Assembly (NCBI RefSeq): GCF_038561955.2
Contig: NZ_CP138333.2
Location: 1,240,001-1,304,000, forward strand
From: Salinicoccus sp. Bachu38
Lineage (GTDB): Bacteria; Bacillota; Bacilli; Staphylococcales; Salinicoccaceae
Direction of reading: 5' to 3'
DNA: 64,000 nucleotides
Position numbers and translations under genes: made by a program. Below, piece after piece: positions 1-64,000 of this stretch. A model generated the notes under the pieces. The model made no database searches, had not been told where the DNA came from, and saw only the letters and a list, made by a program, of their open reading frames with translations. Each line of letters opens with the position of its first letter. Position 1 is the first letter of the stretch.

Positions 1-1044
1 CAGATGGAAGGAGAGAAGGGTGCCAAAGGCAAGCCTTCCATCTACAAGCATCTGATGAACGGGGTCTCCAACATGTTGCCGTTCGTTGTTGCCGGAGGTA
101 TACTGATTGCAATCAGCTTCATGTTCGGCATCCACTCCGCCGATCCGGATCACGCACAGTATAATCCACTTGCAGAGATGATCAACTTCATCGGCAACAA
201 TGCCTTCCAGCTGATGATTCCAATCCTCGCCGGCTTCATCGCAATGAGCATCGCGGACAGACCTGGGCTTGCTCCCGGTATGATCGGTGGACTCATGGCA
301 TCGACGATGGGCTCCGGTTTCCTTGGCGGCCTGATTGCAGGCTTCCTCGCAGGTTACCTCATGGTAGGAATCAAGAAGCTGCTTGAAGGTCTGCCACAAG
401 TGCTCGATGGATTGAAACCAGTATTGCTCTATCCGCTGATTGGCGTATTCCTAACAGGTATCATCATGTACTATATCGTCGATCCCCCGGCTACAGCACT
501 CAACGACTGGATGAATACGACGCTCAGCAATATGAGCGGCAGCAACATCATCCTTCTCGGGGCGATCGTTGGCGGCATGATGGCCATCGATATGGGTGGC
601 CCAATCAACAAGGCGGCCTACGCCTTCGGCATCGCAGCACTGTCTGCGAACAATCCTGAACCGATCACCGCAGCAATGATCGGCGGCATGGTTCCGCCAC
701 TCGCTATTGCAGTCGCAACAATGGTATTCAGAAACAGGTTCACACAGGTGGAAAGATCTTCCGGTCCAACCAACCTGATCATGGGTGCGTCCTTCATCAC
801 TGAAGGTGCCATTCCTTTCGCAGCCGCCGACCCGCTTCGGGTCATCCCGTCCATGGTCATCGGCTCCGCAACAGCAGGCGCCCTTGCCATGGCATTCGCA
901 ACAACGATCAATGCACCGCATGGCGGGCTGTTCGTTGCACTGACGATTGGAGAAGGCAGACTCATGTTCCTGCTCTCACTTCTCATAGGTACACTCATTA
1001 GTGCAGTACTGCTTGGACTGTTGAAAAAGCCGATTAGACAATAA
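1..1044 (+). CDS. PTS fructose-type permease, IIC part (5' end missing)
   Basis: Membrane IIC domain of a fructose-family phosphotransferase permease, which imports a sugar while phosphorylating it. The frame is open from the first base, so the start and any IIA/IIB domains lie outside the window. About 345 residues are visible, nearly all hydrophobic segments joined by short loops. The hallmark ITEGAIPF motif of fructose-type IIC proteins is present at about residue 267, and there is a conserved MGGPINKAA stretch near residue 198. A strong terminator follows at once, so this is the last gene of its operon. The fructose family is clear; a related mannose/mannitol-type substrate cannot be excluded. 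Confidence 0.88.
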   Translation, partial: QMEGEKGAKGKPSIYKHLMNGVSNMLPFVVAGGILIAISFMFGIHSADPDHAQYNPLAEMINFIGNNAFQLMIPILAGFIAMSIADRPGLAPGMIGGLMASTMGSGFLGGLIAGFLAGYLMVGIKKLLEGLPQVLDGLKPVLLYPLIGVFLTGIIMYYIVDPPATALNDWMNTTLSNMSGSNIILLGAIVGGMMAIDMGGPINKAAYAFGIAALSANNPEPITAAMIGGMVPPLAIAVATMVFRNRFTQVERSSGPTNLIMGASFITEGAIPFAAADPLRVIPSMVIGSATAGALAMAFATTINAPHGGLFVALTIGEGRLMFLLSLLIGTLISAVLLGLLKKPIRQ

Positions 1045-1047
1045 AAC

Positions 1048-1089
1048 AAAGAAGTCCCACATGAAATTGATTTCATGTGGGACTTCTTT
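1048..1089. terminator. Bidirectional intrinsic terminator
   Basis: A 19-bp perfect stem (1048-1066 with 1071-1089) with a TTGA loop, flanked by A-rich and T-rich arms. It lies between the convergent PTS gene and the small membrane protein gene and can serve both. Confidence 0.9.
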
Positions 1090-1106
1090 GTTAATTAAAT
1101 ATCCTA

Positions 1107-1298
1107 TCATCTTCCAGTGGTAAACAGTCTGACGATGAAGCCCAGAAGCGCTACAACAGTAACTGCACCGAGGCCTGCAAGTGCAATAATCTGCAACACA
1201 CTCGCTGTATTGTTGACTGCGATATTATAGGCTCCACTAATTAAGACGATAAGTGCTACAGCAACCAATAAATAGAGTATTGTGCTGTTATTTCTCAT
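1107..1298 (-). CDS. Small two-helix membrane protein, unknown function
   Basis: A 63-residue protein with two hydrophobic helices (about residues 6-27 and 36-58) and a short charged tail. The start is placed at the ATG preceded by AAGGAG seven bases upstream; a longer frame starting 27 bases earlier has no ribosome site. It has no family I recognise. It is single-gene, convergent with the PTS gene, and divergent from the copper ATPase. Confidence 0.6.
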   Translation of the reverse strand: MRNNSTILYLLVAVALIVLISGAYNIAVNNTASVLQIIALAGLGAVTVVALLGFIVRLFTTGR

Positions 1299-1433
1299 AT
1301 TAAAACTCCTTATAGGAATAGACATCGTTGCTCCTGATAGTCATTCCACTCTAACATACGGCACCTTTTCCTGAAAAATTCATATGCCATGTTCATTCAA
1401 ATGATTTTTATTTTCGTCTGATGAGCATTGATT

Positions 1434-1463
1434 TTGTTTATTTATACCCTGCCGGGGTATAAT
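1434..1463 (+). promoter_or_regulatory. copB promoter with CsoR-like operator
   Basis: -35 TTGTTT (1434-1439) and -10 TATAAT (1458-1463) with an 18-bp spacer. The spacer holds the near-palindrome ATACCCTGCCGGGGTAT (1444-1460), which resembles known CsoR operators (TACCC...GGGTA type). The site lies where a repressor would block polymerase. The link to CsoR is inference by resemblance; no csoR gene is in the window. Confidence 0.7.
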
Positions 1464-1495
1464 TTAGATGAAATGATATATCAGGGAGTGATAGG

Positions 1496-3550
1496 ATGAT
1501 CCACACCAAAAATGGACAGCATAATCATAATGACCACGAAAAACATCATGGGTCCCATGACAAGGATCACAGCAACCATGGTCATGCGGGGCATGACCAC
1601 CATGGAGACATGGTGCAGGAGTTCCGAAACAAGTTTTTCATCATATTGATATTCACCATTCCCATCATGCTTCTGTCACCAATGATTCAGAACTTCATGG
1701 GAGTGGATTGGCGTTTCACAGGTGATATCTATATTCTGGCTGCATTGTCCACCTTCGTCTACTTCTATGGCGGCTGGCCATTCATCAAGGGTGCTGTCGA
1801 TGAACTGAAGGATAGGGAGCCCGGAATGATGACCCTGATCGCCATGGCCATATCCATCGCCTTCTTCTACAGCATTGCCGTCGTATTTGGCTTTGATGGG
1901 GAACAGATCTTCTGGGAACTGGCGACACTGGTACTCATCATGCTTCTCGGCCACTGGATCGAGATGCGTTCCATCAACAATGCATCCAAAGCACTGGAGT
2001 CTCTGGCCTCCCTGATGCCGGATACGGCAAACCGTATTTCCGAGGATGGGTCTACAGAAGAGGTGCAGGTGGATGAAATCAAAGCAGGGGACCATGTGAT
2101 GGTAAAACCTGGAGAAAAAATGCCTCTGGATGGAAAAATCATCAAAGGGAAATCCCAAGTCGATGAATCGATGCTGACCGGCGAGTCTGTTCCGGTAGTC
2201 AAATCCGCAGGCGATGAAGTGATCGGTGGATCGATCAACAGGGAAGGTTCCCTTACTGTAGAAATAGAGAAGCTTATGGACGAGTCCTACTTGAATCAGG
2301 TCATCGAAATGGTGAAGGAATCCCAGAAGACCAAATCCAGGACGCAGGATATCACCAATCAGGCAGCCAAGTGGCTGTTCTATATCGCATTGGCTGCAGG
2401 CATCATCACTTTCATCGTCTGGCTGGCCATGGGTTCGACTGTGGATACGGCCATTCAGAGGATGGTGACAGTCATGGTCATCACCTGCCCCCATGCTCTT
2501 GGACTGGCGGCGCCACTCGTCATTTCGGTTTCCACCGCCCTGTCTGCCAAATATGGGCTACTGATACGCAAGCGTCCACAGTTCGAGCGGGCACGCAATA
2601 TAGACGCTGTGATATTCGATAAGACAGGCACTTTGACTGAAGGGACATTCGGTGTCACAGATATCGAGTCCTTCAGCGATATGGATGAAAATACAATTCT
2701 GACCCATGCAGCAACAGTTGAGAATGATTCGGAGCACCCGATTGCTACAGGCATACTGGATGAAGCTTCTGAAAGAAATCTGGAGCTCCATGAACTGTCC
2801 GATTTCAATTCCATTACAGGTGTCGGAATAGAAGGGACGATTGATGGCAGAAATGTCAAAGTTGTCAGCCCCGGCTACGTCGCTCAACAAAATATCGACT
2901 TTGATGATGCACGTTTCAATGAGTGGTCCGGACAGGGCAAGACCGTTGTGTTCCTCATGATCGACGAAGAGTTGTCGGGTGCGGTCGCACTTGCAGACAA
3001 AATCAAGGAAAGTGCAAAAGAGACGGTGGCTGAGCTGCACAAACGCAATATCAGAGCCATCATGCTGACCGGCGATAACCGAAAAGTAGCCGATTATGTT
3101 GCCGAACAGATCGGAATTGACGAAGTATATGCTGAAGTCCTGCCCAATCAAAAGGCAGAAAAAGTGGCAGAGATTCAGGAACGGGGTCTCGTTGTAGCGA
3201 TGACCGGGGACGGAATCAATGACGCTCCCGCATTGACCAGGGCGGACGTCGGCATTGCTGTCGGGGCAGGTACAGACATTGCCATGGATAGTGCAGACAT
3301 CGTCCTCGTAGACAGCAACCCAAAGGATATACTTGCGATATTCAGCCTATCGAAGCGGACATACAACAAACTGGTCCAGAATCTGATCTGGGCTACCGGC
3401 TACAATATCTTCGCAATTCCCTTGGCAGCAGGCGTACTCGCCCCCTGGGGCATCATCCTCAGTCCCGCGGTAGGTGCAATACTGATGAGCCTAAGTACCA
3501 TCATAGTCGCCATCAATGCACAGCTGCTGCACCGTTTCGAAGTCGAATAA
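1496..3550 (+). CDS. copB: Copper-translocating P-type ATPase, CopB type
   Basis: P1B-type ATPase that pumps copper out of the cytoplasm. Residues 1-38 are a histidine-rich metal-binding tail instead of a CxxC heavy-metal domain. The membrane metal site is CPH (C331-P-H333), typical of the CopB/P1B-3 subgroup rather than the CPC of CopA. Other marks are TGES in the actuator domain, DKTGT with phosphorylated D375, a SEHP motif and the C-terminal GDGINDAPAL hinge. Length 684 is usual for the family. The CsoR-like site in its promoter supports copper induction. It stands alone, without copZ or copA nearby. Confidence 0.93.
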   Translation: MIHTKNGQHNHNDHEKHHGSHDKDHSNHGHAGHDHHGDMVQEFRNKFFIILIFTIPIMLLSPMIQNFMGVDWRFTGDIYILAALSTFVYFYGGWPFIKGAVDELKDREPGMMTLIAMAISIAFFYSIAVVFGFDGEQIFWELATLVLIMLLGHWIEMRSINNASKALESLASLMPDTANRISEDGSTEEVQVDEIKAGDHVMVKPGEKMPLDGKIIKGKSQVDESMLTGESVPVVKSAGDEVIGGSINREGSLTVEIEKLMDESYLNQVIEMVKESQKTKSRTQDITNQAAKWLFYIALAAGIITFIVWLAMGSTVDTAIQRMVTVMVITCPHALGLAAPLVISVSTALSAKYGLLIRKRPQFERARNIDAVIFDKTGTLTEGTFGVTDIESFSDMDENTILTHAATVENDSEHPIATGILDEASERNLELHELSDFNSITGVGIEGTIDGRNVKVVSPGYVAQQNIDFDDARFNEWSGQGKTVVFLMIDEELSGAVALADKIKESAKETVAELHKRNIRAIMLTGDNRKVADYVAEQIGIDEVYAEVLPNQKAEKVAEIQERGLVVAMTGDGINDAPALTRADVGIAVGAGTDIAMDSADIVLVDSNPKDILAIFSLSKRTYNKLVQNLIWATGYNIFAIPLAAGVLAPWGIILSPAVGAILMSLSTIIVAINAQLLHRFEVE

Positions 3551-3556
3551 TGCTTG

Positions 3557-3586
3557 GAAAGGAGAGCTTACGGGCTCTTCTTTTTT
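3557..3586 (+). terminator. Intrinsic terminator after copB
   Basis: Stem of about 10 bp (one G-T pair) around loop TTACGG, followed by a T6 run at 3581-3586, just after the copB stop codon. Confidence 0.7.
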
Positions 3587-3704
3587 GTGTGGAATGAGAA
3601 TCGGGAGCCATGTAATTGACGCCTATGCCACTATGACACTATTATAAAAGTGAAGGGACTTTTGGAGTTGATAAGGGCCAAACCAGGTGGAAAGAGGGAT
3701 AGGC

Positions 3705-4736
3705 ATGATCCGATTTGACAATGACTATACAGAAGGTGCACACCCGAGAATTATTGAAAAGCTTGTAGATACGAATGAAGAGCAGCTTCCGGGGTATGGC
3801 AGGGACCACTACTCGGATGAGGCGAAGGCGCTGATCAGCAGCATATGCGATCATGATGTTGATGTCCATTTCATGGTCGGCGGTACACAGGCGAACCTGA
3901 CCATCATTTCATCAGCGCTCCGAACGCATCAGGGCGTCATCGCTCCCGATTCCGGACATATCGCCGCCGATGAGACCGGAGCGATAGAGGCGACAGGGCA
4001 CAAGGTGCTGGAGCTTGAAAATGAAAATGGGAAGATCAGTGCAGAACAGGTTGAGGATTTTGTGGAAGGACATTGGAACAGTCCCGTCCGGGAACATATG
4101 TCCCAGCCGAAGATGGTCTGCATCTCCCAGCCGACTGAATCCGGCACATTATATTCAAAGCAGGAACTGGAGAGGATCCGAAAGGTCTGCGATGATTATA
4201 ATCTCTACCTCATGGTTGATGGGGCCAGGCTCGGATACGCACTTGCTTCCGAAGAGAACGATACCACTTTGGCGGACGTGGCCAGACTATGTGATGTCTT
4301 CTACATCGGCGGTACGAAAGTAGGGGCACTGTTCGGGGAGGCTGTCGTAATATCAAACGGCTCCCTCAAAGAGGATTTCCGTTATATCATCAAGCAGAAA
4401 GGCGGGATGCTGGCGAAGGGCAGGCTGCTCGGCATCCAGTTCAAAGTGCTGTTCGAAGACGATCTGTATTTCGACATATCCCGGCACGCCCTGGAAATGG
4501 CAAAGCGCCTGCAGGAAGGTTTTGAAAACAAAGGCATAGAGATGCATTATCCATCGCCGACCAATCAGTTATTTCCTGTTTTAACCACATTACAGATTGA
4601 TAAATTGAGGCAAAAGTATGCTTTCCAACCATGGGAAGACCTGGATGTGGACAGGAAAGTGATCCGCTTCTGTACAAGTTGGTCGACCGACGAAAATGAC
4701 GTCGAAGCATTGATTGAAGATATAGGGAGGCTATAA
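3705..4736 (+). CDS. Low-specificity L-threonine aldolase family protein
   Basis: PLP-dependent aldolase of the beta-eliminating lyase superfamily, expected to cleave L-threonine or L-allo-threonine to glycine and acetaldehyde. Visible features are the N-terminal RFDNDYTEG, the GGTQAN segment, HIAADETGA, the DGARLGYA stretch that holds the PLP aspartate, and the PLP lysine K205 in GGTKVGALFGE. The start is the ATG at 3705 behind AAAGAGGG; an in-frame GTG 18 bases upstream has no good ribosome site. At 343 residues it is full length. It is monocistronic between terminators. Confidence 0.88.
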   Translation: MIRFDNDYTEGAHPRIIEKLVDTNEEQLPGYGRDHYSDEAKALISSICDHDVDVHFMVGGTQANLTIISSALRTHQGVIAPDSGHIAADETGAIEATGHKVLELENENGKISAEQVEDFVEGHWNSPVREHMSQPKMVCISQPTESGTLYSKQELERIRKVCDDYNLYLMVDGARLGYALASEENDTTLADVARLCDVFYIGGTKVGALFGEAVVISNGSLKEDFRYIIKQKGGMLAKGRLLGIQFKVLFEDDLYFDISRHALEMAKRLQEGFENKGIEMHYPSPTNQLFPVLTTLQIDKLRQKYAFQPWEDLDVDRKVIRFCTSWSTDENDVEALIEDIGRL

Positions 4737-4768
4737 ATAATGCCCATCCAGTGGATGGGCATTTATTT
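4735..4768 (+). terminator. Intrinsic terminator after threonine aldolase
   Basis: Stem of about 15 bp (4735-4750 with 4752-4768) ending in ATTTATTT. It overlaps the stop codon of the aldolase gene. Confidence 0.85.
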
Positions 4769-4879
4769 ACATATTTCGTTTACGTTCACTCCCTGTCACC
4801 CATTTGCAGCTTAAAGGAAGGATGCAGGGCAGCAATCCCCACTAGTTGGAGTTATGATGGGCTTTCGGGTCTCCTTCTG

Positions 4880-5962
4880 TCAGTAGAGATCTTCTCTTGC
4901 TTTCCTTGTAATTTCCTTCCGTTTTGAATAGATGTTCGTCACAATGGTTTTCAACACTGCGTAGAAAGGAACTGCGAGTATGATGCCCCAAATTCCAGCA
5001 ATGTTCCCGGCAGCGAGTATTATTGTAATGACCGTCAGGGGATGGACGTTCAGCGCGTTGCCCATGACATTGGGGGTGATCAGGTTCCCTTCAATCTGCT
5101 GGGCGACGATCATGATGATGGCCACATACAAAGCCATGATCGGATCCTGCACCAGAGCGACTATCAGGGCTGGAATTACCGCGAGATAGGGGCCTAGAAA
5201 CGGAATCACATTGGTCCCTACACCGATAAGCGCAAGGAGAAAGGCATAGTCAAGTCCAATGATCAAGTAACCGATCAGCAGCATGGTGCCGACAGACAGG
5301 CTGACAAATAGCTGTCCGACGATATAGGCCTTCAAAGTTTCGTCCACATCATGCAAAGTTTTGCGGATCCAGGCACGTCTTTCTCCGGAGAAGAAATGAG
5401 CTACAAACGGTGCGAACTTCTGATGGTCGATCAGGATGTAGACCAGGAAAAAAGGAACGAGAATAAGGGTAAGCACTCCAGAGACCAGCCCAGACAGGAA
5501 AGATACGATCCATGAGCCGACATTGGAAGCCCAGTCGGAAAATTGTCCGGCTATGCTGTTTGCCTGTTCCTGGACAGAAGCTGGAAGGTGTTCACGCTGA
5601 CTCAGGAGAGATCTTATATATTCTTCTGTGCTTCTGATGATGCCGGGAGCATTATTCACAAAAGAATTGATCTGACTGGCAACAATTGGTGCAATAAGGA
5701 TGTAAAACAGCCATATAATTGCTCCCAGCAAAACAAAAATAAGCAGGATGGCCGACCATTTGGGAAATCCCTTTTCCTGCAGGAAATACAACACAGGTCT
5801 TGTCAGATAAAAAAGTACTCCACCAATCAGCAAGGGGAGAAAGATGGTCTGTGCGACTACAAAAATTGGAGAAAATATTCCTTGAACTTCCATAAACAAG
5901 CGAATAATCAATAATAGGAAAATAATAGCGACAGCTGTCCGAAACCAGACTTTATGTGTCAT
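4880..5962 (-). CDS. AI-2E family transporter-like membrane protein
   Basis: A 360-residue polytopic protein of the AI-2E transporter (UPF0118) family, with about eight membrane helices: three N-terminal, a soluble/amphipathic centre (about 90-140), and a C-terminal bundle. The conserved C-terminal GNLITPNVMGNALNVHP segment is present (about residues 295-311). The start ATG has AAAGGAG nine bases upstream. Family members export autoinducer-2 or act as Na+/H+ antiporters in halophiles; which applies here is not visible. It is divergent from the ABC-class ATPase gene, sharing a repeat-bearing intergenic region. Confidence 0.85.
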   Translation of the reverse strand: MTHKVWFRTAVAIIFLLLIIRLFMEVQGIFSPIFVVAQTIFLPLLIGGVLFYLTRPVLYFLQEKGFPKWSAILLIFVLLGAIIWLFYILIAPIVASQINSFVNNAPGIIRSTEEYIRSLLSQREHLPASVQEQANSIAGQFSDWASNVGSWIVSFLSGLVSGVLTLILVPFFLVYILIDHQKFAPFVAHFFSGERRAWIRKTLHDVDETLKAYIVGQLFVSLSVGTMLLIGYLIIGLDYAFLLALIGVGTNVIPFLGPYLAVIPALIVALVQDPIMALYVAIIMIVAQQIEGNLITPNVMGNALNVHPLTVITIILAAGNIAGIWGIILAVPFYAVLKTIVTNIYSKRKEITRKAREDLY

Positions 5963-5993
5963 TCAAACACTCCTTTCTCTTATACTTCATACC

Positions 5994-6060
5994 CGGATGG
6001 CTGCATTATATTTCAGGATGGCTATACTTCGTCCAGATGGATTGCTAAAATCAGGGATGG
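5994..6060. repeat. Four GGATGG-type direct repeats at about 20-bp spacing
   Basis: GGATGG or AGATGG occurs at 5995, 6016, 6035 and 6055, that is with steps of 21, 19 and 20 bp, between the divergent genes ending at 5962 and starting at 6100. Two of the copies extend to CAGGATGGCTATA-like context. The spacing is near two helical turns, so it could be a protein-binding array; this is inference. Confidence 0.45.
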
Positions 6061-6099
6061 GTATATAAAATGAAGCATATGAGATAAAGGAGAATCTGA

Positions 6100-7809
6100 A
6101 TGAAGGACGCTAAGCAGTTTGATCAATTGCTGAAAAGCCTGGATGGGCAGAAATATGGCGCATACAAACGGTTGAAGGGAACATACCGGTTTGAGCGGTT
6201 CAGACTGGCCGTGGACAATATCCAGTCCGATCCCTATGCACCGCCATCCAAAATGCGGATCATCATGGATAAAGCTACAGCTGGTATTCCTGATGAACTG
6301 ATGGATGCCAAAAATAAAATCATCGCAGTATCCGACTTTTTAACGCGGACGTTTGCAGAGCAGATACAATCCCACAAAAATGCATCGAAGGGGAAGAGCA
6401 GCATCCAGATTGACAGATGTGGGCAGGAGATTCTGGAGCGCACTTCCGTCATGGTCGGGCAAAAGGAGCTGGAAGTGCGTTTTGAAGTCGGGATGCCTGC
6501 AGCAGGCAGAAAGATTCTGGGCAAGGCGGCTGCACACATCTTCATGGATATACTTCCGGATATAGCCGAAAAGGCCCTGCTGTATCGCAACCTGGACCAG
6601 GAGGCACTCAAGAAACAAGTGACCCTCATGGTCGACCAGGTATATGTGCAGAAGGAATTGGCACGCAGGAATCTGGTCGCTTTTGTGGCGAATGATTCTA
6701 TTCTACCCCGTAAAAGCGGCGTCTCCGACAGGCCGATGGAGGATGCCGTCCCATTTGTGAGCCCTAAAAGGTTTGAAATCGAAATTTCCCTGCCGAGTGG
6801 ACGAACGGTGACCGGTATGGGTATCCCGGAAGGGATCACCCTGATCGTCGGCGGTGGGTATCATGGAAAGTCGACCTTGCTCCAGGCTCTGGAGCGCGGG
6901 GTGTACCATCACATTCCAGGAGATGGACGGGAGATGGTAATCACCCGGCCAGATGCTGCAAAGATACGTGCCGAAGATGGACGCAATATCGAAAAGGTGA
7001 ACATCAGTACCTTCATCAACAATCTGCCGGCCAAAAAGGACACGAGTGTGTTTTCGACTGAAAATGCCAGTGGGAGCACCTCGCAGGCGGCAAATGTAAT
7101 GGAGGCTCTGGAATATGAGTCGTCCCTTCTGTTAATCGATGAAGATACTTCCGCTACGAACTTCATGATTCGTGATGCAAGGATGCAGAAGCTGATTGCA
7201 CCGGATAAGGAACCCATCACACCGTTTTCCAGCAAAGTGAAGCCGCTGTATGATGCTAGGGGTGTCTCTACCATACTGATTGTCGGCGGTTCCGGAGATT
7301 ATTTTGAAGCGGCCGATCAGGTCTTCATGATGGATGAATACAGGCTGAAGGATGTCACGGAGGCGGCCAAGGAAATTGCAGCTACGGAAGGGTACAGACG
7401 GGAGACTGCCTCTGACAGTCAATTCGGCGAAGTGTCTTCCAGAATACCCTTGAAAGCTGGATTCTCCAAATCCGGGAAGGATGGACGGCTGAAACCAAAG
7501 GGCAGGACCAGCATCCTGTTTGGCAGGGAGCCGATTGACATGTCCGGGCTGGAGCAGCTCGTCGATGCCAGTCAGACGAACTGCATTGCCATCATGCTGG
7601 ATTATTTCAGGAATGAAATACTGGATGACAGACGGACGCTGTCCGAAGCCGCCGATCTCATCTATGCACATATCGAAAAGAACGGTTTGGATGCAATCTC
7701 ACCCTATACCGGCCATCCAGGGAATCTGGCACTGCCCAGAAAACAGGAGTTCTGTGCTGCCATCAACCGTTACCGTGGCTTGAAAATGAAAGGCCGAACA
7801 GAAAAATAA
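6100..7809 (+). CDS. Predicted ABC-class ATPase (COG3044 type)
   Basis: A 569-residue protein of the poorly characterised ABC-class ATPase family (PF09818 type). It has an N-terminal domain of about 230 residues, a Walker A GGGYHGKS (about 251-258, K257), a SGSTSQAANVMEALE signature-like stretch, and a Walker B SLLLIDEDTSATNFM ending in catalytic acid residues. It has no membrane segments and no permease partner, so it is not a classic transporter ATPase. Its cellular role is unknown; members are widespread single genes. It is monocistronic, with a terminator directly downstream and the repeat array upstream. Confidence 0.82.
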   Translation: MKDAKQFDQLLKSLDGQKYGAYKRLKGTYRFERFRLAVDNIQSDPYAPPSKMRIIMDKATAGIPDELMDAKNKIIAVSDFLTRTFAEQIQSHKNASKGKSSIQIDRCGQEILERTSVMVGQKELEVRFEVGMPAAGRKILGKAAAHIFMDILPDIAEKALLYRNLDQEALKKQVTLMVDQVYVQKELARRNLVAFVANDSILPRKSGVSDRPMEDAVPFVSPKRFEIEISLPSGRTVTGMGIPEGITLIVGGGYHGKSTLLQALERGVYHHIPGDGREMVITRPDAAKIRAEDGRNIEKVNISTFINNLPAKKDTSVFSTENASGSTSQAANVMEALEYESSLLLIDEDTSATNFMIRDARMQKLIAPDKEPITPFSSKVKPLYDARGVSTILIVGGSGDYFEAADQVFMMDEYRLKDVTEAAKEIAATEGYRRETASDSQFGEVSSRIPLKAGFSKSGKDGRLKPKGRTSILFGREPIDMSGLEQLVDASQTNCIAIMLDYFRNEILDDRRTLSEAADLIYAHIEKNGLDAISPYTGHPGNLALPRKQEFCAAINRYRGLKMKGRTEK

Positions 7810-7817
7810 GACGATAA

Positions 7818-7852
7818 AAAACAGCAGCTTCCAAGTGGGAGCTGCTGTTTTG
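7818..7852 (+). terminator. Intrinsic terminator
   Basis: Stem AAAACAGCAGCTTCC paired with 7837-7851, loop AAGT, right after the ABC-class ATPase stop. The right arm ends in TTTT. Confidence 0.88.
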
Positions 7853-7907
7853 GCTTGTTGGAGCGTTCATTCAAAGTCCGCCTGTTCCAGTGAGATATCG
7901 ATTGGAT

Positions 7908-8147
7908 CTATCTGTACTGGTTGAACTGGTTGTCGCCTTTTTCCTGTTCGACCTGGTCTTCTGCATCATTGACCTTCCCTTGCGTTTCATCCTGTTTTGA
8001 CTGGACTTTGGATTTCTCATCCTTGAAATCCTTCTGTTTGGCCTGGGCCTTTTCTTTCATCTGTTCCTTTTGGCTTTTGCCTTCTTCTGCTTTCTGCTCT
8101 GCTTCTTTCCTCATCTGTTCCTGCTGATCTTTATTTTCTTCTATCAT
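7908..8147 (-). CDS. Small charged coiled-coil protein
   Basis: A 79-residue, extremely hydrophilic protein made almost entirely of K, E, Q and D in heptad-like order, predicted as one long coiled coil or disordered helix. No signal peptide, cysteine or membrane segment. The start is the second of two close ATGs: AAGGAG lies nine bases before it but only three before the first. I do not recognise a family; it resembles general stress-type hydrophilic proteins in composition only. It lies downstream of the permease cluster on the same strand. Confidence 0.6.
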   Translation of the reverse strand: MIEENKDQQEQMRKEAEQKAEEGKSQKEQMKEKAQAKQKDFKDEKSKVQSKQDETQGKVNDAEDQVEQEKGDNQFNQYR

Positions 8148-8257
8148 GGTCATACACTCCTTTGCATTTTGATATAAGTGATATAATTTGTTTTACCTTC
8201 TTAGCCCTGCAGTTAAACAATGTAATGTACAGGCATCGACTGGTTTTGACTTGAGTG

Positions 8258-8407
8258 TCATTTTTCAGCAATCTTTTGATTGCCTTGTGTTTCCTGGGCT
8301 CCACTTTCATTTTCCATCTTCTCGTCCTGCCTTTTTTCTTCAATCTCCAATGAACAGCAGTCTTTTTCTTTGGGGATGATTTTTTTGATCAGATCCTTCA
8401 TGCCCAT
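8258..8407 (-). CDS. 49-residue CC-motif mini-protein of the permease cluster
   Basis: A short gene with a perfect ribosome site (GGAGG eight bases before ATG). The protein starts MGMKDLIKKIIPKEKD, followed by adjacent cysteines C17-C18 and an SLEIEE segment, then a charged Q/E-rich tail. Similar tiny KDCCSxEI proteins are, to my recollection, found beside YraQ/ArsP-type permeases in staphylococci. It starts 23 bases after the permease stop on the same strand, so co-transcription is likely. The two cysteines could bind a thiophilic metal or metalloid; that is inference. Confidence 0.65.
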   Translation of the reverse strand: MGMKDLIKKIIPKEKDCCSLEIEEKRQDEKMENESGAQETQGNQKIAEK

Positions 8408-8430
8408 CTTTTCCACCTCCTTCGTCTGCA

Positions 8431-9321
8431 TTAGAGCAATATATTAAAAATGATTCCTGTACTTACGGCTGCGAACAGTATTACGGAGATGAAGGCCACC
8501 AGAAACCGCTTCCTGAAAAGTTTTGACAGGAGAACCACCTCCGGAATGCTTGCGCCGGCACCACCGATAATCAGTGCAATGACGGTTCCAAGGGACATGC
8601 CTTTGGATACCAGGGCGTCTGCGATGGGAAGCATCGTTTCAGCACGGATATACATCGGAATGCCCACCACTGAAGCGATGGAGACGGACAGGAGGCCGTC
8701 TCCACCCGCATACCCTGTAATGAATGCTTCAGGCACAAATCCATATATGAATGCACCGATGAATACACCGATGAACAAGTACGGTAACATTGGGAAGAGA
8801 AATCCCCATGCATCCTCCATCGCCTGTTTTACTTTTGAGTCTTCTTCCATCGGCACCTGTTCTTTTCTTACTTTCATTCCGACCTCCTTATAGGTTTTTG
8901 CCAGATCCAGTCTTGAAAAAATGGCGCCTGCAAAAATGCTGAAAATACCAAGAACAACAAAGTAGACGAGTGCGACTTCCCATCCAAGCAGTGCCCATAA
9001 TGTGAACATCATCACCGGATTCATCAATGGGGAAGCAATCAGAAAACTCATCGAAGGGCCAAAAGATGCCTTCGAGTTCAACAGGCCTGCCAGAATGGGG
9101 ATGGTGGAGCAGGAACAGAAAGGGGTGGCCGCACCAAAAAGTGTACCGAGCATATAACCTGCTATTTTGTTGGGGTGATTCAGCACCTTCCTTATCTTCT
9201 CTTCTGATACTATCTGCTGGAGCAGGCTGACGAAAAAACTGACGATGATGAACAGGGCGATAAGGGTGGTGAATAGAAGGAAAAACGTCCGCAGGAATTC
9301 GGTAATGGAATCAGTCATCAT
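8431..9321 (-). CDS. Permease of the DUF318/ArsP-YraQ family
   Basis: A 296-residue polytopic protein of the PF03773 permease family, which includes ArsP-type exporters of organoarsenicals. The first half carries the diagnostic GAATPFCSCSTIPILAG motif (about residues 59-75) and FLIASPLMNPVM; the second half repeats a similar helix pattern with GIPMYIRAE. A central loop of about 25 charged residues separates the halves. The start ATG has AAGGAG six bases upstream. Two operator copies at 9345-9382 sit before it. The ArsR neighbour implies metalloid or metal control, but the actual substrate is not shown by sequence. Confidence 0.87.
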   Translation of the reverse strand: MMTDSITEFLRTFFLLFTTLIALFIIVSFFVSLLQQIVSEEKIRKVLNHPNKIAGYMLGTLFGAATPFCSCSTIPILAGLLNSKASFGPSMSFLIASPLMNPVMMFTLWALLGWEVALVYFVVLGIFSIFAGAIFSRLDLAKTYKEVGMKVRKEQVPMEEDSKVKQAMEDAWGFLFPMLPYLFIGVFIGAFIYGFVPEAFITGYAGGDGLLSVSIASVVGIPMYIRAETMLPIADALVSKGMSLGTVIALIIGGAGASIPEVVLLSKLFRKRFLVAFISVILFAAVSTGIIFNILL

Positions 9322-9344
9322 CTTGGCTCCTTATCATTATATTT

Positions 9345-9382
9345 ATCAAAAGTATTTGATTTATAAATCAATAAAAATTGAT
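9345..9382. promoter_or_regulatory. Tandem ArsR-type operators before the permease
   Basis: Two copies of ATCAA-N6-TTGAT, at 9345-9360 and 9367-9382, spaced 22 bp centre to centre. A TATAAT-like -10 lies at 9336-9341 on the minus strand. The same pattern with identical arms and spacer length sits before arsR at 9747-9762. ArsR/SmtB-family operators are commonly of this ATCAA...TTGAT form. Confidence 0.78.
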
Positions 9383-9392
9383 TTATAGTATA

Positions 9393-9416
9393 AAAAAGAT
9401 ACCATCATAAGATGGT
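9393..9416 (-). terminator. Terminator overlapping the arsR stop
   Basis: On the minus strand ACCATC-TTAT-GATGGT is followed by a T6 run (9391-9398 region). The arsR stop codon lies inside the hairpin, so arsR is probably monocistronic and the permease uses its own promoter. Confidence 0.65.
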
Positions 9417-9728
9417 TGAGCAAGTATCTTCTGACAATGTACCCTGCAAATGTGATTCATTGACTCTGTAGTAGTTCCAAGTTCCATGCTTTTCGGTCGA
9501 AAGGATATCCGCATCGACAAGCTTCTTCAAATGGTAGGAGATTTTCGACTGTTTCAGATCCAGCATTTCCTCCAGATCACATACACAGAGCTGCTTATTG
9601 GTACTTTTGCTGATTTCATTGATTATCTTCAATCGCGTCCTGTCCGCAAGTGCATTGAACATCTGCTCATAGGTTTCCAGGTTTTTTTCATAGGCCGTAC
9701 CATCCTTGCTGTTCGTCGGTTGCACCAT
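9405..9728 (-). CDS. arsR: ArsR/SmtB-family metal-sensing repressor
   Basis: A 107-residue winged-helix repressor of the ArsR family. The fold is visible as ALADRTRLKIINEI, the metal-site helix with CVCDLEEML, the recognition helix KQSKISYHLKKL, and the wing TEKHGTWNYYRV. CVCDL is the arsenic/antimony-type cysteine site; a further cysteine lies near the C-terminus. The start is the ATG with AGGAGG seven bases upstream; a longer frame lacks a ribosome site. Three ATCAA-N6-TTGAT sites, one before itself and two before the permease, point to autoregulation and control of the permease. Release by arsenite-like ligands is family knowledge. Confidence 0.88.
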   Translation of the reverse strand: MVQPTNSKDGTAYEKNLETYEQMFNALADRTRLKIINEISKSTNKQLCVCDLEEMLDLKQSKISYHLKKLVDADILSTEKHGTWNYYRVNESHLQGTLSEDTCSTIL

Positions 9729-9746
9729 TCCCGCCCTCCTTATTAA

Positions 9747-9762
9747 ATCAATTTTATTTGAT
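9747..9762. promoter_or_regulatory. ArsR-type operator before arsR
   Basis: ATCAATTTTATTTGAT, matching the ATCAA-N6-TTGAT pattern of the two sites before the permease. It lies between the AT-rich promoter region and the arsR ribosome site, fitting autorepression. Confidence 0.75.
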
Positions 9763-9824
9763 ATATATATAGTGTATATCTTTCCTTTTGAAAATGCAAG
9801 CATATTGAAATTTCCGATTATTGT

Positions 9825-9853
9825 TTGACATGGGCGTGAATCTTCACTATTAT
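9825..9853 (+). promoter_or_regulatory. Promoter of the thiamine operon
   Basis: -35 TTGACA (9825-9830) and -10 TATTAT (9848-9853) with a 17-bp spacer, ending about 18 bases before the TPP riboswitch. Confidence 0.82.
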
Positions 9854-9870
9854 TGGAGTCAATCGAATAG

Positions 9871-9961
9871 CAACACCACTAGGGGTGCTTTTTGCTGAGA
9901 CAGCCGTTGGGCTGATCCCTTGGACCTGATCTGGATAATACCAGCGTAGGGAAGTGGGTTG
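9871..9961 (+). promoter_or_regulatory. TPP riboswitch (THI element)
   Basis: All conserved parts are visible: the closing P1 stem (CAACACCACT with AGTGGGTTG), ACTAGGGGTGC, GCTGAGA, and the ACCTGATCTGGATAATACCAG and GTAGGGAAGT blocks. It lies directly before a terminator hairpin and the tenA-thiDME genes. By analogy with Gram-positive THI elements, TPP binding should favour the terminator and switch the salvage genes off. Confidence 0.97.
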
Positions 9962-9987
9962 GTCCGGCATATCCTGCCTCCATACTG

Positions 9988-10018
9988 AACCCGTTTCCTG
10001 CGCTGGAAACGGGTTTTT
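9988..10018 (+). terminator. Riboswitch-controlled terminator
   Basis: AACCCGTTTCC pairs with GGAAACGGGTT around TGCGCT, followed by T residues, between the TPP aptamer and the tenA ribosome site. Confidence 0.9.
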
Positions 10019-10040
10019 ATATTGGAAAAGGAGAGATCAT

Positions 10041-10724
10041 ATGCTGACTGAAGAGTTGAGAAATGAAGCGGAACCGATCATCGAAGCAATCTATAATGAC
10101 ACTTTCATCCAGGGGCTGATACATGGAAACATCGATGCGGCTGCAGTCATCCATTACCTGAGGGCGGATTCATTGTATTTGGAGGAGTTTGCGAATCTCT
10201 ATGCAATGCTGATTGCCAAATCCGATTCGAAGGACACTGTGAAATTCCTTCTGAGTCAGATGGAATTCCTGCTCGAAGGTGAAAGCGAAGCGCACGCAGT
10301 ACTGGCGCAGGCGGTCGATATGCCCTATGAGGATATCATCAGGGACGGGGCGTGGTATCCATCCGCCGACCACTACATCAAACATATGTACTTCAATGCA
10401 TTCTCGAGGGAGAATATCGCATTCACTTTGAGTGCGATGGCACCATGTCCATATGTCTACAGAAGGATTGCCGAGAAGGCGATGGCGCGGCATACATTTG
10501 AAGCCGGCCATCCTTATCGCGGCTGGTTTGAATTCTACGCCAGGGACATGGATGATACGCTCGATGTGATGCTGACGATAATCGATAACGAAGCGGAAAG
10601 AATGCCGGCTGAAGACATGAAGCAGCTCAGAAGGAATTTCATCGAAAGTGTGGAACATGAAAGGCGCTTCTTCAATATGGCGGCGACGAAAGAACGCTGG
10701 ATGGAGGTGGATGTCCATGCATAG
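10041..10724 (+). CDS. tenA: TenA family aminopyrimidine aminohydrolase (thiaminase II)
   Basis: Hydrolyses amino-HMP precursors (base-degraded thiamine) to HMP for thiamine salvage. The 227 residues fit the all-helical TenA fold. The probable catalytic cysteine is C136 in MAPCPYVY, matching Cys135 of Bacillus TenA, and the C-terminal ESVEHERRFF carries the conserved glutamate. The start ATG at 10041 has AAAGGAGAG upstream; a longer open frame runs back into the riboswitch and is not used. It is the first gene of the TPP-riboswitch operon and overlaps thiD by eight bases. Confidence 0.92.
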   Translation: MLTEELRNEAEPIIEAIYNDTFIQGLIHGNIDAAAVIHYLRADSLYLEEFANLYAMLIAKSDSKDTVKFLLSQMEFLLEGESEAHAVLAQAVDMPYEDIIRDGAWYPSADHYIKHMYFNAFSRENIAFTLSAMAPCPYVYRRIAEKAMARHTFEAGHPYRGWFEFYARDMDDTLDVMLTIIDNEAERMPAEDMKQLRRNFIESVEHERRFFNMAATKERWMEVDVHA

Positions 10725-11523
10725 GATGCCGATTGCACTGACGGTGGCAGGAACGGACCCAACCGGCGGCGCGGGGGTGCTGGCAGACAGCAAGGCCTTC
10801 CATTCGAGAGGCGTATACGGCATGGCGGCCGTGACTTCGCTGACTGCCCAGAATACGATGGGCGTACAGGATGTGTTCAATGTTCCTGCAGAGTTTCTGG
10901 AGAAGCAGCTCGAGAGCATATTCAGTGACGAAGTGCCCCATGCGATGAAGAGTGGAATGGTCGCGACAATCGATATGATGGTAGTGGTTGCGAATATGGT
11001 GGAGGATTATAATATTCCTTTCGTCATCGATCCGGTCATGATCGCCACGAGTGGAGATGCGCTGATAGAAGAGGAATCGATCGAATTCCTCAGGAGTACG
11101 CTGCTTCCTGCGGCACTTACCGTCACGCCGAACATCCATGAGGCCGAGAAGATTACAGGGCATAAGATCGAGAAGGAAGCGGATGTCAGGAAGGCCGCCC
11201 GAATATTCCTTGATGAAATCGGTGTGCACAGTGTGACGATAAAGGGTGGGCATTTGGAAGGTGATGCTGTGGATTATCTTTTTACGCATGAGGACACAGT
11301 CATTCTGAGTGAACCGCGTATAGAAACCAGTCACACACACGGCACAGGGTGCACATTCTCTGCTGTAATGACGGCAGAGCTCGCAAAGGGAAAGACGCTT
11401 GAAGAGAGTTTCCGACTGGCAAAAAGATATATTACATCCGCCATCAGGAACAGTCCGGGCATCGGCAAAGGCAACGGTCCGGTCAACCATTTCAGTTTCA
11501 GGGAGGAACAGGTTCATGAATAG
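10717..11523 (+). CDS. thiD: Hydroxymethylpyrimidine (phosphomethylpyrimidine) kinase
   Basis: Phosphorylates HMP to HMP-P and HMP-PP, feeding the pyrimidine half of thiamine. The ribokinase-like fold shows as AGTDPTGGAGVLADSK near the N-terminus, VIDPVMIATSG in the middle, VTPNIHEAEKITG, and the C-terminal THGTGCTFSAVMTAELAKG anion-hole/catalytic aspartate region. 268 residues is normal. The start ATG at 10717 has GGAGG nine bases upstream inside the tenA end; the alternative ATG is three codons later. It overlaps its neighbours by eight bases on both sides, suggesting translational coupling. Confidence 0.94.
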   Translation: MHRMPIALTVAGTDPTGGAGVLADSKAFHSRGVYGMAAVTSLTAQNTMGVQDVFNVPAEFLEKQLESIFSDEVPHAMKSGMVATIDMMVVVANMVEDYNIPFVIDPVMIATSGDALIEEESIEFLRSTLLPAALTVTPNIHEAEKITGHKIEKEADVRKAARIFLDEIGVHSVTIKGGHLEGDAVDYLFTHEDTVILSEPRIETSHTHGTGCTFSAVMTAELAKGKTLEESFRLAKRYITSAIRNSPGIGKGNGPVNHFSFREEQVHE

Positions 11524-12301
11524 ATTGGAAAGATTGAGAAAAGAAAATCCTCTGGTCGTCTGCATTACCAATGACGTGGTAAAAAACTTTATGGCAAACG
11601 GCATGCTGGCAATCGGCGCTTCTCCAATAATGAGCGGGGAAATATCGGAGTCTGAGGATCTGATGCAGGCGGCATCGGCACTATTGATCAACATCGGTAC
11701 GGCGGACCGCGCCAAGGCGCATCTGATGGATGAGATGATGGAATCAGCGAATGAGAACGGGATTCCCATCATTTTTGATCCAGTCGGTTTCGGTGCGTCA
11801 CGCTTCCGTGTGGATATTACGGAAGATCTGCTTGCCCGCCATAAAGTGGCGCTCATCAAAGGCAACGCTGGAGAGATGCTGGCACTCTCCGGGTCAGAAA
11901 GCCGGATGAAAGGTGTGGATTCTGCCGAAGCGGGAAATACTACAGAAATCGCCGAAGCCGTCCATCGAAGATATGGCGTCCCGGCACTGGTCACGGGAGA
12001 GAAGGATGCACTGGCAACGGAGCACGGGGTGACGACGATGGTCAATGGCCATGGCCTGCAGGGCAAGATTACAGGCTCCGGATGCCTGCTCGGCGGCATC
12101 ACGGCTGCGTTCATCGGCACTGCGGACACTTTCGAAAGGGAGGCGGTTGTGGACGCTGTGAGCTACTACAATCTGTGTGCCGAAGCGGCTGCAGGCAAGT
12201 GTGCCATACCTGCGCCGGGCACCTTCATAGCCGGCCTCATCGATGAACTGTACCTGAACGACGATACTCTGCTTGAAGACAGTCTGGTTGGGGGCATATG
12301 A
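11516..12301 (+). CDS. thiM: Hydroxyethylthiazole kinase
   Basis: Phosphorylates hydroxyethylthiazole (THZ) for salvage of the thiazole half of thiamine. Visible are the N-terminal VVCITNDVVKNFMANGMLAIGASPIMS substrate region, the VIFDPVG-like FDPVGFGAS stretch, and the C-terminal GSGCLLGGITAAF catalytic loop. A usual substitution is seen: the ITNxVV motif keeps the asparagine. At 261 residues it is full length. The start ATG at 11516 lies behind GGGAGG within the end of thiD, and the stop overlaps the thiE start. Confidence 0.94.
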   Translation: MNRLERLRKENPLVVCITNDVVKNFMANGMLAIGASPIMSGEISESEDLMQAASALLINIGTADRAKAHLMDEMMESANENGIPIIFDPVGFGASRFRVDITEDLLARHKVALIKGNAGEMLALSGSESRMKGVDSAEAGNTTEIAEAVHRRYGVPALVTGEKDALATEHGVTTMVNGHGLQGKITGSGCLLGGITAAFIGTADTFEREAVVDAVSYYNLCAEAAAGKCAIPAPGTFIAGLIDELYLNDDTLLEDSLVGGI

Positions 12302-12924
12302 TGGACCGGGAACTGCTCAGGCTCTATTTCATCTGTGGCAGTGAGGATGCGAAAGGGGAGCCCCTTGAAACCATACGCGAAGCACTGGAAGGCGGGGTGA
12401 CCATTTTCCAGCTCAGGGAGAAGGGGACGCATCCACTCGAGGGGGAGGCATTGATCCGTTTCGCTTCGGACATCAAAGCAATATGCAAAGAGCATGATGT
12501 GCCGTTCATCGTCAATGACGACTGGAAGCTGGCTGAAGCGGTGGACGCTGACGGCATCCATCTGGGTCAGGATGACATGGCAGTATCCGATCTCCCTGAA
12601 TATTTTGATGATAAGATCATCGGCCTGTCTGTAAGGGACGCAGCCGAACTTGAAGTGAGCAGCTTGGAAAAGGTCGACTACGTTGGTACAGGACCGGTAT
12701 TCACCACACCTTCAAAGGCAGATGCAGGTGCAGCGATCGGTATCGAGGGTCTGGTCGAAATGAGACGGTTGATCGGCGATACGCCGATGGTCGCAATCGG
12801 CGGCATCAATGAAACAAACTACAAGGCCTGTCTGGATAGCGGAGCCGACGGCATCTCCCTCATCTCTGCAATCGCTTGGGCAGAAGATGTAAAAGGGGCA
12901 GCATCCGGCTTTCTCGATGGATGA
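12298..12924 (+). CDS. thiE: Thiamine-phosphate synthase
   Basis: Joins HMP-PP and THZ-P to thiamine monophosphate. The TIM-barrel marks are VTIFQLREKG (diphosphate site), FIVNDDWKLA, ADGIHLGQDDM, YVGTGPVFTTPSKADAG, and the terminal VAIGGIN and DGISLISA phosphate loops. The 208 residues match the family. The start overlaps the thiM stop (ATGATG). It is the last gene of the salvage operon; de novo genes thiC and thiG are not here, so the operon rebuilds thiamine from recovered halves. Confidence 0.95.
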   Translation: MMDRELLRLYFICGSEDAKGEPLETIREALEGGVTIFQLREKGTHPLEGEALIRFASDIKAICKEHDVPFIVNDDWKLAEAVDADGIHLGQDDMAVSDLPEYFDDKIIGLSVRDAAELEVSSLEKVDYVGTGPVFTTPSKADAGAAIGIEGLVEMRRLIGDTPMVAIGGINETNYKACLDSGADGISLISAIAWAEDVKGAASGFLDG

Positions 12925-13010
12925 TTACACTCAAGTGATCCCCGTTTACATATATTAGGTGATACTGTAATATTGTATTTTAATATTCAGATAAAAATGG
13001 GGGGAGAACA

Positions 13011-13448
13011 TTGAAGAAGATATTATCATCGCTTTTTTTATTGACCATCATGCTGATTGCGGGATGCAGCAATGATGACGAGCTGTCCGGCAGAACCTTC
13101 GATCTGGCCTATCCCCCTGGACCGGTCAGTGAAGGTGATGGGATGGAAGACCACAATGTATTCATGACATTGAGTTTTGATGATGGAAAAGTCGTGAGGG
13201 AAGATGGCAATGAAGTCGAGGGCCAGTACGACCTGGATGCGGAGACGCTTTCCATCCTCTTTGAACATGACGAAGAAACGCTGAATGTCGAGTTTGATGA
13301 ATTCAATGGGAGTGACAGGACTTTCAGCGCCTATAATGCCATAGTTTCGAACGCCACACTGGATAAGTCTGAGGGGGAGCTGAGCTACCTGATGACTCTC
13401 GGTAATGAGTTCAGCATGCAGTTTCCGGTAGAATTCATAGAGAAGTGA
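13011..13448 (+). CDS. Putative lipoprotein, unknown function
   Basis: A 145-residue secreted lipoprotein: signal peptide 1-18 with lipobox LIAGC and lipidated C19, followed by an acidic domain. The later part (about 45-145) reads as alternating beta strands, as in small lipocalin-like or YP-type lipoproteins. Start is TTG behind GGGGGAG. I do not recognise a specific family. It is monocistronic, between the thiamine operon and the zinc-finger gene. Confidence 0.75.
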   Translation: MKKILSSLFLLTIMLIAGCSNDDELSGRTFDLAYPPGPVSEGDGMEDHNVFMTLSFDDGKVVREDGNEVEGQYDLDAETLSILFEHDEETLNVEFDEFNGSDRTFSAYNAIVSNATLDKSEGELSYLMTLGNEFSMQFPVEFIEK

Positions 13449-13526
13449 GGGAAGCACCCTTTATGGGCGAAAGGATAGGGATTTGAAAAGAATGCATAGT
13501 GGAAAAGCAAGGGAGTGGGGGAAATT

Positions 13527-13847
13527 ATGCCTGAAGTCTATGGGAACACAATCGATGAAAAGACCCGTTGCGTTCATTATCACTCGGCTGAAGACATCAT
13601 TGCCATCAGGTTCAGATGCTGTGATAAATATTATCCATGCTACAGATGCCATAATGACAAAGAGGACCATGCCATTATTCCCTGGGAGAAGGAAAAATAC
13701 GATGAACATGCCATATTGTGTGGTGTCTGCAACAGAGAACATACCATCAGCGAATATATGAATACTGGCAGATGTCTGCAGTGTGGTTCCGAGTTCAATG
13801 AAGGATGCAAGCTGCATCATCATATCTATTTTGAAGAAAATGGATAG
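13527..13847 (+). CDS. CHY zinc finger protein
   Basis: A 106-residue cytosolic protein with the CHY zinc-finger pattern: CVHYHSAEDIIAIRFRCC near the N-terminus, CYRCHND, CGVCNREHT, CLQCGSEF and the terminal CKLHHHIYF. These Cys/His pairs should bind several zinc ions. Eukaryotic homologues include ubiquitin ligases; bacterial members have no known function. The start is put at the ATG giving MPEVYGN, matching staphylococcal homologues I recall; an in-frame GTG 12 bases upstream is possible. Confidence 0.85.
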   Translation: MPEVYGNTIDEKTRCVHYHSAEDIIAIRFRCCDKYYPCYRCHNDKEDHAIIPWEKEKYDEHAILCGVCNREHTISEYMNTGRCLQCGSEFNEGCKLHHHIYFEENG

Positions 13848-13863
13848 TAGAATGCCATAGGGA

Positions 13864-13899
13864 AAAGCCTCTGTCCATTTGATTGGAAGAGGCTTTAAA
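13864..13899. terminator. Terminator between convergent genes
   Basis: AAAGCCTC...GAGGCTTT inverted repeat with an inner CCA/TGG pairing, between the CHY zinc finger gene and the convergent antiporter gene. It is followed by T/A-rich sequence on both strands. Confidence 0.7.
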
Positions 13900-13913
13900 A
13901 ATGAGGAAAATCA

Positions 13914-15113
13914 TCATTTAATCAATTTTTTGGACAAAGGCGAAACGCCAAGGCTCTGGATGACAAGTGAGAGGAAAACGGATGCGAAACCAAGTGAAAT
14001 GATGATGTCCGCATCACCGGAACTGGTTTGGGAGTACAGGCTCAGAATCAAGTAGACCGACATGGAACCTTTCAGTCCGGACCATGATATGAGCACCGAT
14101 TCCCTCCAATTGATTTTGTGCCGCCATTTGGAAAACATTTGTGTAGTCCCCATGATCACAATGAAACGGATGATCAATGACAGCGCAAAAATGATGAGGG
14201 CAAACCCCCATGAACCAAATAGGAGCGCATCTGCTGCTTGTATGCCGATCAACAGGAAGAGCAGTGAGAGGATGGAAGGTTCGACAATATTCCAAAAGCC
14301 ATCCAACGATTCCCGGAAGTGCTCTTCCTTGCTTGCAGTGCCATACTCGAATGACAGCATTATACCTGCGAAGACGGTGGCGAGCACACCTGACACACTG
14401 ATTGCTTCAGCAAGGTTGAATATGCCGTAGGCTAATATGATACTGAGCATCACCTGATACTGCCTGTGATGGGTGAAGTGGACCGCTTTAGCCATTAGCC
14501 AACCGAATATTACACCAAGGGCAGCACCCCCCACGGAGACGAGGAGGAATTCCCCGATGAAGGAGAAAACCGAAACGGAACGGTTGCCGGTGAACATGCC
14601 CGCAAGGACACTGAAGATGACGATGCTGGTGCCATCATTAATCATCGACTCCCCTTCGACTACGTCCGCCACCTTCTCGTCCCCTGCCGCTTTCTTGATG
14701 ACCGAGACGACAGAAACCGGGTCAGTCGGTGTAAGAATCGCAGCAAGCAGCAGCGCGCCTACGAAAGAGATGGATACAAACGGCCCGCTGAGTGCATATA
14801 TGGCAGCGCCAAGAAGAGCGACGGTGATCATGATGCCAACGGTCGCAAGGAAGATGATGATACCACCATTCTTCCTGAGTCCATCTGCAGGGAACTGGTA
14901 GGCTGATGTAAAGAGCAGGGCCGGCAGGAAGACATGATATATCGTCCGCTCCGTCACTTCGACAGTGGAGAAATATGGAATGAAGTAAAGGCCGATGCCC
15001 AACATCAGAAGAATGATGGGTACTGGAAAGTTTTCCTGCTTTTTGTCGATTGTGAATATGAGATATCCGATGAAAAGGAGAATGATGATTTGTGATGTTG
15101 TCAAAAGGACCAC
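13914..15113 (-). CDS. Cation:proton antiporter (CPA1, NhaP-like)
   Basis: A membrane antiporter of about 400 residues with about 12 helices, expected to exchange Na+ or K+ for H+, which suits a salt-tolerant coccus. The CPA1 core is visible in AAILTPTDPVSVVSVIKKA and GESMINDGTSIVIF (the ND motif), and the later SWSGLKGSMSVYL segment. The true start is unclear: the frame runs up to 15185, but its ATG-free upstream part has only TTG/GTG starts without a clear ribosome site. GTG at 15113 is taken here; TTG at 15104 is equally possible. Confidence 0.85.
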   Translation of the reverse strand: MVLLTTSQIIILLFIGYLIFTIDKKQENFPVPIILLMLGIGLYFIPYFSTVEVTERTIYHVFLPALLFTSAYQFPADGLRKNGGIIIFLATVGIMITVALLGAAIYALSGPFVSISFVGALLLAAILTPTDPVSVVSVIKKAAGDEKVADVVEGESMINDGTSIVIFSVLAGMFTGNRSVSVFSFIGEFLLVSVGGAALGVIFGWLMAKAVHFTHHRQYQVMLSIILAYGIFNLAEAISVSGVLATVFAGIMLSFEYGTASKEEHFRESLDGFWNIVEPSILSLLFLLIGIQAADALLFGSWGFALIIFALSLIIRFIVIMGTTQMFSKWRHKINWRESVLISWSGLKGSMSVYLILSLYSQTSSGDADIIISLGFASVFLSLVIQSLGVSPLSKKLIK

Positions 15114-15252
15114 TTCCCGAATCGAATGATAATTTCCAATTCCCTCCAAAATGAAGTATAAACTTGTTGCATGACCTACCTTCAACGGGTATGGCTATTA
15201 AAAGGAAAGCTGTAAAAACGGAATTCCTGAAGAAGGAGGGATGGAGGGAGTT

Positions 15253-15858
15253 ATGCAGAACTGGCTGACGGATATAATGAATGATTTCGGCTATATCGGC
15301 ATTGCATTCCTGATTGCTGTTGAGAATATCTTTCCTCCCATACCCTCTGAAGTCGTGCTGACATTCGGTGGTTTCATGACCACACAGTCAAACTTGAGCA
15401 TTACAGGAGTCGTCATTTCAGCAACCGCAGGATCTGTCGGAGGCGCTGTCGTATTGTATTTCCTCGGGATGCAGCTCGGTGTAGAAAGATTGGAGAAGAT
15501 AGTGGGCAGGTGGGGGCATATCCTCCGACTTGAGAAGAAGGACATCCACAAAGCTCAGGGGTGGTTTGATAAATACGGCTCCTGGACAGTATTCTTCTGC
15601 CGCTTTATCCCATTGATGCGCAGCTTGATTTCCATTCCCGCCGGCATGGCGAAAATGAACATCATTCTGTTCCTTGTACTGACAACTGCAGGTACACTGA
15701 TCTGGAATGTTGTTCTGGTCTATCTTGGCGCCTCCGTCGGCAATTCATGGCAGACGATCGTAGACTATATGAATGTGTACTCCGCAATTGTCTATTCGAT
15801 ACTGATCGTCCTTGCGCTTATTTTCGTGCACCTGTTCATAAGGAAAAAGAAGAAATGA
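15253..15858 (+). CDS. DedA family membrane protein
   Basis: A 201-residue DedA/VTT-domain protein with about five hydrophobic segments. Family members flip lipids (undecaprenyl phosphate or phosphatidylethanolamine) and support proton-motive force. Family marks include ENIFPPIPSEVVL, GSVGGAVVLYFLG, and FFCRFIPLMRSLISIPAGMAKM. Start is the ATG at 15253 with GGAGGG about six bases upstream; the ATG 12 bases earlier abuts its ribosome site. It is divergent from the antiporter. Confidence 0.9.
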   Translation: MQNWLTDIMNDFGYIGIAFLIAVENIFPPIPSEVVLTFGGFMTTQSNLSITGVVISATAGSVGGAVVLYFLGMQLGVERLEKIVGRWGHILRLEKKDIHKAQGWFDKYGSWTVFFCRFIPLMRSLISIPAGMAKMNIILFLVLTTAGTLIWNVVLVYLGASVGNSWQTIVDYMNVYSAIVYSILIVLALIFVHLFIRKKKK

Positions 15859-15871
15859 GTTGAGATAATGA

Positions 15872-15918
15872 GACAGCCTGCCGCTCCCGTATGGAGTCGG
15901 CAGGCTGTCCCAGTTTTT
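15872..15918. terminator. Strong bidirectional terminator
   Basis: GACAGCCTGCCGCTCC pairs with 15893-15909 (one bulge), loop CGTAT, with a T5 run at 15914-15918. It lies between DedA and the convergent S41 peptidase gene. Confidence 0.88.
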
Positions 15919-15947
15919 CAGGGATCAGAAGCGAGAAGTACAGCAAC

Positions 15948-17213
15948 TTATCCTTCCAGGAATTCCAATGCTTTTTCCAAATCGATATCTCCGGAAGTAT
16001 GCTCGGGGGTCCATGGGGTATGAATGTCAGGGTGGATGGCGGAAACAGCATCACCAGCAGTTCTTTTATTCATGCCTGCCATCCTCGAAGTCGGATACCA
16101 TAGCTCAAATAGATCTTCCCACTCTTCTATGACAAGGTTGGAGTAATCATTGACTCCTGCAGTCGCCCGGCCCATGACTGTAGCTTTAGATGACTCCTTG
16201 CAGAATTCAATCAAGACTTCAGACGCGCTGGCACAGTGCACATCAGATAAAACGACGACTTCTTTCGGGAAAGCCTTTCCCTGAATATTAATGACGGGCG
16301 GCTCACCCTCCAATATTTTGAATCCTTTTCCGACATTCTTTTTCATGTCCTCCACGTATTTATACAAGTTCTTTTTGACCGATTCGTCATCGATGTTCTC
16401 AAGAAACTGCCCAAATGCCTTTGCCGTGAGCTCTGCGTTCCGCCGGGTACAGTTGAACTCCTGGATTGAATCCTCAAGCGTAATCGATGTCTCCCCTTCC
16501 GGGAAGAGGTAGGGCAGCAGATTCCTGAATGCCAGATCGCTGCCGCCACCATTTTCCCTGACATCAATGATGAGTTTTTCAGCAGTATTCAATTCCTCTT
16601 CGTATTGCTCAAGCAGCGCCTCTACAGCTTTTACATCGCCGAACGAGGGGAGGGTCATGAAAAGCACATCTTCTTTAAGCCAGTCTACTTTGAACTGGGG
16701 CTTCTGGTCCTGCCGTGCAAACTGTTTCAGTTCCAATATTCTTGTTGTCCCATTACTGCCTTCAATTTCGCAACGGGCATACCTTTGGATGATCGGTCTC
16801 CAGTTTTCCCTTTCTGCTACGGTTTCGAACAGTTCTCTTGCGTGTTTTCCAATGAGCACATTGATCGGTATGCCATCCAAAGAAAGGAGGACATCCCCGG
16901 CCTCCAGACGATCATCATCCGTCACTTCAGTAACATGAAGCTTATCATCAAACCGCCTTGCGCTGAACCCATTATGGTATGTATTGTGTTTTTCGTTGTC
17001 CTTCAATCTGAAATAGATGTGACGGTCCTTGAAGTCGAGCAGATAATCTTCCACAATTTCCTGGAATATCCCGGGGTCGAGCACATCTTCATTTTCCATT
17101 TTTTTTATCTGGGACCTGTACTTTTCAGGATCATCCCACCCCTTCTTGTCCAGATGGCCGGAATAGTCATTATGTGTGATTGAGACGATGTCATCAAAGA
17201 TTTCTGTATACAT
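15948..17213 (-). CDS. S41 family peptidase (tail-specific protease type)
   Basis: A 421-residue serine peptidase of family S41 (C-terminal-processing type). The TSPc core is visible: LIIDVRENGGGSDLAFRNLL followed by VVVLSDVHCASASEVLIEF, where the serine after CA is the likely nucleophile. The first 110 residues form a separate helical domain, then a PDZ-like stretch (ARRFDDKLHVTEV to DVLLSLDGIPI). There is no signal peptide, so unlike CtpA it should act in the cytosol. Start ATG has AGGAGG five bases upstream. Substrates are unknown. Confidence 0.87.
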   Translation of the reverse strand: MYTEIFDDIVSITHNDYSGHLDKKGWDDPEKYRSQIKKMENEDVLDPGIFQEIVEDYLLDFKDRHIYFRLKDNEKHNTYHNGFSARRFDDKLHVTEVTDDDRLEAGDVLLSLDGIPINVLIGKHARELFETVAERENWRPIIQRYARCEIEGSNGTTRILELKQFARQDQKPQFKVDWLKEDVLFMTLPSFGDVKAVEALLEQYEEELNTAEKLIIDVRENGGGSDLAFRNLLPYLFPEGETSITLEDSIQEFNCTRRNAELTAKAFGQFLENIDDESVKKNLYKYVEDMKKNVGKGFKILEGEPPVINIQGKAFPKEVVVLSDVHCASASEVLIEFCKESSKATVMGRATAGVNDYSNLVIEEWEDLFELWYPTSRMAGMNKRTAGDAVSAIHPDIHTPWTPEHTSGDIDLEKALEFLEG

Positions 17214-17244
17214 GGCACCTCCTATTGCGGATATTTTAAGAATG

Positions 17245-17589
17245 TCATTTCAGCAGTCGGATCCGGATGGCAAGTGTTCCCCATTCAACCTCCTGTTCCT
17301 GCGCATATATTTCATAGGTGCTTCCAACCATCTCTTCGATTGTCCGGCTTTCGGCATCCATATCCTTTGCGGGAATATCCCCGTACATAGCGTAGAAGGT
17401 AGGGTAGGTATGCAACTCCACCACCTCCACTGTCAAAGTTTCACCATCTTCGGGGAGCTTTGTGAATCTTATGGTATCCCCGACATCGATTCTTCTTCTT
17501 TTTGAGTCATTCAGCCTGACTTCCACTGTTTTTCGTCCAGTTTTCATTGAATTGAAGGGTGCTTCATATAATCCCATGCTGTATTCCAT
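17245..17589 (-). CDS. ASCH domain protein
   Basis: A 114-residue ASCH-domain protein. The domain runs over most of the protein, from MGLYEAPFNSMKTGRKTVEVRLND to the terminal GTLAIRIRLL, and includes the GDTIRFTKL strand. ASCH proteins are beta-barrels related to PUA and thought to bind RNA or modified nucleosides; some are amidohydrolases of acetylated cytidine. The start has GGAG eight bases upstream. It lies 31 bases upstream of the S41 gene on the same strand, so the two may be co-transcribed. Confidence 0.85.
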   Translation of the reverse strand: MEYSMGLYEAPFNSMKTGRKTVEVRLNDSKRRRIDVGDTIRFTKLPEDGETLTVEVVELHTYPTFYAMYGDIPAKDMDAESRTIEEMVGSTYEIYAQEQEVEWGTLAIRIRLLK

Positions 17590-17720
17590 TGTCTAGTCTC
17601 CATTCGGATCAATTGTAGATGTGAGGGGCGTAAAGTCCATAACCCGATTACTATATATGGTAACATATCAATAAGTGAAAATTTAGAAAAATAAAGTTAA
17701 AAAGATAGGACGTGGTAGTT

Positions 17721-18734
17721 ATGATAAGATATCCAATTTTAGCGGAAAAAACCGAAATAGGAATAACGGCACCATCATCCGGCATCCCAAAAGAGATGCA
17801 TGGCTTATTGGAGTCGTCCATACAGAAATTAAAAGATAAAGGCTACTCGGTTGTTTCTGGTGAGACTGCATGGACACAGGAAAAGGCGAGGTCTGCTTCT
17901 GCAAAAAAGCGGGCGGAAGAGTTCAATGAAATGATGCGCGATGAATCGATTGGCCTTATTTTCCCTCCGTGGGGCGGGGAGCTGTTGATCGAAACACTTG
18001 AATATATAGACTTTGATAATATCCGTGAGAAATGGGTGCTGGGCTATTCAGACATCAGTCTCCTGCTGCTGGTGATTACTTTGAAGACGGGGATTGCTAC
18101 AGCCCATGGAACAAGCCTCCTCGATCTTCGGGGAGAGGAGTCGGATGAAACTACAGGGATGTGGGAATCTGTTTTATCCAATAAAGAAGGAGACACCGTC
18201 ATTCAATATTCATCAGAAAGATACCAGGAGGATTGGGATTTTGATAATCCTACACCCCACATTTTCAATCTGACTGAAGAGACGCATTGGAAGACAGTTT
18301 CAGGTCATGATGGAAAATTCGAAGGCCGACTGTTGGGGGGATGTATGGACACCATTCGGCATTTGATCGGTACACCGTTTGGAAATGTTCAAAGCTTCAA
18401 GGAAGGTCATATCCCGGATGAACCCATCCTCTGGTACCTGGAAAACTGCGAGATGTCTATTGTCGAACTCAGAAGGACACTGGTCCATATGAAACTTGCA
18501 GGGTGGTTCAAAGACGCATCAGCCATCATGTTCGGGAGAAGCTCATCAGACATACCTGTTGAAGATTATACAGTTCAGGATGTATACCAGGACCTTTCAG
18601 AAGAACTGGGTATCCCTATTGTCTACGATATTGACTGTGGCCATATGCCCCCACAGATTACCTTTATAAATGGCGCATATGCAGAAGTAGAAGTGAAGGC
18701 AGGCAACGGAATGGTCTCACAAACTTTCAGATAG
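17721..18734 (+). CDS. S66 family LD-carboxypeptidase/MccF-like serine peptidase
   Basis: A 337-residue serine peptidase of family S66. The nucleophile is S110 in the elbow LGYSDIS; the partner glutamate and histidine fit YLENCEMS and DCGHMPPQ near the C-terminus. The GGCMDTIRHLIGTP stretch is typical. The family includes murein LD-carboxypeptidases and MccF, which cuts peptide-nucleotide antibiotics. The absence of a signal peptide and the HGTSLLD segment lean to the MccF-like, cytosolic side, but the substrate is not settled. Start is the ATG at 17721 rather than the GTG three codons upstream. Confidence 0.85.
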   Translation: MIRYPILAEKTEIGITAPSSGIPKEMHGLLESSIQKLKDKGYSVVSGETAWTQEKARSASAKKRAEEFNEMMRDESIGLIFPPWGGELLIETLEYIDFDNIREKWVLGYSDISLLLLVITLKTGIATAHGTSLLDLRGEESDETTGMWESVLSNKEGDTVIQYSSERYQEDWDFDNPTPHIFNLTEETHWKTVSGHDGKFEGRLLGGCMDTIRHLIGTPFGNVQSFKEGHIPDEPILWYLENCEMSIVELRRTLVHMKLAGWFKDASAIMFGRSSSDIPVEDYTVQDVYQDLSEELGIPIVYDIDCGHMPPQITFINGAYAEVEVKAGNGMVSQTFR

Positions 18735-18830
18735 AACAGAACCCGGTACAATATTGTCTTCTTCCAAAACAGACATATGATCATATAAGGTTCAAGCAGT
18801 TCTAAACCTGAAGACAAGGAGGAAGGGTCG

Positions 18831-19274
18831 ATGGAATTCATAGAGATAAATGAGGATAATTTCTGGAAGATTATTAATATGGAAGTTAATGAGAATCAGG
18901 CCGGATTTGTCGCCCCTAATGTAAAATCTCTGGCAGAAGCCTACTTATACAGAAATGATGATGATGTAATCCCGTACGCTATACAAGACCAGGATGAAGT
19001 AGTCGGATTTATATTGATTGATATCGATGCTGAAAAACGGGAATTTATGATCTGGCGGATGATGATAGATAAAAGATATCAGAAGCGGGGATATGGGAAG
19101 CAGACGATTCAAAAAGCGATTGAAATGGCTAGAAAGACGGGCAAGTATGACGTACTGGTGGCAGATTATGTTAAAGAAAATGAAGTGATGGGAAAATTGC
19201 TCAAATCCATCGGTTTCTATTCCCATTCATTTGATGAGGAGAACAACGAATATGTTTTGCATTACGAACTGTAA
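18831..19274 (+). CDS. GNAT acetyltransferase
   Basis: A 147-residue single-domain GNAT N-acetyltransferase. The acetyl-CoA loop is RYQKRGYGKQTIQKAIE (about 81-97) after the WRMMIDK strand, and the C-terminal VMGKLLKSIGFY strand closes the fold. It resembles polyamine N-acetyltransferases of the BltD/PaiA group by the FIEINEDNF start, but the acceptor cannot be read from sequence. Start ATG has AAGGAGGAAGG upstream. It stands alone. Confidence 0.82.
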   Translation: MEFIEINEDNFWKIINMEVNENQAGFVAPNVKSLAEAYLYRNDDDVIPYAIQDQDEVVGFILIDIDAEKREFMIWRMMIDKRYQKRGYGKQTIQKAIEMARKTGKYDVLVADYVKENEVMGKLLKSIGFYSHSFDEENNEYVLHYEL

Positions 19275-19338
19275 ACAGTTCTATTCCTGGAGTGACTATA
19301 GAATGTAGTGGACATGTCATTTGTTGGGAGGGAAGCAA

Positions 19339-19620
19339 TTGAGTAAAAAAGCATTTCATGTATACAACGTTATTATTTTGCTTCTATTGTTATCGTTTAA
19401 CCTTCTAGTCCTGTTCGCCTTTGGTATCGGGGAGGGTGGAATGGGGTTTTCACAGTGGGTGCCAATAGCGCTTTCGTTTTTGATCTGGGGTGTTTTTTAC
19501 CTCATTCAATTTGCACGTTCCAACAAGACTTGGAGAATAGCCTGGTTTTGTATCATGTTAGTATTTCTATACTTCTGGCAGACAGGTGTTGGTGCAGCTT
19601 TCGGCAGGTTGATTGGCTAG
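19339..19620 (+). CDS. Small membrane protein, unknown function
   Basis: A 93-residue protein with three hydrophobic segments (about 8-27, 34-56, 66-84). Start is TTG at 19339, with GGAGGG about seven bases upstream; an earlier in-frame TTG at 19321 lacks a site. No recognisable domain. It lies between an acetyltransferase and an EamA transporter and could be co-transcribed with the latter. Confidence 0.6.
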   Translation: MSKKAFHVYNVIILLLLLSFNLLVLFAFGIGEGGMGFSQWVPIALSFLIWGVFYLIQFARSNKTWRIAWFCIMLVFLYFWQTGVGAAFGRLIG

Positions 19621-19754
19621 AGCAGGGTCACTTTTATTGTCCTTGGTAGGATAACATGAGGGTTTAAACTGTATGTGACGAAAGATGCAAGGTATCCATT
19701 ACAAAGGAATTGTTGTGAAAAGAGAAAATATATTTCAATGAAAGAAGCTTGATA

Positions 19755-20633
19755 ATGAGAAAAACAGTGGTCATTCTACTCATCATCTCTGTCATCTGCA
19801 TCGCATTTGCTGCGATTTTTGTAAAGTTGTCTGAAGCACCGGCCAGCATCATCAGCATGTACAGAATGATGTTTGCCAGTATCTTGCTGACTCCGATTGT
19901 CTTCAAGTACAGGCGGGAATTGACGAAACCCACACGCAGAGAGTGGGGCGCCCTGATTATTGCAGGACTATTCCTCGCAATGCATTTCGGATTCTGGTTC
20001 GCCTCCCTGCATCTCACTTCCGTAGCAAGTTCTACGGTCATTCTCGCTTTGCAGCCCATTGCTGCGATGGTGGGTGCCTTTCTGGTCTACAGGGAGCGGG
20101 TGAGTGCCAAAGTCGCATTTTCGGTGTTCGTTTCGTTCTTTGGGGTGGTCATCATCAGTTGGGGGGACTTCAGCTTCACCGACTTGAGCGCCATTGCGGG
20201 CAACATGCTTTCCTTCCTGGGCGTCATAACCGTTGTCTGCTACTTTATGATCGGACAGAATTCCGTCCGGAACCTCACGCATTGGGTCTACAGTTTCATT
20301 GTATTCGGTATCGCCGGGTTCTTTCTATTGATATACAACATGGCCACCCGGACGGATTTGTTTATGTACCCACCAAAGGAGTGGGGACTATTCCTGCTGC
20401 TTGCGATTTTTCCCACGATTGCACATGTCATATTCAATTACCTGCTGAATGAGGTGAGTCCGACAACGATTTCCATGGCCATGCTGCTCGAGCCCGTTGG
20501 TGCATCCATACTGGCATTCTTCCTGCTTTCGGAACACTTGGATATATATCAAATTTTCGGGGGAATCATCGTACTGTTCGGTGTCTACTTCTTCCTGTTG
20601 AGCCAGCGGAAGCGGAAATACATGGAAAGTTAG
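19755..20633 (+). CDS. EamA family (DMT) transporter
   Basis: A 292-residue drug/metabolite transporter with ten hydrophobic helices in two EamA repeats (about 5-135 and 148-285). Typical marks are PASIISMYRMMFA, LTSVASSTVILALQP, and in the second repeat LLNEVSPTTISMAMLLEPVGASILAFF. Such proteins export amino acids or metabolites; no substrate is visible. Start ATG 19755 has only a weak AAAGAAG site. Its last 68 bases overlap the convergent acetyltransferase gene. Confidence 0.88.
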   Translation: MRKTVVILLIISVICIAFAAIFVKLSEAPASIISMYRMMFASILLTPIVFKYRRELTKPTRREWGALIIAGLFLAMHFGFWFASLHLTSVASSTVILALQPIAAMVGAFLVYRERVSAKVAFSVFVSFFGVVIISWGDFSFTDLSAIAGNMLSFLGVITVVCYFMIGQNSVRNLTHWVYSFIVFGIAGFFLLIYNMATRTDLFMYPPKEWGLFLLLAIFPTIAHVIFNYLLNEVSPTTISMAMLLEPVGASILAFFLLSEHLDIYQIFGGIIVLFGVYFFLLSQRKRKYMES

Positions 20634-21087
20634 GAACGAAATACTCTACATTTTTTATAGATTTTTTGAACATAAAACTTGATTTGTCATAATCTATTTT
20701 TTCCTCATAGAATCTGTGGGCCTCTTTACGTGCCAATACGGATGAAAGGGCGAAACTTTCATAATTATTCTTTTCAGCCCATTCATATACGAAATCAAAA
20801 AGCTTCTTTCCGTGACCTTTAGATCTGATCTTATGGTCTGTGACCAGATCACATACCCAGACCAATCTACCGTAATAAAGTGTAATCATAGATTTGAATC
20901 CGCAGACTGCAACTATTTCCTCATTTTCGAATAGGACATGCAAAAGATAATTATCTACTTCTTTCGCTTCTTTTACAAGATCCACATACTGTAATTCATC
21001 CAGGTGTGTCCTCAGTTGTTTCATTACAGTAAAGTCACTGCGAATTTCTCCATCTGTATTCAATTCTTTTATAATCGATATTTTCAA
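20566..21087 (-). CDS. GNAT acetyltransferase, overlapping the EamA gene
   Basis: A 173-residue GNAT-type acetyltransferase; CoA loop DHKIRSKGHGKKLFDFVYEWA (about 82-102) and the ARKEAHRFYEEKIDY closing helix. The domain ends near residue 147 (SSFMFKKSI); the remaining 25 residues, rich in S, R and T, read through into sequence antisense to the EamA gene, so the tail looks like a stop-codon loss. Start is TTG with AAAGGAG nine bases upstream. The substrate is unknown. Confidence 0.75.
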   Translation of the reverse strand: MKISIIKELNTDGEIRSDFTVMKQLRTHLDELQYVDLVKEAKEVDNYLLHVLFENEEIVAVCGFKSMITLYYGRLVWVCDLVTDHKIRSKGHGKKLFDFVYEWAEKNNYESFALSSVLARKEAHRFYEEKIDYDKSSFMFKKSIKNVEYFVPNFPCISASAGSTGRSRHRTVR

Positions 21088-21123
21088 GTTGTTAACTCCT
21101 TTTACATCGATTTATTAATATAC

Positions 21124-21886
21124 TCAGGCGTAACTTATTGTCAATTCCAAAAAGGCTTTGAAATTCTCTTTCTTCTCAATATCAAGGCTATGGTTATTGA
21201 ACTTAAAGGTAGCCAGTGGGCAGTTACGCATCAAATCTGCTACTTCCTCCCTGAAGCCATGAGGACACTGTGCATCATGGCTGCCACAATAGACATAGGT
21301 TTTCACAGGAGTTTTCTCCAGTTCTTTGCGGAAATCATAGTCCTTGAGCTCTGATTTGTAGTAATCAATTTTGCACATCAACATTCTTCCGCTTTCTTTC
21401 CGAATAAGCAGTTCATAGTAGGCGTTTTTCCTGTACAGTGACATCATTGTCAATTCCGCGGACAGGGTGATGCGTTCTTCCCATGGTGTCTCCGGTTTGT
21501 GAAGTTCTGCAAATATTTCTTCATCCTCTTATTTTTTGGGTTATTCTTGCTATAGAATAGATACGGCCTGGAGACTCATATAATGCATATAGCCCACCCG
21601 CAGTTATCTTTGAGAGACTATTCGGACTCATCACTGCATATTTCAAAGCAAGGAACCCCCCAATGGAATAATTGGAAAATGTCTATTTATTGAACCATAG
21701 TGATTCTCTGATCGATTCTAAGTAGTGAATGGCATCTTCCATGTTGTATGTATATTCATCAGTTTGGTCGTCAGACCGCCCGAGACCGCGCAAGTTGATG
21801 AGATGGAAAGTATAGTGTACGGATAAAATCTGAGACATGATGTTGCCCTTCTTATTAAATTCACTGTAGAAGTGCGTAAAGGCCAA
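21124..21886 (-). pseudogene. Decayed alpha/beta hydrolase gene
   Basis: Three pieces of one alpha/beta hydrolase are spread over different frames. Residues such as FHLINLRGLGRSDDQT (about 21785-21830) lie in the first frame. The nucleophile-elbow region NYSIGGFLALKYAVMSPN (about 21600-21670) is in a second, with a serine before GG. The C-terminal YVYCGSHDAQCPHG (Asp region) and NNHSLDIE (His) lie in a third. Stops and frameshifts near 21530 and 21685 break it, and the N-terminus is short. It probably belonged to the proline-iminopeptidase-like group. Confidence 0.8.
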
Positions 21887-22516
21887 AGGCAGTTTTTTAC
21901 TTACTTTAAAAATTTCAAATTATCCTGGTTCTGTATCCAACATTATTGAAAGAAATATTCAATTCCTCCTTTTTGATATTAATAATATCTAAAAATTTAA
22001 TCTTTAATTTGATATAATTATTGTATAACAATTAAATACCAATAGTATAATGTAAATGAAACTTTTTTATTCAAAAGAAGTTATTTGAAAAGATTTTTCT
22101 AAAGCTTATTTCCAGCATGTTGAGACTCCAATTTGTTCAAGCGAATGAAGGATTCATAATCAAGTATTCATAGCTTTGGTTGTATCCTTTATAAATGTGA
22201 ACGTTGAAACTATACTCGCAATAAGAGGTGGGTTATTAAAAAACAATCGTTACCTGGAAGCTGATTTTTAGTTTTTCAAAATATAAAGTCATTACAATCT
22301 CGGCAACAAAGTGAGGATGACTGGTTCGCTTATCTCGATAGTGAATATATCCATAAATACATTTACTAGATATAATCAGAAAGTACAACAGTGAAGAAAA
22401 ATGTAATAGTGCCTACATAGTTATCATAAACGCAATAAGGAGTAATAAGAATCTAGATATTTACTTATAAAATAAAACACAGCCTAATGATAATTAAGTG
22501 AAGGGGAGGGGGAAAT
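21887..22516. other. AT-rich intergenic stretch, no gene seen
   Basis: About 630 bases of markedly AT-rich sequence with stops in all frames. The only coding-like piece is a 34-codon frame without a start near 22265-22370 (ending DSEYIHKYIY), probably chance or remnant. An unassigned promoter for the nuclease gene must lie here; a GGGGAGGGGG ribosome site precedes the start at 22517. Confidence 0.6.
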
Positions 22517-23413
22517 ATGAAAACAATACCTTATGAAGTGTCAGAACAAATAATTCAATGCTTCGGAAAATGCTTCCATTTAAAAGATACTGTTGCTGCA
22601 TTTATGATTTCATCTGATGTACCGTACTCACTTGTCAATAAATATCGACATGAATATAAATTTGTTTGGGCGAGAAGAGTTCTAGAGGAATTGTCTACTA
22701 CAGAAGAAGGTAGGGTGATACAAAATAGAATTTTAACTAACCTTTATATGCTAAGAGATTTACCAGATAAGACAGTTAAAGATAGAAACACTGGTTTAAA
22801 AACATTACGACAACTAAAGAAAATAGCTTTAGAAAATAAACTAATAGAACAACAAGAAAAAGAAACTCATAATAGTAAGGAAAAAATTGAGAGAGAAAGA
22901 TTACTATTAATAGAACAAAGAAAGGAGCGTTTAGAACAAGTTCGCAAGTCCTTTAACGAAGCATTAATAATGACAGATCGGCAAAAAGCTGGATTTATAC
23001 TAGAAGATATTCTTAAAGAACTATTCGAAGTATTTGATATAGACTATAGAAAATCCTTTCGTAATCCAACTAACACTCAACAGATAGACGGCCATTTTAA
23101 ATTTGAAGGCTTCGATTATCTCGTTGAATCAAAATGGACCACTAGCTTTCCCGACTCAGCAGATATTTCTAGCTTTAAAAATAAAATTGACTCTAAGCTA
23201 TCAAGTACTAGAGGTATATTCATCTCGATAATCGGTTTTAGAGACGGAGTAGTTCAAGAATTCAGTGGAAGAGACTCAAAAATTATTTTTGTTAGTGGCG
23301 AAGATCTTATTCATGTTCTTGAGGGAAGATTAGACTTGCATGAAGCTTTAAGGATGAAAATTAAAAAAGCTGCACAAGAAGGGGTAACTTATTTTTCTGT
23401 TTCTAATCTTTAA
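22517..23413 (+). CDS. PD-(D/E)XK nuclease with helical N-terminal domain
   Basis: A 298-residue predicted DNA endonuclease of the Mrr-type PD-(D/E)XK fold. The C-terminal half (about 155-298) has E163 in an LEDILKELF helix, D191 in QIDGHF, and E204-S-K206 in LVESKWTT, that is the D-x12-ExK pattern, followed by the TRGIFISIIGF strand. Residues 1-85 form a compact helical domain (KDTVAAFMISSDVPYSLVNKY), and 88-150 a highly charged coiled coil. I recall such proteins only as uncharacterised 'restriction endonuclease' genes. Codon use is strongly AT-rich relative to neighbours, a sign of transfer. No methylase is next to it. Confidence 0.8.
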   Translation: MKTIPYEVSEQIIQCFGKCFHLKDTVAAFMISSDVPYSLVNKYRHEYKFVWARRVLEELSTTEEGRVIQNRILTNLYMLRDLPDKTVKDRNTGLKTLRQLKKIALENKLIEQQEKETHNSKEKIERERLLLIEQRKERLEQVRKSFNEALIMTDRQKAGFILEDILKELFEVFDIDYRKSFRNPTNTQQIDGHFKFEGFDYLVESKWTTSFPDSADISSFKNKIDSKLSSTRGIFISIIGFRDGVVQEFSGRDSKIIFVSGEDLIHVLEGRLDLHEALRMKIKKAAQEGVTYFSVSNL

Positions 23414-23424
23414 GTTAACTTATA

Positions 23425-23770
23425 AAAGTGGATATATTGAAATGGGCTGAAGTGTATAGTGATGCCCATACACACCTGTGTTCGATCAAATGGAAAATTT
23501 CAGACAACGTCTCTCCTTTTTGAGGCATATTAATGACAAAGGACTTCAACGTGTCATTGCACTGCTTATAAGGGACAGTAGTCTGTTGTTTTAAGACACC
23601 ACTCAAGTCACGAGGGACCCCAATCTTAATTTTTTCATATTCTGTATGTAAGATGAAAGAATACACACTATTTCTGAAATTTCCGGAATTGAAGCCAATG
23701 CAATCACATTTTTCATAGTCTCAGAATGCTGGTATTGCTGTTTTAAGCAATGTATTCTCTGCAGTTTTCA
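23425..23770 (-). mobile_element. Remnant of an IS256-family transposase gene
   Basis: The minus strand keeps degraded pieces of an IS256-type N-terminal region: YEKCDCIGFNSGNFRNS, then HTEYEKIKIGVPRDLSG, PYKQCNDTLKSFVINMPQKG and LSEIFHLIEHRC, and, after a frameshift, YGHHYTLQPIS. This matches the family pattern of SGNSRNGxY, TEYGELxIxVPRDRxGEF, VAPYxRxNDTLE, YEKGxTxxEI and YGHHYTPQTIS. Stops (for example before DYEKC) and the frameshift kill it, and the DDE catalytic part is missing. The original insertion was probably in the gap between the two AT-rich genes. Confidence 0.78.
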
Positions 23771-23981
23771 GGTGACTGAGAAAAATTCTTGCAACGTCTT
23801 CTTTTTATTTATTCATTTATACAAGATGTTTTACGCTCTCAATTAAAACCCAAAATATATTTTAATTTGTGTGATGGACAACTTAATTAGTAAAAATAGA
23901 ATACTCTTAAAATACGTTATTTCAAAAGTTAGCTTTAGTAGAATTAAGGACTACCATGCTAAGGAAAAGAGGCTTAGATAG

Positions 23982-25175
23982 ATGTATGAATGCGTTGATC
24001 AAGAAACGATTTTCAATTTGATTAATACTCCTGAGGATGAAATGCATGATTTTAAACAAGTGTGGTATAAAAAGAGCCAAAAACCAGAAATGGTGAGAGA
24101 TATATTTAGCTTCGTAAATACTACTCACCATAGGGTGTGTTATCTAATAATAGGAGTAACAGATCAACAAAAAGTCGTTGGAGTAGAAGAAGATCCTAAT
24201 CGAATGAATCAACAAAATATGATTGACTTTATCAGTCATTTGCCTATTGCTAATGATGCTATTCCAAAAGTTTATGTACAAAAAATAAAGATAGATGGTC
24301 ATGAGATTGATATTATAATCATCCCCAATACTAGAAATGTTCCTATATATCTATCTTCAAAATATCCTCAAAAAGGGCAAGGGAAGCCTCTTAATCCTGG
24401 GCAAATTTTTTCTCGCATAGGGGATGTAAACACACCGATTACTGAAACAACGAACTTTTACCAAGTGCAATCCTTATGGAGAAAACAATTCCATTTAGAT
24501 GTTCCTATACAAGAGCAGTATAAATATGTATTAAAAGATACATTTAATTGGTCTTATATAGAGCAAGATGAAAATCATGGGTTTGTATATAATCTAAATC
24601 CTGACTTTTTTATAGCAATGGAGGACGACGATATAAATCGTCATCAAGTAGAGGCGTTAAGCATTGACCAAATTAAAGTAAGGATGGGTTGGAATTTTTT
24701 AAAACTAAAGTTTAGAAATTTAACGATTTCTTCATTACTAATAGTTTCAATTGATGAATCTAGATATTACATGGTTGTTCCAGATCATCACTTCATTAAA
24801 AATAATGATAACAGGAACCATCCCTTAGCATATTATGCAATGATAGAAGAAACATTTATACATTTAGTTGATAAAATGATTAACCATGCTCCTAATTCTT
24901 TTACTAACTATGATAGCCATTCGAGCGAAAAAACTAGGAATAATATTGTAATTTACCAAAACGAAGAGGAAAAAGATGAGATACATAGTAAAATTTTAAA
25001 ATTATATCCAGAGCTTTCAAATTCAATAGAACCCTCGTTGGAAGAAGTGGAGGACTATTCAAGAAAGGTGAAATCTCAAATTGATAAAAAAAGTGGATAC
25101 AACGAAGATAATATTCGTTATATTCTTCGTCAAAGGAATTTAGCACAATTAATTAATAACTATATATACCGTTAA
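23982..25175 (+). CDS. AlbA_2 (Schlafen-type) domain protein
   Basis: A 397-residue protein. Residues 15-165 fit the AlbA_2/Schlafen-like ATP-binding domain (PF04326): EDEMHDFKQVWY, VRDIFSFVNTTHHR, CYLIIGVTDQQKVVGVEED, and the IPIYLSSKYPQKG strand leading to IFSRIGDVNTP, where an R-x-G-x-N/T-like motif is usual. The C-terminal 230 residues match nothing I know; they contain the WNFLKLKFRNLTISSLLIVSIDE strand region and a charged tail. Start ATG has AGAGG about nine bases upstream. Composition is AT-rich. The proximity to a predicted nuclease suggests defence, but this is inference. Confidence 0.75.
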   Translation: MYECVDQETIFNLINTPEDEMHDFKQVWYKKSQKPEMVRDIFSFVNTTHHRVCYLIIGVTDQQKVVGVEEDPNRMNQQNMIDFISHLPIANDAIPKVYVQKIKIDGHEIDIIIIPNTRNVPIYLSSKYPQKGQGKPLNPGQIFSRIGDVNTPITETTNFYQVQSLWRKQFHLDVPIQEQYKYVLKDTFNWSYIEQDENHGFVYNLNPDFFIAMEDDDINRHQVEALSIDQIKVRMGWNFLKLKFRNLTISSLLIVSIDESRYYMVVPDHHFIKNNDNRNHPLAYYAMIEETFIHLVDKMINHAPNSFTNYDSHSSEKTRNNIVIYQNEEEKDEIHSKILKLYPELSNSIEPSLEEVEDYSRKVKSQIDKKSGYNEDNIRYILRQRNLAQLINNYIYR

Positions 25176-25631
25176 TCATAAGTGTTCTGTATAAAAGCAT
25201 AATGATGGACTATGAGATGAAGAATATAACCATACACAGTGAACACCAAAAGAGGGTCTGATGCCGAAATGTCCCTTATCTGCCTCTTTGATTATATTGC
25301 TTCTTTAAAACTAAAAAGAGTTATGAAATTTTACCACAGAATTTTCCAGGTCTATTTCTTTTTTATTCTTTTTGATGGATTTTATCAACTTTCTCACCGT
25401 CTGTCTTGAAGTGCATGACTATCCATTCCGATGGAATTTATACTTTTTTGGCAACGATGAATATGAGTGGCACTCCTTTTTTATGTATTTGTATTTTCTT
25501 ATAAGCAGTATATCAGCTATAAAAGAAATTTTAGGTTATGAAATGTAAAAAGATGGTACTTGTGATAGGCTGGGGAATGTATGGTTGTATAAAATGCAAT
25601 CACGCAAATACACCGAGAGGAGTGGTTGTAG
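25176..25631. other. Intergenic stretch with no clear gene
   Basis: About 455 bases at the right edge of the AT-rich region. A 7-bp inverted repeat AAAGAGG/CCTCTTT encloses 25250-25291, possibly an old terminator. A 57-codon frame at 25375-25548 has no ribosome site and was not accepted. The ribosome site of the ABC gene lies at the end (GAGGAGTGG). Confidence 0.5.
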
Positions 25632-26549
25632 ATGTTAAAGTCAGCAATGGAAATCAAAGCATTACATAAGGATATTGGTCGTAAGAACATCATCAAAAAC
25701 TTGAGTTTTGATATTCGTCCTGGCGAAGTGTTCGGATTCATCGGGCCCAATGGCGCGGGTAAGACAACGACAATCCGCATGATGGTCGGACTGATTGGCA
25801 TTACGAAGGGTGATGTGGTCATCAAGGGCCACAGCATCAAGAAGGATTACAGTAAAGCAATCAGTGAAGTGGGGGCCATCGTTGAGAATCCAGAGATGTA
25901 TCCTTTCATGACGGGATGGCAGAATCTGAAGCACTTCGCAGGGATGTCGAATGGAATCACTAATGAACGCATCAATGAAGTGGTCCAGCTAGTGGGGCTT
26001 GAAAATGCGATCAAGACCAAGGTTGGCAAGTACTCACTCGGGATGAGACAGCGCCTTGGGATTGCGCAGGCATTGCTGCACAAACCATCCGTCCTCATCC
26101 TGGATGAACCGACTAATGGACTCGATCCGGCAGGCATACGGGAAATCCGGCGTTACATACGGAGATTGGCTGTGGAGGATAATGTTTCAGTCATCGTATC
26201 CAGCCACCTGCTCAGTGAAATCGAGCTGATGTGCGATCGCATAGGTGTCATAAAGAACGGCAAACTTATTGCGATCAAAGATCTGAATGAAGAAGCGGAT
26301 ACTGAGGAATGTACCGTAAATCTAGAGGTAAATCCTCAAGAAGAAGCGATTGAAGTTGTGCGCGCACTTCCCAATATCAAATTGCTGGATACAAATGAGC
26401 GGATACAGATTCAAATCAATAGAAACGACATCCCACATCTCGTGACCACGCTGGTACAAAAAGATGTGCAGGTATTCGGCGTCAATGTCGCGCAGTCGAC
26501 ATTAGAAGATCGATTCCTTGAGATGATTGGAGAGAACACCATTGAATAA
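25632..26549 (+). CDS. ABC exporter ATP-binding protein (BcrA type)
   Basis: A 305-residue ATPase of the ABC-2/BcrA group. Walker A GPNGAGKTTT (about 42-51), a Q-loop replaced by the EVGAIVENPEMYPFM segment, signature KYSLGMRQRLGIAQALL, Walker B VLILDEPTNGLDPAGIREI and the switch histidine in VSSHLLSE. The last 80 residues are the accessory domain usual in bacitracin-type exporters. Partner permease overlaps by eight bases. Family roles range from peptide-antibiotic efflux to membrane-protein export; the substrate is not visible. Confidence 0.92.
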   Translation: MLKSAMEIKALHKDIGRKNIIKNLSFDIRPGEVFGFIGPNGAGKTTTIRMMVGLIGITKGDVVIKGHSIKKDYSKAISEVGAIVENPEMYPFMTGWQNLKHFAGMSNGITNERINEVVQLVGLENAIKTKVGKYSLGMRQRLGIAQALLHKPSVLILDEPTNGLDPAGIREIRRYIRRLAVEDNVSVIVSSHLLSEIELMCDRIGVIKNGKLIAIKDLNEEADTEECTVNLEVNPQEEAIEVVRALPNIKLLDTNERIQIQINRNDIPHLVTTLVQKDVQVFGVNVAQSTLEDRFLEMIGENTIE

Positions 26550-27504
26550 TCTATTTAACCTGATCAAAAATGAACTCGGCAAAATCTACGTGATGAAGTC
26601 TACATGGATCATGTATGTATTTCTGGTGGCACTCGTCATCTTCAGCTTCATCATGAATATGGTTACCGACTCGGTGGATACAGAGACGACATATTCCGAT
26701 GACTGGAAGACTGAACTGCAAGAGGAAAATCAGGCACTTATGGAAGAAATTGAAGCGGAAGGCGAAGACAATCCCTTCATCGAGTCCCGTAATATGGAAT
26801 TGATACAGGAGAAAAATTATCAGCTGGAAAATGATATCCGGCCTTATGGATACCATGCCGGCGACTTCGTTTTGGACAACCTGTTCACGACATCACTCGT
26901 CAGCCTGTTCGTCATCATCATTGCCGGCGGCATCGTCGCGAATGAATTCAGGTGGGGCACAATCAAGCAGCTCCTGATCCGGCCGATTTCAAGGAGTACG
27001 ATACTGCTCTCAAAATATATCGCCCTTCTGCTGTTCACACTGTTCACTGTGGTATTCCTGCTTGCAACCAGCATACTCGTAGGAGCAGTCATCTATGGCA
27101 TCCCAGCCATCAATCCGGAAGTTATCGTAAACCGTCCTGAAGGTCTGGCGAGCAATGGATTATTGTCTGAGATTGTCATGCAATATGGATTCAAAGTCCT
27201 CAACATCATTGTACTTGCAACGTTCGGCTTCATGATATCGAGCATCTTCAGGAGCAGTGCACTCGCAATCGGGCTCTCCATGTTCCTCATGTTCGTCGGC
27301 ACCACAGTCGCCCAAGCCATGGCACAATATGCATGGTCCAAATATATACTCTTCGCCAATACCGATCTCTCCGTATATTTTACACCGTACGGACCGATAC
27401 GTGAAGAGATGACTGTAGGATTCTCAGTCGGCGTCACTGCAGTATATATGGTCATATTCATTATTGCCGCCTGGGCTGTGTTCACTAAGCGGGATGTGGC
27501 TTAA
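26542..27504 (+). CDS. ABC-2 family exporter permease
   Basis: A 320-residue permease paired with the preceding ATPase. Six hydrophobic helices: one at about 17-40, a large extracellular loop (45-105) rich in E, then five more (110-320), including GGIVANEFRWGTIKQLL, a segment typical of ABC-2 permeases. Start is TTG at 26542 with GGAGAG upstream, overlapping the ATPase stop, so translation is coupled. A terminator follows directly. Confidence 0.88.
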   Translation: MNNLFNLIKNELGKIYVMKSTWIMYVFLVALVIFSFIMNMVTDSVDTETTYSDDWKTELQEENQALMEEIEAEGEDNPFIESRNMELIQEKNYQLENDIRPYGYHAGDFVLDNLFTTSLVSLFVIIIAGGIVANEFRWGTIKQLLIRPISRSTILLSKYIALLLFTLFTVVFLLATSILVGAVIYGIPAINPEVIVNRPEGLASNGLLSEIVMQYGFKVLNIIVLATFGFMISSIFRSSALAIGLSMFLMFVGTTVAQAMAQYAWSKYILFANTDLSVYFTPYGPIREEMTVGFSVGVTAVYMVIFIIAAWAVFTKRDVA

Positions 27505-27514
27505 AAACGAAAAT

Positions 27515-27552
27515 AAAAATCAGGGTGAAGCTTCTGCTTCATCCTGATTTTT
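27515..27552. terminator. Bidirectional terminator
   Basis: AAAAATCAGG plus TGAAGC pairs with GCTTCA plus CCTGATTTTT around TTCT. It separates the ABC operon from the convergent membrane-protein gene, whose stop codon it touches. Confidence 0.85.
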
Positions 27553-27928
27553 AATATAATCTTGCATAGATGACGAATGATATGAATACAGTGGATATCA
27601 TCAGAGCACCGAACACTTGGAACAGGTAATAGGCTGGTGCATCAATCCAGTTGAACTGAAGAGCTGTCGTAAAGAATATGAAATAGATGATCATAGCGAC
27701 AAATGATGCCATGATTCCCTTTTGTCTGATCAACTTCATGCGTTCATCTTTCTGTATGAACTGTGGATAAAGGTATGCCATACTGAAAGTGACAACTGCC
27801 ATGGCAATCATCATATAGAACATCCCTGGTGGTGACGACTGTGCCATTATTGCTGTAAATCCGATAAATCCAGCCAATATAACAAAGAATATGCCTATTA
27901 TTAGAAAAGATGCCCTTGGACTATTCAT
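27551..27928 (-). CDS. Four-helix membrane protein beside an XRE regulator
   Basis: A 125-residue protein with four hydrophobic helices (about 8-29, 35-53, 70-92, 100-121) and a conserved-looking FIQKDERMKLIRQKG loop between helices two and three. The QKDERxxxIRxK loop is common in small membrane proteins encoded next to YgzD/YvaO-size XRE regulators. It follows the regulator by 18 bases, so the two form an operon. Function unknown; some such pairs respond to membrane stress. Confidence 0.72.
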   Translation of the reverse strand: MNSPRASFLIIGIFFVILAGFIGFTAIMAQSSPPGMFYMMIAMAVVTFSMAYLYPQFIQKDERMKLIRQKGIMASFVAMIIYFIFFTTALQFNWIDAPAYYLFQVFGALMISTVFISFVIYARLY

Positions 27929-27946
27929 ACATCATCGTTCCTCTCA

Positions 27947-28168
27947 TCATTTTGGGTGCTTGTAGTCCTTATCCTCCAAAATGAAGATCTGCTCAACATT
28001 CATTTTAAATAATTCTGCTAGTATCATCGCTAAAGACAGAGAAGGATTATACCTCCCTTTCTCTATGGAGATAATAGTCTGTCTTGATACCCCCAGCTTT
28101 TCCGCCAGCTTATCTTGGGAGTATCCCATTTTCTTTCTGTATTCTGCTACATTGTTTTTCAATAGCAC
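27947..28168 (-). CDS. Small XRE-family regulator
   Basis: A 73-residue helix-turn-helix protein consisting of little but the HTH_3 domain: YRKKMGYSQDKLAEKLGVSRQTIISIEKGRYNPSLSLAMILAELF. The recognition helix is SRQTIISIE. This is the short regulator type (YgzD-like) that represses an operon with a small membrane protein. Start GTG at 28168 behind AGAGG; a TTG two codons later is also possible. A tandem palindrome in its own promoter points to autoregulation. Confidence 0.87.
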   Translation of the reverse strand: MLLKNNVAEYRKKMGYSQDKLAEKLGVSRQTIISIEKGRYNPSLSLAMILAELFKMNVEQIFILEDKDYKHPK

Positions 28169-28185
28169 TCCACCTCTTTGACTTC

Positions 28186-28226
28186 ATTTTATTGTAAAGT
28201 AAACTTTACGTCAAGTAAGCTTTACT
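28186..28226 (-). promoter_or_regulatory. Promoter and tandem operator of the XRE operon
   Basis: On the minus strand -35 TTGACG (28209-28214) and -10 TAAAAT (28186-28191) have a 17-bp spacer. The spacer is filled by the perfect palindrome GTAAAGT-AA-ACTTTAC (28194-28209). A second near copy AGTAA-GCT-TTACT (28214-28226) lies next to it; AGTAA(A/G)CTTTAC is an 11 of 12 direct repeat at 16-bp steps. Confidence 0.75.
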
Positions 28227-28271
28227 ATGGGAGGTGATAGTATAAATAGATTGCACATATAAATATCAAGA

Positions 28272-28301
28272 AAAAAAGCACAGATTTAATCCTGTGCTTT
28301 T
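28272..28301 (-). terminator. Terminator after the YesK-like gene
   Basis: AAAAGCACAG pairs with CTGTGCTTTT (28274-28301), with a T-run on the minus strand after the stem. Confidence 0.75.
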
Positions 28302-28359
28302 AATGTTACAAGCTGATTTTATTTATTACACAATTGCGTCCATTAATTGAAAAATTACG

Positions 28360-28623
28360 TTACATATTTATTTTTTTTATAATTACTCCACTTATGGTAC
28401 CCACCCATATTCCAAGGAAACCACTGAATGTAACAAATCCCAATCCCATGCCATCCCAACCACCAACAACTACTATGCTGTAAATTACGATTCCGACACA
28501 AATTAAACTCAATATAATGGAAGTTAAAAATAGAGCTTTTCTAGAAACCCTACGAGATATTAAAAAAAGGATAGTAGCAATAACAATCCCAATGAGCAAT
28601 ATAGGTGTCCATCCTTCCAACAT
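28360..28623 (-). CDS. YesK-like small membrane protein
   Basis: An 87-residue protein with three hydrophobic helices. The GGWDGMGLGFVTFSGFLGIWVGTISG stretch (about 54-79) matches the conserved end of YesK-like proteins known from bacilli. Start is the ATG at 28623 but its ribosome site is weak. Function of the family is unknown. Confidence 0.65.
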   Translation of the reverse strand: MLEGWTPILLIGIVIATILFLISRRVSRKALFLTSIILSLICVGIVIYSIVVVGGWDGMGLGFVTFSGFLGIWVGTISGVIIKKINM

Positions 28624-28841
28624 TAAAACACCATTTTATTCCCCCTTACATATTCTGACCCGTTTGTTGCATATAATCTCCTTATATTTCCGTGTTAACA
28701 TCAATACATTTTATTTGAAATGAAAGTTCTATTGATTGTATGTGATGGTCTCCAATTCAGTTTCAGTGACGAGGCGATGACGGTTGCACAATTCTATAAG
28801 TTATTTTATGTTCAATAAATTTTCCAAAAGTATTTATTTTC

Positions 28842-29345
28842 CTAGGTTTTAATCACCTGTGTACCGGCTAACATGTCTCCCCAATGTCTGGTATCTTTTC
28901 TCAAGAGCATCATGCCAATCATAATAAGGAGAAGGAGGAAGCCAGTATTAGCGAGCATGAACCAGCTTACTGAGTAGTCTCTGTACATTGCTGCAATGAC
29001 GCCTGTATGGCCAATCTGCCACGGCAGAAATTTCACCGCATTACGAAGCAGGCTGTGGAGGTACTTATGGTCCTTAAACTCAACCTTCAGATTCATTTTT
29101 CTTTTCCCGATTGTGCCATACGGAGATCTATACTCCATGACAGAGAACCAGATGATGACAGGGAGTACGGTCGTAAAGAAAGAGACCAGGTGTGAGCTCC
29201 CCTCATTAAATTCTGGAATACCATCGAAAAGAATCATATACAACAGTGTCATCGTAATGAACAGGAGAACCAGATAAATCCAAATGGCAATATAGTCAAT
29301 CATCAAGGCAGTAAGACGTGTTTTATTGCCGGCAGTCTTTTTCAT
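28842..29345 (-). CDS. RDD family membrane protein
   Basis: A 167-residue protein with the RDD fold: helix one with R-L-T-A-L-M-I-D-Y near residue 10, the YGTIGKRKMNLKV segment, and LLRNAVKFLPWQIGH. The conserved R and D residues are in place (R10, D17, and GDMLAG near the end). Three or four membrane helices. RDD proteins are found in many transport contexts; some act as Na+/H+ antiporters in halophilic bacteria. Start ATG has AAGGAAGA upstream. Monocistronic. Confidence 0.85.
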   Translation of the reverse strand: MKKTAGNKTRLTALMIDYIAIWIYLVLLFITMTLLYMILFDGIPEFNEGSSHLVSFFTTVLPVIIWFSVMEYRSPYGTIGKRKMNLKVEFKDHKYLHSLLRNAVKFLPWQIGHTGVIAAMYRDYSVSWFMLANTGFLLLLIMIGMMLLRKDTRHWGDMLAGTQVIKT

Positions 29346-29548
29346 ATATACATCTTCCTTTTCATTAATTGAAAATATATTATGTACCGGGCACTACACC
29401 TCAAACACTCCCTTAAGAATTATATTAAAGAGCTTCAAATAGAATATCAAATGAATTTTTCTAATATTTAGATTTAAATAATTTAAATGGATGTTTAAAA
29501 TTATGATATTGATCCATAGCTAAAAAATGATGAAATTATACTACACAT

Positions 29549-29583
29549 AAAAGGACCTCCAATTATGAATTGGAGGTCCTTTT
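29549..29583 (-). terminator. Terminator of the TRAP operon
   Basis: A 16-bp perfect stem (29549-29564 with 29568-29583) around ATG with A4/T4 ends, directly downstream of dctM on the minus strand. Confidence 0.9.
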
Positions 29584-29599
29584 AAACTATCGAAATCCA

Positions 29600-30886
29600 T
29601 CACTGCGTCAGTCCGGCCATCCACATGGAGAGCTGCGGAATAAATGCAATCAGAATCAGGCACAGTACCATGACGATGATGAATGGTATGACTGCGACTG
29701 TGGTCTTTTCAATCGACACTTTTCCGACACTCGAGGCGACGAAAAGATTGACGCCGAGTGGAGGTGTGACGAAGCCGATGGCGAGCGCAACGACGAGAAT
29801 GATGCCGAAGTGGATCGGATCGACGCCGACGGCTGTAACGACTGGGAGCAGGATTGGTGTGAGTACCACCAGTGCTGAAATCGTATCAATGAACATGCCG
29901 ACAACAAGCAGGAACAGGATGACGATGAACAGTATGGCAACCGGGTTGGATGATAGGTTCGTCAGATAGGTTGCGATGCTGTTCGGTATCTGCTCGAGAG
30001 TCATGAAGAATGCGAATGATACTGAAAAACTAATGATGATCATCGTCGTCGCATTAATCATGACGGTCTCCATAAAGCCGTCGTAAATTGCTTTAAAATC
30101 GAGTTCCTTATGGATGAATATGCCGACGATCAGTGCATAGACGACTGCGGTAACAGCGGCTTCCGTCGGTGTGAATATGCCGCCGTATATCCCGCCAAGT
30201 ATGATGACGGGGATGAGCAGTGCCCATTTTGCCTCGTTCAATGCTTTAAGCACATCTTTGAAATCGAATGTCCGTTTATCTTCCGAAGGTTTATATCCTT
30301 TCGCCTTGGAGATGAAGTAGGCCGTCAGCATGATGGCAATGCCGACGAGCAGTCCTGGCAGGATGCCTGCCATGAAGAGGGCGCCGACGGATACGTTGCC
30401 GATTGCGCCATAAAGGACGAGCGGAATGCTTGGCGGAATGATGACCCCCATGGAGCCGGCCGTGGCAGGGACGGCGGATGCGAATCCCTGGTCGTAGTTT
30501 CTTGCAATCATCGCTGGAATCATGAACCCGCCTATCGCCGCAACTGTCGCCGGTCCGGAACCCGCAATGGCGGCAAAGAACATGCATGCAACGATGGTGA
30601 CGAGTGACAGGCCACCGGTCATCCATCCGACCAGAGCGGTCGCCAGATCAAGAAGCCTCTTCGAAATGCCGCCTTTTCCCATGAGTACACCCGCCAATAT
30701 GAAGAAAGGAATGGCGAGGAGCGGGAAGGAGTCGAGAGATGTGAAGGCTTTCTGGGCAATCAGGCTGATTGGCAGATCTGTGCCAAACCAGATGGCTGCC
30801 AGTGCAGAGACTCCCAGTGAAATCGCAATGGGTACGCCAATCAGAAAACAGAGTATGAAGACGCCGAATAATATCGCTACTGTCAT
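29600..30886 (-). CDS. dctM: TRAP transporter large permease
   Basis: A 428-residue DctM-type subunit with about 12 helices that, with the small permease and the binding protein, imports a carboxylate-like solute using the Na+ gradient. Family segments include PLLAIPFFILAG, GSGPATVAAIGGFMIPAM, and the GFVTPPLGVNLFVASSVG stretch near the C-terminus. Start ATG has GAGGAGG seven bases upstream and overlaps the dctQ stop. Last gene of the minus-strand dctPQM operon. Confidence 0.94.
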   Translation of the reverse strand: MTVAILFGVFILCFLIGVPIAISLGVSALAAIWFGTDLPISLIAQKAFTSLDSFPLLAIPFFILAGVLMGKGGISKRLLDLATALVGWMTGGLSLVTIVACMFFAAIAGSGPATVAAIGGFMIPAMIARNYDQGFASAVPATAGSMGVIIPPSIPLVLYGAIGNVSVGALFMAGILPGLLVGIAIMLTAYFISKAKGYKPSEDKRTFDFKDVLKALNEAKWALLIPVIILGGIYGGIFTPTEAAVTAVVYALIVGIFIHKELDFKAIYDGFMETVMINATTMIIISFSVSFAFFMTLEQIPNSIATYLTNLSSNPVAILFIVILFLLVVGMFIDTISALVVLTPILLPVVTAVGVDPIHFGIILVVALAIGFVTPPLGVNLFVASSVGKVSIEKTTVAVIPFIIVMVLCLILIAFIPQLSMWMAGLTQ

Positions 30887-31371
30887 GATGCCGCCTCCTC
30901 GGGTTTGTCATAGTCTTTTCTGTAGATCTCCACCATCTGCAGGGCGAGACGTATCATCATGCTGAGCGCACCGAGGGGTACGGCAAGATACGGCAGCCAG
31001 AAAGGAATTTGTGTTGCAGGGGCGACCTGTCCATACTGCAGTGTCGTCATGACGAGCTGGGTCCCGAAGATTGCAACGAGCAGTACCATCAGGAACCATA
31101 TGATGAGAGCGACCATATCGAGTACCTTCCGTGTGGTGCCATGGAAGAGGTCGATGAATGCAGATACTTTAATGTGCTCCCTCAGCTTTACTGCATACCC
31201 GGCGCCGATCCATACCTGGAAGATATGTATGTACCTGGCCGCTTCCTCCGTCCAGCTCGGGGCGTTCTGGAATATATAACGCCCGATGACCTGGCCGAAA
31301 ATGAGTGCTACCATCAGGACGAGTGTCGCAATGAGGAACCCTTCTTCGAATCGATTTATTTTTTTTATCAT
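30883..31371 (-). CDS. dctQ: TRAP transporter small permease
   Basis: A 162-residue DctQ-type subunit with four hydrophobic helices. The family hallmark WTEEAARYIHIFQVWIGAGYAVK (helix two region) is present around residues 39-61, followed by KLREHIKVSAF. It overlaps dctM by four bases and follows dctP by 36 bases. Start ATG has GGAG seven bases upstream. Confidence 0.92.
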   Translation of the reverse strand: MIKKINRFEEGFLIATLVLMVALIFGQVIGRYIFQNAPSWTEEAARYIHIFQVWIGAGYAVKLREHIKVSAFIDLFHGTTRKVLDMVALIIWFLMVLLVAIFGTQLVMTTLQYGQVAPATQIPFWLPYLAVPLGALSMMIRLALQMVEIYRKDYDKPEEAAS

Positions 31372-31407
31372 TGTTTCGCTCCTTCTATAGGTCGTAGGAT
31401 TGTAGAA

Positions 31408-32412
31408 CTATTCATCTCTGGCCTCGAACAAGTCGTTCAACAGGTTGTTGCCGAGCTTTTCATCGTATTTTTCATACACCGGCTCCGCCGCTTCGATGAA
31501 TTGTTCACGCTGTTCTTCGGTTATTTCATTTACCTTGAGGCCGTCGTCCTTCATTACCTCGAGGTATTCCTCATCCTGCTGGTGAGCGAGCTCCCTCTGC
31601 TCCTCACGGAACATGATGGCCGCATCCATGACCACTTCCTGCAGATCATCAGGGAGACCTTCGTAGAAATCATTGTTCATCAGCAGGACGGTCGGCATAT
31701 AATATTGGCCGACGAGGCTCATGTATTCCTGCACTTCATAGAGGTTGCTGGTGTAGTATAGAGAAATCGGACCTTCCATGGCATCATACGTGCCCTGCTG
31801 CAGTGCAGTGTACATTTCCCCGAAGGCGAATGGGGAAGCATTGGCTCCGAATGCCTTGAAGATATCCGTCTGTACGGGACTCTCCAGAGTCCTGAATTTC
31901 AATCCCTCCAGATCTTCCGGTTCGTAGATCGGACGCTCGTTGTTGGTAATATGACGGAAGCCATTTTCGGCATAGACGAGCCCCTTCAGATTGTAGTCTT
32001 CCAGTTCATCGAGCAGGCTCTGGCCGTACTCGCCATCAAGTACTTTGTAGGCTTCCTCGTAGTTGTCGAAAAGGAACGGCAGGTCGAGCACCATGAAGTT
32101 CTGATTGAAGGATGAAACGACGGCGAGTGCCGGGATCGTCATCTCGACATTGCCGAGCTGGACGGATTCCACGGCTTCGCGGTCGGAAGGGAACAGGGAT
32201 CCGCTCGGATAGAGTTCAACTTCGAGCCTGCCGTCGGACTCCCTTTCGATCTGTTCCTTGAACTTTTCCCCGATGATATGCGAGGAATGGCTTTCTGATA
32301 CCAGGTAGGCGAGCCGGATCGTAGTTGTGTCGGATGATTCGTTCTGGTTCGGCCGGCCGCATGCGGACAGTACAAGCGTCAGCATGAGGACAATAAAGAT
32401 CGTTTTTTTCAT
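31408..32412 (-). CDS. dctP: TRAP solute-binding lipoprotein
   Basis: A 334-residue DctP-type periplasmic-binding protein, here a lipoprotein: signal with LVLSAC lipobox, cysteine near residue 18. The conserved family stretch is GLKFRTLESPVQTDIFKAFGANASPFAFGEMYTALQQGTYDAMEGP, with the solute arginine in KFRT. The length is normal. Start is put at ATG (MKKTIF) with AGAGGGA upstream; a GTG nine bases earlier is possible. Substrate is unknown; the neighbour is a cytosine-deaminase-like enzyme, which would fit a nucleobase or derivative, as inference. Confidence 0.92.
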   Translation of the reverse strand: MKKTIFIVLMLTLVLSACGRPNQNESSDTTTIRLAYLVSESHSSHIIGEKFKEQIERESDGRLEVELYPSGSLFPSDREAVESVQLGNVEMTIPALAVVSSFNQNFMVLDLPFLFDNYEEAYKVLDGEYGQSLLDELEDYNLKGLVYAENGFRHITNNERPIYEPEDLEGLKFRTLESPVQTDIFKAFGANASPFAFGEMYTALQQGTYDAMEGPISLYYTSNLYEVQEYMSLVGQYYMPTVLLMNNDFYEGLPDDLQEVVMDAAIMFREEQRELAHQQDEEYLEVMKDDGLKVNEITEEQREQFIEAAEPVYEKYDEKLGNNLLNDLFEARDE

Positions 32413-32654
32413 TGTGGACACGTCCCTCTGTTTGGATGATGGTTGTATGCATATTCATGATGAAAGATATAATAATAGGGTGTTTGGATAAAATTGGAAC
32501 AGGTTCTGTCCCATACCATACGTATGTAGTCTAATTTGTGCATATAGTATGCTATAGTATTTTCACAAAACTGTAAAGATTAAAAATAAAGGGACATGTC
32601 AATGTATTCAGGTACAGGTGGTAAAATTTATTCGAATGAATCTCAATGGGAAAA

Positions 32655-32689
32655 TGAAAAAGGACGCATCCTGTTTACAGAATGCGTCC
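32655..32689 (-). terminator. Terminator after the deaminase gene
   Basis: GGACGCAT...ATGCGTCC with an inner CTGT/ACAG pairing (32662-32689), followed on the minus strand by a T-rich tail. It implies that the deaminase and the TRAP genes are separate transcripts, at least in part. Confidence 0.82.
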
Positions 32690-32699
32690 GCTGCGGAAA

Positions 32700-33953
32700 C
32701 TATATATCTTCCAGCAGTTGATGTGAAATTTCATTCTTCCTTGGGGCACGCTTGAAAAGATATTCGCCACTCCGGACCGAGGCGAGCACTTCCGCCCGTT
32801 CGCGCACCGCTTCGTACGTATCATATGCATCGAGGACGATGAAGTTGGCCGGTTTGCCTGATTCGATGCCATACTCATCTTCCAGCTGCATGACACTAGC
32901 GCCATTATGGGTGATGAGGTCGAATGCCCTGTTGATTTCATCTATATGAGTGTAGTGGGCGAGGTGGATGCCATTGTCGAGAATGTTCATCATGTTGCCG
33001 TTGCCGAGCGGGTACCAGTAGTCCGCAATTGAATCCTGGGCAAATGCTACGGCATTGCCATTTGCGAGCAGCTCCTTGACCCGCGTCAGCCCGCGGCGCT
33101 TTGGATAGCTGTCACTGCGTCCCTGCAGGTGTGCATTCTCGGTCGGGCAGGAGATGAAATTGATCTTCGATTCGCGGAAGAGGCCCATCATCTTTGCAGC
33201 ATAGCTGTCATCGGCAGAACCGAAGCTGCATGTATGGCTGGCGGTAGTCTTTGCACCATATCCTTTCTCCATGACGAGCGCATTCAGCACTTCCAGGAAG
33301 CGGCTGTTCGGATCGTCATTTTCATCGCAGTGGATATCGATCATGACCTCATACTTAAGGGCGAGATCGATGATGCGTTTCAGGGATTCCACACCATGCT
33401 CATATGAAATCTCGAAGTGGGGGATACCGCCGACGACATCTGCACCCATCTCAAGGGCCTTTTCGACCAGTGCTTCCGCACCGTCATAGCGGAAGAACCC
33501 TTCCTGGGGAAATGCAACAAGCTGGAGTGTCATAACATCCTTCAGCTCCTCCCTCAACTTGAGCAGGGCCTTCATGCCCGTGAGGTTGGGGTCCGTCACA
33601 TCGACATGCGTCCGGATGTACTGGACACCATGGTTCAACTCCTTCTTTATGCCCTGGAGGGCACGTTCACGCACCATTTCTTCGGTCAGCGACTTCTTGT
33701 TGTCGCTCCAGCGCTGTATACCTTCAAACAGTGTGCCCGAGATGTTGGCGTTGCCCGCTCCGACACCGGAAAAGATGTAATCAAGATGCAGATGGGGGTC
33801 GACATAGGGAGGCAGGACCAGCCGGTGCTCCAGATCGATCACCTCTTCGGCATCATCAAGGTTTTGGCCGATGGATTTGAACACGCCATTTTCCACCAGG
33901 ATTTCACTTGCTTCATCCTGGCCATATATACTGGCATTAACGAATTTTTTCAT
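32700..33953 (-). CDS. codA: Cytosine deaminase-like amidohydrolase
   Basis: A 417-residue metal-dependent amidohydrolase close to CodA, which turns cytosine to uracil and ammonia. Metal site HLHLD (about 55-59), IRTHVDVTDPN, then DIHCDENDDPNSRF with the catalytic HCDE, TASHTC, LQGRSDSYPKRRG, and the FAQDSI (metal aspartate) with DYWYPLGNGNM. In E. coli CodA the last site reads FGHDDV, so the histidine is replaced by glutamine here. Relatives act on isoguanine, creatinine or triazines, so the exact substrate is uncertain. Start ATG has GAGGAG eight bases upstream. Confidence 0.85.
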   Translation of the reverse strand: MKKFVNASIYGQDEASEILVENGVFKSIGQNLDDAEEVIDLEHRLVLPPYVDPHLHLDYIFSGVGAGNANISGTLFEGIQRWSDNKKSLTEEMVRERALQGIKKELNHGVQYIRTHVDVTDPNLTGMKALLKLREELKDVMTLQLVAFPQEGFFRYDGAEALVEKALEMGADVVGGIPHFEISYEHGVESLKRIIDLALKYEVMIDIHCDENDDPNSRFLEVLNALVMEKGYGAKTTASHTCSFGSADDSYAAKMMGLFRESKINFISCPTENAHLQGRSDSYPKRRGLTRVKELLANGNAVAFAQDSIADYWYPLGNGNMMNILDNGIHLAHYTHIDEINRAFDLITHNGASVMQLEDEYGIESGKPANFIVLDAYDTYEAVRERAEVLASVRSGEYLFKRAPRKNEISHQLLEDI

Positions 33954-34064
33954 AAATGCGCTCCTCTCTATTTTCAATACATATCAATTTTAAGAGAGAA
34001 GCAGATGCAAAGCAACTAAGGCACAGAAACAGAATACTTATAGGAAGTGGATGGTGGAATACAA

Positions 34065-34799
34065 ATGAAGTTTATCGGAATCGACCTGGCATGGACATAT
34101 CGGAATGAAACGGGTATTTGTGTATTGGATGCGGCGGGTGCTGTGGAATTTTTGGATGCTGCCGTCTACAGCAACGAAGAGATCGTGGAGATCATCATTG
34201 AGCACCTCGATGGCCCTGTGACGATCGCGATTGATGCCCCCCTCATCGTCAACAATGAAAACGGATCGAGAGGCGCGGAAGGGGCGTTGATGCGTTCAAG
34301 AATCCACGGCCACAGGCTGTTCGCCTTCAACTCGAACCGCGCCTTTCTCACCCGTACATTTGGGGATATACGTGGAGAAACGCTGATGAACAATATCATG
34401 CAGTCGGTGGCAGACATCAGGATCGGCTTCGAACGCGGGTCTTCGAATATCGTTGAAACCTTTCCGACCGGCATATGCTGTGGCCTTTTTCCTGCAATGC
34501 ATCCGATCAGGTACAAAAGAAAGCGGAAGATGACCTTCAAGGAGACATGTGGGGAAATGGATCGGCTGATTTCCCTGTTCAGGCAGATGGAAACAGACGG
34601 AAGTATAGGTGGACTCGATGAAAAACTTGGATGGGATGCGGAGGAGGCGACCCGAAAATCGCACAAGCACCTCGAAGACAAGGTTGACGCATTCCTTTGT
34701 GCCTACGGCATGCATGCCATATACGCAGGTACTGCTGAAGAGAAGCTGTTCGGCAGCATCGAGGAGGGCTTCATCACACTGCCTGTAAAAACTGATTAA
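34065..34799 (+). CDS. DUF429 family protein
   Basis: A 244-residue DUF429 protein. The family core is visible: MKFIGIDLAWT at the start, VTIAIDAPLIV, the RGAEGALMRSR region, VETFPTG, and KHLEDKVDAFLCAYGMHA near the end. The fold is RNase H-like, with acidic residues D7, D65-region and D-K-x-D near the C-terminus, suggesting nuclease or phosphotransfer chemistry; function unknown. The start is the ATG preceded by GGTGG seven bases upstream, 18 bases inside a longer frame. Confidence 0.82.
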   Translation: MKFIGIDLAWTYRNETGICVLDAAGAVEFLDAAVYSNEEIVEIIIEHLDGPVTIAIDAPLIVNNENGSRGAEGALMRSRIHGHRLFAFNSNRAFLTRTFGDIRGETLMNNIMQSVADIRIGFERGSSNIVETFPTGICCGLFPAMHPIRYKRKRKMTFKETCGEMDRLISLFRQMETDGSIGGLDEKLGWDAEEATRKSHKHLEDKVDAFLCAYGMHAIYAGTAEEKLFGSIEEGFITLPVKTD

Positions 34800-34814
34800 C
34801 ATAATCTTCAATTA

Positions 34815-34843
34815 TTGACTGAAAATTCAGAAGGGTATATGAT
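34815..34843 (+). promoter_or_regulatory. Promoter of the formaldehyde dehydrogenase gene
   Basis: -35 TTGACT (34815-34820) and -10 TATGAT (34838-34843), spacer 17 bp. The start codon of fdhA is about 170 bases downstream, which leaves an unusually long leader. Confidence 0.75.
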
Positions 34844-35019
34844 GATATCAAAGGATTTTTTACATATCCTTACACAAAACGCTTGAGCATCAGAAGGGGA
34901 TCAGAGCCCATAGGGCTTTTGATATAGACTTAAAGCGAAAGGAGCGTAAGTACTGTCGCACATGTCTTCGAGCTGCGTAATCAGACTAAACAGTGTCAAA
35001 CACTAACAGGAGGGTTAAG

Positions 35020-36234
35020 ATGGCAGGAAATCGTGGTGTAGTCTATACTGGAGCAGGAAGTGTTGAAGTAAGGGATATCGATTATCCGGATCTCGTACTC
35101 AGGGAAGGTCCCGGGGTGCCGAAGGAGAACGTTGGACGGAAATGTGAACATGGGGTCATCCTGAAAGTCATTACTACGAACATCTGTGGCAGTGACCAGC
35201 ATATGGTCAGGGGAAGGACGACAGCGCCTGAAGGACTTGTCCTCGGGCATGAGATTTTGGGCGAAGTCATTGAAGTCGGACGGGATGTGGAATTCGTCAA
35301 AAAAGGCGACATCGCCTCCGTGCCTTTCAACATCGCATGTGGCCGCTGTGTCATGTGTCAGGAGCAAAAAACACATATTTGTCTGAACACCAATCCGGAA
35401 CGTGCCGGTGCGGCCTACGGCTATGTGGATATGGGAGGCTGGGTCGGCGGCCAGTCCGAATATGTCATGGTGCCATACGCCGACTTCCAGCTGCTTGTAT
35501 TCCCGGACCGGGAAGTGGCAATGGATAAGGTGCTGGATCTGACGATGCTTTCCGATATTTTCCCGACAGGCTATCATGGTGCCTATTCAGCAGGCGTCAA
35601 GACAGGTTCCACGGTATATATCGCGGGAGCCGGCCCGGTCGGCCTCGCTGCAGCACACTCGGCACAGCTTCTTGGCGCATCCCGCGTCATCGTCGGTGAT
35701 CTCCAGGATGAACGCCTCAAACAGGCGGAAAGCTTCGGTTGTGAGACGGTCAACGTCTCCAAGCATGACCGGTTGAATGAACAGATTGAAAATCTGCTTG
35801 GAGTGGACGAAGTCGATTGTGCCGTCGATGCAGTCGGTTTTGAGGCATCAGGGCATGGTGCTGATGGTGGCGAGCAGCCTGCGGCTGTACTCAACAGCAT
35901 CATGGATGTCACGACAGCCGGCGGTAAGCTCGGTATCCCAGGCCTCTATGTAACCGAGGACCCAGGCGCATCAGACAAGGAAGCACAGCAGGGCACCCTG
36001 AAAGTGCGTCTCGGCCTCGGCTGGGCAAAAGCACATACATTCGTTACAGGACAGACACCTGCAATGAAATACAACCGTGACCTGATGAAAGCCATCCTGT
36101 CCGGCCGTGCAGATATTGCGAAAGCGGTCAATGCCACGGTCATCAGCCTGGACGAGGCACCAGGTGGATACCAGGACTTCGACAAGGGTGCAGCGAAGAA
36201 ATTCGTCATCGACCCACATGGTTCATTGAAGTAA
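35020..36234 (+). CDS. fdhA: Glutathione-independent formaldehyde dehydrogenase (zinc ADH family)
   Basis: A 404-residue zinc-dependent dehydrogenase matching the Pseudomonas FdhA type, which oxidises formaldehyde to formate without added glutathione. Catalytic zinc ligands in NICGSDQHM and GHEILGEV, structural zinc cysteines in CGRCVMCQEQKTHIC, NAD site GAGPVGLAAAHSA, and the long insert with YGYVDMGGWVGGQSEYV that distinguishes FdhA. Start ATG has AGGAGGG eight bases upstream. It is monocistronic with a strong promoter, a long leader and a terminator. Confidence 0.9.
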   Translation: MAGNRGVVYTGAGSVEVRDIDYPDLVLREGPGVPKENVGRKCEHGVILKVITTNICGSDQHMVRGRTTAPEGLVLGHEILGEVIEVGRDVEFVKKGDIASVPFNIACGRCVMCQEQKTHICLNTNPERAGAAYGYVDMGGWVGGQSEYVMVPYADFQLLVFPDREVAMDKVLDLTMLSDIFPTGYHGAYSAGVKTGSTVYIAGAGPVGLAAAHSAQLLGASRVIVGDLQDERLKQAESFGCETVNVSKHDRLNEQIENLLGVDEVDCAVDAVGFEASGHGADGGEQPAAVLNSIMDVTTAGGKLGIPGLYVTEDPGASDKEAQQGTLKVRLGLGWAKAHTFVTGQTPAMKYNRDLMKAILSGRADIAKAVNATVISLDEAPGGYQDFDKGAAKKFVIDPHGSLK

Positions 36235-36246
36235 CCCATAAATACG

Positions 36247-36283
36247 AGAAAGCCCAGGACATAAGTGCCCTGGGCTTTCTTTC
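36247..36283. terminator. Bidirectional terminator
   Basis: AGAAAGCCCAGG pairs with CCTGGGCTTTCT (with an inner CA/TG pair), between convergent fdhA and the 2OG-Fe oxygenase gene, with T-rich ends on both strands. Confidence 0.88.
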
Positions 36284-37047
36284 TATTCATCCATATCCGC
36301 AACGACTGTCAGCTGATAGTCGATCAGTATGACGGATCTGACACCTGGTGTGTCGTCTTCGCCTTTTTCGACCGGGCTGACGTAGTGGCTGACTTTGGAA
36401 TCGTAGACGCCGTAGGATTCAAGGGGCTTTGTGATTTCGAAGATTTCGTGGAGGTCGCCTTCATCTGCTTCCTCCGGTTGTCTGCCCCTGACCTCAGGTA
36501 TGCCTATGGCATTCGTTCCCCCTTCGACATTGCTGCGTTCCACCAGATGGGCAAATGTGAATGGTTCTCCATCCTGGTGCAGGCAGTCCGGAGATGATAC
36601 GGCCCGATCCTCATCCGATTCGACCATCAGTTTGACGAAGTGTACGCCGACATGAATCGGCATGATCTGATCTTCCTCTTTCCAGAATGTTTCGCGGTAG
36701 TTCGCCATGATGATTTCCTGGAGCAGACGGTTGTTCTGGATGGATGGTCCGATGGAATGGAATTCCCTGTAGGAACCTGCATGTTCAGGGTTGAACTTTC
36801 CCTGGAAGTAGGCTGAAAATTCTTCACCATCCCTTTGCATGGTCGGCAGCCATTCGATGGTGCCGGATGTGGGGAGGACGAGTGCACGGGAGTATCTACG
36901 GTAGCGGTTTGCTTCCGGAGCATAATCATCTATGGGCAGATCTTCAAAGTAGTCGAGTATCTCTTTGTAGTCCGCTTCAATGCCTTCATAGTCTAGGCTT
37001 GTCATAAGATCATATTTTGCATATCCATTTTTCTGCAAGTTATTCAT
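36283..37047 (-). CDS. 2OG-Fe(II) oxygenase family protein (amino-acid hydroxylase type)
   Basis: A 254-residue member of the 2OG-Fe dioxygenase family (PF10014 type) that includes L-isoleucine 4-hydroxylase. The iron site is H-x-D in CLHQDGEPFTFAHLVER (about residues 154-170) and a later H in KVSHYVSPVE; an arginine after it (PGVRSV) suits 2-oxoglutarate binding. Start ATG lies ten bases after AAGGATAG. The probable substrate is a free amino acid, by family resemblance only. It is next to, and on the same strand as, a small export protein, 82 bases apart. Confidence 0.82.
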   Translation of the reverse strand: MNNLQKNGYAKYDLMTSLDYEGIEADYKEILDYFEDLPIDDYAPEANRYRRYSRALVLPTSGTIEWLPTMQRDGEEFSAYFQGKFNPEHAGSYREFHSIGPSIQNNRLLQEIIMANYRETFWKEEDQIMPIHVGVHFVKLMVESDEDRAVSSPDCLHQDGEPFTFAHLVERSNVEGGTNAIGIPEVRGRQPEEADEGDLHEIFEITKPLESYGVYDSKVSHYVSPVEKGEDDTPGVRSVILIDYQLTVVADMDE

Positions 37048-37129
37048 TCATATCTATCCTTATCCGTTAGTTTTTGACATTGAATATATTAACATGAACC
37101 ATAATTTTATGACAATTTGATATATGCTT

Positions 37130-37621
37130 CTAGTCACTTATGAAACGGTTGAGGAACTGACGATCTTCGAGGTTCATGAAGTCCACTCCGAACAGTACAA
37201 GTATGGAGAGGCCGAGCGTCCAGGCGATGACACTCAACGTCACCCACCAGAATGTGGCCTTCTGGCTGCCGCCCAGTATGACCGCCATCAGTGCCGTGAA
37301 GTGGCTGCCGACGAAGAAGGGACCGATGAAGGCGAGGCCCGGCAGTCCGTATTTTTTCCAGATGGCTTCGGCACGCTGCGATTTACGATCCTTAGTATTG
37401 CCTTTCCTTTCCTGTCGCGCAAGGTACCATCTCTTGATGCGATCCATCAGGACAATGATCAGAAGCAGCGTGACAAGGTTGCCGAGAATGCCGATGATGA
37501 GGGTCATGGTGAAATTCATTCCGCCGAGAATCCCGACCGGCACGACGACGAAGGCTTCGAACAACGGAATAGCGGATAATACGAAGACGATGATGTAGGC
37601 AATGATCAGTGATGTGTTCAT
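37130..37621 (-). CDS. Small multidrug-export family membrane protein
   Basis: A 163-residue protein of the PF06695 'small multidrug export' family with about four helices. Marks are IPLFEAFVVVPVGILGGMN (GxxEL-like start) and KKYGLPGLAFIGPFFVGSHFTALMAVILGGS. Start ATG has GGAGG seven bases upstream. It is the first of two minus-strand genes, ahead of the 2OG oxygenase. Substrate unknown; export claims for the family are weakly supported. Confidence 0.82.
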   Translation of the reverse strand: MNTSLIIAYIIVFVLSAIPLFEAFVVVPVGILGGMNFTMTLIIGILGNLVTLLLIIVLMDRIKRWYLARQERKGNTKDRKSQRAEAIWKKYGLPGLAFIGPFFVGSHFTALMAVILGGSQKATFWWVTLSVIAWTLGLSILVLFGVDFMNLEDRQFLNRFISD

Positions 37622-37774
37622 TGGATACCTCCAGAGCTGAATTCTATTTTAAAACAGTTTAACACAGAACGCACCACCATGGCTTTCATCACCTCCGCAG
37701 CGGTCCGGATGTTTCAAAAGACTGAAAACGTCTATTAAAGATATAGAGAGCAAGAACAGATGGGAGGAAGACTG

Positions 37775-38050
37775 ATGGACATTAAAAAAGGTGAAAATAT
37801 GTTCTTTGTCGGGGAGGATGAAGTCAACCCCGAAGCTGAAATCATATTCAGTGTGGACGATGACGGTGACTATGTAGTGGAAAGTACAAGGGTGGATGAC
37901 AGCCTGAGTGGTGAGGGCGTCGGCACCCGGCTGGTCGAAACGATGGTCGAGTTTGCCGGTCAGGAGGACAGGAAGATCGACCCGAAATGCCCCTTCACAC
38001 GGAAGGTCATGGAAGACGATGCTGAAATGAAAAAACTGATCAAAAACTAA
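37775..38050 (+). CDS. YjdJ-type mini GNAT acetyltransferase
   Basis: A 91-residue protein of the short GNAT family (PF14542, YjdJ/GTLF3-type). The CoA-binding stretch DSLSGEGVGTRLVETMVEFAGQEDRKIDPKCPF is typical: VDDSLSGEGVGTRLV and CPFTRKVM. Start ATG at 37775 has GGGAGG seven bases upstream; an ATG 15 bases earlier is less likely. Substrate unknown. A terminator follows directly. Confidence 0.85.
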   Translation: MDIKKGENMFFVGEDEVNPEAEIIFSVDDDGDYVVESTRVDDSLSGEGVGTRLVETMVEFAGQEDRKIDPKCPFTRKVMEDDAEMKKLIKN

Positions 38051-38056
38051 TTTTCT

Positions 38057-38084
38057 GCCGGGGATGAATATTCCCTGGCTTTTT
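38057..38084 (+). terminator. Terminator after the mini-GNAT gene
   Basis: GCCGGGGA pairs with TCCCTGGC (one G-T) and is followed by T5. A TATAAT for topB lies directly behind it, near 38087. Confidence 0.75.
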
Positions 38085-38133
38085 CTGTATAATGGGGAAT
38101 TATAGTTCTGTGATTTTGAAAGGATGAAGTAAA

Positions 38134-40317
38134 TTGGCTAAAAGTGTAGTACTCGCCGAAAAACCTTCTGTGGCCAGGGATATTGCGAAAGTATTGAATT
38201 GCCACAGGAAAGGGAACGGATTCATTGAAGGCGATAAATACATAGTGACATGGGCACTCGGGCATCTTGTGACGCTCGCCGACCCTGAAAGCTATGACAA
38301 TAAATATAAGACATGGAACCTGGAGGATCTGCCCATGCTGCCGGATCCGCTCAGGTTGACGGTAATCAAGAAGGCCGGCGGCCAGTTCAATGCGGTCAAA
38401 TCCCAACTGGTCCGCAAGGATGTAGACAGGATCATCATCGCAACGGATGCTGGAAGGGAAGGGGAGCTTGTTGCGCGCTGGATCATCAAGAAGGCGAAAG
38501 TGAACAAGCCTATCGAACGCCTGTGGATTTCATCTGTAACGGATAAAGCAATCAGGGAGGGCTTTGAGAACCTCAAGCCCGGGAAGAACTATGAGAACCT
38601 CTACGAGGCGGCAGTCGCCCGGTCGGAAGCGGATTGGTATATCGGATTGAACGCCTCCCGTGCATTGACGACCAAGTTCAATGCACAGCTCAACTGTGGG
38701 CGCGTGCAGACGCCGACCCTTGCGATGATCGAGAGCAGGGAAGAGGAGATACGGAATTTCAAGCCGAAGACATACTACGGCATTGAAGCGAATACAGACA
38801 AATTGAAGATGACATGGCAGGATCAGAAAGGCAACAGCCGAGGCTTCGACAAGGAACGGGTCGATGCTCTCACAAACAAAGTGGACGGCAGCCCGCTGAC
38901 GGTCGATTCGGTGGAAAGCAAGCCGAAGAAGACATTCGCTCCGGGCCTGTATGACCTGACTGAACTTCAGAGGGATGCCAACAAGCAGCTCGGATTCTCG
39001 GCGAAAGAGACGCTGAATGTGCTCCAGGGGCTCTACGAGCGCCATAAGGTCGTCACCTATCCGAGGACGGATTCAAGGTACCTGTCAAAAGATATCGTGC
39101 CGACCTTGCCGGAGCGGCTGAAGGCATGTGGCATCGGGGAATACCGTGCCATAGCGACACGCATCCTGAGAGGGAAGATACAGGCAAACAAGTCCTTCGT
39201 CGACGACAGCAAGGTCAGCGACCATCATGCAATCATCCCGACGGAGAACCATGTCCATCCATCCGATTTCAACGAGCGGGAGCGCAGGCTCTATGACCTG
39301 ATCGTCAAAAGGTTCCTCGCTGTCCTCCTGCCGCCGCATGAATTTGAACAGGTGACGGTGAAGGCGACAGCCGCCGGCGAGACGTTCATCGCCAAAGGCA
39401 GGACCATTCTGAAGGAAGGCTGGAAAGCGGCCTATTCCAATAACTTTGATGAAGAGGAGACGGATGACGTCAAAGATCAGCAGCTTCCGAAGCTCGAAAA
39501 GGGCGAAGCACTCCAGGTGCACCGAGTGACCCAGACTTCCGGCCAGACGAAGGCACCCGCACGCTTCACGGAAGCGACGCTGCTGTCCGCCATGGAGAAC
39601 CCGGCAAAGTACATGGAAGTCCAGGACAAAAAGTTGAAATCGATTCTCGACTCGACCGGTGGGCTCGGTACTGTCGCTACACGGGCGGATATCATCGACA
39701 AGCTGTTCAATTCATTCCTGATAGAAAAGAATGGACAGTCCATCAAGATCACTTCAAAAGGCAGGCAGCTGCTGGACCTCGTGCCTGATGCGCTCAGGTC
39801 GCCTGCGACCACAGCGATTTGGGAACAGAAGCTCGAGGGTATCGCCAAGGGTCAGCTGAAGAAGGAGGACTTCATCAAGGAAATGAAGTTCCATACGCAG
39901 GCGATTACGCAGGAAATCAAAGAGAGCGACAAGAAGTTCAAGCACGATAACATATCCGGCAAGTCCTGCCCCGACTGCGGCAAGCCATTGCTCGAAGTTA
40001 ACGGCAAGAAGGGCAAGATGCTCGTCTGCCAGGATAGGGAATGCGGCCACCGCAAGAACGTCGCCCGCATCACCAACGCCCGCTGCCCGAAATGCAAGAA
40101 GAAGATGACGCTGAGCGGCGAAGGCGAAGGCCAGATCTTCACATGCAAATGCGGCCACAGGGAAAAACTGTCCGCCTTCGAAGCGAGACGGAAGAAGGAA
40201 GGCCGCGGCAAGGTCGACAAGCGTACCGTCCGCAAGTATATGAAAGAGCAGGAGGACGAGGCACCGATTAACAATGCACTCGCCGAACAGCTTAAAGCAC
40301 TGAATCTGGACAAGTAG
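38134..40317 (+). CDS. topB: DNA topoisomerase III
   Basis: A 727-residue type IA topoisomerase that relaxes or decatenates DNA. TOPRIM domain at the start (AKSVVLAEKPSVARDIAK, then TDAGREGELVARWI), the GRVQTPTL domain, and the catalytic tyrosine Y309 in VTYPRTDSRYL. The C-terminus carries two four-cysteine zinc ribbons (CPDCGKPLL...CQDRECGHR and CPKCKKKM...CKCGHR). Start TTG with AGGATGA upstream. Length is normal for Firmicute TopB. A small membrane-protein gene follows 14 bases later. Confidence 0.96.
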   Translation: MAKSVVLAEKPSVARDIAKVLNCHRKGNGFIEGDKYIVTWALGHLVTLADPESYDNKYKTWNLEDLPMLPDPLRLTVIKKAGGQFNAVKSQLVRKDVDRIIIATDAGREGELVARWIIKKAKVNKPIERLWISSVTDKAIREGFENLKPGKNYENLYEAAVARSEADWYIGLNASRALTTKFNAQLNCGRVQTPTLAMIESREEEIRNFKPKTYYGIEANTDKLKMTWQDQKGNSRGFDKERVDALTNKVDGSPLTVDSVESKPKKTFAPGLYDLTELQRDANKQLGFSAKETLNVLQGLYERHKVVTYPRTDSRYLSKDIVPTLPERLKACGIGEYRAIATRILRGKIQANKSFVDDSKVSDHHAIIPTENHVHPSDFNERERRLYDLIVKRFLAVLLPPHEFEQVTVKATAAGETFIAKGRTILKEGWKAAYSNNFDEEETDDVKDQQLPKLEKGEALQVHRVTQTSGQTKAPARFTEATLLSAMENPAKYMEVQDKKLKSILDSTGGLGTVATRADIIDKLFNSFLIEKNGQSIKITSKGRQLLDLVPDALRSPATTAIWEQKLEGIAKGQLKKEDFIKEMKFHTQAITQEIKESDKKFKHDNISGKSCPDCGKPLLEVNGKKGKMLVCQDRECGHRKNVARITNARCPKCKKKMTLSGEGEGQIFTCKCGHREKLSAFEARRKKEGRGKVDKRTVRKYMKEQEDEAPINNALAEQLKALNLDK

Positions 40318-40331
40318 AGAGGGTGGATTCC

Positions 40332-40580
40332 ATGAAGCATTATACTGTTGCAGTGATTAGTTTCTCAGTGATATTCTATCTCACGATGATTATAGCGAAT
40401 ATGGTGATGGCTACCGTCCTGCCCTCAGGGACAGAAGATGGCTGGGAAGCCGCCGCCCAGCATTCCGACCAGATTGTTGTTCAAGGCAGTGTTTACACAC
40501 TCCCCCTCGTCGTTGCAGCAGTCATCGCTTTTGGAGCGGGCTATCTCATTTTCAAAAGGTTTACAGACAGAATACGCTAG
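40332..40580 (+). CDS. Small two-helix membrane protein
   Basis: An 82-residue protein with two hydrophobic helices (about 3-28 and 50-72), separated by an acidic loop EDGWEAAAQHSDQ. Start is ATG at 40332 with AGAGGG nine bases upstream; GTG three codons earlier is possible. It starts only 14 bases after topB and may be co-transcribed. No family recognised. Confidence 0.6.
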   Translation: MKHYTVAVISFSVIFYLTMIIANMVMATVLPSGTEDGWEAAAQHSDQIVVQGSVYTLPLVVAAVIAFGAGYLIFKRFTDRIR

Positions 40581-40584
40581 TCAG

Positions 40585-40625
40585 CAAATCCATCTGATAT
40601 TTACAAACAGGTGGATTTGTATTTT
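40585..40625 (+). terminator. Intrinsic terminator
   Basis: CAAATCCAtCTG pairs with CAGgTGGATTTG (40608-40619) and is followed by TATTTT. It ends the topB transcript. Confidence 0.75.
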
Positions 40626-40762
40626 GAAGTATCCTGTGGCATAATACCCCTCAAGGTTGAGATGAACATTAAAAACTGATGAAACACCTCATGACAGAGC
40701 ATTAAATGGAAGCTTATACAGAAGATGAGAATCCATGCATCTGAATAATAAGGAGAGGTATT

Positions 40763-41077
40763 TTGACACGTTGTAAAAGCTGTGGAGACAATTGGAACGT
40801 AAGGGCAACACTCAAGCGATATACAACATCCGCGCCGGGCATGGCATGTCCATATTGTGGAGAGACTCAGTATCTTTCACAAAAATATAGGGAAAGAAGC
40901 ATGTTCATTACACTTCTCATCCCACTGCCCATACTCATACAGGCATTTTTCGATGTCCATCTGGAGGGTATGATCGTTCTCTTCGTCAGTGCATTCCTCC
41001 TGGTCATCATGTTTCATTTATTTGCATTGGAAGTGGAGGCAGAAGAGGAGGACTGGAGGAACAGATTCTACTATTAA
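40763..41077 (+). CDS. Zinc-ribbon membrane protein (TIGR04104 type)
   Basis: A 104-residue protein with an N-terminal four-cysteine zinc ribbon (CKSCGDNW at 4-11 and CPYCGETQY at 29-37), then two hydrophobic helices (about 50-67 and 70-88). This order fits the TIGR04104 putative zinc-finger membrane proteins of staphylococci. Start TTG with AAGGAGAGG upstream. Monocistronic; role unknown. Confidence 0.75.
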   Translation: MTRCKSCGDNWNVRATLKRYTTSAPGMACPYCGETQYLSQKYRERSMFITLLIPLPILIQAFFDVHLEGMIVLFVSAFLLVIMFHLFALEVEAEEEDWRNRFYY

Positions 41078-41127
41078 ACCCGGTTTCATGACTTGCTGTA
41101 GCGGCGGACAGGAGAGGATGTAAACCC

Positions 41128-41676
41128 ATGAAATACAAAATTGTGTTCATACACAGTGCAGGACCACAAGGTAGATATGAGGGAAGCACCGGCCTGATCC
41201 ATTATATGAAAGAGCAGTTGGGCAGTACACACGAGATCTTTACGCCCGACATGCCGCTGCCAAATAATCCAAAATATGCAGAGTGGAAAGAGGTTCTGGA
41301 CCTTCATCTTGATAGTATGGACGAGGTCATATTAGTTGGGCATTCCATGGGAGGATCCACGCTTCTTAAATATCTTTCGGAAGAGGAAGTGGAAACTGAT
41401 ATCAAGGCACTGTTCATCGTTGCGGCTCCGATATGGGGCCTTGAGGAAGACTGGCAAAAGGCGGACTTTCATCTTGAGCAAGGGTTTGAGGAAAACTTGG
41501 GGCACATCAGACATATCGCCCTATTCCATAGTGAAAAGGATGGAATTGTACCGAAGAAACATTTCGACTGCTACCATAAGTTGATTAAACCTGATGAACA
41601 AAGAATTATAGAAAGTGACTCCCATCTTTTTGAAGAAGGATTACCTGAGTTGGTTGAAAGCATAAAAAATATATAA
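41128..41676 (+). CDS. Small alpha/beta hydrolase (RBBP9/YdeN type)
   Basis: A 182-residue compact serine hydrolase. The nucleophile elbow is VGHSMGGSTLLKYL (serine about residue 73), the acid lies in FHSEKDGIVP (D near 143), and the histidine in ESDSHLFEEG near 170. Small size and the FIHSAGPQG start fit the RBBP9/YdeN group, whose physiological esters are unknown. Start ATG with GGAGAGG upstream. Confidence 0.87.
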   Translation: MKYKIVFIHSAGPQGRYEGSTGLIHYMKEQLGSTHEIFTPDMPLPNNPKYAEWKEVLDLHLDSMDEVILVGHSMGGSTLLKYLSEEEVETDIKALFIVAAPIWGLEEDWQKADFHLEQGFEENLGHIRHIALFHSEKDGIVPKKHFDCYHKLIKPDEQRIIESDSHLFEEGLPELVESIKNI

Positions 41677-41681
41677 AACCT

Positions 41682-41706
41682 GGCCACTTCATCGAAGTGG
41701 CCTTTT
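41682..41706 (+). terminator. Intrinsic terminator
   Basis: GGCCACTTC pairs with GAAGTGGCC around ATC, followed by T4. Confidence 0.9.
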
Positions 41707-41793
41707 ATCATGTTTATTTATTCACAAAAATGTTATTTTCTGATCCTCACCGCAATATGGCCCCGTAATATAATGGGGGCAAGAGGTGAGACG

Positions 41794-42522
41794 ATGAAAT
41801 TCAAAAAACAGAATCAACATGGAGCATGAGCAATGGTGTTCATGCCATTGATTATCGGTATGGTGGCCGGAGGGTTCCATCCGGCGCAGCTTTTCTATAT
41901 GGCAGGCTGGCTGCTGATTTTCTTCATGGCAGACCATGTACTGTTCTTCATCAAGAAACAGCGGAAAAGGGAGTATGGCTACCTTAAGGCGGCGGCATTG
42001 TTTTTTGCACTGTCGGCTGCCCTGTTCATCTATCCGTTGATGGTGGACTACCGCATATTCTTCTTTTTCCTCATGATGCTCCCGTTCGGTGCAGTGAACG
42101 CATACTTTGCCTCAAACAAAAATGAACGGAACATCTTCAATGACATTTCCGCCATCACGATCTTTGCGCTCGCAGGGGGCGGCATCGCCTTCCTCAATCT
42201 GCATGCGCTGTCGTGGCCGGTATTTTTCGTCCTCATCATCAGCATCCTGTTCTTTACGAGTACGGCACTTTTTGTGAAGACGATGATCCGGGAGAAGAAG
42301 AATCCGAAATACAAGATTGCGTCATATGCCTATCATTCGATTGTATTCATCATCATGCTCAGCGCACACTGGATACTCGCCATCGCATTCCTGCTGAGCC
42401 TGATCCGGGCGGTTGCACTCTACGGACGGGGCTGGAAAATGAAGCAGATCGGCATTCTGGAGATTGTCCATGCAGTTTGGATGACGGCATTGGTCTCCAT
42501 CCATATCACCAACTTCATGTAA
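41794..42522 (+). pseudogene. YwiC-like membrane protein gene with an in-frame TGA
   Basis: The natural start is the ATG at 41794 (MKFKKQNQHGA) with GAGGTGAG before it. The twelfth codon is TGA (41827-41829), exactly where YwiC-like proteins have the tryptophan of the conserved QHGAWAM motif; the frame then goes on without further damage for 230 codons with about seven membrane helices (for example FFFLMMLPFGAVNAYFASNK). A single G-to-A change of TGG would explain it. A downstream ATG at 41833 could give a shortened protein with a good length of 229 residues but no ribosome site. Confidence 0.82.
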
Positions 42523-42527
42523 TTCCG

Positions 42528-42560
42528 AGCATGGGAACCGGATGGTGCCCATGCTTTTTT
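42528..42560 (+). terminator. Intrinsic terminator
   Basis: AGCATGGG pairs with CCCATGCT around a 12-base loop, followed by T6. TATAAT of the next gene (42563-42568) lies right behind it. Confidence 0.82.
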
Positions 42561-42602
42561 GCTATAATGTGGGTGAGTCGACTATATGAAGAGGGTGGGG
42601 CT

Positions 42603-43001
42603 ATGAATATGGATGATCTTTATGATATTGCGAAACAGAAATTGAACACGCAGACGACGAGCAGGGAAGGCAGGATGGGACATGTCGCGGCGGCACTTAT
42701 GACTGTAGATGGTAATATCTACACAGGTGTGGCGCTCGATCTGCCGTCTTCCATCGGCTTCTGTGCAGAGCATTCGGCGATAGCCGCCATGGTTACCGAG
42801 GGAGAGTATGACATTGCCAGGATCATAGCCGTCCATGAGGACGGGGCAGTGCTTCCGCCCTGCGGCAGATGCCGTGAACTGATCAATCAGGTCGGGGAGG
42901 ACAACTATGGCTGTGAAATCGGCCTGGATGGACGGACTGTCCGGCTGGAGAAGCTGCTGCCGGAGAGGTGGGACGAAAAGTATCTCCAGTCGGATGTTTA
43001 G
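42603..43001 (+). CDS. Cytidine deaminase-like protein (blasticidin-S deaminase type)
   Basis: A 132-residue member of the cytidine deaminase superfamily. Zinc site: FCAEHSAIAAM (C and E; catalytic glutamate in AEH) and PPCGRCRELI. It differs from the true cdd at 49.5 kb in having H after AE and a long N-terminus; closest in layout to blasticidin-S deaminase-like proteins. The base acted on is unknown. TATAAT and an AGAGGGTGGGG site precede the ATG. Confidence 0.8.
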   Translation: MNMDDLYDIAKQKLNTQTTSREGRMGHVAAALMTVDGNIYTGVALDLPSSIGFCAEHSAIAAMVTEGEYDIARIIAVHEDGAVLPPCGRCRELINQVGEDNYGCEIGLDGRTVRLEKLLPERWDEKYLQSDV

Positions 43002-43067
43002 GCAGACATTTCCTGGATTGCTATAGTAGTATATGAAGAGTACTTATTGTTGGAAAGGTGATAGGAT

Positions 43068-43412
43068 ATGACACATTTCAATGAAATCAATACCGTTGCC
43101 CAGGGCAACACGAAACGGCTGCAGAAAACTATTCCAGACACGATGAAAAGTTTCAAGGACCTCCAGGATGCGGCCTACAAGTCCGGTGCGCTGGATAAGA
43201 AGACGAAGGAATTTGCCGCTCTGTCCTTCGCCATCGCAGACAAATGTGAAGGATGCATCGGCAATCACGTGAACAAGCTGATCAAACTCGGTGCTACACG
43301 CGAGGAGATTGCTGAAATTGCAGGGGTGGCCATCGTCATGGGCGGCGGCCCGGGCAGTGTATATGGCGGCAAAGCCCTACAGGCATATGATGATGCCACA
43401 GAAGACAGATGA
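43068..43412 (+). CDS. Carboxymuconolactone decarboxylase/AhpD-like protein
   Basis: A 114-residue all-helical protein of the CMD/AhpD family. The redox motif is C-E-G-C-I-G-N-H (about residues 61-68), as in AhpD-type peroxidase partners, and LKLGATREEIAEIAGVAIVMGGGP follows. The thiol pair makes an alkylhydroperoxidase-type activity likely; no ahpC is near. Start ATG has GGAAAGGTGATAGG upstream. It overlaps the next acetyltransferase start (ATGA). Confidence 0.87.
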   Translation: MTHFNEINTVAQGNTKRLQKTIPDTMKSFKDLQDAAYKSGALDKKTKEFAALSFAIADKCEGCIGNHVNKLIKLGATREEIAEIAGVAIVMGGGPGSVYGGKALQAYDDATEDR

Positions 43413-43846
43413 TCAGACAGGCAGAAAGGGGTGACAAGGAGGAACTTCTCCATCTCGCACTCAAATTGTGGCCGGAGAGTGACCGTACTGAACTCAAAAA
43501 CGAATTCGACATGTTCATTGCCAGTGATGATAATGCCGTCTTTATTGTCCAGGTGAACAGTGAAACAGCGGGCTTTGCCCACTGCAGTCTGCGCCATGAC
43601 TATGTTGCGGGTGCAGAATCTTCACCTGTAGGGTATCTGGAGGGTATCTATGTATCAGATGGCCATCGGTTCAAGGGATATGCACGGCAGCTTGTCGAGG
43701 CATGCGAGTCCTGGTCGAAGAAAAGGGGATGCTCGGACTTCGGCAGCGACTGCCTGATCGACAACTCTGCAAGCATTGAAATGCACGCACATCTTGGATT
43801 CAGGGAAGTCGAACGCATCGTCTCATTCCATAAAAGATTGACATGA
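43409..43846 (+). CDS. GNAT acetyltransferase related to AAC(6')
   Basis: A 145-residue GNAT protein whose layout fits aminoglycoside 6'-N-acetyltransferase relatives: GYLEGIYVSDGHRFKGYARQLVEACESWSKKRGCSDFGSD (CoA loop in HRFKGYARQL), then SIEMHAHLGFREVERIVSFHKRL. This does not prove drug resistance; many such proteins have other acceptors. Start ATG overlaps the AhpD-like stop (ATGA), so the two form an operon. Confidence 0.8.
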   Translation: MIRQAERGDKEELLHLALKLWPESDRTELKNEFDMFIASDDNAVFIVQVNSETAGFAHCSLRHDYVAGAESSPVGYLEGIYVSDGHRFKGYARQLVEACESWSKKRGCSDFGSDCLIDNSASIEMHAHLGFREVERIVSFHKRLT

Positions 43847-43850
43847 ACAG

Positions 43851-43891
43851 AAGGGAGCCTAGCGGATTACAGAATTCGCCAGGCCCCTTTT
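43851..43891 (+). terminator. Imperfect terminator
   Basis: AAGGGaGCCTaGCG pairs with CGCcAGGCcCCTT, followed by T's. It separates the acetyltransferase from the convergent VOC gene. Confidence 0.65.
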
Positions 43892-43896
43892 ATGTG

Positions 43897-44805
43897 TCAT
43901 CCTTTGTATGCCTGCTTCAGCGTTTCAAGATCGATCTTCTTCATTTCCAGGAAAGCCTGGGTGACTTTCTGTACCTGTTCCGGGGTGCCATTAGAAATCA
44001 TTTCATCCATTTCCTTCGGAATGATCTGCCAGGATACGCCATACTTGTCCTTGAGCCAGCCGCACTGTTCCGCTTCAGGATCTGCAGATAATTTCTCCCA
44101 GTAGTCATCGACCGTCTGCTGGTCTTCACAAAGCACCATGAGGGAGATCGCTTCATTGAAGTTGAATTCGTGCGGACCGGCGCTGTCCATCGCAGAGAAC
44201 CACTGGTCTTCGATTACGAAATCGGAGTACATGACCGAACCGGGCAGGTGAGGAGGCAGGTTTTCAGGGTATCTGGCGAGTTCCCCCATGCGGGCATCAT
44301 TGAATATGGAAAGGTAGAACTCGATGGCCTCCCCGCATTTTCCAAGATTATCGCCGACGAACATGAGAGCAGGAATGATTTCGGGCCGGTCGTCCCCATC
44401 CGGGTCTGTCAATATGAGCTGCCACGAGATTCCATATTTGTCCTCGACCCAGCCATATTTTTTGCTGAAGGGGTATTCATCGAGCGGCATGAGTGCAGTG
44501 CCATCCTCAATCAAAGTGTTCCAGGTCTTCTCCAGGTTCTGCTCAGCCGCTCCATCCTTTGAAGGATCGAAATTGATGAAGAAGGAGATGGACGGGTTGA
44601 ATGTGAAATAGGGGCCTGCATTGATCGCCATGAACCTGTAGCCATAAAGTTCGAAAGAAAGCTGCTGTGCATCACCGGACGGCGTGTCATGCAGTGTAAC
44701 CTGATCGATGATCTTCGAGTGTGGAAATAGGGAGGTGTAGAATTCTGCCGCTTCTGCTGCTTCCGTATCAAACCATAGGTGGGGGATGATGATCTGGTTT
44801 TCCAT
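43897..44805 (-). CDS. Two-domain VOC/PhnB-like protein
   Basis: A 302-residue tandem VOC (PhnB, PF06983-type) protein. Domain one begins IIPHLWFDTEAAEAAEFYTSLF and ends at WQLILTDP; domain two starts ALMFVGDNLGKCGEAIEFYLSIF and ends WQIIPKEMDEM. Each has the WGWLKDKYGVSWQ-like metal-loop (KYGWVEDKYGISW and CGWLKDKYGVSW). Such proteins are annotated '3-demethylubiquinone methyltransferase' wrongly; the activity is unknown. Start ATG has GGAGGG upstream. Confidence 0.87.
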   Translation of the reverse strand: MENQIIIPHLWFDTEAAEAAEFYTSLFPHSKIIDQVTLHDTPSGDAQQLSFELYGYRFMAINAGPYFTFNPSISFFINFDPSKDGAAEQNLEKTWNTLIEDGTALMPLDEYPFSKKYGWVEDKYGISWQLILTDPDGDDRPEIIPALMFVGDNLGKCGEAIEFYLSIFNDARMGELARYPENLPPHLPGSVMYSDFVIEDQWFSAMDSAGPHEFNFNEAISLMVLCEDQQTVDDYWEKLSADPEAEQCGWLKDKYGVSWQIIPKEMDEMISNGTPEQVQKVTQAFLEMKKIDLETLKQAYKG

Positions 44806-44854
44806 GGATATCCCTCCTGATTCATATATACCATTATATCAGGATTTGGAGGTA

Positions 44855-44899
44855 AAAATACACCCGGAAGCCCTCGCAAAGGACCTCCGGATGTATTTT
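44855..44899. terminator. Terminator overlapping the rhodanese stop
   Basis: AAAATACA and CCGGA arms pair with TCCGG and TGTATTTT around a GC-rich core. T-rich on the minus strand, it ends the rhodanese gene and contains part of its stop codon. Confidence 0.72.
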
Positions 44900-45791
44900 A
44901 TTCGGTTTCCATCGGGAGCGAATCATCCTGGGTCCACTCGGTCAGTGAACCATCATATACCGTAACGTTGTCCTGTCCGAGCTTGTTCAGTGCCAGTCCT
45001 GTCCAAGTGGCTGCGATGGCACTGCCACAATATGTGATCACCTTCTTATCCGGATCAAGAGCGCCGGTTTCCTCGAATATCTTCTTCAGCTTCGCATCGT
45101 CATACAGTTCCTGGGTCTCCGGGTCGGAAAGTGCCCCGAAGAATACATTCCTGCTTCCCGGGATATGACCGGGTCTGCCATACGTATCCACTTCACCGTG
45201 GTAGTTTTGGGGAGCGAGGCTGTCCAATATGACGACACTGTCATCATCGATGGCGTTCAACACATCATCCTTGTCTGCGAACAGTTCCGGATTTCTACGG
45301 GTGTTGAAATTGCCTTCGGGATATGAGCCTGGCTCCTCTGTGACCGGACGTCCTTCTTCCTTCCATTTCCCCAATCCGCCATCAAGTACGGCGACATTGT
45401 CGAAACCTTCGTACTTCAATTGCCATGCGAGGCGTGATGCCCAGTCGGAAGCGATTACTTCAGGTGCATTGACGACAGCGCCCCTGTCATAGACGACCAC
45501 ATAAGTGCCTTCGCCGACACCGAGTTCACTGATCTTCTCCACAAACCTCTCACGGGATGGATGGGTGAAGGGATGCGGGGCATCAGGGTCCGACAGATCG
45601 TTTTTGAGATCTGCAAAGACTGCACCGGGAATGTGTTCCTCTTCATACGCCTCTTTCCCAGACCATACATCATAATAGCCATCACCTTTAGGCTGTTTCA
45701 GAAATGTTGTTGCATCCAGCAGCCGCAATTCCGGATCTTCAAGCCGTTCCGCCAGCCAGTCGGTCGATACGAATAGTGGGACATTATTCAA
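44898..45791 (-). CDS. Sulfurtransferase with two rhodanese domains
   Basis: A 297-residue two-domain rhodanese. The first domain (about 1-130) is inactive-type; the second carries the persulfide cysteine in VITYCGSAIAATWTGLAL (about residue 237 on). This CGSxxAA loop fits thiosulfate- or 3-mercaptopyruvate sulfurtransferases. GHIPGSRNVFF and DSLAPQNYHGEVDTYG are other rhodanese marks. Start TTG has AAGGAG eight bases upstream, three codons inside a longer frame. Monocistronic. Confidence 0.9.
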   Translation of the reverse strand: MNNVPLFVSTDWLAERLEDPELRLLDATTFLKQPKGDGYYDVWSGKEAYEEEHIPGAVFADLKNDLSDPDAPHPFTHPSRERFVEKISELGVGEGTYVVVYDRGAVVNAPEVIASDWASRLAWQLKYEGFDNVAVLDGGLGKWKEEGRPVTEEPGSYPEGNFNTRRNPELFADKDDVLNAIDDDSVVILDSLAPQNYHGEVDTYGRPGHIPGSRNVFFGALSDPETQELYDDAKLKKIFEETGALDPDKKVITYCGSAIAATWTGLALNKLGQDNVTVYDGSLTEWTQDDSLPMETE

Positions 45792-45900
45792 AATAACCAC
45801 TCCTTATGATTTTGAAATTAAACCTATTATTATACTAGGAATTAAATCGATATTACCAGTGCAGGCCTTCCGTTTCAAATCATATGCGTTATGCAAAGCA

Positions 45901-45926
45901 AAAAGGAATGCCGCGGCATTCCTTTT
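45901..45926. terminator. Bidirectional terminator
   Basis: Perfect 26-bp palindrome with AAAAGGAATGCCG arm, A4/T4 ends, just beyond the radical SAM gene stop. Confidence 0.85.
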
Positions 45927-45948
45927 CAAAAGCATCTATATCATCCGT

Positions 45949-47091
45949 TCAGCTCTCTGTGACCGTCTTTTTCTTATTGCGGTAGGCTTTCGGAATATAG
46001 ACGCAATAGGGCTCGCTCTCCAGATAGTCTCCTGTGGCGGCATAGGCTCTTGAGCGGGAACCGCCGCAGACATGCCTGAATTCGCAAACGCCGCATTTCC
46101 CCTTATAGAGGTTCGGATTTCGGAGACTTTTGAGGATCGGGGAGTTCCTGTATATGTCGGACAGCTTGTCGACGCGCACATTGCCGCAGTTCACCGGCAG
46201 CAGTCCGCTTGGATAGACATGGCCGATGTGTGAGATGAAGACGAATCCATTGCCGTCATTGACGCCCTTAGGTGCACGCCCAAGGCCATCGATTGTGCCT
46301 GTCTTCCCTTCGCTGAGAGCATCCATGTAGCGGATCTGGGCATCAGGATCCCTATTCTTGCGCATCTGATCCTGGATGACGACCCGGCGGTAATGCTGGG
46401 CGGCTGTGGTCTTGATGTCGAACGGCACTTCGTCCTTGATCCTGTTCAGCCATCTGAAGACCTGCTCATGCTGGACGGGTGTGATCATATCCTCGTTCTT
46501 CCCACGGCCGGTCGGCACGAGGAAGAATACGCTCCACAGCACACAGTCGAGGGATTCGACCATCTCCTTCATTTCTTCGAGGTACTCGATATTATAGTTG
46601 GAGATCACCGTGTTGATCTGAAGCGGCATGCCGAGTTCGTTCAAGTAGCTGATGGCTTTCATCGTCAGGTCGAAGCTCCCTTCGGTTCCCCTGAAGTGGT
46701 CATGGACCTGCTTGTTGTGGCCATCCAGGCTGAACGCCCAGCGGCTGAGTCCGACATCCTTCGCCTTCTGCATCGCTTCTTTTGTGACATTCGGTGTGGC
46801 GCTCGGTGTCATCGATACTCTGACGCCCTTTTCCACTGCATATTCTGCAAGTTCGAATACATCTTTCCGCATCAGCGGATCTCCGCCGGTAAATACGAGC
46901 ATCGGATATTCCATCGCTGCAATGTCATCTATGAGCCGCTTGCCTTCTTCTGTGGACAATTCATATGGATTCCGTTCAACCTGCGCTTCGGCCCTGCAGT
47001 GCAGGCAATGCAGCTCACATGCACGTGTCAGTTCCCATATGACTATGAAAGGAACCCCATTGAAGTCCGGGATTCTGATATCTGGTTTCAT
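45949..47091 (-). CDS. Radical SAM/SPASM protein (TIGR04053 type)
   Basis: A 380-residue radical SAM enzyme. The first cluster motif is C-x3-C-x2-C in ACELHCLHCRAEA (about 24-36); FTGGDPLMR follows. The C-terminal SPASM-like cluster is seen in CGVCEFRHVCGGSRSRAYAATGDYLESEPYC with several cysteines, plus an NCGNV element upstream. The layout fits the TIGR04053 group, related to NirJ/AhbD heme-pathway enzymes, but there are no heme-synthesis genes near. Start is the ATG with AAAGGAG eight bases upstream. The product is unknown. Confidence 0.87.
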   Translation of the reverse strand: MKPDIRIPDFNGVPFIVIWELTRACELHCLHCRAEAQVERNPYELSTEEGKRLIDDIAAMEYPMLVFTGGDPLMRKDVFELAEYAVEKGVRVSMTPSATPNVTKEAMQKAKDVGLSRWAFSLDGHNKQVHDHFRGTEGSFDLTMKAISYLNELGMPLQINTVISNYNIEYLEEMKEMVESLDCVLWSVFFLVPTGRGKNEDMITPVQHEQVFRWLNRIKDEVPFDIKTTAAQHYRRVVIQDQMRKNRDPDAQIRYMDALSEGKTGTIDGLGRAPKGVNDGNGFVFISHIGHVYPSGLLPVNCGNVRVDKLSDIYRNSPILKSLRNPNLYKGKCGVCEFRHVCGGSRSRAYAATGDYLESEPYCVYIPKAYRNKKKTVTES

Positions 47092-47248
47092 TACCATCGC
47101 TCCTTTAACTGTTACCTCCAATATAAATCACCAGAAACAGAAAACAATTGATATTTTGTGACAAAGTTAACAATGTTTATCATCGTTCATCATATTGTAA
47201 TAACTTGTGGATCGGGTAGAGGGTATTGAATTGAAAGGAGGGATTTCA

Positions 47249-47599
47249 GTGGAGATTGTCATCACAAAGAAGAATGTCAGGATCCTTTTTCCGAAAGATT
47301 GTGGCAATGCACCGAAAAAGCGCCTGTTGATTGATGTACTGGCTGCCTTTATTGATGGCAACCATGCTGCACTTGAAGAGCGGGTGGATACGGAAACGGT
47401 GACGTTTCCGTCGCTTCCTGAAGGTTTAAGGGAAGTCACAGTCCATCGGGTGATCACCCATGGGAAGGAGGCGGCGATGCACCTGACCATATCTTTTGCT
47501 GACGGACGGCAGGTGGAGGCAGGAGCCTTCCTCTCTTTTGGAAGTGCTGCCAATAACATCATTTCCGAATTGGACATACTGGTTAAAAGCCATCGGTAA
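47249..47599 (+). CDS. Hypothetical protein, possibly NTF2-like
   Basis: A 116-residue protein without signal peptide or membrane segment. The LLIDVLAAFIDGNHAALEERVD start and the AAMHLTISFADGRQVEAGAFLSFGSA beta stretch suggest an NTF2/SnoaL-like fold; this is a guess from pattern. Start GTG has AAAGGAGG seven bases upstream; a longer frame lacks a site. It lies upstream of phoH, separated by a hairpin. Confidence 0.55.
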   Translation: MEIVITKKNVRILFPKDCGNAPKKRLLIDVLAAFIDGNHAALEERVDTETVTFPSLPEGLREVTVHRVITHGKEAAMHLTISFADGRQVEAGAFLSFGSAANNIISELDILVKSHR

Positions 47600-47619
47600 T
47601 ATGACTGGCAGGGATTTCT

Positions 47620-47662
47620 GCCACCGCCTTCAGCTGCACTAATTCATTGCAGTAGCGGTGGC
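47620..47662 (+). terminator. Hairpin before phoH
   Basis: GCCACCGC pairs with GCGGTGGC and encloses CTGCA/TGCAG; no good T-run follows (TTAGTGGTAAATTT). It may end the hypothetical gene or act as a leader structure of phoH. Confidence 0.5.
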
Positions 47663-47711
47663 TTAGTGGTAAATTTAAGGGGAAAGAGACTTTGGAAAAA
47701 GGGGTTTACGC

Positions 47712-48656
47712 ATGCCTAATATTATAAATATAGACAGCCTGGAAGAGGCTCAGGCACTAATCGGTGCAAATGATCAGCATATCACTTTTCTGGAAGAGGA
47801 ATTCGATGTGACAATCCATACCCTCGGCAATGAGATTACCGTCGATGGTGAAAATGATGAAACTGTCGAATTGACGGAGGATGTACTGATCAATCTGCTC
47901 AAAATCATCCAGAGGGGGATGTCCATCAACCTCAGGGATGTCCAATCTGCAGCCATGATGGCACGCAAGGGTACGATCGAATACCTTGCAGATCTCTATA
48001 ATGAAGAGATCGCCCGGGATGTGAAAGGGAAGAGCATCCGTGCGAAGACGACGGGGCAGCGCCTGTATATAGAAAACATCAAACGCAATGACCTGTCATT
48101 CGGCATCGGACCAGCAGGCACGGGCAAGACTTTCCTGGCTGTCGTCCTGGCATGCCAGATGCTCCGTGAAAACAGCGTGAAACGGATCGTTCTGACACGG
48201 CCGGCTGTGGAGGCGGGGGAAAATCTCGGTTTCCTGCCAGGCGATCTCAAGGAGAAGGTGGATCCCTATCTGAGACCGCTCTATGATGGGCTCCATACGG
48301 TCCTCGGGGCAGAGCAGACGGACCGGCTTATAGAACGTGGGGTTATAGAGGTGGCGCCTCTCGCCTACATGCGTGGCCGTACATTGAACGAGGCGTTCGT
48401 CATACTGGATGAAGCCCAGAATACGACCGAGATGCAGATGAAGATGTTCCTGACGCGGCTCGGGTTCGGTTCAAAAATGGTCGTTACAGGCGATGAGACC
48501 CAGATCGACCTCCCGGGATCCACGAAGAGCGGACTTGTCGAGTCTGTAAGACTGCTTTCGGACGTCAAAGGGATTGCGGTGAACAAGATGGATGAATCGG
48601 ATGTTGTACGCCATCCGCTTGTATCAAAAATCATCAAGGCATACGAGAAGGAGTGA
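47712..48656 (+). CDS. phoH: PhoH family ATPase
   Basis: A 314-residue PhoH-like protein with N-terminal KH-like stretch (residues 10-100) and a P-loop ATPase core: Walker A GPAGTGKTFLA (about 134-144), Walker B VILDEAQNT, and the conserved GDLKEKVDPYLRPLYDG. RNA-related roles (ribosome or RNA turnover) are suspected from its standing link to ybeY. Start ATG has AAAGGGG upstream. It is the first of phoH-ybeY-dgkA-cdd-era-recO and overlaps ybeY's region. Confidence 0.95.
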   Translation: MPNIINIDSLEEAQALIGANDQHITFLEEEFDVTIHTLGNEITVDGENDETVELTEDVLINLLKIIQRGMSINLRDVQSAAMMARKGTIEYLADLYNEEIARDVKGKSIRAKTTGQRLYIENIKRNDLSFGIGPAGTGKTFLAVVLACQMLRENSVKRIVLTRPAVEAGENLGFLPGDLKEKVDPYLRPLYDGLHTVLGAEQTDRLIERGVIEVAPLAYMRGRTLNEAFVILDEAQNTTEMQMKMFLTRLGFGSKMVVTGDETQIDLPGSTKSGLVESVRLLSDVKGIAVNKMDESDVVRHPLVSKIIKAYEKE

Positions 48657-48661
48657 GCAGC

Positions 48662-49126
48662 TTGATCAATGTAGACTTCATGGACGAGGACGGCTTTACG
48701 GATGAAAATCAGAAGGATGAAATCGAGTCGCTGATCAGTTACGCCTATGGTCATCTCGATGAAAAGGACCACGCGGAAATCAGCATTTCTTTTGTGGACG
48801 AAGAGGAAATAAAGGATATCAACCGGGACTATCGCGGAAAGGACACCGTCACCGATGTGATCAGCTTTGCGATGGAGGATGAGGATGACAATGTAATCCA
48901 TGAGGACGCGCCCAGGATGCTCGGGGATATCATCATCTGCACGGATCGTGCAAAGGCACAGGCCGAGGAATACGGCCACAGCTACAAAAGGGAGCTTATG
49001 TTCCTCAGCCTGCACGGATTCCTCCATCTGCTCGGATATGACCACATGGAAGTGGAGGAGGAAAAAGAGATGAACCGTCTGCAGGATGAAATACTGGATG
49101 CTTTCGGTGTAACCCGGGAAGAATGA
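48662..49126 (+). CDS. ybeY: Endoribonuclease YbeY
   Basis: A 154-residue metal-dependent endoribonuclease for rRNA processing and ribosome quality control. The zinc motif is HGFLHLLGYDH near residue 115; DVISFAMEDED and LGDIIICTDRAKAQA are other family blocks. Start is TTG at 48662 with AAGGAG about ten bases upstream; the GTG at 48653 abuts the site. It lies six bases after the phoH stop. Confidence 0.95.
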   Translation: MINVDFMDEDGFTDENQKDEIESLISYAYGHLDEKDHAEISISFVDEEEIKDINRDYRGKDTVTDVISFAMEDEDDNVIHEDAPRMLGDIIICTDRAKAQAEEYGHSYKRELMFLSLHGFLHLLGYDHMEVEEEKEMNRLQDEILDAFGVTREE

Positions 49127-49127
49127 T

Positions 49128-49472
49128 ATGAGGCTGTTCAACAGGTTCAAATTCGCTTTCATGGGACTCAGCTGGCTGATGCGGAAGGATACGCATTTCA
49201 TTGTCCATCTCATGTTCGGCGTGCTGGCCATCATCCTGGGGATGGTGGTGGACCTCGACCGCACCGGCTGGCTGTTCATCATCAGTGCGGTGTTCCTTGT
49301 GCTGGTTACCGAAGCATTCAACACAGCTGTCGAAGCGGCTGTCGATCTGACGACGGACAAGTATCACCCCATGGCCAAGGCGGCCAAGGATGCGGGGGCG
49401 GCAGGTGTACTGCTGGCTGCATTCTATGCCGCCATCATCGGTCTGCTTGTGTTTATACCCTATTTGCTATAG
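49128..49472 (+). CDS. dgkA: Undecaprenol/diacylglycerol kinase
   Basis: A 114-residue DgkA-type membrane kinase with three helices; in Gram-positives it phosphorylates undecaprenol for cell-wall recycling. Active-site motif VTEAFNTAVEAAVDLTTDKYHPMAKAAKDAGAAGVL (E and N of EAFNTAVE, then KxxKDxxA) is complete. It starts one base after the ybeY stop, so translation is coupled. Confidence 0.94.
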   Translation: MRLFNRFKFAFMGLSWLMRKDTHFIVHLMFGVLAIILGMVVDLDRTGWLFIISAVFLVLVTEAFNTAVEAAVDLTTDKYHPMAKAAKDAGAAGVLLAAFYAAIIGLLVFIPYLL

Positions 49473-49487
49473 TGAGGAGAGGCTTTT

Positions 49488-49898
49488 ATGAACGATGGAA
49501 TATTCAAGGAGGAATGGCTGGAAGAGGTGAAGGTGGCGCAGAGCCGTGCATATACACCGTATTCCAAGTTTGACGTGGGCGCATTGCTCATTACGGAAGA
49601 TGATGAATACATTTATGGCGCCAATATAGAAAATGCCGCCTATCCTGCAACAATATGTGCAGAACGCAGCGCACTGGTCAGCGCCTATTCCAATGATATC
49701 AAGAAATTCAAGGCAATCGTGGTCATCACGGATTCGGAAGAGCCATCCAGCCCCTGCGGCACTTGCCGCCAGGTCATGAAGGAACTCTGTGACGATGATA
49801 TGCCTGTATACTTGGCCAATACGGACGGCAAAGTCATCAAGCGTACCGTGGATGAACTGCTGCCGCTCGGCTTTTCAGGGAAGGATATGAAACTATGA
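49488..49898 (+). CDS. cdd: Cytidine deaminase
   Basis: A 136-residue cytidine deaminase of pyrimidine salvage. Zinc site CAERSAL (catalytic E) and [21 protein letters not shown] and [14 protein letters not shown] are the family blocks. Start ATG with AGGAGAGG upstream. It sits in the conserved era block, and its stop overlaps the era start. Confidence 0.96.
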
Positions 49899-50800
49899 CA
49901 GAAAAAGGATTCAAATCGGGCTTCATAAGCATAATCGGGCGTCCGAATGTCGGCAAATCGACTTTCATGAATAAGGTCCTCGGACAGAAAGTGGCCATCA
50001 TGTCGGACAAGCCCCAGACGACAAGAAACAAAATCCAGGGCGTCCATACGACAGAGACGAGCCAGATGATTTTCATAGATACACCCGGCATCCACAAGCC
50101 GAAGCACCAGCTTGGGGAGCACATGATGAAGGTGGCAAGGAATACGCTGAGGGAGACGGAAGCGATACTGTTCCTCGTGAATGTCGCGGAAGAGATCGGC
50201 CGTGGTGATGAATATATCATCGACATGCTCAAAAACACGGATACACCGATCATCCTCGTAATGAACAAGATCGACCTGGTCCATCCGGACAAGCTCATCG
50301 AACAGATTGAGGTGTATAAGGACAAGCTGCCTTTTGCCGATGTTGTTCCCATTTCGGCACTGCAGGGCAACAATGTCGACCGGCTGCTTGAAGTCATCGA
50401 GGGCTACCTTCCGGAAGGCCCGATGTACTATCCGGAGGACCGGATCACGGACCATCCGGAACACTTCATCGTGGGTGAACTCATCCGTGAAAAGGCACTG
50501 CACCTGACAAGCCAGGAAATCCCGCATGCAATCGGTGTCGAAGTGGAGCGCATGAAGGCGGATGACCGGGGGACGATCAATGTTGCCGCAGTAATCTACG
50601 TTGAACGCGATTCGCAAAAAGGGATGGTCATCGGCAAGAACGGCAAGATGCTCAAGGAGATCGGCAAGCTTGCCCGCATCGATATAGAGAATCTGCTCGG
50701 CAGCAGGGTCTATCTCGAACTTTGGGTGAAAGTCCAGAAGGATTGGCGCAACAAGTCACAATTCATCCGCTCCCTCGGCTATCGGGACGAGGAGTATTAG
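49895..50800 (+). CDS. era: GTPase Era
   Basis: A 301-residue GTPase for 30S ribosome assembly. G1 [10 protein letters not shown]2 region TTRNKI, G3 DTPGIH, G4 NKID, and a C-terminal KH domain with [17 protein letters not shown]. Length and order are usual. It overlaps cdd by four bases. The expected 16S rRNA 3'-end binding helix is present in the KH part. Confidence 0.97.
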
Positions 50801-50808
50801 AACGACGG

Positions 50809-51552
50809 ATGATATATCAGCATAAAGGCGTAATGATCCGGCAGACCAACTACAGCGAGTCCAGCCGGATCATTACCATATTGACAGAGGATGGCACCCA
50901 AGTTCCTTTGATGGCAAGAGGGTTCAACAAGACGAAAAGCCCCTTCATCGTCCTGAGGCAGGGGCTGAAGGAAGTGCTGTTCACCTACAACCGCTTCAAG
51001 GGAATGGGTACGCTGAACGAAGTGGATGTCATCCAACCGTTCAAGCGGGTGAACGGGGACTTCGTCGTCTACACATATGCGTCCTATATCATGGAACTCA
51101 TCACCCGGGCGCTTGAGGAGGAGATGCAGCAGGACAGCTTCTACCGTCTCATGATCAAGTCGCTCTCGCTGCTCGAGGCAGAGAGCGAACCGGCCGGAGT
51201 GGTCTCGTTCACCGCCATCAAGATGCTGCCGTACTACGGGGGCCAGATCAATGTCGATACGTGTGCAGTCTGCGGGACAACGGACAGGTCCCTGTTCTCC
51301 CATTACTCCTTCAATTACCACAGTGTCCTCTGTGGGTGCTGTATCGATGAAGAGACGGCCCACCGTGCGGTGCCCGTCAGCAACCGTGTACTCTACCTGG
51401 CTGGTTATATGAAACATACTCCGGTCGACCAGGTGGACTCGATACGGATCTCAAAAGAGAATGCGGCGCTTCTGCTGTCATTCGTCGAGATGATCTACGA
51501 TGAATATACGGGCGTCTATTTCAAATCGAGGCGCCTGATACAGACATTATAA
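50809..51552 (+). CDS. recO: DNA repair protein RecO
   Basis: A 247-residue RecO that loads RecA with RecR. N-terminal OB-fold (GVMIRQTNYSESSRIITILTEDG) and a C-terminal zinc element CAVCGTTD...CGCCIDEE. Start ATG at 50809, eight bases after era; an in-frame extension back into era has no site. The last gene of the phoH operon, closed by a terminator. Confidence 0.94.
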   Translation: MIYQHKGVMIRQTNYSESSRIITILTEDGTQVPLMARGFNKTKSPFIVLRQGLKEVLFTYNRFKGMGTLNEVDVIQPFKRVNGDFVVYTYASYIMELITRALEEEMQQDSFYRLMIKSLSLLEAESEPAGVVSFTAIKMLPYYGGQINVDTCAVCGTTDRSLFSHYSFNYHSVLCGCCIDEETAHRAVPVSNRVLYLAGYMKHTPVDQVDSIRISKENAALLLSFVEMIYDEYTGVYFKSRRLIQTL

Positions 51553-51583
51553 AAACGGCAAAGTCTCGACTTTGCCGTTTTTG
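51552..51583. terminator. Bidirectional terminator
   Basis: AAAACGGCAAAGTC pairs with GACTTTGCCGTTTT around TC, with T-rich ends, between convergent recO and glyS. Confidence 0.93.
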
Positions 51584-51586
51584 CGT

Positions 51587-52963
51587 CTAGTATTTTATTT
51601 TTTCCTTGAGGAAATCATTCAGTTCATCGATTGCTACGCGTGTCTGTTCCATCGTATCACGGTCCCTGACCGTCACTTTGTTGTCATCGAGGGAATCGAA
51701 GTCGAAGGTGATGCAGTATGGTGTGCCGATTTCATCCTGGCGTCTGTAGCGCTTTCCGATGGATTGGGATTCATCGAACTCGACATTGAAATCGCCGGCA
51801 ATCTTCTCGAACACCTTGATTGCGTCACCGCTCAGCTTTTTCGATAGTGGCAATACCGCCGCCTTGAATGGTGCAAGCTGCGGATGGAATCTGAGCACTG
51901 TACGCTTTTCGCCGTTATCGAGCTCCTCTTCGTCATAGGCATCGCACAGGAAGGCAAGGGCGACACGGTCGAGGCCGAGGGAAGGCTCGATGCAATACGG
52001 GATGAACTTCTCGCCCGTCTCCTGATCGTGGTATGTGAAGTCTTCATTTGAATGCTCCATGTGCTGACGCAGATCGAAGTCCGTACGGCTCGCAATGCCC
52101 CACAGCTCGCCCCAGCCGAATGGGAACTTGTATTCGATATCGGTCGTCGCATTGGAGTAGTGGCTCAGTTCATCATCATCATGATCCCTGAGTCTTGTAT
52201 TCGCATCCGTCATGTTCAGGTTCTGAAGCCATTTGACGGCGAAATCCTTCCAGTAGTTCTGCCATTCGATTTCCGTACCCGGTTTGCAGAAGAATTCAAG
52301 CTCCATCTGGTCGAATTCACGTGTCCTGAACGTGAAGTTGCCTGGTGTGATTTCGTTACGGAACGACTTGCCGACCTGGCCGATGCCAAAGGGCAGCTTC
52401 TTGCGCATCGTACGCTGTGCGTTCTTGTAGTTGACGAATATGCCCTGTGCCGTTTCCGGTCTCAGGAAGATTTCATTGGTGGAGGACTCGGTGACGCCCT
52501 GGAATGTCTTGAACATCAGGTTAAACTGTCTGATTTCCGTGTAGTCATGCGCACCACAGTTCGGACACTTGATATCACGCTCGTCGATGATATTCTTCAT
52601 TTCGTCGAAGCTCAGGCCATCGGCAACGAATGAATCATCTTCCTTCTGGATGACGTCTTCAATCAGCTTGTCTGCACGATGACGGGACTTGCACGCCTTG
52701 CAGTCGATCATAGGGTCGTTGAAGTTCCCGAGGTGCCCGGAAGCTTCCCATGTCTTTGGATTCATCAGTATTGCCGCATCCAGTCCCACATTGTATGGGG
52801 ACTCCTGGATGAACTTCTTCCACCAGGCCTGCTTGACATTATTTTTGAGCTCTACGCCGAGCGGGCCGTAGTCCCAAGTATTCGCAAGGCCGCCATATAT
52901 CTCGCTGCCCGGAAATACAAATCCTCTTGTTTTTGCCAAATTCACAATCGTTTCCATTTCCAT
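51587..52963 (-). CDS. glyS: Glycyl-tRNA synthetase (single-chain)
   Basis: A 458-residue dimeric-type class II synthetase. Motif 1 region, motif 2 [25 protein letters not shown], and motif 3 [13 protein letters not shown] are clear, and the anticodon domain starts at about 350. [16 protein letters not shown] is the usual N-terminal insert. The single-chain form is that of staphylococci, not the alpha/beta pair of many bacilli. Start has GGAG nine bases upstream. It is under T-box control. Confidence 0.96.
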
Positions 52964-53025
52964 TTGATCCGACTCCTTACATTTGAATATTCAGAGTTAA
53001 AGATGGGATGGTGGATAAAAATAAA

Positions 53026-53178
53026 CGTCCCCGGATAACATTAATGTTATCCGGGGACGAGCATAGCCCGCGGTTCCACCCCAATTAGTGTAGACACTCC
53101 GCTTTTATATCCACTTTTATCTTCAGTATAATATGCCAATTCACTGTTAAGCTCGCACCATCCTTAACTCGCTTCATT
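53026..53178 (-). promoter_or_regulatory. Glycine T-box riboswitch of glyS
   Basis: On the minus strand the T-box GGGGTGGAACCGCGG lies at 53068-53082, followed by a 34-bp perfect-palindrome terminator (53026-53059) with TTTATTTTT after it. A GGC specifier candidate is in the GAATTGGCATATT loop (53135-53137), and Stem I sequence runs from about 53175. Uncharged tRNA-Gly should stop termination. Parts fit the glyQS-type T-box. Confidence 0.93.
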
Positions 53179-53181
53179 CCC

Positions 53182-53210
53182 ATTATATCCACAGTTTGAT
53201 TTTTGTGCAA
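53182..53210 (-). promoter_or_regulatory. glyS promoter
   Basis: Minus strand -35 TTGCAC (53205-53210) and -10 TATAAT (53182-53187), 17-bp spacer, directly before the T-box. Confidence 0.85.
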
Positions 53211-53274
53211 TCTTTTGTGTATATTTCTTTATTCCGCTGAATGTATTATAATTGGGTATGTTGGGAGTGAGGGC

Positions 53275-53892
53275 ATGGAACTGAATGAGAGACAGGAAAA
53301 AATACTCAAAATAGTAAAGCAGCATGGTCCAATCACTGGCAGCAAAATTGCCGAGCAGCTGTCGCTGACACGGGCGACGCTCAGACCGGACCTGGCCATA
53401 TTGACCATGTCGGGATATCTTGATGCAAGACCCCGGGTCGGCTACTTCTATACCGGCAAGGAGTCGGAGGAAGTAATGACTTCCAAAATCAGGAACATAC
53501 TTGTCAGCGAAGTCCAGAGTGTGCCGATTCTGATCAAGGAGGATACCTCAATATACGAGGCGGTCGTCAAGATGTTTCTCGAGGATGTCGGCACATTGTA
53601 TGCCATCGACAATAACAAGGCATTGGCAGGCGTCATTTCACGCAAGGATTTGCTGAGGGGGACGATGGGCTCCAATGATATTGAAAAGACGCCGGTGAGC
53701 GTCATTATGACCAGAAAGCCGAACATCACCATCTGCTATCCGAATGACCTTCTTATCTATGCGGCGAACCAGCTGATCGAGAAGCAGATCGATTCCCTTC
53801 CTGTCGTCGAGGAGCGGGATGGCATCGACCAGGTGATCGGACGGATCACAAAGACCACCATTACAAGAGTATTTGTTAATCTCATGGAATAA
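53275..53892 (+). CDS. ccpN: CcpN-type regulator (HTH + CBS)
   Basis: A 205-residue regulator: HTH_11 domain at 1-60 (RQEKILKIVKQHGPITGSKIAEQLSLTRATLRPDLAIL) and two CBS domains at 80-200. In Bacillus CcpN represses gluconeogenic genes in the presence of glucose by reading adenine nucleotides with the CBS pair. Start ATG with GGGAG upstream; TATAAT at 53247-53252. It is divergent from glyS and followed by yqfL, as in bacilli and staphylococci. Confidence 0.92.
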   Translation: MELNERQEKILKIVKQHGPITGSKIAEQLSLTRATLRPDLAILTMSGYLDARPRVGYFYTGKESEEVMTSKIRNILVSEVQSVPILIKEDTSIYEAVVKMFLEDVGTLYAIDNNKALAGVISRKDLLRGTMGSNDIEKTPVSVIMTRKPNITICYPNDLLIYAANQLIEKQIDSLPVVEERDGIDQVIGRITKTTITRVFVNLME

Positions 53893-53904
53893 GGAAGTGT
53901 TTGA

Positions 53905-54729
53905 ATGTCTAAGATAAAAGTGATCATTGCCTCGGATTCCGTCGGGGAGACCGGCGAACTGGTGGCCAAGGCTTGCCTGTCGCAGTTCAATATCGATGAA
54001 TCCGATGAAGTGCTGATCCGCTATCCATATATAGAATCGGAGGAGAATGTGGATGATGTCATCGACCTTGCCAAAAGCAAGAATGCCATCGTCGTATTCA
54101 CAATCATCACCCCTGATCTCAGAAAATATATAAAACAGGAGCTGCAGGCGGAAAATGTCGCCTCGGTGGACATCATGGGACCACTGATGAATGTATTGGA
54201 AGGCCGGACTGAGGAGGCGCCATATTACGAGCCGGGACGTGTCCATCGTCTCGATGAGGACTATTTCAAGAAGATCGAGGCGATCGAGTTTGCGGTCAAG
54301 TACGATGATGGCAAGGATGCGAGCGGACTCGACAAGGCGGATATCGTCCTGATTGGTGTATCGAGAACGTCCAAGACGCCTCTCTCACAATATCTTGCCC
54401 ATAAGAAGTACAAGGTGATGAACGTGCCGCTCGTACCCGAGGTCACGCCGCCGAAGGAGCTCTATAATGTGGATCCGAAGAAATGTGTCGGCCTGAAGAT
54501 CAACCCGACTTCATTGAACAAGATAAGAAAGGAAAGGCTTGCCCAGCTCGGCCTCAAGGATACGGCAAGCTATGCCAATGATCAGAGGATCCAGGAGGAG
54601 CTGGATTACTTCAACGAAGTGATCGGAAAAATTGGCTGTCCGGTCATCGATGTATCGGAAAAGGCGATTGAAGAAACCGCAAACGAAATTTTGGATTATG
54701 TCGAAGGAAGACTCGACATCAAAGGATGA
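53905..54729 (+). CDS. yqfL: PPDK/PEP-synthase regulatory kinase-pyrophosphorylase
   Basis: A 274-residue DUF299 protein (PDRP family) that phosphorylates and de-phosphorylates a threonine of pyruvate phosphate dikinase using ADP/Pi. The P-loop is [15 protein letters not shown] (about 151-165), [14 protein letters not shown] lies at the N-terminus. No ppdK is in the window. It follows ccpN by 12 bases, in line with a gluconeogenesis/PEP control unit. Confidence 0.93.
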
Positions 54730-54734
54730 TGTGA

Positions 54735-56480
54735 TTGAGAATACCAGATGAAACAGTAGAAGCAGTTAAACAGGGGACCGACATCACTGAACTTGTTTCC
54801 AGTTATATCAAGCTGGAAAAAAGGGGACGGAACTATGTCGGTCTCTGTCCATTCCACAATGAAAAGACGCCTTCTTTCACAGTCAGCCCGGACAAGCAGA
54901 TATGCCATTGTTTCGGGTGCAAGAAGGGCGGCAATGTCCTGCAGTTCTATATGGAGGTCGAGAACGTCTCGTTTGCTGATGCAGTCCGCAAACTCGGAAA
55001 GCCGCTCGGCATCGAGATTGCCGCGACCGAACAAGTTGCCAACGACAGTGAAATGCAGCTCATCAGAATCCATGAATACCTCACCGACCTGTATCATCAT
55101 ATACTGATGCATACAAAAGAGGGCGAGGGCGCCCTCAAGTACCTGGAGGACAGAGGATTTTCGGGGGACATCATACGCAAGGAGAAGATCGGTATAGCGC
55201 CGGATATGCGCGACTTTACAAAAAATGCCCTGTCCGATAAAGGGTTCAGCCTGGAGCTCGCCTTCCAGGCCGGGGTCATTTCGCGGAATGAGGAGAACTT
55301 CTCCTATTATGACCGGTTCAGCGGCCGGATCATGATTCCGATCAGGAACCACCAGGGATACATTGTCGGCTATACGGCAAGAAGCATGGATGGACGGGAG
55401 CCGAAGTACCTGAACACACCGGAGACATCCATATTCCAGAAGCGGCGTCTCCTCTATAATCTGAGCGATGCCCGAAAGGACATCAGGAAGCAGGATGAAG
55501 TCATCCTGATGGAAGGCCACCTCGACATCATCAAGGTGAAGATGACGGATGTGAATAATGTCATAGGACTTATGGGGACCGCCCTGAGTGAACAGCATAT
55601 CCAGGTGCTGAACCGCCTGGCATCCAATGTTACCCTGATGTTCGATGGGGACCAGGCAGGGCAGAATGCCCAGCTTTCCCTCGGTGCCGACCTTCTGGAG
55701 GGCGGACTCAACGTATTTATCATCTCCATGCCAAAAGGCATGGATCCTGATGAGTATATAGAAAAATATGGGGCGGAAGTATTCCGGAACCTCGTCAAAA
55801 ATGAAAAGCGGCATTACATCCACTTCAAAGCCGAGCATCTGCTCGAGGAGAGCATGAATAACGACATGGCCTTCTCGAACAACCTCAAGATGCTTACCGA
55901 CCACCTCAAACACGTCAAAGACCAGGTGATCAGGGAGCGTCTGATCCAGCATATCAGCCAGCTGTACAAGGTGGATCGCAAGTCAATAGAACAGAATGTC
56001 CCGAACCAGGCGCCCCCAACTTCCTCAGGGACAGTGGCCAGACCCAGACAGCTCCCCCTCCGGGAGCGGAAGGAACGCTACCTCCTCCGGGCCCTGATGA
56101 AGGACAGGGGTCTATTTTTAAATTTCCGGGACAATATAAGTGAAGAAGTGTTAACCGCACCCCGTTATTATGTTATATTTAAAGGGTTGTGCACATATTT
56201 TGACAAACATGATGAATTTGAATTATCATCATTCAGCCAATATATTGAGGGAGAATACTTCAGCACTGCTGTAGAAGTGGAAGAACTGCTCATAAATGCA
56301 GATATCACGACCGAAGAAGTAAATGATTATATAGAAGACTTAAGTGGTATTAGGAATAGTGAGAAAGAGAAACAGTCGCTATACCAGCAGCTGCAGGAAG
56401 CAGAAAACAGCAATGACATCGAACTCCAGATCAAGTTGGCACAGCAGTTGAATGAGATTAACAGTCGCTATAAAAGGTGA
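54735..56480 (+). CDS. dnaG: DNA primase
   Basis: A 581-residue primase. Zinc finger CHC2: C38, H41, C59, C62. RNA polymerase TOPRIM core with EGHLDIIKVK and FDGDQAGQNAQL, then the C-terminal DnaB-binding part (about 440-581). Start TTG with AAGGATGATG upstream, five bases after yqfL. With sigA it forms the Firmicute form of the macromolecular synthesis operon. Confidence 0.96.
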   Translation: MRIPDETVEAVKQGTDITELVSSYIKLEKRGRNYVGLCPFHNEKTPSFTVSPDKQICHCFGCKKGGNVLQFYMEVENVSFADAVRKLGKPLGIEIAATEQVANDSEMQLIRIHEYLTDLYHHILMHTKEGEGALKYLEDRGFSGDIIRKEKIGIAPDMRDFTKNALSDKGFSLELAFQAGVISRNEENFSYYDRFSGRIMIPIRNHQGYIVGYTARSMDGREPKYLNTPETSIFQKRRLLYNLSDARKDIRKQDEVILMEGHLDIIKVKMTDVNNVIGLMGTALSEQHIQVLNRLASNVTLMFDGDQAGQNAQLSLGADLLEGGLNVFIISMPKGMDPDEYIEKYGAEVFRNLVKNEKRHYIHFKAEHLLEESMNNDMAFSNNLKMLTDHLKHVKDQVIRERLIQHISQLYKVDRKSIEQNVPNQAPPTSSGTVARPRQLPLRERKERYLLRALMKDRGLFLNFRDNISEEVLTAPRYYVIFKGLCTYFDKHDEFELSSFSQYIEGEYFSTAVEVEELLINADITTEEVNDYIEDLSGIRNSEKEKQSLYQQLQEAENSNDIELQIKLAQQLNEINSRYKR

Positions 56481-56508
56481 GTGTGAAGTCTGAATAGGAG
56501 GGCTTTAA

Positions 56509-57618
56509 ATGGCAGACAAAAACGTAAAGACAACCGATTTAAAAGATGTCGAACTGTTCACATCCGTAGAACAAGTCAAAAATCATCTGGTAGAGAAAGG
56601 GAAGACACAAGGTCATCTGTCCCACGAAGAGATCGCTGACAAACTGTCCAGTTTCGAACTCGACGCAGATGCAATGGACGAATTCTTTGATGAAATAAAT
56701 GAGCACGATATCCAACTTATAAATGAAAAAGATTCAACAGACTCTGATGAAAAACTCAACCTTCACGATATGAGTGCACCTCCTGGAGTTAAAATAAACG
56801 ACCCCGTAAGGATGTATCTCAAAGAGATCGGCCGGGTGGATCTTCTCAGTGCACAGGAAGAGATAGAACTTGCCAAGAAGATCGAGCAAGGCGACGATGT
56901 GGCGAAAAGCCGACTGGCAGAAGCCAACCTCCGTCTCGTTGTCAGCATTGCAAAAAGATACGTCGGTCGCGGCATGCTCTTCCTCGACCTGATCCAGGAA
57001 GGCAACATGGGTCTGATCAAAGCGGTCGAGAAGTTCGACTTCTCCAAGGGCTTCAAGTTCTCCACCTATGCCACATGGTGGATCAGACAGGCCATCACAC
57101 GCGCCATCGCGGACCAGGCGAGGACCATCCGTATTCCGGTCCATATGGTGGAAACGATCAATAAGCTGATTCGGGTCCAGCGTCAGCTCCTCCAGGATCT
57201 GGGTCGTGAACCGACACCGGAAGAGATCGGTGAAGAGATGGATCTCCCAGCTGAAAAGGTCAGGGAAATCCTCAAGATTGCACAGGAGCCTGTTTCCCTT
57301 GAAACCCCAATCGGGGAAGAGGATGACAGCCATCTTGGAGATTTCATCGAGGACCAGGAAGCACAGAGCCCATCCGATCATGCTGCATATGAATTGCTGA
57401 AGGAGCAGCTCGAGGATGTACTCGATACACTCACAGACCGCGAGGAAAATGTTCTCAGACTCCGTTTCGGCCTGGATGATGGCAGGACAAGGACACTTGA
57501 GGAAGTGGGCAAAGTATTCGGAGTGACACGCGAACGTATCAGACAGATTGAAGCGAAAGCCCTCAGGAAGCTGAGGCACCCAAGCAGAAGCAAACGTCTC
57601 AAAGACTTCATGGATTGA
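56509..57618 (+). CDS. sigA: Primary sigma factor SigA (RpoD)
   Basis: A 369-residue housekeeping sigma factor. Region 1.1 acidic start, region 1.2 ([16 protein letters not shown]), region 2 ([25 protein letters not shown]), region 3, and region 4.2 ([30 protein letters not shown]). All are intact. Start ATG has AGGAGGG upstream. It directs transcription from TTGACA/TATAAT promoters such as the ones noted here. Confidence 0.97.
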
Positions 57619-57659
57619 TGGCGAACCTGCCCGGTGTAAATTTTTATCGTAAAAATCTT

Positions 57660-57687
57660 TTGACTTTGCTCGTATTTAATATACAAT
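57660..57687 (+). promoter_or_regulatory. Promoter of cccA
   Basis: -35 TTGACT (57660-57665) and -10 TACAAT (57682-57687), 16-bp spacer, some 45 bases before the cccA start. Confidence 0.6.
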
Positions 57688-57733
57688 TATAAATGTGAAT
57701 ATGTTTCTGCAAAGAGATTAGGGAGGTTGTTTT

Positions 57734-58126
57734 ATGAATCGTAATCCGATCGTGCCTTTTATACTTATCATCTTCCTAGGCATCGGGCTTGTATTCCTGC
57801 TTTCTTCTCAGGGCGCCAACCAGGAAGAGGAAGGCGGAGGAGAAGAGACAGCTAGCGAAGAAGGTGGAGAAGGCGGAGGCGAAAGCGGAGGAGAAGCTTC
57901 TTCCGGGGATTTTGACGCTGAAGGATTTGCACGTGACAATTGTGCATCCTGTCACGGACAGGACTTCTCAGGCGGTATGGGACCTGCACTGGCGGGCACC
58001 GGTCTTTCTGAAGAAGAATTCAGTACTACAGTAAGGGAAGGTCCAGGATCCATGCCTGCATTCAGCCAGGATCAGATCGCAGATGAAGACCTGTCTACGC
58101 TGTACCAGTTCTTCTCAGAACAATAA
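57734..58126 (+). CDS. cccA: Membrane-anchored cytochrome c (c550 type)
   Basis: A 130-residue small cytochrome c. N-terminal anchor (8-26), an acidic Gly/Glu-rich linker (30-57), then a heme domain with CASCH (C70, C73, H74) and methionine ligand M107 in GPGSMPAF. Length and place (sigA-cccA-trmK) match Bacillus cccA. The linker is unusually pure in E and G. A terminator follows. Confidence 0.94.
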   Translation: MNRNPIVPFILIIFLGIGLVFLLSSQGANQEEEGGGEETASEEGGEGGGESGGEASSGDFDAEGFARDNCASCHGQDFSGGMGPALAGTGLSEEEFSTTVREGPGSMPAFSQDQIADEDLSTLYQFFSEQ

Positions 58127-58137
58127 TTTGTTGATTA

Positions 58138-58170
58138 TGGACTTCCACACATCGTGTGGGAGTCTTTATT
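58138..58170 (+). terminator. Terminator after cccA
   Basis: GACTtCCACAC pairs with GTGTGGgAGTC around ATC, followed by TTTATTT. Confidence 0.8.
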
Positions 58171-58192
58171 TATATCATATGGAGGAAATGCA

Positions 58193-58867
58193 ATGCTAGA
58201 TGCAAGATTACAGAAAGTTTCAGAATTCATCATCGGGGAAAAGCTTCTGGATATCGGTTCCGACCATGCGTACCTTCCCATAGAGGCGATCAGGAACGGT
58301 GCAGCCAAGCAGGCGATATGCGGGGAAATCGTCAAGGGGCCCTTCGACTCCACTGTGAACAATATCAGAAGGGAGGGCATGGAGGACAGTATCGAAGCAC
58401 GATTCGGTTCAGGATTGGAAGTGATCTCACCGGATGATGCGGTGGATACTGTCACCATCTGCGGCATGGGTGGACCGCTCATTGCTGAAATACTCGAAGA
58501 TGGTCTCCATAATCTCGGCGGACAGCCTCGTCTGGTGCTTCAGGCAAATACGTATACCTACCCGATACGGAAAGTACTTGCAGAATCCAACTATCGCATC
58601 ATCGATGAAACAGTGGTCCGTGACGGCCGTCATTTCTATGAGATCATCGTCGCTGAAGCGGGAGAATCCGGTTATGATGAAAAGCAGCTGGTTTTCGGCC
58701 CGGTTCTCCTTGAAAAAAAGGAACAGGCGTTTATTGAAAAGCTGGAAAGGGAACTGGAACATCAGCAGAACATTTATAATAACCTGAAGAAGAATTCTTC
58801 GAATAATGAAAAAATCAATGAAGTTGCAAATACAATCAATGCATTGAAAGAGGTGCTCGAACAGTGA
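58193..58867 (+). CDS. trmK: tRNA (adenine(22)-N1)-methyltransferase
   Basis: A 224-residue TrmK (YqfN), methylates A22 of certain tRNAs. The Rossmann SAM loop is LLDIGSDHAYLPI (about 18-30); TVTICGMGGPLIAEIL carries the catalytic region. A coiled C-terminal tail (180-224) is usual. Start ATG at 58193 with GGAGG seven bases upstream. The nif3-like gene overlaps its stop (GTG start). Confidence 0.93.
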   Translation: MLDARLQKVSEFIIGEKLLDIGSDHAYLPIEAIRNGAAKQAICGEIVKGPFDSTVNNIRREGMEDSIEARFGSGLEVISPDDAVDTVTICGMGGPLIAEILEDGLHNLGGQPRLVLQANTYTYPIRKVLAESNYRIIDETVVRDGRHFYEIIVAEAGESGYDEKQLVFGPVLLEKKEQAFIEKLERELEHQQNIYNNLKKNSSNNEKINEVANTINALKEVLEQ

Positions 58868-59937
58868 AGATCAAAGAACTGATGGGAATCCTTGATGGAA
58901 TCGCCCCTTTCAAGGACAGCGAGAAATGGGATAACACCGGGCTGCTGGTGGGGGATATGGAAGATGATGCCAAAGGCATTCTGACAACCCTTGACTGCTC
59001 CCACGAGACGGTGGAAGAGGCAGTGGAAAAGGGGACAAATGTCATCATTGCCCATCACCCACTGATTTTCCCGAAAGTTTCAAATGTCACGGAGACAGGC
59101 GTCGGCGGCATCATCAGACAGCTGATCCGCAATGACATCAACCTCATCGCCATGCACACGAACCTTGACCATCAGCCGCATGGCGTCAGCCATATGATTG
59201 CAGAAGTGCTCGGATATGATCATACGGAAATATTGATCAAGCATGAGTACTTCTACAAGAAGCTCAGGATCAATGTACCTGAAGAGGATGTCGATCAGTT
59301 GAAGCAGGACCTCTCGGATGCAGGCGTCGGCAATCAGGGCGACTACTCAGAATGCTTCTTCGAATATCCGGTGAAAGGTCAGTTCAGACCGAATGACGAG
59401 GCGAACCCGCATATAGGCACCCAAGGGGAACTGGAACACGTGGATGAATATATTGTGGAAGCGATATTCGAAGCAGCACATGAGCAGCAGGTGATCGATG
59501 CACTGATCGAGGCCCACCCCTATGAGGAGCCGGCATACGATGTGCTCACCCTAAAGAAGCCGAGTGATAAAGGGCTTGGCGTCAAGTTCGACTATGAGGG
59601 TTCGATTGAATCCCTGGTCGGCCTGATCAGGGAGCGGACCGGCCACGGCATCGTCAATGTAGTCAACGCCAACTCCGGAAGCATAAACAAGGTGGGCATC
59701 ATCGGCGGTTCCGGCATGAGCTACATCGATGAAGCATTCTCACAGGGAGTAGACGTGCTCATCACTGGAGATGTCAAATACCATGAAGCCTACGATGCGA
59801 AACTTGCCGGCAGGAACATCATCGATGTCGGCCACTACATGGAAGTGTTCATGGCAGAAGGCCTGAAGCATCTCGTGGAAGCGCATGTCGAACTGGATGT
59901 CCATGCAACCGGAGTGTCCACCAATCCTTTCGGATAA
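58864..59937 (+). CDS. NIF3-like dinuclear metal protein (YqfO)
   Basis: A 357-residue NIF3 family protein with the two-metal site in HHPLIF and HTNLDHQ, and the C-terminal HYMEVF. The central insert (about 130-235) is the PII/CutA-like domain of YqfO. Once called GTP cyclohydrolase 1 type 2, but the true function is uncertain. Start is GTG overlapping the trmK stop, so the two are coupled. A terminator follows. Confidence 0.93.
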   Translation: MKIKELMGILDGIAPFKDSEKWDNTGLLVGDMEDDAKGILTTLDCSHETVEEAVEKGTNVIIAHHPLIFPKVSNVTETGVGGIIRQLIRNDINLIAMHTNLDHQPHGVSHMIAEVLGYDHTEILIKHEYFYKKLRINVPEEDVDQLKQDLSDAGVGNQGDYSECFFEYPVKGQFRPNDEANPHIGTQGELEHVDEYIVEAIFEAAHEQQVIDALIEAHPYEEPAYDVLTLKKPSDKGLGVKFDYEGSIESLVGLIRERTGHGIVNVVNANSGSINKVGIIGGSGMSYIDEAFSQGVDVLITGDVKYHEAYDAKLAGRNIIDVGHYMEVFMAEGLKHLVEAHVELDVHATGVSTNPFG

Positions 59938-59973
59938 AAAAACCATCGAAGCATTATGCTTCGATGGTTTTTC
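59936..59973. terminator. Bidirectional terminator
   Basis: AAAAACCATCGAAGC pairs with GCTTCGATGGTTTTT around ATTAT, between nif3-like and the convergent ispH. Confidence 0.92.
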
Positions 59974-59975
59974 TG

Positions 59976-60938
59976 CTATTCCATGATCTTTACAGGCTTC
60001 GCCTTCTTGATCTTTGGCAGTATCTTGTTTTTTGGTACTGTAGACACCGGTTCGGACCGGTTTTCCTTGTCATACTCCTTGATGTAGTCAATAACTTCCT
60101 TGACGATCGGCGTCGGTGTGGAGGCGCCTGCTGTAATGGCAACGCTGTCTATGTCCTCGAGCCATTCCGTCTTCAGTTCACTCAAGGAGCTGATCCGGTG
60201 GGCGTTTGTATGCGCGATCTCTTTTGAAACCTGGGCCAGACGGTTGGAGTTGTTGCTTTTAGGGTCTCCGACGACAATCAGGAGATCGGCTTCCTGCGCC
60301 TGTTCGGCGACCGCTTCCTGACGGACCTGTGTGGCCAGACAGATTTCCTTGTGCACTTCGATGTGCGGATACTGTACTTTCAGCTGATCCATGAGATGGC
60401 CGACATCCCATTGGCTCATTGTCGTCTGATTGGTGACGATGAGTTTCTTGTTGGCCAGGTCCCCAGGCAGCGCTTTGACTTCGTCGATCGTTTCGACGAG
60501 ATGGACGTGGTCCGGTGAAACGCCAACAGCGCCTTCCGGCTCCGGGTGGCCCTTCTTGCCGATATAGACGACGTCATACCCCTCGCGTGTCCGCTCACGG
60601 ATGAGCTGGTGGGTCACTTCAACATCCGGGCATGTGGCATCGATGCATGTCAGGCCTTTTTCTTTTGCACGCTGCTTGACTTGCGGGGAGACGCCGTGTG
60701 CGGTAAAGATCACCGTACCCTCATTGATCCCTTCCAGTATTTCAAGTCTATTGGCACCATCCAGTGTGACGATGCCGTCTTCTTCAAATGCATCCGTCAC
60801 ATGCTTATTGTGGACGATCATGCCGAGAATATATATTGGGCGGGGCAGTGTCTTGTCCATAGACGCATTCCTCGCAATCACCATTGCATCTACAACGCCA
60901 TAACAATACCCGCGTGGGCTTATCTTAATAATATCCAT
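59976..60938 (-). CDS. ispH: 4-hydroxy-3-methylbut-2-enyl diphosphate reductase
   Basis: A 320-residue iron-sulfur enzyme of the MEP isoprenoid pathway. The three cluster cysteines are C12 (YCYGVVDA), C103 (DATCPDV) and C200 (KEICLAT). The VHNKHV and FTAHGVSP blocks are in place. It implies the non-mevalonate pathway or a relic of it: typical staphylococci use mevalonate instead. Start ATG has GGGAGGAAT upstream. Confidence 0.95.
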
Positions 60939-61080
60939 GAAGTATATTCCTCCCTTAATGTCATTATAACCAAAAGACGCATGTTTTTAAATCATCATGT
61001 AGTATGAATGATGTATAGCCTAACATCTTCATTTCAGTTATAATGTAACCTGAGTTCCAATAAAGAAAACAGGTGAAACA

Positions 61081-62394
61081 ATGAGTAACGCATTCAAAAG
61101 ATTCAGGTTCAGCGAACAGATGCTGAATGCAATCGAAAGTATAAATTTTTCCCATCCGACCCTTGTACAGGAGCGTGTCATTCCGAAAGTCCTTAAAAAG
61201 GAGAACGTCGTGGCACAGTCTGAGACGGGCAGCGGCAAATCACACGCATTCCTCCTCCCAATCATACACGAAATCAACACGGAGGATACCCATACACAGG
61301 CTGTCATCCTGGCACCTACAAGGGAACTGGCCAAGCAGCTGCACCAGATGACACTTGAAGTATTGAGGTCCTTTCCTGAAATCAGGGCTGCCGCTTTCAT
61401 CGGCGGCACGGATATCGAGCGGGATGTCCAAAAGGCATCCAAGTCTCCCCACATTGTAATCGGTACGCCGACAAGAATCAAAGATTTGAGGGACAAGGGC
61501 GGCCTCAATCTCCATTCTGTCGAAAGACTGGTCATCGACGAAGCCGACCTGATGATCGATCTCGGTTTCCTCGAGCAGATCGACAGCATCTCATCGACGG
61601 TCAGCGATTCCTCACAGTTCCTCGTCTTCTCGGCGACCATACCGGAAGCGCTCCGTATCTTCCTCAGGAAGTACATCGGAGAAACTGAAATCATCATCAT
61701 CGATCAGCCGAGGAACAAGGCGTCCATCCATTACAGCCTGGTGCCTGTGAAAGGGGATGACAAGTCAGCCAAAGTACTGGCGCTGACACAGAACATCACG
61801 CCATACATCGGCCTGATATTTGCCAATTCCAAAGAACGTGCGGATGAACTCTTCGAATATCTCAACAGCAACGGCGTCAATGTCGGGCTCTTCCACGGGG
61901 GGCTCAAGCCGAGGGAGCGCACCAAGGAGATCAAGAAGATCCGTGAACTTGAATATGTATGGGTGGTCGCAAGCGACCTCGCGTCCCGCGGACTGGATAT
62001 CGACGGGGCCTCCCATGTCATCAACTATGACATCCCGAAGGACATCGAATTCTTCACACACCGCGTCGGACGTGTGGGCAGGGGCGCCTATACAGGCACA
62101 GCAGTCACCCTCTATACGCCGGATGAGGAATACCTCGTCAATGCGCTGGAGGCCAAAGGCTATCAGTTCATCCATGAGGACATCAAAAAGGGCGAACTCG
62201 TCGAAATAAAATCAAGAACCGAACGGGCAAAGCGGAAACGGAAGGATTCGCACCTCGAGAACCAACTCTCACACAGGGTGAAGAAACCGAAGAAAGTCAA
62301 GCCGGGCTACAGGAAGAAAATGAAGCACGAACTCAACACCCTGAAGCAGCAGGAGCGGATGAAGCACTCGAAAAGCAGAAAGAAAAAAAGATAG
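61081..62394 (+). CDS. cshB: DEAD-box RNA helicase CshB
   Basis: A 437-residue DEAD-box helicase. Q motif FSHPTLVQ, motif I AQSETGSGKS, Ia PTRELAK, II DEADLM (a variant of DEAD), III SATIPE, VI HRVGRVGRG. The basic C-terminal tail (about 380-437, KKRK-rich) is typical of CshB, which helps growth in cold and RNA turnover. Start ATG with ACAGGTG upstream. Next to nfo, as in bacilli. Confidence 0.93.
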   Translation: MSNAFKRFRFSEQMLNAIESINFSHPTLVQERVIPKVLKKENVVAQSETGSGKSHAFLLPIIHEINTEDTHTQAVILAPTRELAKQLHQMTLEVLRSFPEIRAAAFIGGTDIERDVQKASKSPHIVIGTPTRIKDLRDKGGLNLHSVERLVIDEADLMIDLGFLEQIDSISSTVSDSSQFLVFSATIPEALRIFLRKYIGETEIIIIDQPRNKASIHYSLVPVKGDDKSAKVLALTQNITPYIGLIFANSKERADELFEYLNSNGVNVGLFHGGLKPRERTKEIKKIRELEYVWVVASDLASRGLDIDGASHVINYDIPKDIEFFTHRVGRVGRGAYTGTAVTLYTPDEEYLVNALEAKGYQFIHEDIKKGELVEIKSRTERAKRKRKDSHLENQLSHRVKKPKKVKPGYRKKMKHELNTLKQQERMKHSKSRKKKR

Positions 62395-62415
62395 GAAATC
62401 AGAAAGGTGAATGAA

Positions 62416-63324
62416 ATGCTTATAGGATCACACGTTTCAATGAGCGGCAAGAAAATGCTGGAGGCGGCAAGCATCAGCGCCAAAAGCTATGGAGCAAACA
62501 CATTCATGATCTATACAGGTGCACCGCAGAACACGAGAAGGAAGAAGATCGAAGATCTGAACATAGAGGCCGGCAAACGGCATATGGCGGATCATGGCAT
62601 GTCCAATATTGTCGTCCATGCACCTTACATCATCAATATTGCCAATTCCGAACGTGAAGGTGTATTTGAACACGGTGTGGAATTCCTGCAGGAGGAGATT
62701 GTTCGGACAGAGCACCTGGGCAGCAACCAGATCGTCCTCCACCCCGGAAGCCATGTTGGTACAGGTGCAGAACGTGGAATCAGGTCGATCATCGAGGGGC
62801 TCAATGAAGTGCTGACGAATGACAATGATGTTCAGATCGCCCTCGAGACGATGGCGGGCAAAGGCTCTGAAGTCGGCCGCACATTCGAAGAGATTGCACA
62901 GATCATCGATGGCGTGACGAACAATGAAAGGTTGAGTGTATGCTTCGATACATGCCACGTGCATGATGCAGGCTATGATATCGTCAATGATTTTGATGGT
63001 GTACTTGATGAGTTCGACCGCATCATCGGCAAGGACCGCATAAAAGTCCTTCATATCAACGACTCCAAAAATGAACGGGGCGCCCACAAGGACCGCCACG
63101 AGAATATCGGCTTCGGCCATATCGGTTTCGACGCCCTTTCATATGTCATCAATCATCCCGATTTCGAGGAAATACCAAAAATACTTGAGACACCATTTGT
63201 CGGACCGGATAAGAAGAACAGGGTTGCCCCTTATGCACATGAGATCGAAATGATCAGAAGCGGCAGCTTCAATCCTTCACTTAAAGAGGAAATCAATCCG
63301 ATGATGGCAGGAGTACAGGAGTAA
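62416..63324 (+). CDS. nfo: Deoxyribonuclease IV (endonuclease IV)
   Basis: A 302-residue AP endonuclease with three zinc ions. [51 protein letters not shown], and LETPF are the metal-binding blocks. Start ATG at 62416 has AGAAAGG eight bases upstream; a GTG three codons earlier is weaker. Repairs abasic sites and oxidative damage. A terminator follows. Confidence 0.96.
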
Positions 63325-63333
63325 TATGGACAA

Positions 63334-63364
63334 AAACAGGATGGCCACGGCCGTCCTGTTTTTA
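63334..63364 (+). terminator. Terminator after nfo
   Basis: AAACAGGAtGGCC pairs with GGCCgTCCTGTTT around AC, followed by T's. Confidence 0.87.
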
Positions 63365-63366
63365 TT

Positions 63367-63427
63367 TCGTAATCATTCCTATTTACAAATCGTAATCATT
63401 CCTTTATAATACTGTAATGATTAAAAA
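63367..63427 (+). promoter_or_regulatory. Zur-like boxes in the zinc ABC promoter
   Basis: Two direct copies of TCGTAATCATTCC (63367-63379 and 63390-63402), close to the Zur/Fur-type TCGTAATNATTACGA box; a third partial TGTAATGATT lies at 63413-63422. Promoter -35 TTTACA (63383-63388) and -10 TATAAT (63405-63410) have the second box exactly in their 16-bp spacer. Zinc repression is inferred. Confidence 0.75.
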
Positions 63428-63443
63428 TAAAGGAGTCATCGAG

Positions 63444-64000
63444 ATGGAGCATCCGATATTCGAACTGAACAACATCTCCTATATCTATAGGGACAAGATG
63501 GAAACGACACCGGCATTGAAAGATATCAACCTCAGTGTCCATAAGGGCGATTTTGTCGCACTTGTGGGGCCGAACGGCTCCGGCAAGACCACCCTGATCA
63601 AACTGATCCTCGGTGTCCTCAAACTGCAGAGCGGGGAAATATACATCAATGGCAACAGTCTGCGCAATTTCCATGCGTGGCAGGAAGTCGGCTATGTCTC
63701 CCAGAAATCCAACAGCTTCTCAAAAGGTTTTCCGGCAACGGTCAGCGAAGTTGTACTCAGCGGTTTGACGAAGGCGAAAGGCCTGTTCAGACGATTCGGC
63801 AGGGAAGACTACAGAAAGCTCGATGAAGTGCTGAGTCTGCTCAATATCAGCCATCTGAAGAATAAGAACATCTCCCTCCTGTCCGGCGGACAGACCCAGC
63901 GTGTCTTCATCGCGCGGGCACTGATCAACAATCCGAGCATCCTAGTTCTTGATGAACCGACTGTCGGTATCGATGCAAAGCATGTCAAGGAGTTCTATGA
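63444..64000 (+). CDS. znuC: Zinc/metal ABC transporter ATPase (3' end missing)
   Basis: The first 185 residues of a metal-type ABC ATPase. Walker A GPNGSGKTTL, Q-loop VSQKS, signature LLSGGQTQRVFIARAL, Walker B VLDEPTVGID. It matches ZnuC/AdcC/ZurA proteins. In staphylococci the permease and zur regulator follow; they lie outside this window. Start ATG has AGGAG nine bases upstream. Runs off the end without a stop. Confidence 0.9.
   Translation, partial: MEHPIFELNNISYIYRDKMETTPALKDINLSVHKGDFVALVGPNGSGKTTLIKLILGVLKLQSGEIYINGNSLRNFHAWQEVGYVSQKSNSFSKGFPATVSEVVLSGLTKAKGLFRRFGREDYRKLDEVLSLLNISHLKNKNISLLSGGQTQRVFIARALINNPSILVLDEPTVGIDAKHVKEFY

What the first reader, a model, noticed from the sequence alone, without database searches (positions are those of the whole stretch)
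22517..23413. PD-(D/E)XK nuclease with a helical N-terminal domain and coiled coil in an AT-rich island
The protein joins a small helical domain (1-85), a charged coiled coil (88-150) and a nuclease core with E163, D191 and E204-x-K206. The helical part is of the kind that often acts as a sensor or partner-binding domain in abortive-infection proteins. No modification enzyme is near, so a simple restriction-modification role does not fit. I know no characterised member of this exact order.
Basis: partly seen in the sequence, partly recalled or inferred. Interest (0 to 1): 0.6.

Follow-up and report, generated by a model that had tools for sequence, protein, structure and literature searches.

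The report
Death-fold nuclease from bacterial defence islands
This gene encodes a probable DNA-cutting enzyme joined to a small helical domain that resembles the 'death domains' of animal immunity; relatives are scattered across bacteria, some beside antiviral genes, so it is probably an uncharacterised one-gene antivirus weapon.

Summary
In detail: an intact 298-aa gene in an AT-rich patch encodes a helical N-domain, a long helix and a PD-(D/E)XK nuclease with E163, D191 and E204-x-K206 (AlphaFold pLDDT 93.7). The nuclease half resembles R.BspD6I/FokI and Mrr cores. The N-domain alone (pLDDT 96.5) is a six-helix bundle whose top solved matches are Death-fold domains (best Z 6.6: suggestive, not proof); a minority of relatives hit Pfam EAD8/EAD1. 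Relatives of the same ~300-aa layout occur in many phyla, some beside Lamassu, Septu-like, type I R-M or Gabija genes; neighbours match more defence models than control stretches do. In the window the gene is a rare acquisition (1 of 157 genomes of its order) in a variable locus, with an IS256 remnant and a Schlafen-type candidate (PDC-S50) behind it. No R-M gene in the window, no NACHT protein in the genome and no second N-domain in 51 genomes were found, so neither simple R-M nor the canonical 'EAD principle' fits. Best reading, inferred: a one-gene antivirus nuclease triggered by self-assembly or partner binding of a Death-like domain. Its parts are known kinds; I found no model or paper for this stand-alone combination.

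The parts
22517..23413 (+). 298-aa nuclease gene (whole ORF)
   Evidence: full-length relatives
22517..22840 (+). N-terminal six-helix domain, residues 1-108, Death-fold/EAD-like (suggestive); K48 invariant in 80 of 80 rows
22847..22966 (+). long linker helix, residues 111-150
   Evidence: region 89-150 is the least conserved part
22979..23380 (+). PD-(D/E)XK (Mrr_cat / FokI-BspD6I-like) nuclease domain, residues 155-288; E163, D191, E204, K206
   Evidence: Mrr_cat in relatives
22028..25596 (.). segment without nucleotide match in the syntenic region of congeneric genome G046; the nucleotide alignment stops at 22027 and resumes at 25597
23432..23846 (-). remnant of an IS256-family (Mutator) transposase between the two genes
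23982..25175 (+). Schlafen AlbA_2 protein, 397 aa, PADLOC candidate PDC-S50; neighbour, probably a separate acquisition

Best explanation
A horizontally acquired, one-gene antivirus (or anti-mobile-DNA) nuclease. Shown by sequence or model: a C-terminal PD-(D/E)XK nuclease with an intact catalytic set, a long helix, and a six-helix N-domain of probable Death-fold type that, in the genomes searched, occurs only on this nuclease. Inferred: the N-domain keeps the protein inactive or monomeric until infection makes it self-assemble (or dock on an infection-induced partner); clustering through N-domain and long helix brings FokI/BspD6I-like nuclease domains together so that they cut phage DNA, host DNA or both. 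Whether the outcome is clearance or abortive infection is not decided.
For: Nuclease: catalytic conservation, Mrr_cat over its cut-off in relatives and at E<=0.1 in 39 of 81 members, structure match to 2p14 Z 12.1, 148 residues, 3.1 A, AF1548 Z 11.0, FokI 2fok Z 10.6. Death-like domain: the first 14 rows of the VIA table for the N-domain model are Death, CARD or PYD domains or CENP-N (Z 6.6 to 4.2; first other row Z 3.4); Pfam EAD8 at E<=0.1 in 14 of 81 and EAD1 in 6 of 81 members, one member (L074) over the EAD8 cut-off. The N-domains of the two subfamilies are homologous: hhalign probability 98.4%, E 4.5e-15; 120 control N-termini, as single sequences against the profile of all rows, reached at most 8.6% (not like for like). 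Defence context: of the four closest named relatives, L017 lies behind LmuA-LmuC-LmuB, L018 near PDC-M62A/B (Septu-like), L020 directly behind hsdM-hsdS; for L019 the two downstream neighbours scanned one by one had no PADLOC hit. Patchy spread: 1 of 157 genomes of the order, 11 of 398 of the class, itself included; two well-supported halves of the tree that each mix many phyla. AT-rich variable locus.
Against: Foldseek finds no PDB match below E 1 for the N-domain, and Z 6.6 is within what helical bundles can give by common arrangement (note). P0001 itself matches no EAD, Mrr_cat or PADLOC model. Two genuine EAD8 sequences (L137, L140) gave hhalign probabilities of 0.1-0.6% and 0.7-8.4% against the family profiles, no better than the best control. 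PADLOC tallies count matching models, not genes, and several loci sit among ordinary genes. 15 of 80 members have R for the catalytic K. pTM of the whole model is 0.65, so the arrangement of the domains is unknown. No activity data; self-assembly is untested.
Confidence: 0.5

Rival explanations
1. A type IV-like (modification-dependent) restriction enzyme: the N-domain and helix read modified or otherwise foreign DNA and the Mrr-like core cuts it, without any assembly step.
For: The catalytic core is Mrr_cat-like; structure rows include AspBHI and MspJI, modification-dependent enzymes; no R-M model matches in the window, as expected for type IV; the one invariant lysine (K48) of the N-domain could touch a phosphate.
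Against: No winged helix, SRA or other DNA-reading domain among the Pfam hits of P0001 or the 25 of 68 families shown for 81 members; best structural matches of the N-domain are mostly protein-interaction domains.
Confidence: 0.2
2. An EAD-type effector of a larger NTPase-centred conflict system (the 'EAD principle' of Kaur et al. 2020): the N-domain docks on a copy of the same domain in a core component encoded elsewhere.
For: EAD8/EAD1 hits in some members; Mrr-like REases are named among effectors of such systems (PMC7159879, passages read).
Against: One copy of the N-domain per genome in 51 of 51 genomes at E<=0.01 (several are MAGs and may be incomplete); no NACHT match at E<=1e-4 and no EAD1 match at E<=0.01 in the window's genome; NACHT in 3 of 9 genomes, over its cut-off in 2.
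Confidence: 0.15
3. An accessory or replacement subunit of host restriction systems (for example cutting in place of HsdR).
For: In L020 the gene follows hsdM-hsdS immediately; in L052, L089 and L090 the gene directly upstream is of about 1030 aa and of one family and three members of that neighbour set match type I restriction enzyme models, so they are taken to be HsdR.
Against: No R-M model matches in the window; this association recurs in few loci (HsdR-like family in 3); L052, L089 and L090 already have an HsdR.
Confidence: 0.08
4. A housekeeping or repair nuclease, or a selfish gene of a mobile element, without antivirus role.
For: EndoMS structures are among the matches; recombinase-like genes lie near it in 6 loci.
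Against: Too patchy for housekeeping; neighbours of relatives match more defence models than control genes do (against 88).
Confidence: 0.07

Closest known systems
Mrr_cat / FokI-BspD6I-like PD-(D/E)XK nucleases (PF04471; R.BspD6I small subunit 2p14; FokI)
   Same: Catalytic E-D-ExK set and core fold; R.BspD6I2 is the best structural match
   Different: No recognition domain of FokI/BspD6I type and no winged helix of Mrr (both recalled) was seen; the N-domain is a six-helix bundle
Effector-associated domains / bacterial Death-like domains (EAD1, EAD8; PMC7159879, PMC8195603, passages read)
   Same: Small helical terminal domain coupled to an REase-type effector; weak Pfam EAD8/EAD1 hits in a minority of members
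   Different: No second copy found in 51 genomes, no EAD1 or NACHT in the window's genome; the papers stress multicellular prokaryotes
CARD-NLR antiphage systems (PMC13236601, passages read)
   Same: Helical CARD-like domain at the N-terminus of a defence protein
   Different: Those are multi-gene (protease, NLR-like protein, effector); here the nuclease itself bears the domain and no NACHT was found in the genome
CoCoNuTs with PYD/CARD-like domains (PMC11090510, passages read)
   Same: Death-superfamily-like domain and nuclease within one defence context
   Different: CoCoNuTs are McrBC systems with a GTPase; none was recognised beside this gene (eight window ORFs)
PADLOC PDC-S02 (candidate, function unknown)
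   Same: Weak hits in 13 of 81 members for one of its models, best 1.5e-7
   Different: P0001 does not match it

Membership tests
PD-(D/E)XK nuclease superfamily | catalytic acidic residues and ExK | tested here: met
   E163 79/80, D191 80/80, E204 80/80, K206 65/80 (R in 15) in the 80-row alignment; P0001 has all four
PD-(D/E)XK nuclease superfamily | restriction-endonuclease fold | tested here: met
   AF2 pLDDT 93.7; 2p14 Z 12.1, 148 residues, 3.1 A; Foldseek alone gave no PDB match at E<=0.001, best 4.4e-3
Pfam Mrr_cat (PF04471) | model match over its cut-off | tested here: inconclusive
   P0001 no match at E<=1; 55%-identical relative 28 bits against 21; 39 of 81 members at E<=0.1
Mrr type IV restriction enzyme | winged-helix N-domain (recalled) | tested here: not met
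   no such Pfam hit for P0001; all-helical six-helix N-domain in the model
Death-fold / bacterial Death-like domain | six-helix Death fold | tested here: inconclusive
   first 14 VIA rows Death/CARD/PYD or CENP-N, best Z 6.6 over 82 residues, 3.0 A; Foldseek best E 2.2
EAD (EAD8/EAD1) | Pfam model over cut-off | tested here: inconclusive
   P0001 no match; 14 and 6 of 81 members at E<=0.1; L074 over the cut-off, L065 23.5 bits below it; two EAD8 sequences not significant against the family profile
[quoted passage not shown]
   one match in each of 51 genomes at E<=0.01; 27 of the 30 stored hits run on into the nuclease motif, the other 3 lie at the coordinates of L050, L060 and L079
CARD-NLR system | NLR (NACHT) and protease partners | tested here: not met
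   no NACHT at E<=1e-4 in the window's genome; a protease partner was not searched for
Restriction-modification system | cognate methyltransferase nearby | tested here: not met
   no methyltransferase or restriction-enzyme model among the 23 PADLOC models matching 58 window ORFs at E<=1e-10; motif scan found only a chance-like SPPY at the very end of ORF 10672-12129(-)
Antiphage defence gene | protects cells from phage | not testable with these tools
   needs plaque assays

The most novel reading that the evidence does not exclude
A bacterial 'death-domain DNase': sensor/assembly domain and executioner in one 300-residue protein, an inflammasome-like switch without any NTPase hub, spread by transfer through many bacterial phyla including unicellular ones, and polymerising on infection to switch on DNA cutting by nuclease proximity.
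Probability: 0.25. Interest if true: 0.78.

Novelty: new variant of a known kind. Interest (0 to 1): 0.52.

Why it matters
In the papers whose passages I read, Death-fold domains of bacteria are described mainly as adaptors in multi-gene systems, often of multicellular species. A widespread single-gene protein that wires such a domain straight to a DNase would be a very simple form, easy to test, and could show whether Death-fold assembly alone can trigger an immune effector. It would also turn proteins now named 'restriction endonuclease' or 'hypothetical' into a defined defence family.

Tried and rejected
R-M role: no R-M model matches in the window and no methyltransferase motif of note. 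Two-gene system with the Schlafen neighbour: blastp of P0002 against the ORFs of the 101 loci then held found only L016, a plasmid locus fetched with P0002 itself, and an IS256 remnant lies between the genes. Phage cargo: no match in 50,697 phage records, none in viral contigs with the single protein, 5 loci with the alignment. Ryanodine-receptor match by phmmer, E 6e-4 for the whole sequence but best stretch 0.12: taken as chance. Profile comparison with independent EAD8 proteins could not be built: 0 of 198 genomes (E<=1e-8) and 1 of 247 (E<=1e-6; the already known G523) had EAD8; the two EAD8 sequences at hand were not significant. Rfam: nothing at gathering threshold in 21000-26000. Promoter and terminator scan: 11 promoter-like sites against 18.8 expected, 1 terminator-like site against 1.1 expected, so uninformative. 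Nuclease-protease pairs of PMC12799240 (passages read) are MBL-fold, hence another fold. Passages of the BREX and phosphorothioate papers PMC12839542 and PMC10853773 found by my terms do not describe it. Paper searches for a published description: (open-licence library only). Search of the whole model in viral structures gave one match at E<=0.001, a phage 'restriction endonuclease'.

Limits of counts: the 81/80-row alignments use rows chosen for an alignable N-domain; 9 of 89 prepared rows with other N-termini (L003, L005, L009, L011, L012, L013, L014, L100, L101) were left out, and L001, L004, L006, L007, L033, L045, L053, L064 and L097 were dropped before as duplicates or partial. N-ends of over-long ORFs were trimmed by hand-chosen offsets. 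The tool kept the best 80 of 99 related loci. Neighbour set A5 is 124 of 138 genes from 26 loci of the first subfamily (L033 left out); A8 is 120 of 156 genes from 41 loci of the second (12 loci left out as near-copies or partial); both by a crude ORF caller. Control A7 is 120 genes from 20 stretches of 19 of the same genomes. Only 25 of the 160, 267 and 68 matching models were shown to me.

Full report
The gene. ORF 22517-23413 (+) codes for 298 residues. The three 1-kb windows around it (22001-25000) have GC 0.30-0.33, the six windows on either side 0.35-0.53; its GC3 is 21% against 46-65% in three nearby conserved genes. The window's genome holds one copy (E<=10), and none of the other 156 genomes of its order has a relative at E<=0.001; in the class it is 11 of 398, itself included.

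Locus. In a congeneric genome (G046) the same flanks are present: window 20502-22027 aligns at 78.5% identity and the match resumes at 25597, while about 10.3 kb of other genes (by ORF listing, named by eye, a sensor-regulator pair and an ABC transporter) occupy the place in between. So this is a variable locus, in which the window carries the nuclease, an IS256 remnant and a Schlafen AlbA_2 protein that matches the defence candidate PDC-S50 at 7.4e-106. The two genes do not travel together: no relative of the second was found among the ORFs of the other nuclease loci. Of 58 window ORFs of 110 aa or more, 23 PADLOC models match at E<=1e-10, apart from PDC-S50 mostly helicase-, radical-SAM- or regulator-like by name and none of them an R-M model.

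Family. One scan of genome contigs gave 99 related places, of which the best 80 were kept. The 80 rows aligned are 295-321 residues long, median 307, after trimming of over-long starts. A tree of these rows splits into two well-supported halves of 27 and 53 rows, each mixing many phyla. P0001 falls in the first; its closest relatives (53-55%) are in Bacillus and Lysinibacillus, then a Nitrospirales, a Treponema and a Firmicutes MAG at 50%. In plasmids, 1383 records carry a relative at E<=1e-5 but only one covers 80% of the query. Elsewhere the same nuclease has other N-terminal modules: the L003/L005/L100 type and L009 do not align with this N-domain by hhalign (at most 1.6%), whereas the L012/L013/L014 type (96.4%) and L011 (86.3%) do.

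Nuclease domain. P0001 alone matches no Pfam model over cut-off, but relatives pass Mrr_cat. Invariant in 80 of 80 rows are G159, D191, G192, E204, W207, T231 and G233; E163 is E in 79, Q189 is Q in 79, and K206 is K in 65 and R in 15. The full-length model matches the cleavage subunit R.BspD6I2 (Z 12.1), Nt.BspD6I, AF1548, FokI and CRISPR ancillary nucleases; Foldseek alone gave no PDB match at E<=0.001. pTM is only 0.65, so the placing of the two domains relative to each other is not reliable.

N-domain. Predicted alone from 80 rows it has pLDDT 96.5 and pTM 0.89. Foldseek gives nothing below E 1. The VIA second look aligned 226 chains; its first 14 rows are Death domains (UNC5H2 6.6, p75NTR 5.5, FADD 5.3, TRADD 5.3 and others), CARDs (Apaf-1/caspase-9 5.7, RIG-I 5.6), a PYD (IFI16 4.4) or CENP-N, whose N-domain is pyrin-like (recalled); the next row is at 3.4. 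By the tool's own note such Z-scores can arise from common helical arrangements, so the claim rests on the uniformity of the rows together with Pfam: EAD8 in 14 and EAD1 in 6 of 81 members at E<=0.1, with the L074 member over EAD8's cut-off. Against it, a direct comparison with two true EAD8 sequences was not significant, at most 0.6% for L137 and 8.4% for L140. K48 is the only residue of the N-domain that never varies in 80 rows.

Does it follow the EAD principle? Kaur et al. (PMC7159879, passages read) define EADs by a second copy of the domain on a core component. A profile of the N-domain found one match in each of 51 genomes; the 30 stored hits are the nuclease itself (27 by motif; 3 by coordinates), the other 21 were not looked at one by one. 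The window's genome has no NACHT match at E<=1e-4 and no EAD1 match at E<=0.01; among nine genomes NACHT was found in three, over its cut-off in two. So either the partner is not recognisable by sequence or the protein works alone. I favour the second.

Defence context. PADLOC at E<=1e-10 on neighbours of the first subfamily matched 160 models (124 proteins), on the second 267 models (120 proteins), and on 120 proteins from control stretches of some of the same genomes 68 models, among the 25 shown chiefly SNF2- and UvrD-type helicases and mad proteins. These are counts of models, many of which hit the same protein, so they show a trend, not a tested enrichment. Named cases: a Lamassu set (LmuA, LmuC, LmuB) before L017, a Septu-like pair near L018, hsdM-hsdS directly before L020, HsdR-like genes directly before L052, L089 and L090, and models for GajA, GajB, HerA and a type III enzyme among neighbours of the second subfamily. 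Against this, several loci have ordinary neighbours, for example groES-groEL before L027 (by eye), and L019's two downstream neighbours had no hit.

Mechanism. The layout, a Death-like domain joined by a long helix to a nuclease of the FokI/BspD6I kind (FokI cuts as a dimer; recalled), suggests activation by clustering. That is inference. Rivals are a type IV-like enzyme, an EAD effector with a missing hub, and an R-M accessory; each is listed with its test.

Known or new. The nuclease class, EADs and CARD-like defence domains are all known. In the paper searches and in the passages read of PMC7159879, PMC8195603, PMC13236601, PMC12799240, PMC12839542, PMC10853773 and PMC11090510 I saw no description of this stand-alone combination; P0001 matches no PADLOC 2.0.0 model at E<=10 and no NCBIfam model over its cut-off. 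I rate it a new variant of a known kind.

Noticed in passing
window 23982-25175 (+): Schlafen AlbA_2 protein matching PADLOC candidate PDC-S50 (7.4e-106) and phrog_29016; distant relatives in 11 other genomes of the order and on plasmids of lactobacilli and others.
   Followed up: partly
window 21124-22027 (-): Remains of an alpha/beta-hydrolase-like gene spread over more than one frame beside the AT-rich segment (named by eye); matching DNA is present in G046.
   Followed up: partly
L020 7148-10891: Nuclease relative begins at or near the end of hsdS in an hsdM-hsdS operon of a Nitrospirales MAG; whether an HsdR is present elsewhere was not searched.
   Followed up: partly
L003, L005, L100, L009: The same nuclease C-domain occurs with unrelated N-terminal modules; among 1383 plasmid records with a match 1136 are Klebsiella.
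   Followed up: partly
alignment A3, residue K206: 15 of 80 members have arginine in place of the catalytic lysine.
   Followed up: no
L006 370-945 (-), same gene as L018 10899-11474: A second, small stand-alone Mrr_cat protein (191 aa, 2.3e-15) lies directly downstream of the nuclease relative.
   Followed up: no
L066 and L075: In both loci the nuclease relative lies near a recurring two-gene set that looks by eye like SIR2 plus HerA.
   Followed up: no
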